Shown piece after piece: positions 1-41,325 of a stretch of DNA of 41,325 nucleotides. The position numbers and the translations under genes are program-made. The notes under the pieces were generated by a model. That model searched no databases, was not told the DNA's origin, and saw only the letters and a list, made by a program, of their open reading frames with translations. The stretch's first letter is position 1; every line of letters starts with the position of its first letter. The stretch is from an uncultured Opitutia bacterium (lineage in GTDB: Bacteria > Verrucomicrobiota > Verrucomicrobiia > Opitutales > CAJWYM01): contig CAJWYM010000030.1 in the NCBI GenBank assembly GCA_913049555.1, positions 1 to 41,325 of the forward strand, read 5' to 3'.

Positions 1-1
1 T

Positions 2-1144
2 GCTCAATTTCATCAGCTTCCCAAAATAACAACTCAAGGATCGGAAGAGACTCCCATTTTAAAAATCCGAGTTGAATCTTCCAAAAAAGAAGTTCAATTG
101 TTAGCAATGCAGGCGTTCCATGTTCATGGATATTATGAGCTTGTGAAAAATCAAGCAGACTTTGTTTTTAAGATAGAATTGAATCAAATCGGTGCAGATG
201 TTTCCATCCTTTCCCCTATCAGTGGAGCAATTAAAAGGAAGGCTGCCGTGCCTAGTCTAGGTAAAAGTTGGATGGATACAGTTCTCAGAGCTTGTGATCA
301 AATGGTTCTTCTAACTTCTGGTAAGGCTGGGTTTTTTGCCGGCAAATTATTGTCTATTGGAAATAAGAGTGGAAAAAATGAGGTGTATCGATCGGATCTG
401 TTTTTCCAACAGGTGATTCAATTGACAAACCATCAATCCAATACCCTAGGTCCTTCTTGGGCACCCGATGCAAACTCTTTGTTATACACAAGTTACTACA
501 AAAGTGGTTTTCCAGATATTTTCAAAATTAACTTACAAAACAATCAAATTAAAACCTTTGCAACTTATAAGGGAACCAATACAGGTGCCGCTTTCAGTCC
601 AGATGGAGAAAAAGTTGCTATGATTCTTTCAAGCTCCGGCAATCCAGAACTTTATATTTCAAATTCAAACGGAGATTCACTGATTCGAGTTACAAGCAAT
701 CGAACTTTGGAATCGGCTCCTGCATGGTCCCCGGATGGTGGCCGTTTGGTTCTTTCCTCCAATAAACCAGGGAAACCTCAGCTTTTTACTGTGGCGCCCC
801 GACCCAAGTCCCATATGAGTTTAATACGCACGAATGTAAGCTCTTATTGTGCGGAGCCAGATTGGAATCCTAGAAATCCAGATTTATTAGTATTTACAGT
901 CGCAGTTCGAGGGGGATTTCAGTTAGCAGTTTATGACTTTAAAAGTCGCAAAAGTGAGATTTTAACGCAAGGTTCGGTTGATAGTATTGAACCAAATTGG
1001 CTCAACGATGGACGCCATATTGTCTTTACTAGAAGAGATCGATTGGGGAAGCAACTCAATATACTTGACTATGAAAGTAAAAAAGTGGTCCCCTTGCACT
1101 CCAAGAAATTTGGCAGTTTTTCTCAGGCAGATTTTGTCTATTGA
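2..1144 (+). CDS. tolB: TolB-like periplasmic beta-propeller protein, 5' end outside window
   Basis: The reading frame is already open at base 2 with no start codon, so the gene begins upstream of the window. The first 110 or so visible residues fit the N-terminal alpha/beta domain of TolB. They are followed by PD40/WD40-like beta-propeller blades, each recognisable by a repeated 'W(S/A)PDG' or 'FSPDGEKVA' pattern: SWAPDANSLLYTS, AFSPDGEKVAMIL, AWSPDGGRLVLSS, DWNPRNPDLLVFT and NWLNDGRHIVFTR. In the family, TolB is periplasmic and binds Pal as part of the Tol-Pal envelope-constriction machine. The tolQRA genes would be expected just upstream, outside the window. A general PD40-propeller protein is the alternative, but the N-terminal domain argues for TolB. 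Confidence 0.85.
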   Translation, partial: AQFHQLPKITTQGSEETPILKIRVESSKKEVQLLAMQAFHVHGYYELVKNQADFVFKIELNQIGADVSILSPISGAIKRKAAVPSLGKSWMDTVLRACDQMVLLTSGKAGFFAGKLLSIGNKSGKNEVYRSDLFFQQVIQLTNHQSNTLGPSWAPDANSLLYTSYYKSGFPDIFKINLQNNQIKTFATYKGTNTGAAFSPDGEKVAMILSSSGNPELYISNSNGDSLIRVTSNRTLESAPAWSPDGGRLVLSSNKPGKPQLFTVAPRPKSHMSLIRTNVSSYCAEPDWNPRNPDLLVFTVAVRGGFQLAVYDFKSRKSEILTQGSVDSIEPNWLNDGRHIVFTRRDRLGKQLNILDYESKKVVPLHSKKFGSFSQADFVY

Positions 1145-1167
1145 ACATTTTTTGTTAAGATTCTGAG

Positions 1168-1950
1168 ATGGAAATTATATTTATGGGCACTGGAACTTCA
1201 CATGGGGTTCCTATGGTTCTGCATCCAGAAAGTAAGGGATGTGACTTAGAAAATTCTAAGAATTGGCGAACTCGATCCTCTGTTCATGTCAAAATGGGGA
1301 ATACAAACATACAAGTGGATGCTGCTCCTGAATTTAGACTGCAATGTTTTCATAACAAAATCAATGCGGTCGATCTATTTATTCTGACCCACGATCATGC
1401 AGATCATATTTTGGGGATGGATGATTTAAGAAGATTTTGTTTCCGTAAAGATTCTGTTGCTCTAGATATTTATTCAGCGCCCGAGTTTCTTAAAAGAGTG
1501 AGAGACATTTATCCTTATGCAATCACTGATAAACCAGAGTCTAAAGGTTATCCGGTCTTTCGATTGAATGAGATTCAAGAGTCTCTGGATGTTGAAGGAG
1601 GTACGATCCAATTTACAAGGTTACCTCACGGATCTATAGATGTTATCGGACTTATATTCGAGGAAAAAGATACCGGGAGCAAGTTTACTTATTACACGGA
1701 TTGTAAAACCGTTGGGGAGGAACAACAATGCCTCGCAAAAGGTTCCGATGTGGTTGTTTTGGATGGTTTGAGATTTGAATCACATCGAACTCACATGAGT
1801 ATACCGGAGGCAGTGTTAGTGGCTCAAAAAATTGGGGCCAATAAGACTTATCTAACTCACATGACTTTTCAAGTGGACTACGATAAGCACAACATGGAGT
1901 TGCCAGAAGGAATCGAACTGGCTTACGATGGATTGAAGATTGTCTTATGA
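1168..1950 (+). CDS. MBL-fold metallo-hydrolase (PhnP-like)
   Basis: This 260-residue protein has the metallo-beta-lactamase metal-binding motif THDHADH at about residues 74-80. It opens with the MGTGTSHGVP strand-loop typical of the PhnP/RNase Z-like branch (lactamase_B_2). Further histidines (LPHGS, SHRTHMS, LTHMTF) supply the remaining metal ligands. Relatives hydrolyse cyclic phosphodiesters such as phosphoribosyl 1,2-cyclic phosphate, but no phosphonate genes are nearby, so the substrate is unknown. It starts 23 bases after tolB and its last bases overlap the start of slyX (ATGA at 1947-1950), which suggests translational coupling. Confidence 0.85.
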   Translation: MEIIFMGTGTSHGVPMVLHPESKGCDLENSKNWRTRSSVHVKMGNTNIQVDAAPEFRLQCFHNKINAVDLFILTHDHADHILGMDDLRRFCFRKDSVALDIYSAPEFLKRVRDIYPYAITDKPESKGYPVFRLNEIQESLDVEGGTIQFTRLPHGSIDVIGLIFEEKDTGSKFTYYTDCKTVGEEQQCLAKGSDVVVLDGLRFESHRTHMSIPEAVLVAQKIGANKTYLTHMTFQVDYDKHNMELPEGIELAYDGLKIVL

Positions 1951-2147
1951 AAAAATCAATCGAGTTAGAAAGTAAGATCACTTTCATAGAACAATTGATG
2001 GATGAAATGAATCAGGTTATTTATTCTCAACAAAAAGAGCTGGATTTTTTGAAAAAGAATTTAAAAGATCTACAAGCTCAAATAAAGGAAAGCAATGACA
2101 GTCAAGGAAACTCCTTTCCTGTCCATGAGAAACCCCCTCACTACTAA
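1947..2147 (+). CDS. slyX: SlyX family protein
   Basis: A 66-residue, mostly coiled-coil polypeptide with the heptad-rich segment IELESKITFIEQLMDEMNQV and the C-terminal signature 'KPPHY'. SlyX proteins characteristically end in (R)PPHY. The biochemical function of the family is not established. The start codon overlaps the stop of the MBL-fold gene by four bases. The gene converges on ung: their 3' ends overlap by four bases (2144-2147). Confidence 0.85.
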   Translation: MKKSIELESKITFIEQLMDEMNQVIYSQQKELDFLKKNLKDLQAQIKESNDSQGNSFPVHEKPPHY

Positions 2148-2824
2148 ACTTTGTTTTCTACAGCAAAAGGGGTGCTCCAATTTACAGGATCTTTTCCTTT
2201 AAGTTTGAGGAATTGATTGCATTTTACAAAATGATCACAACCTAGAAACCCTCGGTGGGCGGATAGAGGACTTGGATGAGGAGACTTAAGGAAAAGATGT
2301 CCATTGAATGCATTGAATTTATGGACTAATTTTTGTGCGAAGGAACCCCAGCATAAAAAAACAAGATTTGTTTTTTTCAAAGACAATGTATGTAACAATT
2401 GCTCTGTGAAGGTCAGCCATCCAGTGTTCTGATGACTTCCGGGATCTTTTTCACAGACTGTCAATATACTGTTGATTAATAAGACCCCCTGCTTGGACCA
2501 AGGGGTTAGATCACCCGATAAACACAATGATCCTGTGCTTCGTTCGATTTCTTTAAAAATATTTTTCAAACTTGGTGGAATTTTTTGTAAAGCTGGAACA
2601 GAGAAAGACAGACCCATAGCTTGATTCTCTCCATGGTATGGATCTTGACCTAAAATGACAACTTTGACCGATTCAGGAGCCGTAGCATGTAAGGCTTTGA
2701 AAATGTTTGATTTGTTAGGATAAATCTTTTTTTCCCAATCAATCTTACTATCAATTTGATTGAGTAATTCTAAATTTGCATAGTCCGACCAACTTTTTGG
2801 AAAATTATCTACGAGTAGGCTCAT
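2144..2824 (-). CDS. ung: Uracil-DNA glycosylase (family 1)
   Basis: Removes uracil from DNA as the first step of base-excision repair. The 226-residue product carries the water-activating motif GQDPYHG (catalytic Asp near residue 61) and the DNA-binding leucine-loop motif HPSPLSAHRGF near the C-terminus, both diagnostic of family 1 UDG. I chose the ATG at 2824, giving MSLLVDNFPKSW, because a GGAG lies nine bases upstream. The frame also extends to a TTG at 2839. The gene overlaps the end of tlyA by 20 bases, so the two are probably co-transcribed. Length is normal for the family. Confidence 0.95.
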   Translation of the reverse strand: MSLLVDNFPKSWSDYANLELLNQIDSKIDWEKKIYPNKSNIFKALHATAPESVKVVILGQDPYHGENQAMGLSFSVPALQKIPPSLKNIFKEIERSTGSLCLSGDLTPWSKQGVLLINSILTVCEKDPGSHQNTGWLTFTEQLLHTLSLKKTNLVFLCWGSFAQKLVHKFNAFNGHLFLKSPHPSPLSAHRGFLGCDHFVKCNQFLKLKGKDPVNWSTPFAVENKV

Positions 2825-3575
2825 TGCGATTGACTCCAATTAAATATTCTTGATTGCCATCCATTCCCTTGATTACAGAGGGTTTGCATCCTAAAATAAA
2901 AGCTTGATCGAGATTGGATTCAATAAATCTTTTTATTTCATCAAGAATACGATTCTGAATTTGAACGTCTTTTATAATCCCTTTAGATTCATTCACTTCT
3001 TTTTTAGAAGCCTCAAATTGCGGTTTTATCAAGGCAACAAGTGTTCCCCCCGATGAAAGTCGATTCCAAACAGGTCGGAACACTTTGGTGAGAGAAATAA
3101 AAGACAAATCCATAACGATTATTGGGTAGTTTGTATGGGGCAAAGAGTAGTCATCCAATTGCCTTGCATTGAGTTTTTCAAAATTTTCAATTCTTTTGTC
3201 TTGTGCAATTTTATTATGGATTTGAGCTCTACCCACATCGATACAAGTCACATGAGCGGCTCCATTTTGTAACAAACAGTCTGTAAATCCTCCAGTTGAA
3301 GCTCCAACATCTAGGGCGTTTTTGTTTGCAATTTCAAATGGAAATTCTTTCAGGAAACCCTCCAGCTTTTCTCCTCCACGACTGACATATTTAGGAGGCT
3401 GTTTTACAGACAATGGAGCTTCGATTGGTAGAGTGCGAGAAGATTTATCGATTCTTTGCGTGCCAGAGAAAACTTTTGCCCCAAGGATTAAAGTTTTAGC
3501 CATGTTTCGAGAATCGCAAAGACCACGCTTCACTAATAGTTCGTCCACACGGATTTTTTTGATTTTGTTAACCAT
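2805..3575 (-). CDS. tlyA: TlyA-family rRNA 2'-O-methyltransferase
   Basis: A 256-residue protein with an N-terminal S4 RNA-binding domain (RVDELLVKRGLCDSRNMAK, about residues 9-65). An FtsJ-like Rossmann methyltransferase domain follows, with KYVSRGGEKLEGFL and the SAM-binding loop LDVGASTGGFTDCLLQNGA. TlyA enzymes 2'-O-methylate cytidines of 23S, and in some groups 16S, rRNA; the older name 'hemolysin A' is misleading. The length and domain order are standard. It is the first gene of a minus-strand pair with ung. No clear Shine-Dalgarno precedes the ATG. Confidence 0.93.
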   Translation of the reverse strand: MVNKIKKIRVDELLVKRGLCDSRNMAKTLILGAKVFSGTQRIDKSSRTLPIEAPLSVKQPPKYVSRGGEKLEGFLKEFPFEIANKNALDVGASTGGFTDCLLQNGAAHVTCIDVGRAQIHNKIAQDKRIENFEKLNARQLDDYSLPHTNYPIIVMDLSFISLTKVFRPVWNRLSSGGTLVALIKPQFEASKKEVNESKGIIKDVQIQNRILDEIKRFIESNLDQAFILGCKPSVIKGMDGNQEYLIGVNRNEPTRR

Positions 3576-3734
3576 CGCAAGAGTTACCTTAGAAGAATTT
3601 TTATCAAGATGCGAATAAAATGCTTACAAGTCTTGAAACAAACAAAAACATAAAAAGAAATAAGTGTGCCTGTAAGTAATTGTGCATGAGTTAATTAAAA
3701 ATTACTTTACAAGCTATCTTGTTGTTATTGAGAC

Positions 3735-3749
3735 TGATTATCATTTTTA
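3735..3749. promoter_or_regulatory. Fur-box-like site upstream of siderophore receptor
   Basis: TGATTATCATTTTTA matches the 7-1-7 Fur inverted-repeat consensus TGATAATNATTATCA at about 12 positions. It abuts the -35 hexamer of the receptor promoter, the expected place for Fur repression under iron sufficiency. This is an eye match to consensus, not a scored motif. Confidence 0.55.
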
Positions 3750-3777
3750 TTGACAAAATCCGCATCTTCTTGATACT
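3750..3777 (+). promoter_or_regulatory. Sigma-70-type promoter of TonB-dependent receptor
   Basis: A perfect -35 TTGACA (3750-3755) is separated by 16 bases from a good -10 GATACT (3772-3777). Transcription would start around 3784-3786, inside the second dyad, leaving a leader of about 38 bases before the ATG at 3823. Confidence 0.65.
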
Positions 3778-3784
3778 GTTTCTC

Positions 3785-3801
3785 ATTATCATATCGATAA
3801 T
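3785..3801. promoter_or_regulatory. Second Fur-like dyad over the predicted transcription start
   Basis: ATTATC-N5-GATAAT is a perfect six-base dyad made of GATAAT half-sites, the building block of Fur boxes. It sits just downstream of the -10 hexamer. Together with the site at 3735-3749 it brackets the promoter. Confidence 0.5.
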
Positions 3802-3822
3802 TATAAACTAAACTACTACTAT

Positions 3823-5961
3823 ATGAATATAAAACTTAAAATATTTGAAGAGATTAAAGGTATTTCTTCTTTATTGGTTGGAACAGTTGCTTTTTCAGCA
3901 ACGGTTGCTTTACCATTTGTCACTGCACAGAGCTCTGGAGCATTAGATCTAGATGAAGTAATTGCAGTAGGAAAGCATTTGCAAGCCGACAAAGCAAATG
4001 CTTTGAGAACCCCAACTCCCATTATTGATGTCCCCCAAAGTTTATCGATCGTCACAGCCGATCAAATGAACATGCAAGGCTTCAATAGTATTGGAGACAT
4101 CATCGACTATACGCCTGGTGTCAACACTTCTCAAGGTGAAGGTCACCGAGACGCGGTTGTATTTAGAGGAGTTCGTTCCACAGCTGATTTCTTTATAGAT
4201 GGAATTAGAGATGATGTTCAATACTACCGACCTCTCTACAACATTGAGCAAGTAGAGATTCTCCGTGGACCCAACGCACTTCTTTTTGGACGTGGAGGTT
4301 CTGGTGGAATCTTAAATCGTGTTTCTAAAAAAGGTGAAATCGGTGAGACATTTACTGGTTACAAAGCAAGTGTAGACACTTTTGGTGCAACCAATTTTGA
4401 GTTAGATACTAACTACACACTCAATGAAGGGGCAGCTGCAAGACTGAATCTATACTACGGAAGTTTAGAAAATCATCGTGATTTCTTTGATGGAGATCAA
4501 TTGGGTATCAACCCAACGGTTAAATTCAATCTCTCTCCACAAACCACTTTGAATGTTTCCTATGAATATATGGACCATGAAAGATTTGTTGATCGCGGTA
4601 TCCCAACTGGTGCAGATGGAAAGCCTGTCAAAGCACTTAAAGATACTGTGTTTGGAGATGAAAGTGAAAACAAGACCACTCTTGAAGCTCATTTAATCAA
4701 AACCTCTTTAGAACATAAGTTTTCCGATTCTCTTAAAGGTCGTGTGAATGGTTCTTATGGGGATTATGACAAGCTTTATCAGAATCTTTATGCTTCTAGT
4801 TACAGCCAAGCAACTTCTCCAAGCGTAGTGACTCTTGATGGCTACCGTGATACTACTCAACGCACAAATTTAGTATTATCATCCGACCTAATTGCTGAAT
4901 TTGAAACAGGAAGTATTGAGCATACAGTAGTTACAGGTGTTGAGTTTATCAGCACTGAAAACAACAATGATCGTTACAACACATTCTTCAGTTCTTCTTC
5001 GGACGATAAAGAAGATTTCACGATTGCACGTCCTTTAAATATTAAAGGGAATGTTGGTGTGAATTCAAGTGGAGTAGCAACTTCAAACGACTATTCAGCT
5101 GACCTCAATGACGATACGCATGCTGATGTAACTGTTTTATCCGCTTACTTACAAGATGAAGTTGCTATTAATGACATGTTCGATGTTATTTTGGGCGCTC
5201 GTTTTGACAGCTACGATATTGATGTTAACAACGTTAAATCCGCTGAGAAGAGAAATAAAACCGATGAGGAAATTACTCCACGCTTGGGTTTCGTTTTCAA
5301 ACCAAAAGAAAATATCTCACTCTATGCAAGTTACAGTGAAACTTTTCTACCTTCTAGTGGCGAACAATATGCTGCAATCAATAATGATGCCAACAAGTTA
5401 GATCCTGATGAGTTTGTAAATATGGAAGCGGGTATTAAAGTTGATTTGAATGATGGCCTAAGTCTTACAGCCTCTGTTTTTCAAATCGAAGCCAGCAAAC
5501 CTGAAGTTTCAGACACGGATTCATCTACATTTGATGTGATTAAAACAGATACAACTGGTTTTGAATTACAATTACAAGGTTGGATTACAGACGAATGGTA
5601 TACTTCAGCAGGTTATGGTTATTTAGATGGTGAACAAGCGGGTGGATCTTTACGTCCTCGTGAATTACCAGAGCATATGTTCTCTCTTTGGAATCATTAC
5701 CTAGTTACAGACAAATTGGGTCTTGGACTTGGTTTTATTTACCAAGACGACAGTTTCATTGACAGCGGAAACTCTAAAACGCTTCCTAGTTATATTCGTT
5801 TGGATGCAGCTGCACATTATGATGTAACAAACAATGTTCGCATACAGTTGAATGTAGAGAATCTTACGGATGAATTGTACTTCCCAAATTCTCATAGTTC
5901 ACACCAAGCAACTGTGGGCGCACCTATCAATGCATTGTTAAGTGTTTCTGGAAGATTCTAA
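3823..5961 (+). CDS. TonB-dependent siderophore receptor
   Basis: A 712-residue outer-membrane receptor. A signal-peptide-like N-terminus (hydrophobic stretch about residues 13-35) is followed by a TonB-box-like segment DEVIAVG (44-50). Next comes a plug domain with IIDVPQSLSIVTADQM, FRGVRSTADFFIDGIRDD and VEILRGPNALLFGRGGSGGILNRVSK. A long beta-barrel ends in the canonical aromatic terminus VSGRF. The plug wording resembles the FhuA/Fiu/FpvA ferric-siderophore group. The actual ligand cannot be read from sequence. Fur-like sites around the promoter support iron regulation. No Shine-Dalgarno is visible before the ATG. It is transcribed alone, with two hairpins following, and the energising Ton operon lies 285 bases downstream. 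Confidence 0.93.
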   Translation: MNIKLKIFEEIKGISSLLVGTVAFSATVALPFVTAQSSGALDLDEVIAVGKHLQADKANALRTPTPIIDVPQSLSIVTADQMNMQGFNSIGDIIDYTPGVNTSQGEGHRDAVVFRGVRSTADFFIDGIRDDVQYYRPLYNIEQVEILRGPNALLFGRGGSGGILNRVSKKGEIGETFTGYKASVDTFGATNFELDTNYTLNEGAAARLNLYYGSLENHRDFFDGDQLGINPTVKFNLSPQTTLNVSYEYMDHERFVDRGIPTGADGKPVKALKDTVFGDESENKTTLEAHLIKTSLEHKFSDSLKGRVNGSYGDYDKLYQNLYASSYSQATSPSVVTLDGYRDTTQRTNLVLSSDLIAEFETGSIEHTVVTGVEFISTENNNDRYNTFFSSSSDDKEDFTIARPLNIKGNVGVNSSGVATSNDYSADLNDDTHADVTVLSAYLQDEVAINDMFDVILGARFDSYDIDVNNVKSAEKRNKTDEEITPRLGFVFKPKENISLYASYSETFLPSSGEQYAAINNDANKLDPDEFVNMEAGIKVDLNDGLSLTASVFQIEASKPEVSDTDSSTFDVIKTDTTGFELQLQGWITDEWYTSAGYGYLDGEQAGGSLRPRELPEHMFSLWNHYLVTDKLGLGLGFIYQDDSFIDSGNSKTLPSYIRLDAAAHYDVTNNVRIQLNVENLTDELYFPNSHSSHQATVGAPINALLSVSGRF

Positions 5962-5978
5962 TTGATTCTTTAAATGTC

Positions 5979-6004
5979 TACAATGGAGGGATTTCTCCAT
6001 TGTA
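5979..6004 (+). terminator. Stem-loop after receptor gene
   Basis: A ten-base perfect inverted repeat, TACAATGGAG / CTCCATTGTA, with a six-base loop starts 17 bases after the receptor stop. There is no good T-run after it, so it may stabilise the mRNA 3' end or act together with the next hairpin. Confidence 0.5.
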
Positions 6005-6017
6005 AATGTATTGTTTT

Positions 6018-6060
6018 AGAAGGCTTTGGTTTAAAATTTAACCAAAGCCTTCTTATTTTA
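6018..6060 (+). terminator. Strong intrinsic-terminator-like hairpin
   Basis: A 14-base perfect inverted repeat (6018-6031 with 6040-6053) and an eight-base AT loop, followed by TATTTTA. It probably ends the receptor transcript and separates it from the Ton operon. Confidence 0.7.
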
Positions 6061-6093
6061 TGAATGGGATTGTTCCAGTCCTGAATCCAATTT

Positions 6094-6189
6094 TCATTTA
6101 TTCGGCGGCAATTTTTTATACAATTCTTCACGGAATCTTAAATGCGGGTTGGCCATAAAACTAAGTTTATTAAGATTCGATTGATTCAT
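6094..6189 (-). CDS. Possible 31-residue small protein
   Basis: On the minus strand an ATG at 6189 opens 31 codons ending in TGA at 6094-6096. The product is basic and hydrophilic (MNQSNLNKLSFMANPHLR, then FREELYKKLPPNK). Its composition is more protein-like than the surrounding AT-rich non-coding DNA. I do not recognise the family, and no Shine-Dalgarno or convincing promoter is visible. It could be a genuine small gene between the receptor and the Ton operon, or chance. Confidence 0.25.
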   Translation of the reverse strand: MNQSNLNKLSFMANPHLRFREELYKKLPPNK

Positions 6190-6245
6190 GTTGTGCGACC
6201 CGATTGGGTTTGTTAAAATAGTTCTCATTTTGCAACAAATTTTTT

Positions 6246-7010
6246 ATGAAATACAGAAGATCGGTTTTATTATTTATTCATTTATTTGGAGTGATTTCAA
6301 TCTGGGGATCGAATGATTTGAACAATGTTCGACAAATCGTTCAAGAATGGGTTCAGTTAGAAAAGACTCGATCTTTGGAAGCTTCTCTATGGGTTGAAAA
6401 AAAAGAAAATTTGCAAGATTTAATTACGGCCTCCAGATCTCAAGTGGGATCCCTCAAGCAAGAAATTGCAAGTATGGAAAATCAATCCAGTGAAGCAAAC
6501 GAGATTCGCAGAAGTCTTTTGAAAAAACAACAGTGGTTTGAAGAAAACTCTAAAATAATTAAAGTTTTTGTTTCTAAAATGGAAGAAGAATTAAGAAATT
6601 TGAAGATTCATTTGCCCAAGCCACTTGAGGACAAACTTTCCAATTTTTACCTTCGATTGCCTTCAAGATCCGATCCATCTTCAATGGGAATTGCTGAAAG
6701 AATGCAGACAGTAATAGGCATCTTGTCTATGGTTCAAAAATTCAACAACCAAATTACGGTTACGAATGAAATAAAGAATTTGAATAATGGGACTCAAGGT
6801 GAAGTCAAAACCCTCTATTTAGGATTGGGATCTGCTTATTATGTTTCTACTTCTGGAGAGGAATCCGGTTATGGATACCCTTCAAAGCTCGGTTGGGTTT
6901 GGAAGTCCAAAGATTCACTAGCCTCTGAGATTTCAGAAAGTATAAAAATTGCCGAAAATTTACAACAGGAAGCACGATTTATCTCTCTTCCGGTGAATAT
7001 TCAGGAGTGA
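6246..7010 (+). CDS. DUF3450 family protein of the Ton operon
   Basis: A 254-residue protein with an N-terminal signal-like hydrophobic segment (residues 6-21) and a long coiled coil (about 28-115: KENLQDLITASRSQVGSLKQ onward). The C-terminal half contains the conserved LYLGLGSAYYVS and GWVWKS pieces typical of DUF3450. In Vibrio and other TonB2-type systems a DUF3450 gene precedes ttpC-exbB-exbD-tonB-TPR, the order seen here. The protein is probably periplasmic and its role is unknown. Its stop TGA (7008-7010) lies three bases before the ATG of the next gene. Confidence 0.85.
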   Translation: MKYRRSVLLFIHLFGVISIWGSNDLNNVRQIVQEWVQLEKTRSLEASLWVEKKENLQDLITASRSQVGSLKQEIASMENQSSEANEIRRSLLKKQQWFEENSKIIKVFVSKMEEELRNLKIHLPKPLEDKLSNFYLRLPSRSDPSSMGIAERMQTVIGILSMVQKFNNQITVTNEIKNLNNGTQGEVKTLYLGLGSAYYVSTSGEESGYGYPSKLGWVWKSKDSLASEISESIKIAENLQQEARFISLPVNIQE

Positions 7011-7012
7011 CT

Positions 7013-8422
7013 ATGAATAAAAATTTTTTGTATCCGATCGTTTTAGCAATTTTTCTTTTTACAGTGGGTAATTCTCTTGTTTTTGCTAGCTCTCTAGAAT
7101 TAATTACAAAAAAACACCAAGCTAAGGTTCAAGATTCTATTAAAAAGCTGAATCTGCAACGGTCTAAAATTGATTTGGAACAATTGCCTATGGTTAGCGA
7201 ATTGAATGGATTGGAGGCAGAAGCCAAGGCTCTTTTTAAAGAGGTCGAGGAAAATCGTGCCATCCGGGATAGCAGTAGTGTTGCCATTGAGATTTTACAA
7301 TCCAAAGTAGAAAGCCAAGAAAAACAATATGATTACATTAACAAACGGTTGTTTTCTGAATATTTAGACGTTTACGAGTCCCAATTACTTCCTTCTGAAA
7401 GAGAGGAATACGCCAATGAAATTGTGAAGTTAAATCTGCTCTTAGAAGACCCAGAGATTTCCGAGGAACTTAAAGTAAAAGGAAACATAAATGTAATCTT
7501 CCAGTCTTTAGATAGAATTGAGCGCGTTATAGGGGGCACTCAATATTCCGGCAAAATTATCGACGATAAAGGGATTTTGGTGGATGGAAACTTCACCCAA
7601 CTAGGACCTTTATTATATTTTTCAGGTTCCAAAGATGAAGCAGTCGGTATGGTAATAGAAAGTAAAAGTTTACTTCCAAAATTAGTGGGTGTCAATGAAT
7701 CCACTCGCAAACAAATTAGAAGTTTTTCTCTTGGTAAATCTCCAACTTTACCTATTGATACAAGCCTCGGAAATGCAATTGCGTTAGAGCAAACTCAGGA
7801 TTCGGTTTTAGAACATTTAAAAAAAGGGGGTATTTGGGTGTATCCGATTCTTTTGTTCGCATTTATTTCATCTTTGGTTGGAATTATTAAATTTATTCAA
7901 ATCTTTAGTATTCGCGAGCCGAAGCCAAAAGTCGTTCATCAGATCGTCGAATTCATTCACTTAGGAAAGTTTATGGATGCAAAAGATCTAGCAGACCAGC
8001 AACCTTCACCTTGTCGTGAAATGCTGTTAGAGGCGGTAGAGAGTTCTTCAGAATCTACAGATCTAGTGGAAGAGATCCTTTATGAGTCCATGTTAAATAC
8101 GCAACCTCGTCTTGAAAGATATTTAAATGTGATCGCTGTTACTGCTGCAATTGCACCTCTACTTGGATTACTGGGAACTGTTACCGGAATTATTAAAACT
8201 TTTAAATTGATGAACGTATTTGGTGCAGGAGATCCAAAACCCCTTATTTCTGGAATTTCTGAAGCTTTAATAACTACAGAGTTAGGGTTGATTTTAGCAA
8301 TACCGGCTTTGATATTACATGCTTTGTTGTCCCGAAAGGTAGCTGGAGTATTGGCTAGGATGGAGAAATTGGGGGTCGCTTTCATGAATAGTTTGGCTCG
8401 AGGAAATCGGAAATTAGTTTAG
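7013..8422 (+). CDS. TtpC-like MotA/TolQ/ExbB proton-channel protein with periplasmic extension
   Basis: A 469-residue protein. It has a signal peptide (MNKNFLYPIVLAIFLFTVG to about residue 26), then a large periplasmic region with coiled coil to about residue 260. A membrane helix follows (WVYPILLFAFISSLVGIIKF), and then the MotA/TolQ/ExbB core with APLLGLLGTVTGIIKTF and SEALITTELGLILAIPALIL. This architecture is that of TtpC, the extra component of TonB2-type systems, which couples proton-motive force to TonB. I chose ATG 7013 over GTG 7007 because AGGAG (7003-7007) is correctly spaced for it. It overlaps nothing but is tightly packed in the operon. Confidence 0.9.
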   Translation: MNKNFLYPIVLAIFLFTVGNSLVFASSLELITKKHQAKVQDSIKKLNLQRSKIDLEQLPMVSELNGLEAEAKALFKEVEENRAIRDSSSVAIEILQSKVESQEKQYDYINKRLFSEYLDVYESQLLPSEREEYANEIVKLNLLLEDPEISEELKVKGNINVIFQSLDRIERVIGGTQYSGKIIDDKGILVDGNFTQLGPLLYFSGSKDEAVGMVIESKSLLPKLVGVNESTRKQIRSFSLGKSPTLPIDTSLGNAIALEQTQDSVLEHLKKGGIWVYPILLFAFISSLVGIIKFIQIFSIREPKPKVVHQIVEFIHLGKFMDAKDLADQQPSPCREMLLEAVESSSESTDLVEEILYESMLNTQPRLERYLNVIAVTAAIAPLLGLLGTVTGIIKTFKLMNVFGAGDPKPLISGISEALITTELGLILAIPALILHALLSRKVAGVLARMEKLGVAFMNSLARGNRKLV

Positions 8423-8444
8423 AAAACGTTTTAATTCTACCGAA

Positions 8445-9035
8445 ATGAGTGTTTACCAACAAGCGAATGAAATATGGATCCAAGGGGGTTGGTTGATGGT
8501 CCCTCTAGCAATCCTAGCATTGTTTATATACTATGTAGCATTAGAAATTTATTTGCATTTAAGTTTTCATTTTATACTTAAAAAAAAGGTTTATAAGTTG
8601 AACGATTCCTCTTTGGAGTATTCCCTCTCTGAGGACCGAAAAGGAATGAGCCAATTGATCCAAAGGGATTCAAGATCTGCGAGTGAGGTCAAAAATCATT
8701 TCAGTCAGATCTACAATGAATATGTCCCAATGGTAAATCGTAAGATTCGGTTTTTGGCGATTATTATTACTACAGGTCCATTGATAGGGCTTCTCGGAAC
8801 AGTTACTGGTATGTTGTCAACTTTTGACGGAATGGTGATCAGTGAAGGCAATAAATTTAGCAATGTTGTTGAGGGGATTTCAGAAGCATTGATAACAACC
8901 CAAACAGGATTGATCATTTCCATTCCAGCAATGGTTCTTTTATCATTGATCATTCAAAAAAGAAATGCACTCGTTCGGAGTATCAATCGCCTAGAAAAAT
9001 ACAATTTAACGATTGTTTTCGCCCAAAAGGTTTAA
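8445..9035 (+). CDS. exbB: ExbB-type proton channel subunit
   Basis: A 196-residue MotA/TolQ/ExbB family protein with three predicted membrane helices: about 16-38, then 'IRFLAIIITTGPLIGLLGTV' and 'GLIISIPAMVLLSLIIQ'. It carries the conserved GPLIGLLGTVTGMLSTF and EALITTQTGLIISIPAM blocks, including the channel-lining threonines. With ExbD it forms the inner-membrane stator that energises TonB. It is fourth in a row of co-directional genes with a 22-base gap upstream and five bases to exbD. Confidence 0.92.
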   Translation: MSVYQQANEIWIQGGWLMVPLAILALFIYYVALEIYLHLSFHFILKKKVYKLNDSSLEYSLSEDRKGMSQLIQRDSRSASEVKNHFSQIYNEYVPMVNRKIRFLAIIITTGPLIGLLGTVTGMLSTFDGMVISEGNKFSNVVEGISEALITTQTGLIISIPAMVLLSLIIQKRNALVRSINRLEKYNLTIVFAQKV

Positions 9036-9040
9036 GAGTT

Positions 9041-9448
9041 ATGAAGGAACGAAAATTATTATTTTCTACAACGAACAAAGTGGATGAAATCAATATTTCT
9101 CCGCTGATTGATATTGTTTTTATTCTGTTGATTTTTTTTATTGTTACTACAGTTTTCGTTGAGGAAACAGGAGTGGAGGTTCAACGACCTCAAGCAGCAT
9201 CCGCAATCAATTTGGAAAAAAATTCGATCCTGATTGCAATCACTCAAGAAGGGAAAGTAATTTTCGGAGGCAATGAAGTTGGAATTAAAGGGGTAAGAAG
9301 TGTTGTCAGAAGATTAATAAAACAAGAGAACATGCCTGTCATTGTTCAAGCGGATAAGCTAGCATCCGTAGATCTTTATGCAAAAGTTCATGATGAGGCG
9401 ATACTTGGAGGGGCAACCTCAATCCATTTAGCAACTACAAAAAAGTAA
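9041..9448 (+). CDS. exbD: ExbD/TolR-type biopolymer transport protein
   Basis: A 135-residue protein with a short cytoplasmic N-terminus, one membrane helix (SPLIDIVFILLIFFIVTTVF) containing the essential proton-carrying aspartate (Asp24), and a periplasmic ExbD fold (about residues 50-135, ending in GGATSIHLATTKK). It is the partner of the adjacent ExbB and TonB. Length is normal for the family. Confidence 0.93.
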   Translation: MKERKLLFSTTNKVDEINISPLIDIVFILLIFFIVTTVFVEETGVEVQRPQAASAINLEKNSILIAITQEGKVIFGGNEVGIKGVRSVVRRLIKQENMPVIVQADKLASVDLYAKVHDEAILGGATSIHLATTKK

Positions 9449-9458
9449 AAGACGAAGG

Positions 9459-10124
9459 ATGGATCGAGAATTTCCAAAAGCAGGGAACCGAGCCTTTTCT
9501 ATTGTTGCCTTTTTAGGGGCGATTTTTTTGGCCACGCTACTATTTCTAGTGATCCCTTTTACTCAGTCTCTAATAGATGTTGAAAATGAAATTTCTACCA
9601 TTAGAGAGGTGATTACAATTCCGCCACCAGTTATTGACGATCTGGTTCCACCAGAGGAAATTCCTGAAGAAGTCCTGGAGGAACCCTTGCCGGAGTTAGA
9701 ACAAGAGCTGCAGGAGTTGAGTTTGAATCAATTGGAGATTTCTTTAAATCCTGGAATTGGAGATGCACTTTCTATGGGAATTAAGAGCCATAATTTGCAA
9801 ACTCAAGTAAATGTAATTGGAGATATCAAACAGATTTTTACCTTTAAAGATTTGCCACAAGCTCCGCGAAGATTAAACCTGCCCAGTTTTACTTTCCCTT
9901 CAACTCTAATTAAAAAAGGGGTAGCAGTCGGGACGGTTGTTTTACTGGTTGAAATCAATCCCAAAGGACGCGTTGAAGTATTGGAGATTCTATCATCGAC
10001 TCATAAGAGTTTAGAAGGAGTTGCTGTTTCCTTTGCCAGACGCTCGCGCTTTACAATTCCTAAAATAGATGGAGTTCCTAGAACTGTCCGGGGAAATTAT
10101 CCAGTAACTTTATGTGCACCTTAA
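9459..10124 (+). CDS. tonB: Energy transducer TonB
   Basis: A 221-residue protein with an N-terminal membrane anchor (about 13-35: AFSIVAFLGAIFLATLLFLV) and a Pro/Glu-rich periplasm-spanning segment (ITIPPPVIDDLVPPEEIPEE). The C-terminal TonB domain includes VGTVVLLVEINPKGRVEVLE and SFARRSRFTIPKIDGVPR. The spacer is shorter and more acidic than the Pro-Lys spacers of enterobacterial TonB, as in TonB2-type proteins. It should power the siderophore receptor upstream, and possibly SusC-like or other receptors elsewhere. Confidence 0.9.
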   Translation: MDREFPKAGNRAFSIVAFLGAIFLATLLFLVIPFTQSLIDVENEISTIREVITIPPPVIDDLVPPEEIPEEVLEEPLPELEQELQELSLNQLEISLNPGIGDALSMGIKSHNLQTQVNVIGDIKQIFTFKDLPQAPRRLNLPSFTFPSTLIKKGVAVGTVVLLVEINPKGRVEVLEILSSTHKSLEGVAVSFARRSRFTIPKIDGVPRTVRGNYPVTLCAP

Positions 10125-10143
10125 ATGCTTGGAAATAAATATT

Positions 10144-11496
10144 ATGAAGATCCATATTTTAACTATTTTTTTATGTATAATTCCGTTTTTAGCAATGGGC
10201 CAACCTTTCAAGCTCACGGATTCTGATCCTAAGAGTGATGAATTTAAGAAGAGATTTTTTGCTAGTTATGGAGTTCATTCAGAAATTGAGCCCACTTTGA
10301 ATCAAAAAGATCGTCCTTTTTATCAAAAAGTGTTTCCATTTCTTGAGTCAGATCCAAAAAAAGCTATTTCCATTATCGAAGAAGAGATGAGACCAGATAA
10401 AAATGCTGCGTTCGATTTTCTTATAGGAAATTTATATTATGCCCTTGAGGATTATGTTTTGGCAGAGAAAAACCTTAAGATTGCACTCCGTAAATTTCCG
10501 GATTTTAGGAGAGCTTGGAGGACATTGGCTTTGTGTTTGGTTCAACAGGAAAGATTTAAAGAATCCATTGAAAGTTGGTTGAAAGTGATTGGTTTAGGTG
10601 GAGGAGATGCTCAAAGTTATGGTTTGCTAGCCTATGCCCATTTGATTGAAGAAAAATATCACTCGGCTTTGAAAGCATATGGGATGGCAAGAATGTTTAA
10701 ACCGGACAGTCTCGACTATAAAAGAGGAGAAGCTCAATGTTTATTGATGATGGAGAGGTATCCAGACGCAATTTCTTTATATGATGAATTGATTGAGGAG
10801 AATCCTTCGATCCGAGATTTTTGGCTTTTTCAAGTAAATGCTTATATTGCAATTGAAAATCATGCATCTGCAATCTCAAACTTAGAGGTGATCCGATCTA
10901 TGCAGCTTGTGGATTGGAGTCATTTAAATTTGTTGGGTAACTTGTATTTGATCAGTGAAAATTATAATTTAGCTCTTCAGACGTACCAAGAAAGTCTCTT
11001 TTTTGCAAAAAAGGAAGACTTTAATAAGTTGCTAGAACCTATGAGAAATTTTGTAAATGCAAGTTGTTTTCAGGAGGCATACCTTTATTTTATTGAGCTT
11101 AGAAAATTAACAAAACAACCGATTCCAATTCGGGACCAAGTGGAGTTGGATATTTTATTGGCTCGAATTCAATTACAAAGCGAACAATACGGGGATGCTG
11201 TTCTAACTTTAAAGAATGTTATTGAAAAAGATCCTTTAAATGGAGTCGCTTTAATCTTACTAGGAGAGCATGCAATGAAAACTGAAAATTTCGCTCGAGC
11301 CAATATTTACTTTGAGCGCGCATCCACTATGGATGATTTTAAAGTGGATGCTTGGATTCAATTGGGACGATTGAATGTTCAACAAAGTAATTTTAAAAGA
11401 GCATTGGATTATTTGAATAAAGCCAACCGACTGAAACCAACCCAGCAACTCGAGGATTATATCGGTAAGATAAAGTCCATATTGAGTCGGATGTAA
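10144..11496 (+). CDS. TPR-repeat periplasmic protein of the Ton operon
   Basis: A 450-residue protein with a signal peptide (MKIHILTIFLCIIPFLAMG) and at least eight helical TPR-like repeats. Examples are DFLIGNLYYALEDYVLAEKN, AYAHLIEEKYHSALKAYGMA and WIQLGRLNVQQSNFKRALDY. A TPR protein closes TonB2/TtpC-type operons in Vibrio and many marine bacteria. Its task is unknown but it is probably a scaffold for the Ton machinery. The frame extends to ATG 10114 inside tonB, but the signal peptide starts at ATG 10144, which I therefore prefer. Confidence 0.85.
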   Translation: MKIHILTIFLCIIPFLAMGQPFKLTDSDPKSDEFKKRFFASYGVHSEIEPTLNQKDRPFYQKVFPFLESDPKKAISIIEEEMRPDKNAAFDFLIGNLYYALEDYVLAEKNLKIALRKFPDFRRAWRTLALCLVQQERFKESIESWLKVIGLGGGDAQSYGLLAYAHLIEEKYHSALKAYGMARMFKPDSLDYKRGEAQCLLMMERYPDAISLYDELIEENPSIRDFWLFQVNAYIAIENHASAISNLEVIRSMQLVDWSHLNLLGNLYLISENYNLALQTYQESLFFAKKEDFNKLLEPMRNFVNASCFQEAYLYFIELRKLTKQPIPIRDQVELDILLARIQLQSEQYGDAVLTLKNVIEKDPLNGVALILLGEHAMKTENFARANIYFERASTMDDFKVDAWIQLGRLNVQQSNFKRALDYLNKANRLKPTQQLEDYIGKIKSILSRM

Positions 11497-11894
11497 TTTT
11501 AACTATCAGGGCCTCTATTTTTTGATTGAGTGGATAGGACCCAGACTCAAAATGTTTGAGTCGTGTGAGGTCCATTCGAATTTTTGATTTCAATGTTCTC
11601 TTGGATCTACCAAGAATGGATTTGAATTCTTTTTGTTTTTTAAAATTATTTTATTCACACAAATGGAGTGAAATTTTAATTCTGAATGTATCTTTACAGA
11701 TTAATAGCAATTAAGGAATTATTTTCACTCCATAAAGTATCCTTGGAGGATTATTTTTTTTCTTCATTGGGTAGAACTATTCTGTAAAATTTGATAATAT
11801 AATCCCCTTTATTTTATCTAATAAAAGTTTGTTTTGAAGTCATTCTTTTAGTCTCGATTACTCAACGAATTTGTAATTATCACACAAGCACAAG
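11497..11894. other. 398-base intergenic region with hairpins, no gene
   Basis: I see no protein gene here. A hairpin GACTCAAA-ATG-TTTGAGTC lies at 11544-11562 inside a GGACC/GGTCC-like outer pairing, but no T-run follows. Further on is an 11-base inverted repeat with a 49-base loop (11663-11673 and 11723-11733), and then a small hairpin plus T-run, described separately. Confidence 0.6.
11663..11761 (+). ncRNA. Candidate structured RNA ending in a terminator-like hairpin
   Basis: ATGGAGTGAAA (11663-11673) pairs perfectly with TTTCACTCCAT (11723-11733), and adjoining AT bases could extend the stem. Six bases later a five-base stem ATCCT-TGG-AGGAT (11739-11751) is followed by TATTTTTTT. The layout, a long-range stem then a terminator-like hairpin and U-run about 130 bases before the HemS-like gene, could be a small RNA or a leader attenuator. 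No known riboswitch family is recognised. Confidence 0.25.
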
Positions 11895-12776
11895 ATGCAT
11901 TTTTATTTTGACAAACGAAATTCAAGTCCCAAAGAAAACTTGACCTTTCCAAGCGCACCAGTATCAAGACTTCGATATTGTTTTCAGACAAACGCGAACG
12001 GAGATATTCCAGTTGTTCCTGATTTTCTAACAGCGGTGAATGCCCTGCGTGATTTTCCCGAACTGTTTATTCAAACCGAGCATGTTTATGGTCAGATGTC
12101 GACCCGAATGTCTCAAGATCAATTTATGGATTGTTTGCATGAAAAAGCCCATAATTGGAACTCTAGCTTTTTTATTGATCATAACAATCTTTCAGTGGCC
12201 AATATTACAGCCAAATTGGAGTTGTGTGAATGTTGCAATTCTCCAGGTTATTTAAAATTTACTAACCCTGCAGGAAGATCCTTTTTCAAGATCTGTATTC
12301 CAGAATTCATTGAAGCTGAGGCATGGGCCAGTGCTCTTGCAAAAATAGCTGTGGTCCCTGAAGAGGACCAAGACCTCTCTAAAGTTAAAGATTTTGTTCC
12401 TTTCCATCCAAGACTCGATCCAGACCCTTCACCCTATCCTTTGACTCAGAATCAACTTATTTCCCTATTTGCAAATTCTCAATCAAAAGAAATAAAATTT
12501 AAATTTAATTTACAATCTTCAGGAATTACATTGCAGAATTCTTTATTAATCAAGAACATACAAGTGGAAAATGGCTTTATGATGTGTCAAGGATTAGGGG
12601 GCGGTTTTAATATCAGCTTGAAGGCGATTCAGAAAATTGAATACTTTATTAAAGACGGTTGTAAGACTCTCTTCTTACTCGGTCCTAGCAGAAGTATACT
12701 TTTCGAAATCAAACCAGAATCCAATTCAGTAGACACTTGGGATACTTTATTGGAAGCTGTATTAAATCACAACTAA
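11895..12776 (+). CDS. Divergent HemS/ChuS-like two-repeat protein
   Basis: A 293-residue protein with no confident family by eye, but with an internal repeat. 'LKFTNPAGRSFFKI' then 'EAWASALAKI' (about residues 120-151) parallels 'LFLLGPSRSILFEI' then 'DTWDTLLEAV' (about 259-289). This pattern, a strand pair with a central G turn ending in 'xxWxxLL', and the segment GGGFNISLKAIQKIEYF preceding it, matches the ends of the two halves of HemS/ChuS/HmuS haem-degrading proteins. The usual haem-ligand His motif between the halves is not evident. Its position directly downstream of a Ton/iron operon fits haem or iron handling. Function remains inference. Confidence 0.5.
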   Translation: MHFYFDKRNSSPKENLTFPSAPVSRLRYCFQTNANGDIPVVPDFLTAVNALRDFPELFIQTEHVYGQMSTRMSQDQFMDCLHEKAHNWNSSFFIDHNNLSVANITAKLELCECCNSPGYLKFTNPAGRSFFKICIPEFIEAEAWASALAKIAVVPEEDQDLSKVKDFVPFHPRLDPDPSPYPLTQNQLISLFANSQSKEIKFKFNLQSSGITLQNSLLIKNIQVENGFMMCQGLGGGFNISLKAIQKIEYFIKDGCKTLFLLGPSRSILFEIKPESNSVDTWDTLLEAVLNHN

Positions 12777-12777
12777 G

Positions 12778-14034
12778 ATGAATCATAACGATAATAAAAT
12801 CCCCCATATACTAATTTTGGGGGGTGGATTTGCTGGTTTAAGTGCAGCAAAGGCTCTCTCTAAATCTCCTGTAAAAATAACTTTGGTCGATCGTGAAAAT
12901 CACCACCTTTTTCAACCATTACTATATCAAGTTGCCACAGCGGGTTTGAGTGAAGCTGAAATAGCTCAACCGATTCGACATATTTTGTCCGATCAAAAAA
13001 ACTTAACGACTGTATTGAATGAAGTGGATAAAATTGATCTTCCTTCAAATGTGGTCTCTTTAAAGGATCGTGAAATAAGTTACGATTATTTAATTATAGC
13101 ATTGGGTTTAAAAACCAGTTATTTTGGCAATGACAGTTGGGGTAAATATGCCCCCGGTTTGAAAAATCTTTTTGAGGCACAAGAAATTCGTAAAAAAGTT
13201 TTGAATGCTTTCGAGTTTGCAGAAACAAGCACCAAAAGTGTCGATCTTGATTTTGTAGTTGTTGGTGGCGGTCCGACTGGAGTTGAACTTGCCGGTGCCA
13301 TTGCTGAACTTTCTAATTTCGTAATGAAGGATGAGTTTCGGAATATCGATCCGGCATCTGCAAAAATTCATTTAATTGAGGCGGGTGAGAGAATACTGCC
13401 CGCATTCAACCCAAAGCAATCTGAATATGCTAAAAAATACTTGGAGTCTTTAGGAGTGAAAGTGCACCTCAATACTATGGTTGAAGATGTGAAAGAGAAT
13501 TTAGTGGTTACTAAGGATCTTAATTTTGAAACAGATCTTATTTTTTGGGCTGCGGGTTTAGAGAGTGGGAGAGCCGCTAAAAGTATCGAAAAGGTTGCCA
13601 AAGATAGGGCGGGTCGAATTCTTGTGGAAAAAGATTTGAGTGTTCCTCAATACAAAAATGTTTTTGTTGTTGGTGATTTAGCTTCTGCCTCTGATAAAAA
13701 TAAGAAAAACATACCTGGTGTTGCACCGGCTGCTCTACAAATGGGGAATTATGTTGGGAAACAGATCATCCGAGATTTAAAGAATCATGACCGAAAGCAA
13801 TTCAAATACTTGGATAAGGGAAATATGGCAACGATCGGTCGAAGTGGAGCAGTTGCGAGTTTCAAAAGTTTGAGAATTAATGGATTTTTAGCTTGGCTGA
13901 TGTGGTTATTCGTTCACTTAATATTTCTTTTTGACATGAGAAATAGAATTACTGTTTTGACTCATTGGGTTTGGTCTTATTTCACTTGGAAAAGAGGGGC
14001 TAGAATTTTTTCTCAAAAAACCAATGTTCAATGA
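12778..14034 (+). CDS. ndh: Type II NADH:quinone oxidoreductase (NDH-2)
   Basis: A 418-residue FAD/NAD(P) oxidoreductase. The N-terminal FAD-binding dinucleotide fold is ILILGGGFAGLSAAKAL. A second Rossmann motif for NADH is at about 160-180 (DFVVVGGGPTGVELAGAIAE), and the second FAD contact is YKNVFVVGDLAS. The hydrophobic-amphipathic C-terminus (FLAWLMWLFVHLIFLFDMRN) is the membrane-docking tail of NDH-2. It transfers electrons from NADH to quinone without pumping protons. It starts one base after the preceding stop, so it may be co-transcribed with the HemS-like gene. Confidence 0.88.
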   Translation: MNHNDNKIPHILILGGGFAGLSAAKALSKSPVKITLVDRENHHLFQPLLYQVATAGLSEAEIAQPIRHILSDQKNLTTVLNEVDKIDLPSNVVSLKDREISYDYLIIALGLKTSYFGNDSWGKYAPGLKNLFEAQEIRKKVLNAFEFAETSTKSVDLDFVVVGGGPTGVELAGAIAELSNFVMKDEFRNIDPASAKIHLIEAGERILPAFNPKQSEYAKKYLESLGVKVHLNTMVEDVKENLVVTKDLNFETDLIFWAAGLESGRAAKSIEKVAKDRAGRILVEKDLSVPQYKNVFVVGDLASASDKNKKNIPGVAPAALQMGNYVGKQIIRDLKNHDRKQFKYLDKGNMATIGRSGAVASFKSLRINGFLAWLMWLFVHLIFLFDMRNRITVLTHWVWSYFTWKRGARIFSQKTNVQ

Positions 14035-14085
14035 TTTTCAACTCTCGGTTCATCCTAGCTATCAATCAATATTTTTAAAAATTTT

Positions 14086-15483
14086 ATGGAATCAAGGATA
14101 GAACACGATACGATGGGAAGCTTAAAGGTTCCTAAGGATAAATATTGGGGAGCTCAAACGCAAAGATCTATCCAAAACTTTCCTATTGGTCCGAGTGCAT
14201 CGATGCCTATTGAGGTAATTCATGCTTTTGGTTATCTTAAAAAAGCAGCAGCACTGACTAATTCTGAGCTGGGTGTTTTAGATCCGCAAAAAGCAAAATT
14301 AATTGCTAGGGCCTGTGAGGATATTATTCAAGGCAAATTGGACGATCATTTCCCATTGGTTGTTTGGCAAACGGGTTCTGGAACTCAATCCAATATGAAC
14401 GCCAACGAGGTCATAGCCAATCGTTGCCATGTATTGGAAGGCCATCTTTTAGGGGAAGGAGATCGAGCGATCCACCCCAATGATGATGTTAATAAGTCTC
14501 AATCTTCCAATGATACTTTTCCGACAGCCATGAACATATCCGCTTACAAAGTGTTGTTGGAAAGAACAATCCCCTCTCTTGAGAAGCTTTGCAATGCCCT
14601 AGCTAAGAAATCAGAGGAGCTTCGTTCAGTTATCAAAATTGGGAGAACTCATTGGATGGATGCCACGCCATTGACTTTGGGACAAGAGTTTTCAGGATAT
14701 GTTGCTCAAATTGAATTTGGTTTAAAAGCCTTGAAAAACACTTTGCCTCACCTCTCAGAGCTTGCACTCGGAGGGACTGCTGTAGGCACTGGATTGAATA
14801 CGCCGATTGGATATTCAGAGTTGGTAGCAAATAACATAGCCGCCCTGACTGGTCTACCATTTGTAACCGCTAAAAATAAATTTGAGGCCCTTGCAGCTCA
14901 TGATTCATTTGTAGAAAGCCATGGAGCTTTGAAGCAAATAGCTGTAAGTTTGATGAAGATCTCCAACGACATTCGTCTCTTAGCTTCGGGTCCTAGATCG
15001 GGCATAGGCGAGATTACAATTCCTGCAAACGAACCTGGTTCCTCTATTATGCCAGGGAAAGTCAATCCGACACAAGTAGAGGCCCTTACCATGGTTTGTG
15101 CTCAGGTTATGGGCAACGATACTACGATTACGATTGGAGGCTCCAATGGTCATTTTGAGTTGAATGTGTTCAAGCCCGTTATCATCCAATCCTTTCTTCA
15201 ATCGTCCAATTTATTGGCTGATGCCTGTCATGCATTTACAGACAACTGTGTTGTAGGGATTGAAGCCAATCTCAGTCGTATTCATGACCATTTAGAAAAT
15301 TCATTGATGCTTGTGACCGCCTTGAATCCTCATATTGGTTATGAAAATGCAGCAAAGATTGCCAAAAAAGCCTATGAAGAAAACAGCTCATTGAAGGAGG
15401 CAGCTCTTTCACTTGAACTTCTGACGGAAAAACAATTTGATGAATGGGTAATTCCAGAGAGCATGCTTGGGCCAATCCAATAG
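14086..15483 (+). CDS. fumC: Class II fumarate hydratase
   Basis: A 465-residue fumarase of the fumarase/aspartase superfamily, normal length. It contains the N-terminal [20 protein letters not shown] and [20 protein letters not shown], the [17 protein letters not shown] block, and the superfamily signature [13 protein letters not shown] bearing the catalytic serine loop. It interconverts fumarate and malate in the TCA cycle. It lies 51 bases after ndh on the same strand. Aspartate ammonia-lyase is the only realistic alternative, and the motifs favour fumarase. Confidence 0.95.
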
Positions 15484-15494
15484 GGAGCTCTTCA

Positions 15495-15719
15495 ATGCAA
15501 TCTCATTCTGAAATTTTAGATTTGCGAGAGATAAATCCTGATTTAGTGGAATTGATTATTGAGGCTCGAGCGGGTTCCGTTGATATAAATGGTTCTTTTT
15601 GGATGGTTCATGATCGAGATCCAGTCGAGCTTTATGATTTTATTTTAGATCTTGGTTTTACAATGCAAACTTTTATCTGTCCGCCCAATGCTTATCACAT
15701 TTTTATTGGGAGACAATAA
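15495..15719 (+). CDS. Small conserved-looking hypothetical protein
   Basis: A 74-residue protein starting MQSHSEILDLREINPDLVEL. ATG 15495 has GGGAG seven bases upstream, one of the better ribosome-binding sites in the window. This start is preferred to the ATG at 15444 inside fumC. The body (VDINGSFWMVHDRDPVELYD, then FICPPNAYHIFIGRQ) looks like a compact alpha/beta domain. No family recognised. It sits 11 bases after fumC and is likely co-transcribed. Confidence 0.6.
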   Translation: MQSHSEILDLREINPDLVELIIEARAGSVDINGSFWMVHDRDPVELYDFILDLGFTMQTFICPPNAYHIFIGRQ

Positions 15720-16191
15720 ACCTTTTGAATGAGTATTTTTACTTCATTTTATTAAAATTTTGAAAACCAGATTTTGATCCCTTAGAAGTCTAAAGTCGCG
15801 ATCCCTCTCAATCTTTTTTTTCGCAGTAAGAACCTTCTAAAACTGAAATATAAATCCTGATTAAAACTTTGTTTAGAAGGATTTTGTTTGTTCTATCCGC
15901 AGCATTTTCATCTGCAGCTCTTTTTATTACTTTGTCCGAAGATACCTGCTGAGTTTTGATAAAAATCCAAAGTAAAATAGTTTTCGTTGGAGAATTAATT
16001 CTTTATTCTTTAAAAATACAAAAGATTTGGTTCCACTAAAAATCGAAAAAATCCTCTTTGTTATTCAATATAAAAGGGAATGGTTCTTTTTCTAATCCTT
16101 AACAAAAGATGAAAAAGCAATGAACTATTAAAAAAGTAATTTTTTTTTAGATAGGTTTGCAAATCAAATCCATATTCTTCATAATCGGATT
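15720..16191. other. 472-base region without a clear gene
   Basis: I see no confident gene here. A 27-codon frame from TTG 15869 to TGA 15952 reads as a signal-peptide-like hydrophobic piece (RRILFVLSAAFSSAALFITL). It is probably a remnant or chance. The last 60 bases include an eight-T run before the next gene. Confidence 0.5.
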
Positions 16192-16554
16192 ATGTATGAA
16201 ATAAAAGCAGGTGTAGTAACGGGGGTTGTCTTGATTGGACTAGGATTAGTTGGATATGTGGGAAGTGGCATGCAAAGTGTCACTGCATTGATCCCCGCAT
16301 TCTTTGGAATACCTATCTTATTGGCTTCTCTTTTAGCAACAAAAAAGTTGAAGCTTGGGATGCATATTGCTGCAACCCTTGGATTGTTAGGAGCGATTGC
16401 TCCATTGGGAAGAATCATTCCGAAAACTATGAAGGGAGAATTTGAGCTTACTCTCGCAAGTTCCTCCATGATCCTCATGGCCTTGACTTGTCTTGTATTT
16501 GTGGTTGTCTGTATCAAATCATTTAGGGATGCTCGTAAGAATAGAGAATCCTGA
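16192..16554 (+). CDS. Small four-helix integral membrane protein
   Basis: A 120-residue protein predicted to cross the membrane four times: about residues 4-24, 30-49, 55-75 and 90-108. The helices are separated by short charged loops (ATKKLKLG, PKTMKGEFE) and it ends in a basic tail (SFRDARKNRES). No enzyme motif is present. Similar small glycine-rich four-helix proteins are widespread in marine bacteria without known function. It appears to be a single-gene transcript, closed by the intrinsic terminator about 50 bases downstream. Confidence 0.7.
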   Translation: MYEIKAGVVTGVVLIGLGLVGYVGSGMQSVTALIPAFFGIPILLASLLATKKLKLGMHIAATLGLLGAIAPLGRIIPKTMKGEFELTLASSSMILMALTCLVFVVVCIKSFRDARKNRES

Positions 16555-16602
16555 AAATAACTTTACTCACGCCTAAGTTTTACATTCAAATTTGACTTTC
16601 TA

Positions 16603-16788
16603 TTGCGCTCCAATGTTTACATTGGGAGCGTTTTTTTGTCACTTCTTGTCCCATTTCCTATCATTCATTTTTACTGGACTTCCCAGTCCTATCAACTCTT
16701 TGCGGATTTCGTAGTGGATGTGAAGAATATGGAGTTTATTAATGTGGAGGGCCAAGACTATGATCTCTATTACCTCTATCACAAATAG
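16603..16788 (+). other. Doubtful 61-codon open frame starting inside a terminator
   Basis: A TTG-initiated frame reads through the terminator hairpin above, so its first 12 or so codons cannot be a normal gene start. The 3' half (FADFVVDVKNMEFINVEGQD, then YDLYYLYHK) has protein-like composition and could be the tail of a decayed gene. There is no ATG in frame before it. Confidence 0.2.
16605..16637 (+). terminator. Rho-independent terminator
   Basis: CGCTCCAATG (from 16606) pairs with CATTGGGAGCG (to 16630) with a single bulged G and a four-base TTTA loop. Seven T (16631-16637) follow. This is the best intrinsic terminator in the window and ends the membrane-protein gene. Confidence 0.85.
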
Positions 16789-17178
16789 CTTCAAAAGGTT
16801 AGATTTTGGATTTATTCATCGGTTTCATTCTTTTTTCCCTTTCTTTAGAACCAATAAGAAATCTTGATTTCAAAGCTTTCCATTAGAATAGTTTTCTAAA
16901 ATTTGAAATTTAGAGGTCAGGATTTGATGTATCCATTTTCATTCTTTCACTATTTCTACTATTGTATGACATAGATACCTAAAATACTAGATTTGTGTTT
17001 TATTGTCCTACTTTTCTACAGTATTCATGAGTGAGATTTCTCATTTTAAAACTTTTGACTTTATACCCCTAACATCCATGGAATTTCTTCAATAATAAAT
17101 ATCTCAATATTTTAAGAATATAACTCATTAAAAAATCGAGAATTGAATGTAATATAATTTCAATTTGCTTTTGTCTAA
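16789..17178. other. 390-base AT-rich region, no gene seen
   Basis: Contains no open frame that I can support. Its only notable element is a copy of the 12-mer AAATATCTCAAT at 17097-17108, listed separately. Confidence 0.5.
17095..17114 (+). promoter_or_regulatory. Copy of the AAATATCTCAAT motif (weaker flank)
   Basis: The 12-base core at 17097-17108 is identical to those before the regulator, sulfatase operon and beta-mannosidase. The 3' flank diverges (ATTTTA rather than TWATAA). It lies about 70 bases before the prepilin-like pseudogene and may be a remnant or coincidental site. Confidence 0.3.
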
Positions 17179-17664
17179 ATGATAGAAAGCTTCGAATTAT
17201 TAATGAAAAAAATAGCAATCCATTCTCCATTCTTAATCAAAACAAAAAAGGGCTTTGCATTGATTGTCTCTTTGATGATTTTATCTTTGATTTTGCTTTT
17301 AATTTCCTTACTCACTAGCCAGTTGCAGATTCAAATAAAAAGTAGTGAATCGATCCTATTAAAAAAAAATCTCAATTAAACGCACGATTGGCTTTGGGAA
17401 AGATTGGATTGCTGAACGATTGCATGCGAAGACTCCCTCTCTCATATAAATAATTTTTCTTTTCAGTTAAAAGTAAATTCATTTGATCAAAAGACTAAAA
17501 AAATGAAAAAGCAGGTTCGACAGAGTTTGTCTTACAGAAAGGGGATTCGAATCATAGGAATTATTATGAATGAAAATTCTAAATTAGAGACGGAGCCTTT
17601 TTGGAGCATTATTCGCTTGGGGCCTTATAAAGACAATTTGGATATGAGTCGACTTTTAGAATAG
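17179..17664 (+). pseudogene. Prepilin/PilX-like gene, frameshifted remnant
   Basis: The first frame (17179-17379) encodes a type-IV-prepilin-like N-terminus: a short basic leader, KKGFALIVSLMILSLILLLI and a hydrophobic helix. It stops right after a run of nine A (17361-17369). One frame over, translation continues sensibly as SQLNARLALGKIGLLNDCMR, which is what follows the helix in Verrucomicrobial PilX-like proteins, then hits a stop at 17451. A third stretch (about 17455-17664) reads QLKVNSFDQKTKKMKKQVRQ onward to LDMSRLLE. Family members are usually much longer. I read this as a decayed gene with at least two frame breaks and internal loss. Confidence 0.55.
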
Positions 17665-17702
17665 AGTCTTTTTCTGAAATTCTTAGAATTAAGATGGGTC
17701 TT

Positions 17703-17729
17703 AAAAAGACAGCAATTCTTTTATTGCTG
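17703..17729 (-). terminator. Intrinsic terminator of the regulator gene
   Basis: Read on the minus strand, CAGCAAT (17729-17723) and ATTGCTG (17716-17710) form a seven-base stem with a six-base loop, followed by TCTTTTT. It lies 120 bases past the stop of the AraC-type regulator. Confidence 0.6.
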
Positions 17730-17849
17730 GGGTCCTCAATGGAATAAAAGATTCCTTTGAGTAAAAATTGTAAGCCCTTTAAATTAAAAAAATGAGATTA
17801 TTTTTCTAAGGATTGTGGGTCGTCTCTATTTACAAATTGATTCTTCAAA

Positions 17850-19019
17850 TCAAACCGCATTTTCTTTTCGATATTTTCCAGGACTGTTTCCTGTAATGCG
17901 TTTGAATACAACGCTTAGATATTCAGAGTGCTCATATCCGAGATTTTCGGCAATCTGGTCTAAAGTCCAGTTCGTTTCTCTGAGGAGCTGTTTTGCTTTC
18001 TCTACTTGAACCATTCGAATCTGGGATTGTGGGGTGCGGTTGAGTTCTTTCCGGAATCTTCTCTCCAGTAAACTTCTGGATGCCCCAGCATATTTACAAA
18101 CATCATCCACTGTAATCCCACGGGTTGCATGTTCATGAATAAAATTCAGGGCTTTTGCTACTCTTGGATCGTCGATCAAGTTAAATTCAGTAGATCTTCT
18201 TTCTACAACCCCTATGGAATCCGAAACAATTCTTAGAGTCGGAAGCTCTTTTTCATGCATTTGTTTATCAAGCAGGTAGGCCGCATTGTATCCAACGCGT
18301 TCGGGGTTTGGGTTTACAGATGAAATTTGGGGATAAGAGAGTTCGCAACGAGAAAGTTCATTATTCATTCCTAAAATTGAAATTTCCTCAGGGACAGGAA
18401 TGGAATACTTGAGGCAAGCATTGGTTGCAATCCGTGCAGCAAAATCATTGCAACATAATATAGATGCAGGTTTTGCGAGGGTAGAAAACCACTCTATTAA
18501 ATTCTCTTCTTGTTTTATCAACCAATTTGTAGGCACCTGGCTGAAGTATTCTACTTCCAATAAAGAATAGCTTTTTTTACAAAGCTTCAATGCTTCCAAG
18601 AATCCTTCTTTTCTCATATTGGCCCAAGATTCGTTTTTAAAGTTGTAATAACCAATGGATCGTGCGCCTTTTTCAATCAAATACTCTGCAGCAGAGTGAC
18701 CCATACCTACGTTGTCAAAGACCGATTCAGAAACTCCTTCAAAGGATTGAGAATCTAGCATACTGATGAGGGGTATTTTGCTCTTTTTGCAATAGTCTAC
18801 CAGTTTTTGGGTCGTATTTCTACAGATGACTCCTTGTAAATTTTTGCTATCAAGATCAAAAGGAGAATCTGCGGCATCGCCATGGTCGTCCAGATAGATT
18901 CTCCAAGGGTGATTAAGCTTCATATATTCAGAAATCCCTCGAGCGATCAGTGAACTGTTGCCATATTTCATTGGCATAACAATGGCAACCAATGGGATTT
19001 TAGAGGAGACTTTTTTCAT
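17850..19019 (-). CDS. XylR-like AraC-family transcriptional regulator
   Basis: A 389-residue regulator with the architecture of E. coli XylR. A LacI/periplasmic-binding-protein-like sensor domain (about 1-275) includes the LacI-type 'ILCCNDFAARIATNACLKYS' and 'PVPEEISILGMNNELSRCEL' segments. The C-terminal AraC double helix-turn-helix (about 285-386) contains TVDDVCKYAGASRSLLERRF and the second-helix signature IAENLGYEHSEYLSVVFKRI followed by TGNSPGKYR. Regulators of this type bind a sugar and activate neighbouring glycan-use genes. It is divergent from the GH5 gene. A copy of the AAATATCTCAAT motif lies immediately upstream, suggesting autoregulation. It is the likely regulator of the mannan locus. 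Confidence 0.88.
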   Translation of the reverse strand: MKKVSSKIPLVAIVMPMKYGNSSLIARGISEYMKLNHPWRIYLDDHGDAADSPFDLDSKNLQGVICRNTTQKLVDYCKKSKIPLISMLDSQSFEGVSESVFDNVGMGHSAAEYLIEKGARSIGYYNFKNESWANMRKEGFLEALKLCKKSYSLLEVEYFSQVPTNWLIKQEENLIEWFSTLAKPASILCCNDFAARIATNACLKYSIPVPEEISILGMNNELSRCELSYPQISSVNPNPERVGYNAAYLLDKQMHEKELPTLRIVSDSIGVVERRSTEFNLIDDPRVAKALNFIHEHATRGITVDDVCKYAGASRSLLERRFRKELNRTPQSQIRMVQVEKAKQLLRETNWTLDQIAENLGYEHSEYLSVVFKRITGNSPGKYRKENAV

Positions 19020-19030
19020 AGCTTCTATGA

Positions 19031-19050
19031 TTATAAATTGAGATATTTTG
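19031..19050 (-). promoter_or_regulatory. Proposed operator before the regulator gene
   Basis: On the minus strand this reads CAAAATATCTCAATTTATAA, matching the site before the sulfatase operon at 19 of 20 positions. A TATAAT-like -10 overlaps its end, so a bound protein would contact RNA polymerase directly. It ends only about 11 bases before the regulator ATG. Confidence 0.5.
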
Positions 19051-19242
19051 GCTAATATATTGGATTGTTTAAAATTAACAAGAGAATTTAAAACTCAAGA
19101 ATTTGACAAAATTTCGCATGTTTTAAATTTGAAAAATGGGTTTAAATGATCTCTACATGGCTATTGGTGAAAAAACGATGCAATTAAACGAAATTAAAGA
19201 TTTAAAGAATGGTATTAGGAGATGTATGGTTTATGACAGTGT

Positions 19243-19410
19243 ATGGACGTTTGTTTGTTTAAGATTTTTAATAACAGGGTTCCGTTCATTCGGGTTCATT
19301 TTTATTTGCTCCTCTTGTTGGTATCCTTTCTTTTTACAAGATCGACGATGAAGCAGGAAAGGAAACTGAGTTTGTATTTCGAAATGTTTCAGAAAGTTGA
19401 TTTATATTAA
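19243..19410 (+). CDS. Possible 55-residue membrane peptide
   Basis: An ATG at 19243 opens 55 codons ending TAA 19408-19410, 21 bases before the GH5 gene. The product has one strongly hydrophobic stretch (VHFYLLLLLVSFLFT) then a basic tail (RSTMKQERKLSLYF). Another, longer frame overlaps it at 19136-19351, but neither has a ribosome-binding site and both may be spurious. Family not recognised. Confidence 0.15.
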   Translation: MDVCLFKIFNNRVPFIRVHFYLLLLLVSFLFTRSTMKQERKLSLYFEMFQKVDLY

Positions 19411-19431
19411 TTGAATATTTAACATAGAATC

Positions 19432-20412
19432 ATGAATTCCCTATCCTTCTCTTTTATCAAACATCTACTAATCTATTCATTCTGGATTTTCATTATATCC
19501 AGTCTCAGCTATGGGAGATTGAAAATTGAGGGTAAATCTCTCTTAGAATCCAACGGCGATCGTTTTATGATACGAGGAGTGAATGTGGCTCATACTTGGT
19601 TTAAAAAAGACACAAAAAGACATCTCTCCGAAGTCCGTAAATTGGGATTTAATACGGTTCGAATTGTTTTAAGCAATGGGCACCAATGGAAGCGAGACGA
19701 TAGGAAGCAAGTTCAGGATATTTTAGACTGGTGTCAGCAATATCAATTGATTGGAATCTTTGAGGTTCATGATTGCACAGGCTATCCAGATGACAAGAAT
19801 GCTGGAACCCTTCACCAAGCTGTGGAATATTGGATGGATCTTAAAGAGATCTTTGAAGGGACCGAAGATCGAGTAATTATCAATGTAGCGAATGAACCCT
19901 TCGGCAATAAAGCTAAAAAACAAGATTGGTTGATTGAACATAAAATTGCAGTGAAAAAACTGAGAGCTTCTGGTTTTAAAAATATATTGATGTTAGATGC
20001 TCCTAATTGGGGGCAAGATTGGTCATCTCGTATGCATTTATTTGCCAAAGAAATTTTGCAATTGGATTCTCAAGTTATATTCAGTGTTCATATGTATGAA
20101 GCCTATAAAACTCAAACAAAAGTGGAGCGCTATATAAAGACTTTTGCAAATCATAATTTTTGTTTGGTCGTTGGTGAGTTTGCCACGAGTCATTATGGAA
20201 AACCTGTTGCTGCTCAGGAAATCATGGATACTTGTCAAAAATATAAATATGGATATTTAGCATGGTCTTGGGTTGGAAATAAAAAAGAATTGGACGACTT
20301 GGATATTATAAAAAAAGATCGACAAAATGAATTGACCGATTGGGGTGCACTCATTGTCCATGGTAGAAATGGAATTGCAGAGACTTCTCGACAAGCAAGT
20401 TGCTTTCGGTAA
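19432..20412 (+). CDS. Secreted GH5 (subfamily 8-like) endo-beta-mannanase
   Basis: A 326-residue glycoside hydrolase with an N-terminal signal peptide (about 1-28). A single (beta/alpha)8 GH5 domain follows. The motif chain FMIRGVNVAHTWF, LGFNTVRIVLSNG, FEVHDCTGYPDD, INVANEPFGN, LDAPNWGQDW, FSVHMYEAY, VVGEFA and LAWSWVGN is the pattern of GH5_8 bacterial mannanases. The catalytic acid/base is Glu155 (NEPFGN) and the nucleophile Glu249 (VGEF). It should cleave internal beta-1,4-mannosidic bonds in mannan or glucomannan outside the cytoplasm. No carbohydrate-binding module is attached. It is adjacent and divergent to the regulator, and the epimerase follows 179 bases on. Confidence 0.88.
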   Translation: MNSLSFSFIKHLLIYSFWIFIISSLSYGRLKIEGKSLLESNGDRFMIRGVNVAHTWFKKDTKRHLSEVRKLGFNTVRIVLSNGHQWKRDDRKQVQDILDWCQQYQLIGIFEVHDCTGYPDDKNAGTLHQAVEYWMDLKEIFEGTEDRVIINVANEPFGNKAKKQDWLIEHKIAVKKLRASGFKNILMLDAPNWGQDWSSRMHLFAKEILQLDSQVIFSVHMYEAYKTQTKVERYIKTFANHNFCLVVGEFATSHYGKPVAAQEIMDTCQKYKYGYLAWSWVGNKKELDDLDIIKKDRQNELTDWGALIVHGRNGIAETSRQASCFR

Positions 20413-20591
20413 AAGAGGTCTACTTGTCAGGATAATTTTAAAAGAAGATTTAAATATTCACCTTCAAGTCACCAATAGTCTGATTGAATACTTTAGGAGA
20501 ACGATAAAATGATTTTTAGTTTTATAAATGAGGGACTTAAAGGACCCCTTAAAGCCGATTCATTTTTTTCAAAGAGGAGTTTTAATGTAGG

Positions 20592-21995
20592 ATGATAAAT
20601 AACAAAATTAATTTCTGGATATTAAAAAATGGGCTTCTATTAGGGATTGTTCTAAAAGCAATCTTTTTGCCCACATTTGCTGGGGTGAAAATCTCGGGTA
20701 TGGAGGATTCAACTGAAAAGGATTTTAAATACCGTTTGTTTGCAATTCAGTTGGAAAAAAACCTCAAGACAGTTTTAGAAGCTTGGTTTCCGCTTTGTAT
20801 AGATAAAGAATTTGGAGGTTATCATCAGGATTTTAAATACAATTGGGAAAGGGGAGATTCTAAAGAGAGAATGCTCGTTTTTCAAACTCGAATGCTTTGG
20901 ATGGCTAGTCAAGTGATGATTCATTTTGAAGATCTAAGAGAGGAGTATAGAGAATATGTCTATCATGGTTTCCGGTATCTTAGAGATTTCATGTGGGATC
21001 AGGAACATGGAGGGTTCTATTTTAGAATGGATGTGGATGGGAATTTGATTGGGAGTTCAAAATATGATAAAGATGAAAAACATGCCTATCCACTTTCTTT
21101 TGCCATTTATGCTTTAGCAGATGCCTACCGGGCAACTCAAGACGATCAGATCTTACAAATGGCAATTGAGACCTTTGAATGGTTGGATGAAAAGGGTCAT
21201 GATAAGAATTATGGGGGATATTTTGAAGCCTTTGAGAGAGATGGAACCAAAATTCTTGAGCCAAAAGATTCCAAGCATCCTTTTTGTAAAATCGTAGACT
21301 CTTTGTATGGCTCCAAGACTATGAATACCCAAATTCATTTATTAGAGTCTTTTACAGCTTTAGCTACAGTGACAAAACACAAAATTTTGCATAACAGATT
21401 GAGAGAACTGCATTCCATCGTTTTGAATAAAATCTGTGTGAGTCCAGGAGCCATGAATTTATACTTCAATGCTGATTGGTCTGTGTTGCCGGACCACAAT
21501 TCTTTTGGTCACAATGTAGAAACTGCTTTTTTGCTAACGGAGTCTGCTAAAGCAATCGGTATTTCAGGGGACCCTAAAACAATTAGGATGTCTCGTGATT
21601 TGGTCGATCATTCCATTTTAGTTGGTTGGGATGTGAAGAACCATGGATTGATGGATTCCGGGGGGGTGACTCATGCAAGCTTTGAACGGGATAAGATTTG
21701 GTGGGTCCAAGCGGAAAACCTGAATGCATTGTTGCTGATGCACTCTAAGTATAATGAGGAAACAGGGAAGTACTGGAAGCTCTTTGTGGAACAATGGAAT
21801 TTCATAGATAACTATCTATTAGACCATGAAAATGGGGGTTGGCACTTATCGGTAGCTGAAAATGGAGCCTTGAATTCAATGCAGGATAAATGTCCACCCC
21901 ATGGTTGGAAGGCTTGTTATCACAACGGTCGGGCATTGATCCACTGCATTCAGACTTTACACTCATTAGCAAAACAATCTCTTTATGAAAATTAA
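20592..21995 (+). CDS. AGE-family 2-epimerase (mannobiose/cellobiose 2-epimerase-like)
   Basis: A 467-residue (alpha/alpha)6-barrel protein of the N-acylglucosamine/cellobiose 2-epimerase family. Visible motifs are FQTRMLWMASQVM, DQEHGGFYFRMDVDGN, a central HNVETAFLLTESAKA and WWVQAENLNALLLMH, with a final NGRALIHCIQTLHSLA. Beside a mannanase and a beta-mannosidase, the likely reaction is epimerisation of beta-1,4-mannobiose to mannosyl-glucose. The first 35 residues contain a hydrophobic stretch (ILKNGLLLGIVLKAIFLPTF) that looks like a signal peptide, which is unusual because characterised members are cytoplasmic. An internal ATG at 20700 (MEDSTEKDFKYR) would give a cytoplasmic form. The last 11 bases overlap the original start of the transporter frame. 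Confidence 0.82.
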   Translation: MINNKINFWILKNGLLLGIVLKAIFLPTFAGVKISGMEDSTEKDFKYRLFAIQLEKNLKTVLEAWFPLCIDKEFGGYHQDFKYNWERGDSKERMLVFQTRMLWMASQVMIHFEDLREEYREYVYHGFRYLRDFMWDQEHGGFYFRMDVDGNLIGSSKYDKDEKHAYPLSFAIYALADAYRATQDDQILQMAIETFEWLDEKGHDKNYGGYFEAFERDGTKILEPKDSKHPFCKIVDSLYGSKTMNTQIHLLESFTALATVTKHKILHNRLRELHSIVLNKICVSPGAMNLYFNADWSVLPDHNSFGHNVETAFLLTESAKAIGISGDPKTIRMSRDLVDHSILVGWDVKNHGLMDSGGVTHASFERDKIWWVQAENLNALLLMHSKYNEETGKYWKLFVEQWNFIDNYLLDHENGGWHLSVAENGALNSMQDKCPPHGWKACYHNGRALIHCIQTLHSLAKQSLYEN

Positions 21996-22080
21996 AAAAG
22001 ATAAAATTCCTGTGAAGCAAAAGATCGTCTACGGAATGGGTTCGATCAATGATATGTGGGGAGATTGATTATATCCTTCA
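21985..22080 (+). pseudogene. 5' part of the sugar symporter, cut off by an in-frame TGA
   Basis: An ATG at 21985 (in the end of the epimerase gene) opens in the same frame as the symporter. It reads KDKIPVKQKIVYGMGSINDM then WGD, TGA (22066-22068), LYPS, and runs straight into ATG 22081. This is the conserved N-terminus and start of the first membrane helix of GPH symporters, where 'DMWG(H/D)WLYP' is expected. The TGA therefore stands where a Trp (TGG) belongs. Confidence 0.75.
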
Positions 22081-23397
22081 ATGGTTTGGCCTGTATTTAA
22101 CATTTTTTTACATGTAAATCCTACTTTGGTTAGTTTGGCTTTGATGATTAATCGTCTAGTTGATGGCTTTACAGACCCAATTTTTGGATGGTGCTCCGAC
22201 AATACCAGAACTCGTTTTGGAAGAAGACGTCCTTATATCTTGGTGGGTTCAATCTTTGCAGGTATTTGTTTCCCCCTCTTATTTATGGTTTCCCCGAGTT
22301 GGAGTGAAAATAAGATATTTTGGTATATGGTTGTTTCTTCTGGTGTTATGGTAACAATTGTCAGTTCCTTCAATATGCCCTACCAAAGTTTAGGAAATGA
22401 GATGACCCCAGATTATAATGAAAAAACTTCCGTTTTTGCATACAAGGGGGTGCTTCAAAAAGTAGGAGAAGGAGCGATGTTTTTTGCCTCCGCATTTGTC
22501 ACTTTGAGTATTTTTAATGATCCTAATACAGGGGAGCCTAATGTTTTGTTTGGAGCCAGAGTGTATGCTGTAATCATTGGTATCTCTATGATAATTATTG
22601 GGGTTGTGATTTTTGTATGCCTTCAGGAACGATACTATCATAAAATAGTAGAGAAACAAAAAGCTAAAACTTCGATCTCGGAGACTCTTTGGAAAACTTT
22701 AAAATGCAAGCCATTTTTTGCCCAATTAGCCATGGCCTTGTCCTACGGAATCGGAACGAGTATGGTTGGATCGCTGGGTTATTATATAACCATTTATTAT
22801 GTTTGTGGGGGTGAGGTTGCTCTGGGCTCAAAATGGAACTTTGCAATGGGCATCGCAAACATGATCTTTGGTTTGTTAGGCGTGATTTTTTATTCAAGAT
22901 TGTCATTTAAGATTGGGAAGAGACATGCTATGATGACAGTTCAATTTTCTGCAATTGTCGCGTTCGCAACTAGTTGGTTTCTTTACAACCCTGACTTTCC
23001 TTGGCTTCAATTATTGGCTGCTGGTTCGATCGCCTTCACTCAAGGAGGCTTTTGGATGCTGTGTGGGGCTTTAGGTGCCGATGTAATCGACTATGATGAA
23101 TTGGATTCGGGCAAAAGAAGAGAAGGAGCTTTTGCGGCCTGTGCCACTTATATTATGAAAGTAGGTTTGGCAATCGGGCTAGGTCTCTCAGGTGTAGTTT
23201 TGTCATCGACGGGATTTGATGCAAAATTGGGGAAAACACAAAGTCCTGAGGCCTTGCAATCCATTCGGATTTTGTTTCTGTTCGTTCCAATTGTGGGTCT
23301 TTCATTTTCTTTTTTATGTTTGAGGAAATTTGGATTGAGTAAAGAAAAAATGGAGTCTATCAGACTCGATCTAGAGGCAAAAAGAGGAAGCGTTTAG
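22081..23397 (+). CDS. GPH-family sugar:cation symporter (MelB-like), N-terminus lost by stop codon
   Basis: The uninterrupted part encodes 438 residues of a glycoside-pentoside-hexuronide symporter of the major facilitator superfamily. It has about 11-12 membrane helices, the loop motif DGFTDPIFGWCSDNTRTRFG-RRRP (cytoplasmic loop 2-3), and FNMPYQSLGNEMTPDYNEKT (helix 4 region). It also has GFWMLCGALGADVIDYDELD, characteristic of the family. It would import mannobiose or mannose-containing oligosaccharides. The native start is probably ATG 21985. Starting at 22081 would remove 32 codons, including the first half of helix 1 with the conserved Asp-containing segment, so the protein may be inactive unless the stop is read through or is a sequencing error. 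Confidence 0.85.
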   Translation: MVWPVFNIFLHVNPTLVSLALMINRLVDGFTDPIFGWCSDNTRTRFGRRRPYILVGSIFAGICFPLLFMVSPSWSENKIFWYMVVSSGVMVTIVSSFNMPYQSLGNEMTPDYNEKTSVFAYKGVLQKVGEGAMFFASAFVTLSIFNDPNTGEPNVLFGARVYAVIIGISMIIIGVVIFVCLQERYYHKIVEKQKAKTSISETLWKTLKCKPFFAQLAMALSYGIGTSMVGSLGYYITIYYVCGGEVALGSKWNFAMGIANMIFGLLGVIFYSRLSFKIGKRHAMMTVQFSAIVAFATSWFLYNPDFPWLQLLAAGSIAFTQGGFWMLCGALGADVIDYDELDSGKRREGAFAACATYIMKVGLAIGLGLSGVVLSSTGFDAKLGKTQSPEALQSIRILFLFVPIVGLSFSFLCLRKFGLSKEKMESIRLDLEAKRGSV

Positions 23398-23952
23398 GAT
23401 TTGCTTTGCAATTGAATATGAGCGCCTCTTGGATTATACTTGCAAATCTCATTAAAACTTGGATTACATTTTTACCCTATCAGGTGGTAAAGAATTCTGT
23501 AAATCTTCAAGGAAACAAAATTCATATTTTAGGATTTAACAATCTATTTCTCTCTAATATCTTTTGTTTGATTCTCATTTTTCACACAAAGAATCTCAAA
23601 AGTTCGCTAAAATAGTTCATAGCGAAACCCAAAGAGGAGTGTTATAAATAACTTCATACTTTCTTTCAGGCAATCGGATTCAATTCTGTTTGTTCTATTA
23701 TAAAATCTAAATCCTTCATCCATTAATGACTTCAAAATTTACACTTTTGTCTGCAATCGCTTTCAAGATGAAGCAGATCCACTGGAATCTTTTCTCAAGA
23801 TTGTCTTCATCAGAAAATTCTAAAATTTGGGTGGATTTGAATCATCCAATGTTAAGCATGGAGTTTGAGTAAAAAGATGAAAAATCTACCAAGGTCCATT
23901 ATAGGAATGAATTTCTGAGGGCTCTTAAAATTAGAATGAAAAAAATAGTTCA
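23398..23952. other. 555-base region with small frames only
   Basis: Two short open frames occur. 23418-23615 (65 residues, ATG start, hydrophobic C-terminus) and 23726-23872 (48 residues, MTSKFTLLSAIAFKMKQIHW onward) both lack ribosome-binding sites and recognisable homology. They may be decayed genes. No motif copy or terminator is evident. Confidence 0.4.
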
Positions 23953-25488
23953 ATGAATATGAAAAAGTATTTTTTTATTTTACTTATCCTTCACTCTTTT
24001 ATCATGGTGGGATATGCTGACAATTCCCCCAACGTTCTCTTTATTGGGATTGATGATTTGCGTGTAGAACTAGGATGTTATGGCAGTAAACAAATCCATT
24101 CTCCAAACATAGATAAGTTATCTAGAGAAGCAGTTCAATTCAATAGAGCTTATGTTCAGCAGGCCGTTTGCTCCGCATCCAGAGCGAGTATCTTGAGTGG
24201 GTGTCGACCGGACACCACGGGGGTGGACTATCCATACAGTCTTTATTTTGTAAATGAATTCTTAAAATCTCATGATAGCTTGACTTCTTTTTTTACAAAA
24301 AATGGGTATTATACTCGAAACTTGGGTAAAATTCACCATGGAGGACAAGCCAAAGATTATGCAACTGAAAAGGCATGGGAACCGCCTTTTCAAAATCACT
24401 ACCAGTTGCCTGAAAATATAGAGTTAGGAATGCAATACAAGTCTGGTCGAGGACCAAAAACCCCGGCTTTTGAACTCGCGGATTTTCCAGACAAACATTA
24501 CAAAGACGGAATGACTACATCAGAGACACTCGCAACTCTGGATCGTATTAAGAATCTCAAACCCAAAGACCAACCATTTTTCCTTGCAGTTGGATATTTA
24601 AAACCTCATTTACCCTTTGTTTGTCCAAAGAAATACGGGGATCTATATGACCCGAAACAGATAAAAATACCCAACAACTTTGTGCTTCCAAAAGATTCGG
24701 ACGTATTTACGATCGCAACTTATGCTCTAAAGTCTTATGCAGGACCGAACCCTACCGCTGAGGAAAATGTGCCCTTGGCTTATGCACGAAATTTAATACA
24801 CGCTTACTATGCGTGTATCAGCTTCATTGATCATCAAGTGGGAATTCTACTCAATAAAATAAAAGAACTCGGTTATGAGGAAAATACGATTGTCGTTCTT
24901 TGGTCGGATCATGGATATCATCTGGGACATCAAGGGATGTGGGGTAAAACTACAAATTATGAAAATGCTACTCGATCCCCTTTAATGATAAAAGATCCAA
25001 GAATCCAAGAGACCTCTGGCATGCAAACAGAAGCATGGGTCGAATATGTAGATATCTATCCAACTTTAGCAGAATTGTGCGGACTCTCTATTCCTCAATA
25101 TTTAGAAGGAACCTCAATGGTCCCACTGTTATACAACCCCACTTTAAAATGGAAATCAGCCGCTTTCAGTCAATTTCCAAGAGGCAAAAATTTAGAGGGC
25201 TATGCAATTCGAACCAATCGTTTTCGATACATTGAATGGTGGAATAAAAACAAAGATACAGATCAATTGAAAAGTATTCGACTCAAAGAATTGTATGATC
25301 ATGAAATAGATCCAGAAGAAACAGTCAATGTGGCAGCAAATCCTGAATATAAAAACTGGGTTTCCGAACTAGAATTAAAATTGAAAGCTGGATGGAAAGA
25401 AGCATTGCCTGAAGGATTCCAAAATCTCTCTAACAATCCAAAAGCTCCACCAGCTGTTTCATTCAAAAAATCAAAGAAGAATCGTTGA
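23953..25488 (+). CDS. Secreted sulfatase, iduronate-2-sulfatase-like
   Basis: A 511-residue family S1 sulfatase with signal peptide (about 1-22: KKYFFILLILHSFIMVGYA). The metal-binding N-terminus is NVLFIGIDDLRVELGCYG. The formylglycine motif VCSASRASILSG holds the modifiable Cys73; the C-x-A-x-R form is acceptable to sulfatase-maturation enzymes. The later LWSDHGYHLGHQGMWGKTTN is the C-terminal metal/substrate region typical of iduronate-2-sulfatase-like enzymes (SDHG...LG). It should remove sulfate esters from a polysaccharide in the periplasm or outside. Same strand as the mannanase block, 555 bases from the transporter, so it may have its own promoter. Confidence 0.9.
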   Translation: MNMKKYFFILLILHSFIMVGYADNSPNVLFIGIDDLRVELGCYGSKQIHSPNIDKLSREAVQFNRAYVQQAVCSASRASILSGCRPDTTGVDYPYSLYFVNEFLKSHDSLTSFFTKNGYYTRNLGKIHHGGQAKDYATEKAWEPPFQNHYQLPENIELGMQYKSGRGPKTPAFELADFPDKHYKDGMTTSETLATLDRIKNLKPKDQPFFLAVGYLKPHLPFVCPKKYGDLYDPKQIKIPNNFVLPKDSDVFTIATYALKSYAGPNPTAEENVPLAYARNLIHAYYACISFIDHQVGILLNKIKELGYEENTIVVLWSDHGYHLGHQGMWGKTTNYENATRSPLMIKDPRIQETSGMQTEAWVEYVDIYPTLAELCGLSIPQYLEGTSMVPLLYNPTLKWKSAAFSQFPRGKNLEGYAIRTNRFRYIEWWNKNKDTDQLKSIRLKELYDHEIDPEETVNVAANPEYKNWVSELELKLKAGWKEALPEGFQNLSNNPKAPPAVSFKKSKKNR

Positions 25489-26058
25489 AGCATGATGGGC
25501 CGTTTAAAAAAATCAAATTTTTGATTAAAATGGATTCTCGGTATAGAAGGTATTCTTATACAAGGAACCCTATCTAATATGGATTCAGCTCATTCGAGTT
25601 TCATTTCTTTTTATGAAAGGATCTGAACCATTTTCTTTAAATTCGAATTCACTTTTTGTTTGAAGATGCAACCTATGAATTGAATGGATAGCTACTACTT
25701 TAATAAATAACGGTAAGTGTTTTTGGAGAGGGACTTCAAATTTTTTCCATATTGTCCCTGCGAAAATACAGCTTTTATAGAGCAGCTACCGTTCTGATTT
25801 TAAAGTTTGATCTTAGATTTGTGATCACAAAGCGAGCTTCGTTCTATTTTAAGAAGTAGCGCTTTTAGAAGCACTTTATCTTAAGATACCATGCATTTTA
25901 GATTCTATTCAAAGGCAACAAATCATTGCTGAGCTTTCAGAAGCAACTCAAATTCAACTTTATTTTGATTTAAATATGAGTTTTCAATAAAGAGCAATTG
26001 TGTGGATCTCAAATGCCTCTGATCGGTTGAATGACTTCTGAACATTCTAAGCTCAAAA
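25489..26058. other. 570-base region between converging sulfatase genes
   Basis: No intact gene. An uninterrupted but start-less stretch at 25853-25990 reads EVALLEALYLKIPCILDSIQ then RQQIIAELSEATQIQLYFDL, followed by TAA. Its composition is unusually protein-like and suggests the tail of a decayed gene. A short inverted repeat AATCAA/TTGATT (25511-25526) follows the first sulfatase but is weak as a terminator. Confidence 0.45.
25853..25990 (+). pseudogene. Possible gene remnant (3' end of an unknown gene)
   Basis: Forty-five sense codons between stop codons with no ATG, encoding helix-like sequence (LLEALYLKIP, IIAELSEATQIQLYFDLNMS). The upstream neighbouring frame (LILKFDLRFVITKRASFYFK) is also open up to a stop at the junction, consistent with a frameshifted remnant. 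Family not recognised. Confidence 0.25.
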
Positions 26059-27879
26059 TCACTCGAAAGCAATCTCCGGTATTTGAGGGGGCCAGTTTTC
26101 CCAATTTGGAAATTGGGATTCTAGAGTTGGAGGCCATGCTTTAGATTTTGTATTGAACCATTTGGGTGCATTTTCTAATTCAGCATAGAACTGAGCTGTA
26201 TTTTCTGTCATTGCTTTGTATTGAGGCGATGAAATGAAGTTATCTGGATCGTTGAGAGTATAATCCACGTCAAAGTGATAATCAAAAGATGCAGAATATA
26301 CTCGAAGTCGATTTTTCAATTCTTCCAAAATTTTTGAGTACTCCGGATTGAAAGCCAAGTTGAATTGTTCTGCATTGTTTTTACCCACTAGGTAGAGTTG
26401 ATCTGGATCGTAATAGGCGGGATATACTTGCATTGTAAATTTGGGTTGCTCGGCTTTGGGCATGTTTAGATGGTTGATAGCAAAGAGCTCTTTTTCCTGT
26501 GAGCGAGTCCTTATTTCGTCGTAACTGAGCACTTCTGGAGTTCCGAATTTTGTGGCTTCCTTCATTTTTTCTATATCTTTCTTAGGATATCTCCATGCCA
26601 CATACTTGAATTCTTGCCCCTGAATTTTTGCTTTTATCATTCGGGTGTACCCAAACTCTGCATAAGTATCCTTTCTAATGTCCTCTTTTTCAGAAGTTCC
26701 TAAAATTGCGGGGAGAAAAGAGCGACCATCTATTTTATAATGTTTTAATTCCTCTTCACTCAATGGATGACCAATAATATCCAATGTAGTGGGCAAGACA
26801 TCAACAAGTTGTACTAGATGATCGTCTACTCGGTTTTTTTCGAATTTATCTTTCCAAAATAAAATCATAGGAATTCTTCCACCCGATTCATAAACAGAGG
26901 CTTTTCCAGGCTCTATGTTATGATCTGGAGCTAATATAAGGACTGTTTTTTCGAAAATGCCGACTTGCTTCAAGGTGTCAACGATTCTACCAATTTGTTG
27001 GTCCAACCAAATAGAGCTTAAATTTCTGTATTTGTTATCGTAGTTTTCGACTTTTTTTAGGGCAGCAATGCGATCCTTCTGAAAATTTGCCAATTCAGGG
27101 AGAATCCCCTCTGGTGTATGCGTTATATTTCCATTCATTAAACTGGGTTCTACTCTGGGTCCATGAATTACAGTCTGGTTCATTTGGAAATAAAAGGGCT
27201 TCTCTTTGTTTTCTTTAATAAAGTCCACACAACCTTTCGTTATCCATTCTAGGTTGTGATAACGAAGATCTTTCAATGGGGGAGCCTCCGCCCCATCAAA
27301 ATTACCGGTAAGCATGGCATTGGCATTTTGAAACCCAGTGAGTTCTTGGATTTTGGATGCGACAGCATTTTGATAATTTTGCAGTTTTTCATGCATTCCT
27401 GAGTCTGTAATTTTTGCATCAGGATTTAACCGAGGAAGCTCATAGGTTTTCATCCAGGTAATATGCCACTTTCCTGAGATACCGGTTTTGTATCCCAATT
27501 TATTAAAGAAAGTCGCAATGTTCGTCTCTGGCTTATTTATGTAAGTGTTCCATTGAATTGTGGCTACTTGGTTTTTAGATTTGGGAGGTCGGTTTTCATC
27601 AAAATAACGAGTTGCGTATTTTCCTGTTAAAAAGGAATAGCGGCTCGGCGTGCAAGCAGAGGCTGTGGTATAAGCCTGAGTAAATCGAACTCCCTCGCTT
27701 GCCAGTCGATCGATGTTAGGCGTTAAATCCTTGGGACCGCCAAAACAAGAAAAGTCTGTAAAGTCTGCATCATCAATGAGGATGGTTATAATGTTGGGTG
27801 GATCCTTTGCAAGGATGCACCAGAAAGGTAAGATAAAAATCAATGCAAGGGCTTGTTTTTTAAAAGAATTCGATTTCAT
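26059..27879 (-). CDS. Secreted sulfatase (family S1), ~606 residues
   Basis: A large S1 sulfatase. From ATG 27879 it has a signal peptide (MKSNSFKKQALALIFILPFW to about residue 26), then NIITILIDDADFTDFSCFGG for metal binding. The canonical formylglycine motif SACTPSRYSFLTGKYATR has Cys76. Further on are GYKTGISGKWH, VIHGPRVEP (histidine ligand region) and LILAPDHNIEPGKASVYESG. The C-terminal about 130 residues form an extra domain rich in Tyr and Trp. The frame opens at a TTG (27891) overlapping the stop of the upstream sulfatase, but the signal peptide begins at ATG 27879. It is the second gene of a two-sulfatase operon. The sugar specificity is unknown. Confidence 0.9.
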   Translation of the reverse strand: MKSNSFKKQALALIFILPFWCILAKDPPNIITILIDDADFTDFSCFGGPKDLTPNIDRLASEGVRFTQAYTTASACTPSRYSFLTGKYATRYFDENRPPKSKNQVATIQWNTYINKPETNIATFFNKLGYKTGISGKWHITWMKTYELPRLNPDAKITDSGMHEKLQNYQNAVASKIQELTGFQNANAMLTGNFDGAEAPPLKDLRYHNLEWITKGCVDFIKENKEKPFYFQMNQTVIHGPRVEPSLMNGNITHTPEGILPELANFQKDRIAALKKVENYDNKYRNLSSIWLDQQIGRIVDTLKQVGIFEKTVLILAPDHNIEPGKASVYESGGRIPMILFWKDKFEKNRVDDHLVQLVDVLPTTLDIIGHPLSEEELKHYKIDGRSFLPAILGTSEKEDIRKDTYAEFGYTRMIKAKIQGQEFKYVAWRYPKKDIEKMKEATKFGTPEVLSYDEIRTRSQEKELFAINHLNMPKAEQPKFTMQVYPAYYDPDQLYLVGKNNAEQFNLAFNPEYSKILEELKNRLRVYSASFDYHFDVDYTLNDPDNFISSPQYKAMTENTAQFYAELENAPKWFNTKSKAWPPTLESQFPNWENWPPQIPEIAFE

Positions 27880-27887
27880 TTTATAAA

Positions 27888-29693
27888 TCAAGGTTGGGAT
27901 GAAATTATTTTTTTGAAAAGTATATGATTTAGTTTGTTGAATGCGATAGGCACTCCCTGAGGCATAGATTCAATTGCAAGTGTAAGGTCTTGTTGCCCAG
28001 CTTTCAGTTTTATATTTCCTAATGTCCAATGACCGTTTTCTTTTTTAAGACTCCTCTGAATGGATGAATCTCCAATAGAAAGACTGTATTGGACTTCGTT
28101 TGTTGGTTTTGAAAGATCCAATAAAACTCGAAAAGTGCCGGATTCTGTAACATCCACAGGAATTGTTTGGGAGTCCCCCACGGCTTTCCAATTCGCAGAA
28201 TTATGGGATTGGATAATTACATTGCCAGTCGCAGATGTTCCCGTGCAGAACGGGATTTCGGACCCACGCAAATTAAGGCCTACCCGCTCGCAGAGATCGT
28301 ATTCTGAATGGCCAATATGAAATCGTGGTTGGGTGTAGGTATCTTTATCTGAATGCATCTTTAGATAGGCCAGTTTCATTTTTTGTGAAAGTGATTCTAC
28401 TAATTCAGGGAATTGTTTCGAGAGGTCTTTGTTTTCTTGGGGGTCTTCTTTTAAGTGGTACAATTTGTAACGACCTCGGTAAAAAATGAGTTTATAGGGT
28501 TCTTGAATCCATGCATTGATTTGGTTGGGGTATTTCATTGCTGATTTCTCGGGGAAGGGACCTTGTTTGTCCCACCCTTCCTTCCAGAAAGCAGTCCAAT
28601 AGGGGCGGAAAAACTCTCTAGCTTCAGGCCATTGTGTTTGTTTTCCCGATAAAAAGGGGAGCCATGATTTCCCAGTTACACTCGGGTCTTTTTTTTGTTT
28701 TACTTCGGCTAGGTCTAGAATAGTTGGGAAAAGGTCGGTCACATCCGTGAAAGATTTTATGATGGCTGGTTTTATTTTATTTTGCCAATGAATAAAACAC
28801 GGAACTCGCATCGCATTTTCATAAATATTACCTTTATTTCCTCGAAGACCCAAGGGTCTTCTCAAATCCCACTCTTCATCGGTCAATACCCCATTTTCAG
28901 TTTTTTTAGTGGAGCCATTGTCACTAATGAAAACAATTACAGTATTGTCTCTCATGCCTGATTCATCCAGATGGGACAAGAGTCTCCCTATGTTTTTATC
29001 CATAAATTCAATCATTCCATTGAGTTTTGAAAAATGCAATGAAAGCCCTTTTTTTAAATATTTGTTCACATATTCCTCAGGTGCTTCGATTGGCCCATGA
29101 GGGGTTAACAGTGAAAGCATCAAGAAAAACGGTTTCTTCTCTTTTCTATCTATGAATTGGATGGCTAAATCTGTAAAACTTTCATCTGCCCAACCTTTTA
29201 GATGAATCGCTTTTCCATTGTGTGAGATTGGCGTATTCTTATGTTTGTATAGAGAGGATACATAGGCTTGATCAAATCCTCGATTCCAAGGCATCCATGC
29301 AGGGGATCGACCGCTGTGCCATTTACCTATAAAGCCAGTGCGATAACCATGCTCACTTAAAATATCCGCAATCGTTTTTTCATCTAGAGCAAGATAGTCT
29401 TTGCCCTCGTGAACCCCCCATACTCCAACCGTATGGTGATTTTTACCAGTGAGTAGAGAGGCCCTGGTCGTTGCACAGACTGGAGTAGTGTGGAAATGAT
29501 CAAATCTCACAGAATTTTCTCCTAATCGGTCTAAATTAGGAGTTTCTATCACAGTATTGCCATGAAGAGAGAGGTCGCCGTAACCCTGATCGTCTGAAAC
29601 AATCAGTAAGAGATTCGGTCTTTCATTTGCAGCAAGTATTGTTGAAATAAAAGCTACAAAAATTAGGAACGGTAGAAAGCGATGAGAATGCAT
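27888..29693 (-). CDS. Secreted arylsulfatase-like sulfatase with non-consensus FGly motif
   Basis: A 601-residue S1 sulfatase with signal peptide (1-21). It has LLLIVSDDQGYGDLSLHGNT (metal ligands), GYRTGFIGKWHSG (active-site Lys/His), LLTPHGPIEAP and VIVFISDNGSTKKTENG. The C-terminal half carries an extra beta-rich domain (about 480-601) of the kind often appended to marine arylsulfatases. The maturation motif reads PVCATTRASLLTG, so the residue two after Cys73 is Thr, where consensus C-x-(P/A)-x-R has Pro or Ala. It heads the minus-strand operon, and the AAATATCTCAAT motif lies 68 bases upstream of its ATG. Confidence 0.9.
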   Translation of the reverse strand: MHSHRFLPFLIFVAFISTILAANERPNLLLIVSDDQGYGDLSLHGNTVIETPNLDRLGENSVRFDHFHTTPVCATTRASLLTGKNHHTVGVWGVHEGKDYLALDEKTIADILSEHGYRTGFIGKWHSGRSPAWMPWNRGFDQAYVSSLYKHKNTPISHNGKAIHLKGWADESFTDLAIQFIDRKEKKPFFLMLSLLTPHGPIEAPEEYVNKYLKKGLSLHFSKLNGMIEFMDKNIGRLLSHLDESGMRDNTVIVFISDNGSTKKTENGVLTDEEWDLRRPLGLRGNKGNIYENAMRVPCFIHWQNKIKPAIIKSFTDVTDLFPTILDLAEVKQKKDPSVTGKSWLPFLSGKQTQWPEAREFFRPYWTAFWKEGWDKQGPFPEKSAMKYPNQINAWIQEPYKLIFYRGRYKLYHLKEDPQENKDLSKQFPELVESLSQKMKLAYLKMHSDKDTYTQPRFHIGHSEYDLCERVGLNLRGSEIPFCTGTSATGNVIIQSHNSANWKAVGDSQTIPVDVTESGTFRVLLDLSKPTNEVQYSLSIGDSSIQRSLKKENGHWTLGNIKLKAGQQDLTLAIESMPQGVPIAFNKLNHILFKKIISSQP

Positions 29694-29760
29694 AAAAAAA
29701 TGGATGGATTTCGACTAAAAGGATACAGGAATCGTCTAAATCTTAAATGATATGTGCGGT

Positions 29761-29780
29761 TTATTAATTGAGATATTTTG
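29761..29780 (-). promoter_or_regulatory. Proposed operator before the sulfatase operon
   Basis: Minus-strand CAAAATATCTCAATTAATAA, differing at one of 20 positions from the site before the AraC-type regulator. An AT-rich -10-like TAATAA forms its downstream end. Confidence 0.5.
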
Positions 29781-30083
29781 TCCTGAATTTGTTCGGTGAA
29801 AATGAATTCATTCAATAGATAAATCCTTGGAATCCACTAAGAATGTTTGTGACCATTGATTGAGTTTAACAAGGAAGTTTATTTGTTATTTGAAAAGATG
29901 ACTTTCTACACGGTTCGAGTTGAAGGTTTATTTTTACAGATACCAATTTGTAGGACTTTGTATCTCAATTATGAGGGTAGAATTATTATTAGGATAAGGG
30001 TTTTCAGAGCGTATCCATTCTAAAGTTTCAATAAAGAATAGCACGGAAAGATTGATTTTAACAGGAGGATCATTCAAGACTGA

Positions 30084-30103
30084 TAAAATATCTCAATAAA
30101 TAA
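30084..30103 (+). promoter_or_regulatory. Proposed operator before the beta-mannosidase
   Basis: Plus-strand TAAAATATCTCAATAAATAA, 18 of 20 identical to the sulfatase-operon copy. It ends 48 bases before the beta-mannosidase ATG. Confidence 0.5.
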
Positions 30104-30151
30104 GAGGCTTTTTACAAACCATTCTTTTATCTTTCAGTATATTTTAGATCT

Positions 30152-32683
30152 ATGTTAGACCACAAGAATTTACTTTTGAATCGAATCTTATTGAATGGGG
30201 ACTGGGAGATTACTCATCTGGATGGAGAGAATCCATTTTCTAAATCTCTTAAAATTACAGGGAATGTTCCAGGCCTGGTCCATCATGACTTGGTCTCTCA
30301 GGGAATTTTGGATGACCCCTATGAGAAAATGAATGAATTGGATCAACAATGGGTTGGGGGTTCGACTTGGTCTTATGAAAAAGCTTTTTGGCTTAAGGAA
30401 GAAGATCTCGATAGTAAGTCTTTGATTCTTCATTTTGATACTTTAGACACTGTAACTGAGATTAAAATCAATGAAGATTGGTTAGGATCCACGGATAATT
30501 ATTTTCTACAACATCGTTTCGAGGCAAAGTCTCATTTAAAAGTGGGTGAGAATCGGATTACAGTTGTGATCTATCCTGCGTCTTTGGAGATGAATAAAAG
30601 GGCAGGAGAGTATCCCCTTGAAATCTATTCGGTAGCGGCAAGGGAATGGTTTCCGAAGGTTAAAAATTTCTTGAGAAAACCGGCTGCACATGGAGGTTGG
30701 GATTGGGGGCCCTCTTTAAATCCGCAAGGAATTCCTGGGAATGTTTATTTAGAAAAAAAGGACGCTGCCTCCATCCGATACGTAACCCACAGCCAGATTC
30801 ACTCGAATGGATCCGTTCAATTAGAGGTCACTGTTCATTACGAGTCTGTTGTAAGGGGTGATTTTGAAATGGAAGTTTGTTTGGATGAGTATTGTTTCTC
30901 AAAGACTGTAAAAATAGATCAAGGAATCGGTTCTTGTGCTTTGGATTTTACAATTGAAGATCCAAATCTTTGGTGGCCTGTTGGATTGGGTGAGCCATAT
31001 TTGTACGACCTTAGAGTTCGTTTGGATTTTCAGGAAAATTCTGATACCTACCATCAGAAGATTGGTTTGAGAGAACTTCGCTTGTTGCACCAAAAAGAGC
31101 ATGCGGGCGTTGCTATGTTTTTCGAAGTGAATGGGAAACCTGTGTTTGCCAAAGGAACTAATTGGATCCCAACGGATATTTTTGAATCGAGAATAAAAGA
31201 GGAACAAATTCGTTGGGAACTGGAGTCCGCAAAAGCAGCCCATAATAATATGATCCGAGTTTGGGGAGGCGGTCGTTATGAAAGAGATGTTTTTTATCAA
31301 ATTTGCGATGAGCTAGGCTTGATGGTCTGGCAAGATTTTATGTTTGCCTGCGCTATGTATCCAGTAAATGAATCTTTTGTTCGAGAAGTAAAAAAAGAAG
31401 TCACTCATCAGATTCGACATTTGAGTCATCATGCTTCGATCGCGCTATGGTGCGGTAATAACGAGAATGAGCAGGCAATATCATGGGAGGAGTGTTCGGG
31501 GAAAGAGGTCTTGAAGGAGCAACTCTTACAAGAATACCACAAGTTGTATGTGGATACCATTCATCCAATCGTTCTTGCAGAAGATCCATCTCGTGATTAT
31601 TGGCCCTCCTCTCCATCCAATGGAATAGGGATTTACGAAGACGCACAAGATCCGACAAGGGGAGATGTTCACTTTTGGAGTGTTTGGCATGGCCAAAAGG
31701 ATTTCTCTTATTACAGAACCTGTAAACCAAGATTCAGTTCAGAGTTTGGCTTTGGATCCCTTGCCAGTGAGGAGACCATGAATCCATATATATCAAAAGA
31801 TCAGCGTTTCATTGATTCAGAACAGTTTGAATTTCATCAACGAAGCAATCAAACGGGAGCAGATGGAAATCAAAGGATTAAAGATGGAATTTTACGAGAG
31901 TTTGGAAAATTCGATCGTTATGAATCCACTATTTATTTATCACAAGCTTTGCAAATGTTAGCGATCCAAACTGCATGTGAGCATTGGCGAAGGTGCATGC
32001 CTTATAACATGGGAACTTTAATCTGGCAGCTGAATGATATTTGGCCGGGTAGTTCTTGGTCCAGTCTGGAGTTCGATGGTCGATGGAAAATGTTGCACTA
32101 TGCAATGAAGAGATTTTTCGCTCCAACTTTGATTTCTTGTTTTGAGGAAGGGAAAAATCTGTGTATCTGGCTCACCAGTGATTGTATCCAAAAGACGGAA
32201 GGAATTGTAAGGGTTAGCTTGTGTGATTTTAAAGGAAACTTATTGATGAAAAAAGAATACCCTGCATCTACTTCATTCAATAAGAGTTACGAAATTGTCA
32301 AAATCGCATATTCTGAATTAGAGGATTTTGGGATGAGGAAGCAGGACTCTTATGTTTTAGTTCAATATTTCTCTAATGATGATTCTGAGGTCTCACGATC
32401 TATTCATCTCTTTGACAATTACAAAGAGTTGTCCCTAGAGGGAGCGAATGTGAGGGTAGGTTTGAGAAAGATGGAAAGTCAAGTAGAGGCTACGATCCAA
32501 TCGGAAAATTTTGTTCCTTTCTTGTGGTTGAAACAAGGAGTTGCAGCAGGCACCTGGAGTGACAATGCTTTCCATCTTATCCCACAAGAAAAAGTATTGC
32601 TCACATTTAGTCCAAGGAGATTCAGTGATTTGGAGCTTTTTCAGTGCAGTCATATGGAACTAAATTCTCTTTATTTGGATTGA
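30152..32683 (+). CDS. GH2 beta-mannosidase
   Basis: An 843-residue exo-beta-mannosidase. N-terminal jelly-roll domain: NGDWEITHLDG, NVPGLVHHDLVSQGILDDPY and the mannosidase hallmark AAHGGWDWGPSLNPQGI at about residues 180-196. Immunoglobulin-like domain: WWPVGLGEPYLYDL. TIM-barrel: KGTNWIPTDIFESR, MIRVWGGGRYERDVFYQICD, then WCGNNENEQ with acid/base Glu438, and FSSEFGFGS with nucleophile Glu531. No signal peptide is visible, so it is probably cytoplasmic and acts on imported mannobiose or longer oligomers. It is preceded by the proposed operator. Length and motifs are normal for the family. Confidence 0.93.
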   Translation: MLDHKNLLLNRILLNGDWEITHLDGENPFSKSLKITGNVPGLVHHDLVSQGILDDPYEKMNELDQQWVGGSTWSYEKAFWLKEEDLDSKSLILHFDTLDTVTEIKINEDWLGSTDNYFLQHRFEAKSHLKVGENRITVVIYPASLEMNKRAGEYPLEIYSVAAREWFPKVKNFLRKPAAHGGWDWGPSLNPQGIPGNVYLEKKDAASIRYVTHSQIHSNGSVQLEVTVHYESVVRGDFEMEVCLDEYCFSKTVKIDQGIGSCALDFTIEDPNLWWPVGLGEPYLYDLRVRLDFQENSDTYHQKIGLRELRLLHQKEHAGVAMFFEVNGKPVFAKGTNWIPTDIFESRIKEEQIRWELESAKAAHNNMIRVWGGGRYERDVFYQICDELGLMVWQDFMFACAMYPVNESFVREVKKEVTHQIRHLSHHASIALWCGNNENEQAISWEECSGKEVLKEQLLQEYHKLYVDTIHPIVLAEDPSRDYWPSSPSNGIGIYEDAQDPTRGDVHFWSVWHGQKDFSYYRTCKPRFSSEFGFGSLASEETMNPYISKDQRFIDSEQFEFHQRSNQTGADGNQRIKDGILREFGKFDRYESTIYLSQALQMLAIQTACEHWRRCMPYNMGTLIWQLNDIWPGSSWSSLEFDGRWKMLHYAMKRFFAPTLISCFEEGKNLCIWLTSDCIQKTEGIVRVSLCDFKGNLLMKKEYPASTSFNKSYEIVKIAYSELEDFGMRKQDSYVLVQYFSNDDSEVSRSIHLFDNYKELSLEGANVRVGLRKMESQVEATIQSENFVPFLWLKQGVAAGTWSDNAFHLIPQEKVLLTFSPRRFSDLELFQCSHMELNSLYLD

Positions 32684-33201
32684 TAGAGAAATGAGATTTA
32701 TGAAAATCTTAGTTCAAGGGAACCAGCTTGTAGTTTCTTTTTAATGGAAATAAATAGTAGGCCTCCGTCATAAAGCGAAAGTTATCAATCCTACGCATTT
32801 TTACTCCTAATGATTTAATTTTTAGCTACTACTTTAGATCAAAATCCTAATTTTTTTAAAAGAAATGCATTCACAAAATAGAAGCGAATTCGCTCATGGA
32901 CTCGATTTTCTGTGTTAAAAAAATATTGGATGTACTCTTTTAATAGGATTTTCCATTAAGACCTCTAAAATTAATTTTTAGGGTCCTAGCGATTGTTTTA
33001 TCCATTCTTGACGAGGATTGTATAGATGAGTTTGTGGATCCCTTCAAAACGTCAAAATTTTGTGATTAAAAATGGAGCTTTGTTCTTGAGTAAACTTATG
33101 GAGACAGCCTTATAAAAGATCGAATTTCTAATTTTTATCCTTCCAAACGACCTATAAAGTATAATAAACTAAAGCCTGTTTCGGATCCAATTTAAGAGAT
33201 T
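32684..33201. other. 518-base AT-rich region, no gene seen
   Basis: No supportable open frame, hairpin terminator or known regulatory element. It separates the polysaccharide locus from the formate-dehydrogenase-type pair and marks a natural right border of the accessory block. Confidence 0.5.
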
Positions 33202-34047
33202 ATGGCTCATCTAGAATCAGAGGAAACGACCGACGGAATTAGAAAAGTTCGAATTCTTCGCTACCGAAATGGCTCTTACAATTACCTTGAGGATTCAATC
33301 GCAGCTGAAGAACCCTTAGAAATCCTTGTGGCCTATGGTTGGCATGCCCCTTTTAAAGCCACCACATTGACAATGAGGACAATGGGGAATGATTATAATT
33401 TAGCGGTCGGTTTTCTTTTCAGTGAGGGGTTTATATTTTCAAAAGAAGACTTATTAGAATTTCACAAAGAAGGACAACATCGCATTTTCTTTCGTTTGGT
33501 TGAAGAGCGAGCAAAAGAGATAAAGTCAAAGAATCAATTCTCCAATTCTGCTTGTGGAGTTTGTAGCAATCAAGAATTAAAAGATCTAAACCTTGAGGAT
33601 TTGAGTCCACTGCCAAAAACAAGAAGATTTAGAAATCTTCCCTTTGAAAAAATCATCCATGCAATGTTAAAAGAGCAAAGTATTTTTTCGACTACAGGTG
33701 GCATTCATTGTTCCGCTTTGGTGGATGATCAAGGCGATATTCTGTATCAAGCAGAGGATATAGGACGACACAATACAGTCGACAAATTAGTCGGGCAATG
33801 CCTGGAGAAAAAATACGCTCCTCAGGATTGCTTTTTATTAGTCAGTGGACGGTGTGGATTTGAAATTATCCAAAAAGTGGCCAAAGCAAAAATCAGTGTC
33901 GTCCTCTCTATTGGAGCTCCCTCTAGTTTGGCTGTCGAGTTGGCGGATTGGATGAATATCTGCATTGTTGGATTTTTAAAGAAGAATCAGCACAATATCT
34001 ATACCCATCCTTTTCGAGTTCTTGAGACCCCATTGTCAAAAAAATGA
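33202..34047 (+). CDS. fdhD: Sulfurtransferase FdhD, molybdenum-cofactor sulfuration
   Basis: A 281-residue FdhD-family protein. It has the conserved TMRTMGNDYNLAVGFLFSEG, the sulfur-relay cysteine pair in NSACGVCSN (Cys118 and Cys121), the FSTTGGIHCSALVDDQGDIL block, EDIGRHNTVDKLVG and LVSGRCGFEIIQKVAKA. FdhD passes sulfur from a cysteine desulfurase to the Mo-bis-MGD cofactor of formate-dehydrogenase-type enzymes. Its presumed client starts seven bases downstream of the stop, so the two form an operon. Confidence 0.93.
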   Translation: MAHLESEETTDGIRKVRILRYRNGSYNYLEDSIAAEEPLEILVAYGWHAPFKATTLTMRTMGNDYNLAVGFLFSEGFIFSKEDLLEFHKEGQHRIFFRLVEERAKEIKSKNQFSNSACGVCSNQELKDLNLEDLSPLPKTRRFRNLPFEKIIHAMLKEQSIFSTTGGIHCSALVDDQGDILYQAEDIGRHNTVDKLVGQCLEKKYAPQDCFLLVSGRCGFEIIQKVAKAKISVVLSIGAPSSLAVELADWMNICIVGFLKKNQHNIYTHPFRVLETPLSKK

Positions 34048-34054
34048 TTAAAAA

Positions 34055-36325
34055 ATGAGCAACGAAGATACGCCTGAAAAATTAACAGGGATCCGCATCG
34101 AAAAATCAAAAACTTTCGCTGCAGGCATGGGTGCTGTTGCGAATTCCATGAAGCACATTCTTAGAGAATCCGGTTTGGTTCATGGAAGCAGAGTATTGTT
34201 GGGGTTGAATCAAAAAAATGGATTCGATTGTCCCTCGTGTGCTTGGCCGGATCCAGATGATCATCGAGCAACCACAGAATTTTGTGAAAATGGTGCAAAA
34301 GCAATTGCTTCAGAATCCACTAAAAAGCGAATTACAGCTGAGTTTTTTAAAGAACATTCGATTGATTCCATAGGAGAGAAAAGCGATTTTTGGCACGAAC
34401 TTCAGGGGCGTTTGACCGAACCCATGTTTTTACCTAAAGGGGCGAAACATTACCAACCGATAAGTTGGGAAAAAGCATGCCATTTGATTGCTCAAAATCT
34501 TAGGGATTTAGAAGATCCTGACGATGCGATCTTCTACACCTCAGGTAGAGCCAGCAATGAAGCTGCATTTTCTTATCAATTGCTGGCCCGTATGTATGGA
34601 ACTAACAACTTACCAGATTGTTCCAATATGTGTCATGAATCGAGCGGTGCTGCTTTGAATCAAATGATTGGGATTGGAAAAGGCACAGTGACTTTGGAGG
34701 ATTTTGATCATGCAGAAAGCGTTTTTGTTATCGGACAAAACCCGGGCACAAACCACCCTCGCATGTTATCGGCCTTGCAAAATTGTGTTCGCAATGGGGG
34801 AAAGATTATATCGGTAAATCCTCTACAAGAGGCAGGTCTTCTCGGTTTCGCTCATCCTCAGGAGATAAAAGGAATGATGGGTCAATCGACCGCGCTTTCT
34901 TCACTCTACCTTCAAATAAAACCAAATGGGGATCACGCTTTATTTAAGGGAATAGCAAAGTGTATTCTAGAGAATCAATTAGAGGATACTGAATTCATTA
35001 AAAATTTCTGTAATAGTTTTGAAGAATATAAAGTTTCTATTGAAAATCAGAGTTGGGAGACCATTGTCAAAGAATCGGGCTTGTCCAGAAATCTGATTGA
35101 GCAAGCCGCTTTTGAGTTTGGAAAAAGCAAAGGGGTCATTGTTTGTTGGGCGATGGGATTGACTCAGCATAAAAATGCGGTCTCCACGATTGAAGAACTG
35201 GTTAATATCCAGATCCTAACTGGAAATCTTGGTAAGAAAGGAGCGGGTCTGTGCCCCGTTCGTGGACACAGCAATGTGCAGGGAGACAGGACGATGGGTG
35301 TTTTTGAGAAAATGCCCGATAGTTTCCACGATTCTTTAGACCGCTACTTTAAATTCCAATCTCCTCGCAAGCATGGACACGATGTGGTGAATGCCATAAA
35401 ATCTATGCATGAAGATGCAGGAAAGGTTTTTATTGCGTTGGGGGGGAATTTCTTATCTGCCTCTCCAGATACCTCTTACACTGCGGAAGCATTGCGGAAT
35501 TGTAAACTAACCGTTCAAATTTCAACCAAATTAAACCGCTCTCATGTTGTGACTGGAGAGCAAGCATTGATATTGCCCTGTCTTGGAAGAAGCGAAATAG
35601 ACCGAACTTCTTGTGGAGAACAATTTGTTTCTATGGAAAATTCTATGGGAGTGGTTCAATCCTCCCATGGCAGATTTAAACCTGCTTCCGTTCATTTGAA
35701 AGGAGAGCCTGCGATTGTCTCGATGATTGGCGAATCTTTGTTTGCAGAAAAATTATTTTGGCAGCATTGGACCCAGGACTATGGACTTATCCGAAAAGCT
35801 GTGGAAGGGGTGATTTCTGGTTTTGAAAATTTCAATGAAAGAGTTTTGGAGCCAGGAGGATTTTACTTGCCCAATCCTGTCAAGGAGAGAGATTTTTCAA
35901 TTGTGGGAGGGAAGATTCATTTCAGAATAAATCCAATCGATCTGATTCAACCCCAAAAAAACCAGTTAGTTTTAATGACGATCAGGAGTCATGATCAATT
36001 CAACACAACTGTTTATGGCCTCGACGACCGGTATCGAGGCATTTACAACGAACGTAGAGTTCTTTTAATGAATCGATCGGATATGGAAGACCGAGGAATT
36101 AAACCGGAAGAGCCTGTAAACATTACAAGTCACTATCAGGGACAAACTCGCGAGGCACATTTGTTTCTGGCAATTGAATACCAAGTTCCAAAAGGCTGTG
36201 CAGCTGCATATTTTCCCGAGGCAAATGCTCTCGTGCCCATCGACAGCACTGCGGATAAGAGCAATACTCCCACCTCCAAGGGAATCTTAATTACTGTCTC
36301 AAGTGCCTCAGCCAAGGTTGGTTGA
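34055..36325 (+). CDS. FdhF/YdeP-type molybdopterin oxidoreductase
   Basis: A 756-residue catalytic subunit of the molybdopterin (bis-MGD) oxidoreductase superfamily, YdeP branch. The N-terminal cysteines occur as GFDCPSCAWPDP followed by EFCENGAKA, the pattern of this branch. Later motifs are ISWEKACHLIAQNL, FYTSGRASNEAAFSYQLLAR, CSNMCHESSG (candidate Mo-ligand Cys), FVIGQNPGTNHPRM and NVQGDRTMG. The C-terminal MopB-binding domain contains MTIRSHDQFNTTVYGLDDRY. Family members are called formate dehydrogenases, but activity is poorly proven. No partner beta or gamma subunit is nearby. FdhD next door supports a need for cofactor sulfuration. Confidence 0.88.
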   Translation: MSNEDTPEKLTGIRIEKSKTFAAGMGAVANSMKHILRESGLVHGSRVLLGLNQKNGFDCPSCAWPDPDDHRATTEFCENGAKAIASESTKKRITAEFFKEHSIDSIGEKSDFWHELQGRLTEPMFLPKGAKHYQPISWEKACHLIAQNLRDLEDPDDAIFYTSGRASNEAAFSYQLLARMYGTNNLPDCSNMCHESSGAALNQMIGIGKGTVTLEDFDHAESVFVIGQNPGTNHPRMLSALQNCVRNGGKIISVNPLQEAGLLGFAHPQEIKGMMGQSTALSSLYLQIKPNGDHALFKGIAKCILENQLEDTEFIKNFCNSFEEYKVSIENQSWETIVKESGLSRNLIEQAAFEFGKSKGVIVCWAMGLTQHKNAVSTIEELVNIQILTGNLGKKGAGLCPVRGHSNVQGDRTMGVFEKMPDSFHDSLDRYFKFQSPRKHGHDVVNAIKSMHEDAGKVFIALGGNFLSASPDTSYTAEALRNCKLTVQISTKLNRSHVVTGEQALILPCLGRSEIDRTSCGEQFVSMENSMGVVQSSHGRFKPASVHLKGEPAIVSMIGESLFAEKLFWQHWTQDYGLIRKAVEGVISGFENFNERVLEPGGFYLPNPVKERDFSIVGGKIHFRINPIDLIQPQKNQLVLMTIRSHDQFNTTVYGLDDRYRGIYNERRVLLMNRSDMEDRGIKPEEPVNITSHYQGQTREAHLFLAIEYQVPKGCAAAYFPEANALVPIDSTADKSNTPTSKGILITVSSASAKVG

Positions 36326-36335
36326 GAGAATTGGG

Positions 36336-39068
36336 TCAATGCGCTTGTAACCAATTTTTACCGCTTCCCATTTCTACCTCAATTTCAACTGAATCTAGGG
36401 GCAGAGCGATTTTCATACAGGAATCAACGAGTGTTTTTAAAATTTCTTCCTCTTCTACATGCATATCAAAAACCAGTTCATCATGGACTTGGAGAAGCAT
36501 GCGACTTTTGAGATTTTGCCGTTGAATCTCGGTTTGAATTCGTGTCATCGCAAGTTTGATCATATCAGCAGCAGTCCCTTGAATCGGTGCATTGATCGCA
36601 TTTCTCTCGACTGCACTCGCAGTGGTTTTGTTTTGAGAATTGATATCACGCAAGTAGCGTCTCCTGCCGGTAATCGTTTCCACATACTCATTTTTATGAG
36701 CAAATTCGATGGTTTTATTCATCCATTCTTGGATTTTACTGTATTTCTTAAAATAAAGCTCTATTAGTTCTTTGGCTTCAGATCGATTCATTTCTGTTCT
36801 TTGAGACAGCCCAAAAGCAGAAATACCGTAAAGAATTCCAAAATTGACTGTCTTCGCCTTGCGCCTCATGTCTCCTGATACTTGATCATGAGAAACCCCA
36901 TAAAGGGTTGCAGCAGTGGCACTGTGTATGTCTTGTTGGGATCGAAACGCATCGATCATGTTTGGGTCTTGACTGAGGGAGGCGGCAATTCTGAGCTCAA
37001 TTTGAGAATAATCTGCTGCTAGCAACAGGAAATCACTATTCCTAGCTACAAAGGCTTTTCGGATTTCTTTTCCCAGATCGGATCGGATTGGAATGTTTTG
37101 TAAGTTGGGGTCATGGGACTGCATTCTTCCAGTTGTGGTGACTGCTTGGTCATAATGAGTATGGATGCGGTTTGATTTGGGGGAAATATAACCTGGCAAG
37201 GTATCGACATAAGTAGACTTAAGTTTAGAGAAAGTTCTGTAATCGAGGACTTTGCGAACGATTTCATGGTCTTTGGATAGATCAGAAAGTGTTTGTTCAT
37301 TGGTCTGATATTGGCCAGTTTTGGTTTTCTTTGGCTTCTCTACCAGTTGTAACTTTTCAAACAGAACAATCCCAAGCTGTTTGGGAGAACTTATATTGAA
37401 CGATTCTCCTGCCTCCTCATAAATGGAATTTGTGGCCTCTCTGATTTTTGTTTTTAGGGTGTTCGACAGTTCATGCGTTGCGATTGGATCTAGACGAATC
37501 CCCTCGAATTCCATTTCAATTAAAACCGGAATTAGAGGACATTCAATTTCGTAGAACACTTTTTCTTGACCTCTTTCCTTCAATTTTTTTCTAAACAATT
37601 CTGCGAGTTGCCATGTGATATCCACATCCTCACAAGCATATTCACAGGCAACGTTGAGAGGAACCGTTTTCATACTCCCTTGATCTTTACCTTTAGGACC
37701 AATCAGGTCGGTGATTGGAATACACTGATAGTCCAGTAATTTTGATGCTAAATAGTCCATTCCCTTTCTTTCGTCCGGTAGGCAAAGGTGGGCAGCGATC
37801 ATACTGTCAAAAAAGGGCCCTTTTACGGTAATGTCATGCCATTTGAGCACGGCCAGATCATACTTTAAATTGTGACCCACTTTTTCGATATTAGGATTTT
37901 CAAAGAAGATGCGGAATTCCCGAGCGATCTCCTTTGCATTCGAATCGTCTATGAGAGTAGGAACATAAAAGGCATGGGTGGTTTCAAAGCTAAATGCAAT
38001 TCCAACCAATTCACAAACCTTGTAGTCCAAACCTGTAGTTTCACAATCAAAACATACCGAGGATTGCTGGATAAGAAGGTCAATGAGCTGGTTTCTTTTT
38101 TCTTGGGTATCGACTAATTCATAGTTGCGGACCGTGTCTTGAATACTTTTTTGGGAAGGTTTTTTTTCTTCTATGACTTCTCCAAAAACCCGAGATGCTA
38201 AAGATTTAAATTCAAGTTCCTTAAAAACAGATAGAAGGGCAGGTTTATCAAACTCCTTTTTTGTCAAATCTTCCAAGCTTTCCTTGATGGGCGTATCCAA
38301 TTGAATGGTCACGAGTTTTTTTGAGAGCAATGCCAACTCCCGATTTTCTTCCACTTTCTCTTTTTGTTTCCCTTTCAATTGGTCCGTATTTGCTAAGACT
38401 CCCTCAACGGAATCAAATTCAGCCAATAATTTTTCTGCGCTTTTGGGGCCAATTCCAGGAATTCCTGGAATATTATCACTGGCATCTCCCATCATTGCCA
38501 GCATGTCAATTACTTGATCAATTCTTGAGATTTTCCACTTTTCTAAGGTTTCAGAAATGCCAATTTTTTCATAGCCATTCCCACTACGGCTAGGCTTGTA
38601 TTGAATGATCTTTTCTTCAATGAGCTGAGCAAAATCCTTATCAGGGGTAACCATTCCCACCTCAATCCCCTCTGAAGCTGCCTGTTTGGAGAGAGTTCCA
38701 ATAATGTCATCCGCTTCCCAACCGGGAACTTTAATCACGGGTATGTTAAAAGCCGAACAGATCTTAGCAATGAAAGGGAGAGCCAAGGAGAGATCTTCGG
38801 GCATCGCATCTCTTTGCGCTTTGTAGTCTGGGTATTCTTTATGGCGGAAGGTCGGTTCTGATGTATCCAATGCAACCGCAATGTGAGTCGGTTGCTCCTT
38901 GTCTAAAAGTTCAAGAATTGTGTTTGCAAAGATAAAACAGGCGGAAGTGTTCATACCTGAAGAAGTCATTCTTGGAGCTTTTATCAGTGCAAAATGTCCT
39001 CGATAGGCAAGGGCCATACCGTCGATCAAAATTAGCTTTTTTTTCATATTGGGTGTTTTTTTTACCAT
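36336..39068 (-). CDS. polA: DNA polymerase I with 5' nuclease and 3'-5' exonuclease
   Basis: A 910-residue PolA. The 5'-nuclease domain is about 1-310 (LILIDGMALAYRGHFAL, GWEADDIIGTL, DNIPGIPGIGPKSAEKLL). The 3'-5' proofreading domain is intact, with CFDCETTGLD, GHNLKYDLAVL and ACEDVDITW. The polymerase domain has motif A LAADYSQIELRIAASL, the O-helix RRKAKTVNFGILYGISAFGL and motif C LQVHDELVFDM. It fills gaps and removes Okazaki primers. An alternative start at ATG 39047 (MKKKLILIDGMA) would remove seven residues and is equally plausible. It converges with the YdeP-type gene, leaving only ten bases between the stops. Confidence 0.96.
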   Translation of the reverse strand: MVKKTPNMKKKLILIDGMALAYRGHFALIKAPRMTSSGMNTSACFIFANTILELLDKEQPTHIAVALDTSEPTFRHKEYPDYKAQRDAMPEDLSLALPFIAKICSAFNIPVIKVPGWEADDIIGTLSKQAASEGIEVGMVTPDKDFAQLIEEKIIQYKPSRSGNGYEKIGISETLEKWKISRIDQVIDMLAMMGDASDNIPGIPGIGPKSAEKLLAEFDSVEGVLANTDQLKGKQKEKVEENRELALLSKKLVTIQLDTPIKESLEDLTKKEFDKPALLSVFKELEFKSLASRVFGEVIEEKKPSQKSIQDTVRNYELVDTQEKRNQLIDLLIQQSSVCFDCETTGLDYKVCELVGIAFSFETTHAFYVPTLIDDSNAKEIAREFRIFFENPNIEKVGHNLKYDLAVLKWHDITVKGPFFDSMIAAHLCLPDERKGMDYLASKLLDYQCIPITDLIGPKGKDQGSMKTVPLNVACEYACEDVDITWQLAELFRKKLKERGQEKVFYEIECPLIPVLIEMEFEGIRLDPIATHELSNTLKTKIREATNSIYEEAGESFNISSPKQLGIVLFEKLQLVEKPKKTKTGQYQTNEQTLSDLSKDHEIVRKVLDYRTFSKLKSTYVDTLPGYISPKSNRIHTHYDQAVTTTGRMQSHDPNLQNIPIRSDLGKEIRKAFVARNSDFLLLAADYSQIELRIAASLSQDPNMIDAFRSQQDIHSATAATLYGVSHDQVSGDMRRKAKTVNFGILYGISAFGLSQRTEMNRSEAKELIELYFKKYSKIQEWMNKTIEFAHKNEYVETITGRRRYLRDINSQNKTTASAVERNAINAPIQGTAADMIKLAMTRIQTEIQRQNLKSRMLLQVHDELVFDMHVEEEEILKTLVDSCMKIALPLDSVEIEVEMGSGKNWLQAH

Positions 39069-39296
39069 AGATTCATTGCACTGTAAAATTAGTTTTCAAG
39101 CTGAGGGTGCATTCGAAAACGAGAATCCTATCTAAAAAAATTGAGTGGGTTTTAGAGTGCAACAAAAGAAATACCCACGAATACAGATGTAATTTATAAA
39201 AGTCATTTTAATCAAACAACAAGATAACTATTCATTTTTTAACAAAAAATATGCAAGTTCGTCCTTTTTGATTAGTGTTCAATTTTCTCAATAGCT

Positions 39297-40073
39297 TTAT
39301 TGATTTTCTTTTAATAATCGCGACCAAAATTCGTCCATGTCTTCTAAGAGAGGAGCCTCAATCGTAAAAGGTTTCTCTTGGTATTGAAAAGTAAGTTTGC
39401 GAGCATGAAGAGCCTGTCTCTTAATAGGGAGGAGTTTTTCATGATCTTCAGTCCAACCTACTTCGGTGAACCTTAGGTAGAGTTGTTCATCGGGCCCATA
39501 AAGTTTGTCCCCGGCGATACAATGTCCTGCGAATTGAGCATGCACGCGTATCTGGTGTTTTCGTCCCGTGATCGGGATGATTTCACAAAGGGTGTATCCA
39601 TTGCGAAATTCCAGAGGTCGATAAAGAGTCTCACTTTCTTTACCACCCCCTTTGGGGTCAGGAAGAGCGCGCTGTTTAACAACAACGGGTGACTTTCGAT
39701 CTCCGCAAATCGGAGCACTTACTTTGAATTCCTCTTGGATCTCACCTTCTAGAATTCCCCAATATATTTTTTTAAATTCTTTGTTCTCAATCGCGATTTG
39801 AAGAGGCCTACTTGTAAATTTGTTTTTAGCGATCAAAATGATTCCACTGGTCTCTCTGTCCAAACGATGAACAAGATGCAAGGTCTCCTCTTGTTGCAAA
39901 TATTCTCTCACCGCACTTATAAGGCTTGAAAGGGGACCGTTTTTAGACGGATGGCAAACCAGCCAACCCGGTTTGTTGATAATGATCAAATTTTCGTCTT
40001 CGTACAAAATCCAACTAGGGAGTTCGTCTAAATTTACTAAAGGGGAATCATTGGATAGGATTTCTTTACTCAT
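39297..40073 (-). CDS. RluA-family RNA pseudouridine synthase
   Basis: A 258-residue RluA-family enzyme. Motif I is DENLIIINKPGWLVCHPS, the catalytic motif LHLVHRLDRETSGIILIAKN carries the essential Asp, and motif III is ITGRKHQIRVHAQFAGHCIA. No S4 domain precedes the catalytic domain. The exact rRNA or tRNA target cannot be assigned. Its ATG overlaps the stop of the SDR gene upstream (ATGA at 40073-40070), so the two are translationally coupled. Confidence 0.9.
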   Translation of the reverse strand: MSKEILSNDSPLVNLDELPSWILYEDENLIIINKPGWLVCHPSKNGPLSSLISAVREYLQQEETLHLVHRLDRETSGIILIAKNKFTSRPLQIAIENKEFKKIYWGILEGEIQEEFKVSAPICGDRKSPVVVKQRALPDPKGGGKESETLYRPLEFRNGYTLCEIIPITGRKHQIRVHAQFAGHCIAGDKLYGPDEQLYLRFTEVGWTEDHEKLLPIKRQALHARKLTFQYQEKPFTIEAPLLEDMDEFWSRLLKENQ

Positions 40074-40894
40074 TGAAATTGTTCCAGTCTCATCTTTTTT
40101 AAAATTTGATAGGAGATTTTGTTTATGATTGATTTTGGAACTTTAGAACCGAAGAAGGAAAGTACCTTATTGTTCCATCCAGTCACAAGCAAAGACTTAT
40201 TTTCTTGGAAGCTTTTCAACGATTCCTGAACGACTTTGTGTGAAGTTTGACCACTCCAACTTCCTTTTCCTGAAATCGGTGCGGTTTTAAATCCAGCATT
40301 GGAAAAGAAATTCGTAGAAGTAGGTCCTGGACAGACTGCGAGCACTGGAATGTTGTCTTCATTCCAGTCTTGTTGGATGCCTAAACTCCAATCCAATAAA
40401 TAAGACTTTGTAGCCCCATAAGTAGAAAGTATTGGCGTGGGTTGAAATGCCGCAGTGGATGCAATGTTTATAACCGCTCCCCCTTCTTTTAAAAGCGGGT
40501 AAAAGGCACCACAAAGGTGAGTGGGTGCTGCCACATTTACCTCTAGCATGTCTAGTTGATGGTCTAAATTCGGTTTTGGAAATTTACCGTAAGCGCCAAA
40601 TCCACTGTTATTAATTAGGAGGATTTTTTTACGATTTGTAACATTCTGAAGTTCAGTAAATAACAAGCTAATTGTGTTTTTTCTTTCGCTTCTGCTGGAC
40701 AAATCACATGGATAGTGTTTCATTATGATATGCTTCAAAAAACCCAACTCCGGTCTCGACCGGGAAATATTGTAAAAGCGTGTAATTTTATTTAAGTGGT
40801 AAATTTGTTCTATAAATTCTTTACCTATACCAGAGGATCCTCCGGTAACAATTACATCTGAATATTCATACAAATTATTTTTAAATTTTTTCAT
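40070..40894 (-). CDS. Short-chain dehydrogenase/reductase
   Basis: A 274-residue classical SDR. The cofactor loop is VTGGSSGIGKEF (about 17-28), NNSGFGAYG takes the place of the usual NNAG, the catalytic serine is in INIASTAAF, and YGATK is the YxxxK pair followed by the PG motif VCPGPTST. It has the layout of the DltE/YdfG-like SDRs with unknown substrate. First gene of a minus-strand pair with the pseudouridine synthase, divergent from the hibernation-factor gene 59 bases away. Confidence 0.88.
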   Translation of the reverse strand: MKKFKNNLYEYSDVIVTGGSSGIGKEFIEQIYHLNKITRFYNISRSRPELGFLKHIIMKHYPCDLSSRSERKNTISLLFTELQNVTNRKKILLINNSGFGAYGKFPKPNLDHQLDMLEVNVAAPTHLCGAFYPLLKEGGAVINIASTAAFQPTPILSTYGATKSYLLDWSLGIQQDWNEDNIPVLAVCPGPTSTNFFSNAGFKTAPISGKGSWSGQTSHKVVQESLKSFQENKSLLVTGWNNKVLSFFGSKVPKSIINKISYQILKKMRLEQFQ

Positions 40895-40953
40895 AGAGTC
40901 GTTGCATTTGTAACACTCTCAAAACTAATAACAGAAAAACAAAGGATACAAGC

Positions 40954-41319
40954 ATGAACGACAAAATTATCATCTCCGGTGTTCATCTCGACTTAACCGA
41001 AGCACTTAAAAACGCAGTTGAGGAGAAAATGGAGAAACTGTTCAGGCATGAAAATAAAATTATCCGAGTTCGAGTAGATTTAGAGCACGCCCATAATTCC
41101 TCCCATGAAAATGAATTTGTAGCAAAAGGGCACATTGATATCAACGGTTCACCCATTGTTGTTTCGGTTGGCACCGAAGATCTTTACAAATCGATTGATG
41201 AGCTATCCATCAAGTTAGACAGACAATTGAGAAGAAGATCTCGTCTAGCCAGAGTGAAGCGAAAAGACATCCATGAAATTGACCTCAATGCCGATTTGCC
41301 CAAGGCAGCAAGTATTTAG
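40954..41319 (+). CDS. hpf: Ribosome hibernation promoting factor (HPF/RaiA family)
   Basis: A 121-residue protein with the S30AE fold: IIISGVHLDLTEALKNAVEE, KMEKLFRHENKIIRVRVDLE, EFVAKGHIDINGSPIVVSVG and DLYKSIDELSIKLDRQLRRR. The tail is basic and short (SRLARVKRKD). It binds the 30S decoding region to inactivate ribosomes in stationary phase. It lacks the C-terminal dimerisation domain of long HPF, so it is a short-type factor. AAGGA seven bases before the ATG (around 40942) is a good ribosome-binding site. Confidence 0.92.
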   Translation: MNDKIIISGVHLDLTEALKNAVEEKMEKLFRHENKIIRVRVDLEHAHNSSHENEFVAKGHIDINGSPIVVSVGTEDLYKSIDELSIKLDRQLRRRSRLARVKRKDIHEIDLNADLPKAASI

Positions 41320-41325
41320 TTTTAA

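Follow-up and report, generated by a model that had tools for sequence, protein, structure and literature searches.

A premature TGA within helix I of a GPH-type sugar symporter gene in an uncultured Opitutia bacterium: probably a recent nonsense mutation

Introduction

The GPH:cation symporters (MFS_2, PF13347; TIGR00792) have MelB as their prototype, and in this protein Lys18, Asp19, Ile22 and Tyr26 of helix I contribute to the sugar site (PMC8329300). Here, we describe a member of the family from a 41,325-nucleotide stretch of Opitutia DNA, which is called the window below. Taken at full length, its reading frame aligns with known GPH symporters from helix I to the C-terminus. It differs from them in being broken by a TGA in helix I and, when scored from an ATG at 22081, in falling under the TIGR00792 cut-off. 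It is about 60–69% identical to an uncharacterized Opitutales subfamily and lies far from the characterized GPH members.

Two further kinds of described system resemble this gene. Bacterial unitary pseudogenes that owe their origin to a single nonsense mutation share with it one point change to a stop in an otherwise intact frame, as well as the presence of paralogs, one of which is a sister GPH copy decaying in the same genome. Genomes with UGA-to-Trp reassignment, such as that of Ca. Pinguicoccus supinus (Verrucomicrobiota, named in PMC13092985), likewise have TGA at Trp positions, whereas the genome of the window retains RF2 with its frameshift control and commonly uses TGA as a stop.

Results

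The symporter frame begins at ATG 21985, runs for 27 codons to a TGA at codon 28, with T as the next base, and is then open until a stop at 23395–23397. The TGA is the sole interruption of the frame 21985–23397, with no second lesion, and the earlier note's description of a frame open except at this codon holds at every point: the first ATG, the TGA, the in-frame ATG 22081 (12 bases past the TGA) and the final stop are all present. When the TGA is taken as any residue, the frame yields 470 residues. Features of the gene and its neighborhood are collected in Table 1.

Table 1. Coordinates of the interrupted symporter gene and of neighboring features in the window
Feature	Position	Strand	Evidence
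Regulator, LacI-type sensor domain and AraC-type HTH	17850–19019	-	Domains
GH5 (Cellulase, PF00150) glycoside hydrolase, intact	19432–20412	+	Pfam
2-epimerase (GlcNAc_2-epim family), intact, just upstream of the symporter	20592–21995	+	Domain coverage
5' symporter fragment, 27 codons and premature TGA	21985–22068	+	Ortholog match of residues 9–27
In-frame TGA, a Trp codon in all five closest orthologs, followed by T	22066–22068	+	Ortholog comparison
Rest of the symporter frame, open, 438 aa, covering a GPH:cation symporter from part-way through helix I as far as the C-terminus	22081–23397	+	Pfam, NCBIfam
Sulfatase, intact	23953–25488	+	Domain match
Sulfatase, intact	26059–27891	-	Domain match
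Sulfatase, intact	27888–29693	-	Domain match
GH2 hydrolase with mannosidase-type Ig domains, intact	30152–32683	+	Domain match

A profile match over most of its length places the protein in the GPH:cation symporter family. The part that follows ATG 22081 matches PF13347 (MFS_2; Pfam, 28–423 of 427, E 3.4e-59), and its similarity to TIGR00792 in NCBIfam stays below the curated cut-off when scored from that ATG (185.8 versus 231.35 bits). MelB structures align with the TGA-bridged protein from residue 10 to residue 463, across the stop site, which indicates that the 27 codons upstream of the TGA make up one protein with the frame downstream. This agrees with the earlier claim that both sides belong to a single symporter family, and residues 9–27 of the 5' fragment match the orthologs at 10–14 of 19 positions. 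The TGA is aligned to Gly23 of MelB, a helix I residue that the sugar-site positions Lys18, Asp19 and Ile22 precede and Tyr26 follows; a product that ends at codon 28 has no complete helix I.

A scan of species genomes provided five close orthologs (L039–L043) and one distant match. The five, which are 60–69% identical to the window symporter, come from Verrucomicrobia-type MAGs (titled Puniceicoccales, Opitutales and Opitutaceae, with one titled Deltaproteobacteria). All of them have Trp at the TGA codon, in a local sequence of 'NDMWGN-W-LYPS' or near it, and they share the segment '-EDKVPVKQKIAYG-' with the window frame. The comparison with relatives for which the earlier note had called therefore gives Trp in every nearest ortholog, and the stop lies within a frame that these orthologs keep intact, as in a nonsense pseudogene. 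Across all 32 homologs, the same column holds W in 10 and N, A, D, M, V, Q, T, S or H elsewhere. Judging from this alignment, Trp at the TGA codon is a trait of the subfamily only and is variable in the wider GPH family, so that the description of a conserved Trp stands for the subfamily and does not extend to the family. All five orthologs also start well upstream of the TGA codon, so that ATG 22081 is not the normal start of the protein; family proteins beginning there, which the earlier note had named as evidence against its reading, were not found among them.

Apart from the TGA, the symporter shows no excess of erosion. The other five orthologs are invariant at 208 sites, of which 15 differ in the window symporter, compared with 8, 9, 13, 16 and 24 in the intact orthologs, and its pairwise identity to the others (60–68%) is slightly under that among them (63–74%). 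In the wider family, 49 positions reach a conservation of at least 90%; the window symporter retains 45 of them, with mild substitutions at the other four. For a neutral frame of 470 codons, we modeled a gain of about 1.2–2.1 additional stops or frameshifts for each 1% of divergence, with indel rates assumed to be 5–10% of substitutions. Since no further lesion is present, the loss, if real, would by this model be younger than about 1.4–2.5% neutral divergence, and erosion no greater than in intact relatives also suggests a young lesion.

TGA is an ordinary stop in this genome. In 434 kb of the genome, 195 frames have 300 or more codons, and TGA closes 68 of them. RF2 is present above the family cut-off, encoded by a prfB gene with the classic autoregulatory programmed +1 frameshift site AGGAGGTATCTTTGAC, including its in-frame TGA (L081 1380–1560, G000 contig C1). 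Frameshift control of RF2 at AGGAGGTATCTTTGAC means that this TGA must terminate. Of the 118 sulfatase-domain matches in the genome, 117 are free of internal stops, while the remaining one has TAG and TAA and no TGA. A UGA = Trp code (table 4 or 25-like) is rejected on these three grounds. Neither the loci scanned nor a pattern search yielded a tRNA with anticodon TCA. The TGA at 22066–22068 is not a code change and brings no new reading of the genetic code, as the earlier note had concluded from TGA acting as a normal stop. We set aside a coding-potential scan for interrupted genes (434 kb), which was too insensitive and missed the TGA at 22066–22068.

The assembly is a 3.1 Mb draft of 102 contigs and is 95.29% complete. 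The tRNAs listed by Rfam and ARAGORN (150 of 282 candidates scored) included no tRNA-Trp, anticodon-loop patterns gave no tRNA, and SecE had no match in the assembly. SecE commonly follows tuf and trnW. G000 contig C71 carries an EF-Tu-like fragment right at its end, and this fragment, together with the absence of SecE, suggests an assembly gap at tuf-trnW-secE, which is probably why tRNA-Trp is missing from the assembly.

In the window, the gene order is GH5, 2-epimerase, symporter, three sulfatases and GH2, with the enzymes all intact by domain coverage, and the symporter ATG overlaps the end of the 2-epimerase gene by 11 bases. Nothing else in the locus is damaged, and so it gives no independent sign of the pathway being given up. 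The proposal that the gene serves mannan uptake fits the neighboring GH5, the GH2 with mannosidase-type Ig domains and the 2-epimerase, but it is a guess only, given that the orthologous transporters adjoin other genes: a sulfatase, a TonB-receptor plug protein, housekeeping genes and, next to L041, a regulator of the same LacI-type sensor and AraC-type HTH architecture. A beta-mannan or related substrate is plausible for the locus. Beside it, at 33202–36325 (+), lie an FdhD-like protein and then a molybdopterin oxidoreductase. The 118 sulfatase-domain matches in a genome of 3.1 Mb, nearly all free of internal stops, mark the organism as a sulfated-polysaccharide specialist.

The window has no other GPH-type symporter, in keeping with the earlier description of this one as the only sugar symporter of the locus, though the genome as a whole holds about nine other GPH matches: seven long open frames (30–33% identity), one divergent and one broken. 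The broken copy (L009 1381–2100; G000 contig C3, about 85865–86600) has an in-frame TAG, lacks its C-terminal half and adjoins a sulfatase gene; it is clearly a pseudogene, and 22066–22068 is therefore not the only site where a GPH gene has decayed. In the window itself, 17203–17665 (+) holds a frameshifted, stop-containing N-terminal remnant with the hydrophobic N-terminus 'KKGFALIVSLMILSLI'. This is a decayed gene, whose family has about nine large open frames (about 730–1250 aa) elsewhere in the genome. Both cases indicate that gene decay occurs in this genome.

Discussion

The earlier note had offered a recent nonsense mutation, a sequence error or readthrough as explanations, and our tests favor the first, leave some room for the second and oppose the third. 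A recent nonsense mutation that inactivates one GPH (MelB-like) sugar:cation symporter gene is the best reading, and we consider it likely. The Trp codon of the subfamily would have become TGA at codon 28, and ribosomes starting at 21985 would halt after 27 residues, inside transmembrane helix I. No working transporter would then come from the TGA allele, save possibly a trace from readthrough. This takes the TGA base to be real and the allele to be inactive, as both presumably are. Because several intact GPH paralogs are kept in the genome, the loss of one member would be tolerable, and the paralogs may be able to compensate for it. The absence of a second disabling lesion is also expected of an error or of an occasionally read-through gene.

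The main alternative to a nonsense mutation, and a less likely one, is an error or strain polymorphism; we regard a wrong consensus base in the draft, or a base from a minority strain of a mixed population, as rather improbable. The assembly is a draft with gaps, from which SecE and tRNA-Trp are missing, and one substitution with no other lesion has the appearance of an error. Substitution errors are rare in assembled contigs, however, and the near absence of internal stops from the sulfatase-domain matches shows that this assembly is not rich in false stops.

Functional readthrough, in which a tRNA-Trp (wild type, Hirsh-type or a variant with a 4-bp anticodon stem) decodes the TGA often enough to give a useful, low or regulated dose of symporter, is very doubtful. 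UGA is the leakiest stop, at 1e-2 to 1e-3 in E. coli and Salmonella (PMC4989110), which makes a trace of full-length symporter plausible. UGA-reading tRNA-Trp variants also occur in bacteria (Hirsh G24A, A9C and the 4-bp anticodon stem; PMC13092985), the genome's own tRNA-Trp apparently lies in the assembly gap, and the symporter frame is conserved past the TGA. Conservation of the stop, the mark of programmed readthrough, is nevertheless absent, with TGA in none of the five orthologs. The base after the TGA is T, and a U at +4 is described in PMC5289835 as lowering readthrough in E. coli; the RNA downstream folds no better than shuffled sequences (z 0.33), SelB is not found above cut-off, and the sulfatase-domain matches hold no further candidate. 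That a low but selected readthrough by a variant tRNA-Trp throttles the symporter, in a genome that otherwise stops at TGA, is barely credible.

It is also highly improbable that reinitiation at ATG 22081 yields a working N-truncated symporter. This ATG is in frame and close behind the stop, where a restart is possible, and 22081–23397 is fully open. The product, however, would be without the first 32 residues and would start within helix I, in line with the earlier expectation that part of this helix would be lost, and those residues include the positions aligned with MelB Lys18, Asp19, Ile22 and Tyr26; judged by this alignment, transport by a protein lacking all four is unlikely. The upstream starts of all five orthologs also speak against it. 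The lone SD-like run, GGGGAG (22058–22063), sits 17 bases from ATG 22081, and SD-like motifs are not enriched in the genome (31 before mechanically chosen first ATGs versus 37 at random places, of 262), so there is no positive start signal at this ATG. Selenocysteine insertion was rejected: SelB has no match above cut-off in the genome, its lower-scoring matches presumably being those that other translation GTPases give, no structured RNA follows the TGA, and Cys is absent from the TGA column in all 32 homologs compared.

The TGA is thus probably an ordinary, young nonsense lesion that inactivates a single transporter of its family. Annotation pipelines would set the symporter start at 22081, concealing the break. 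Minor by itself, the recent nonsense mutation would be a clean case of a large transporter family losing a member to a point mutation in a sulfated-polysaccharide specialist. If the TGA base is real, the product of one polysaccharide locus, with enzymes that are still intact, may no longer be imported by this strain.
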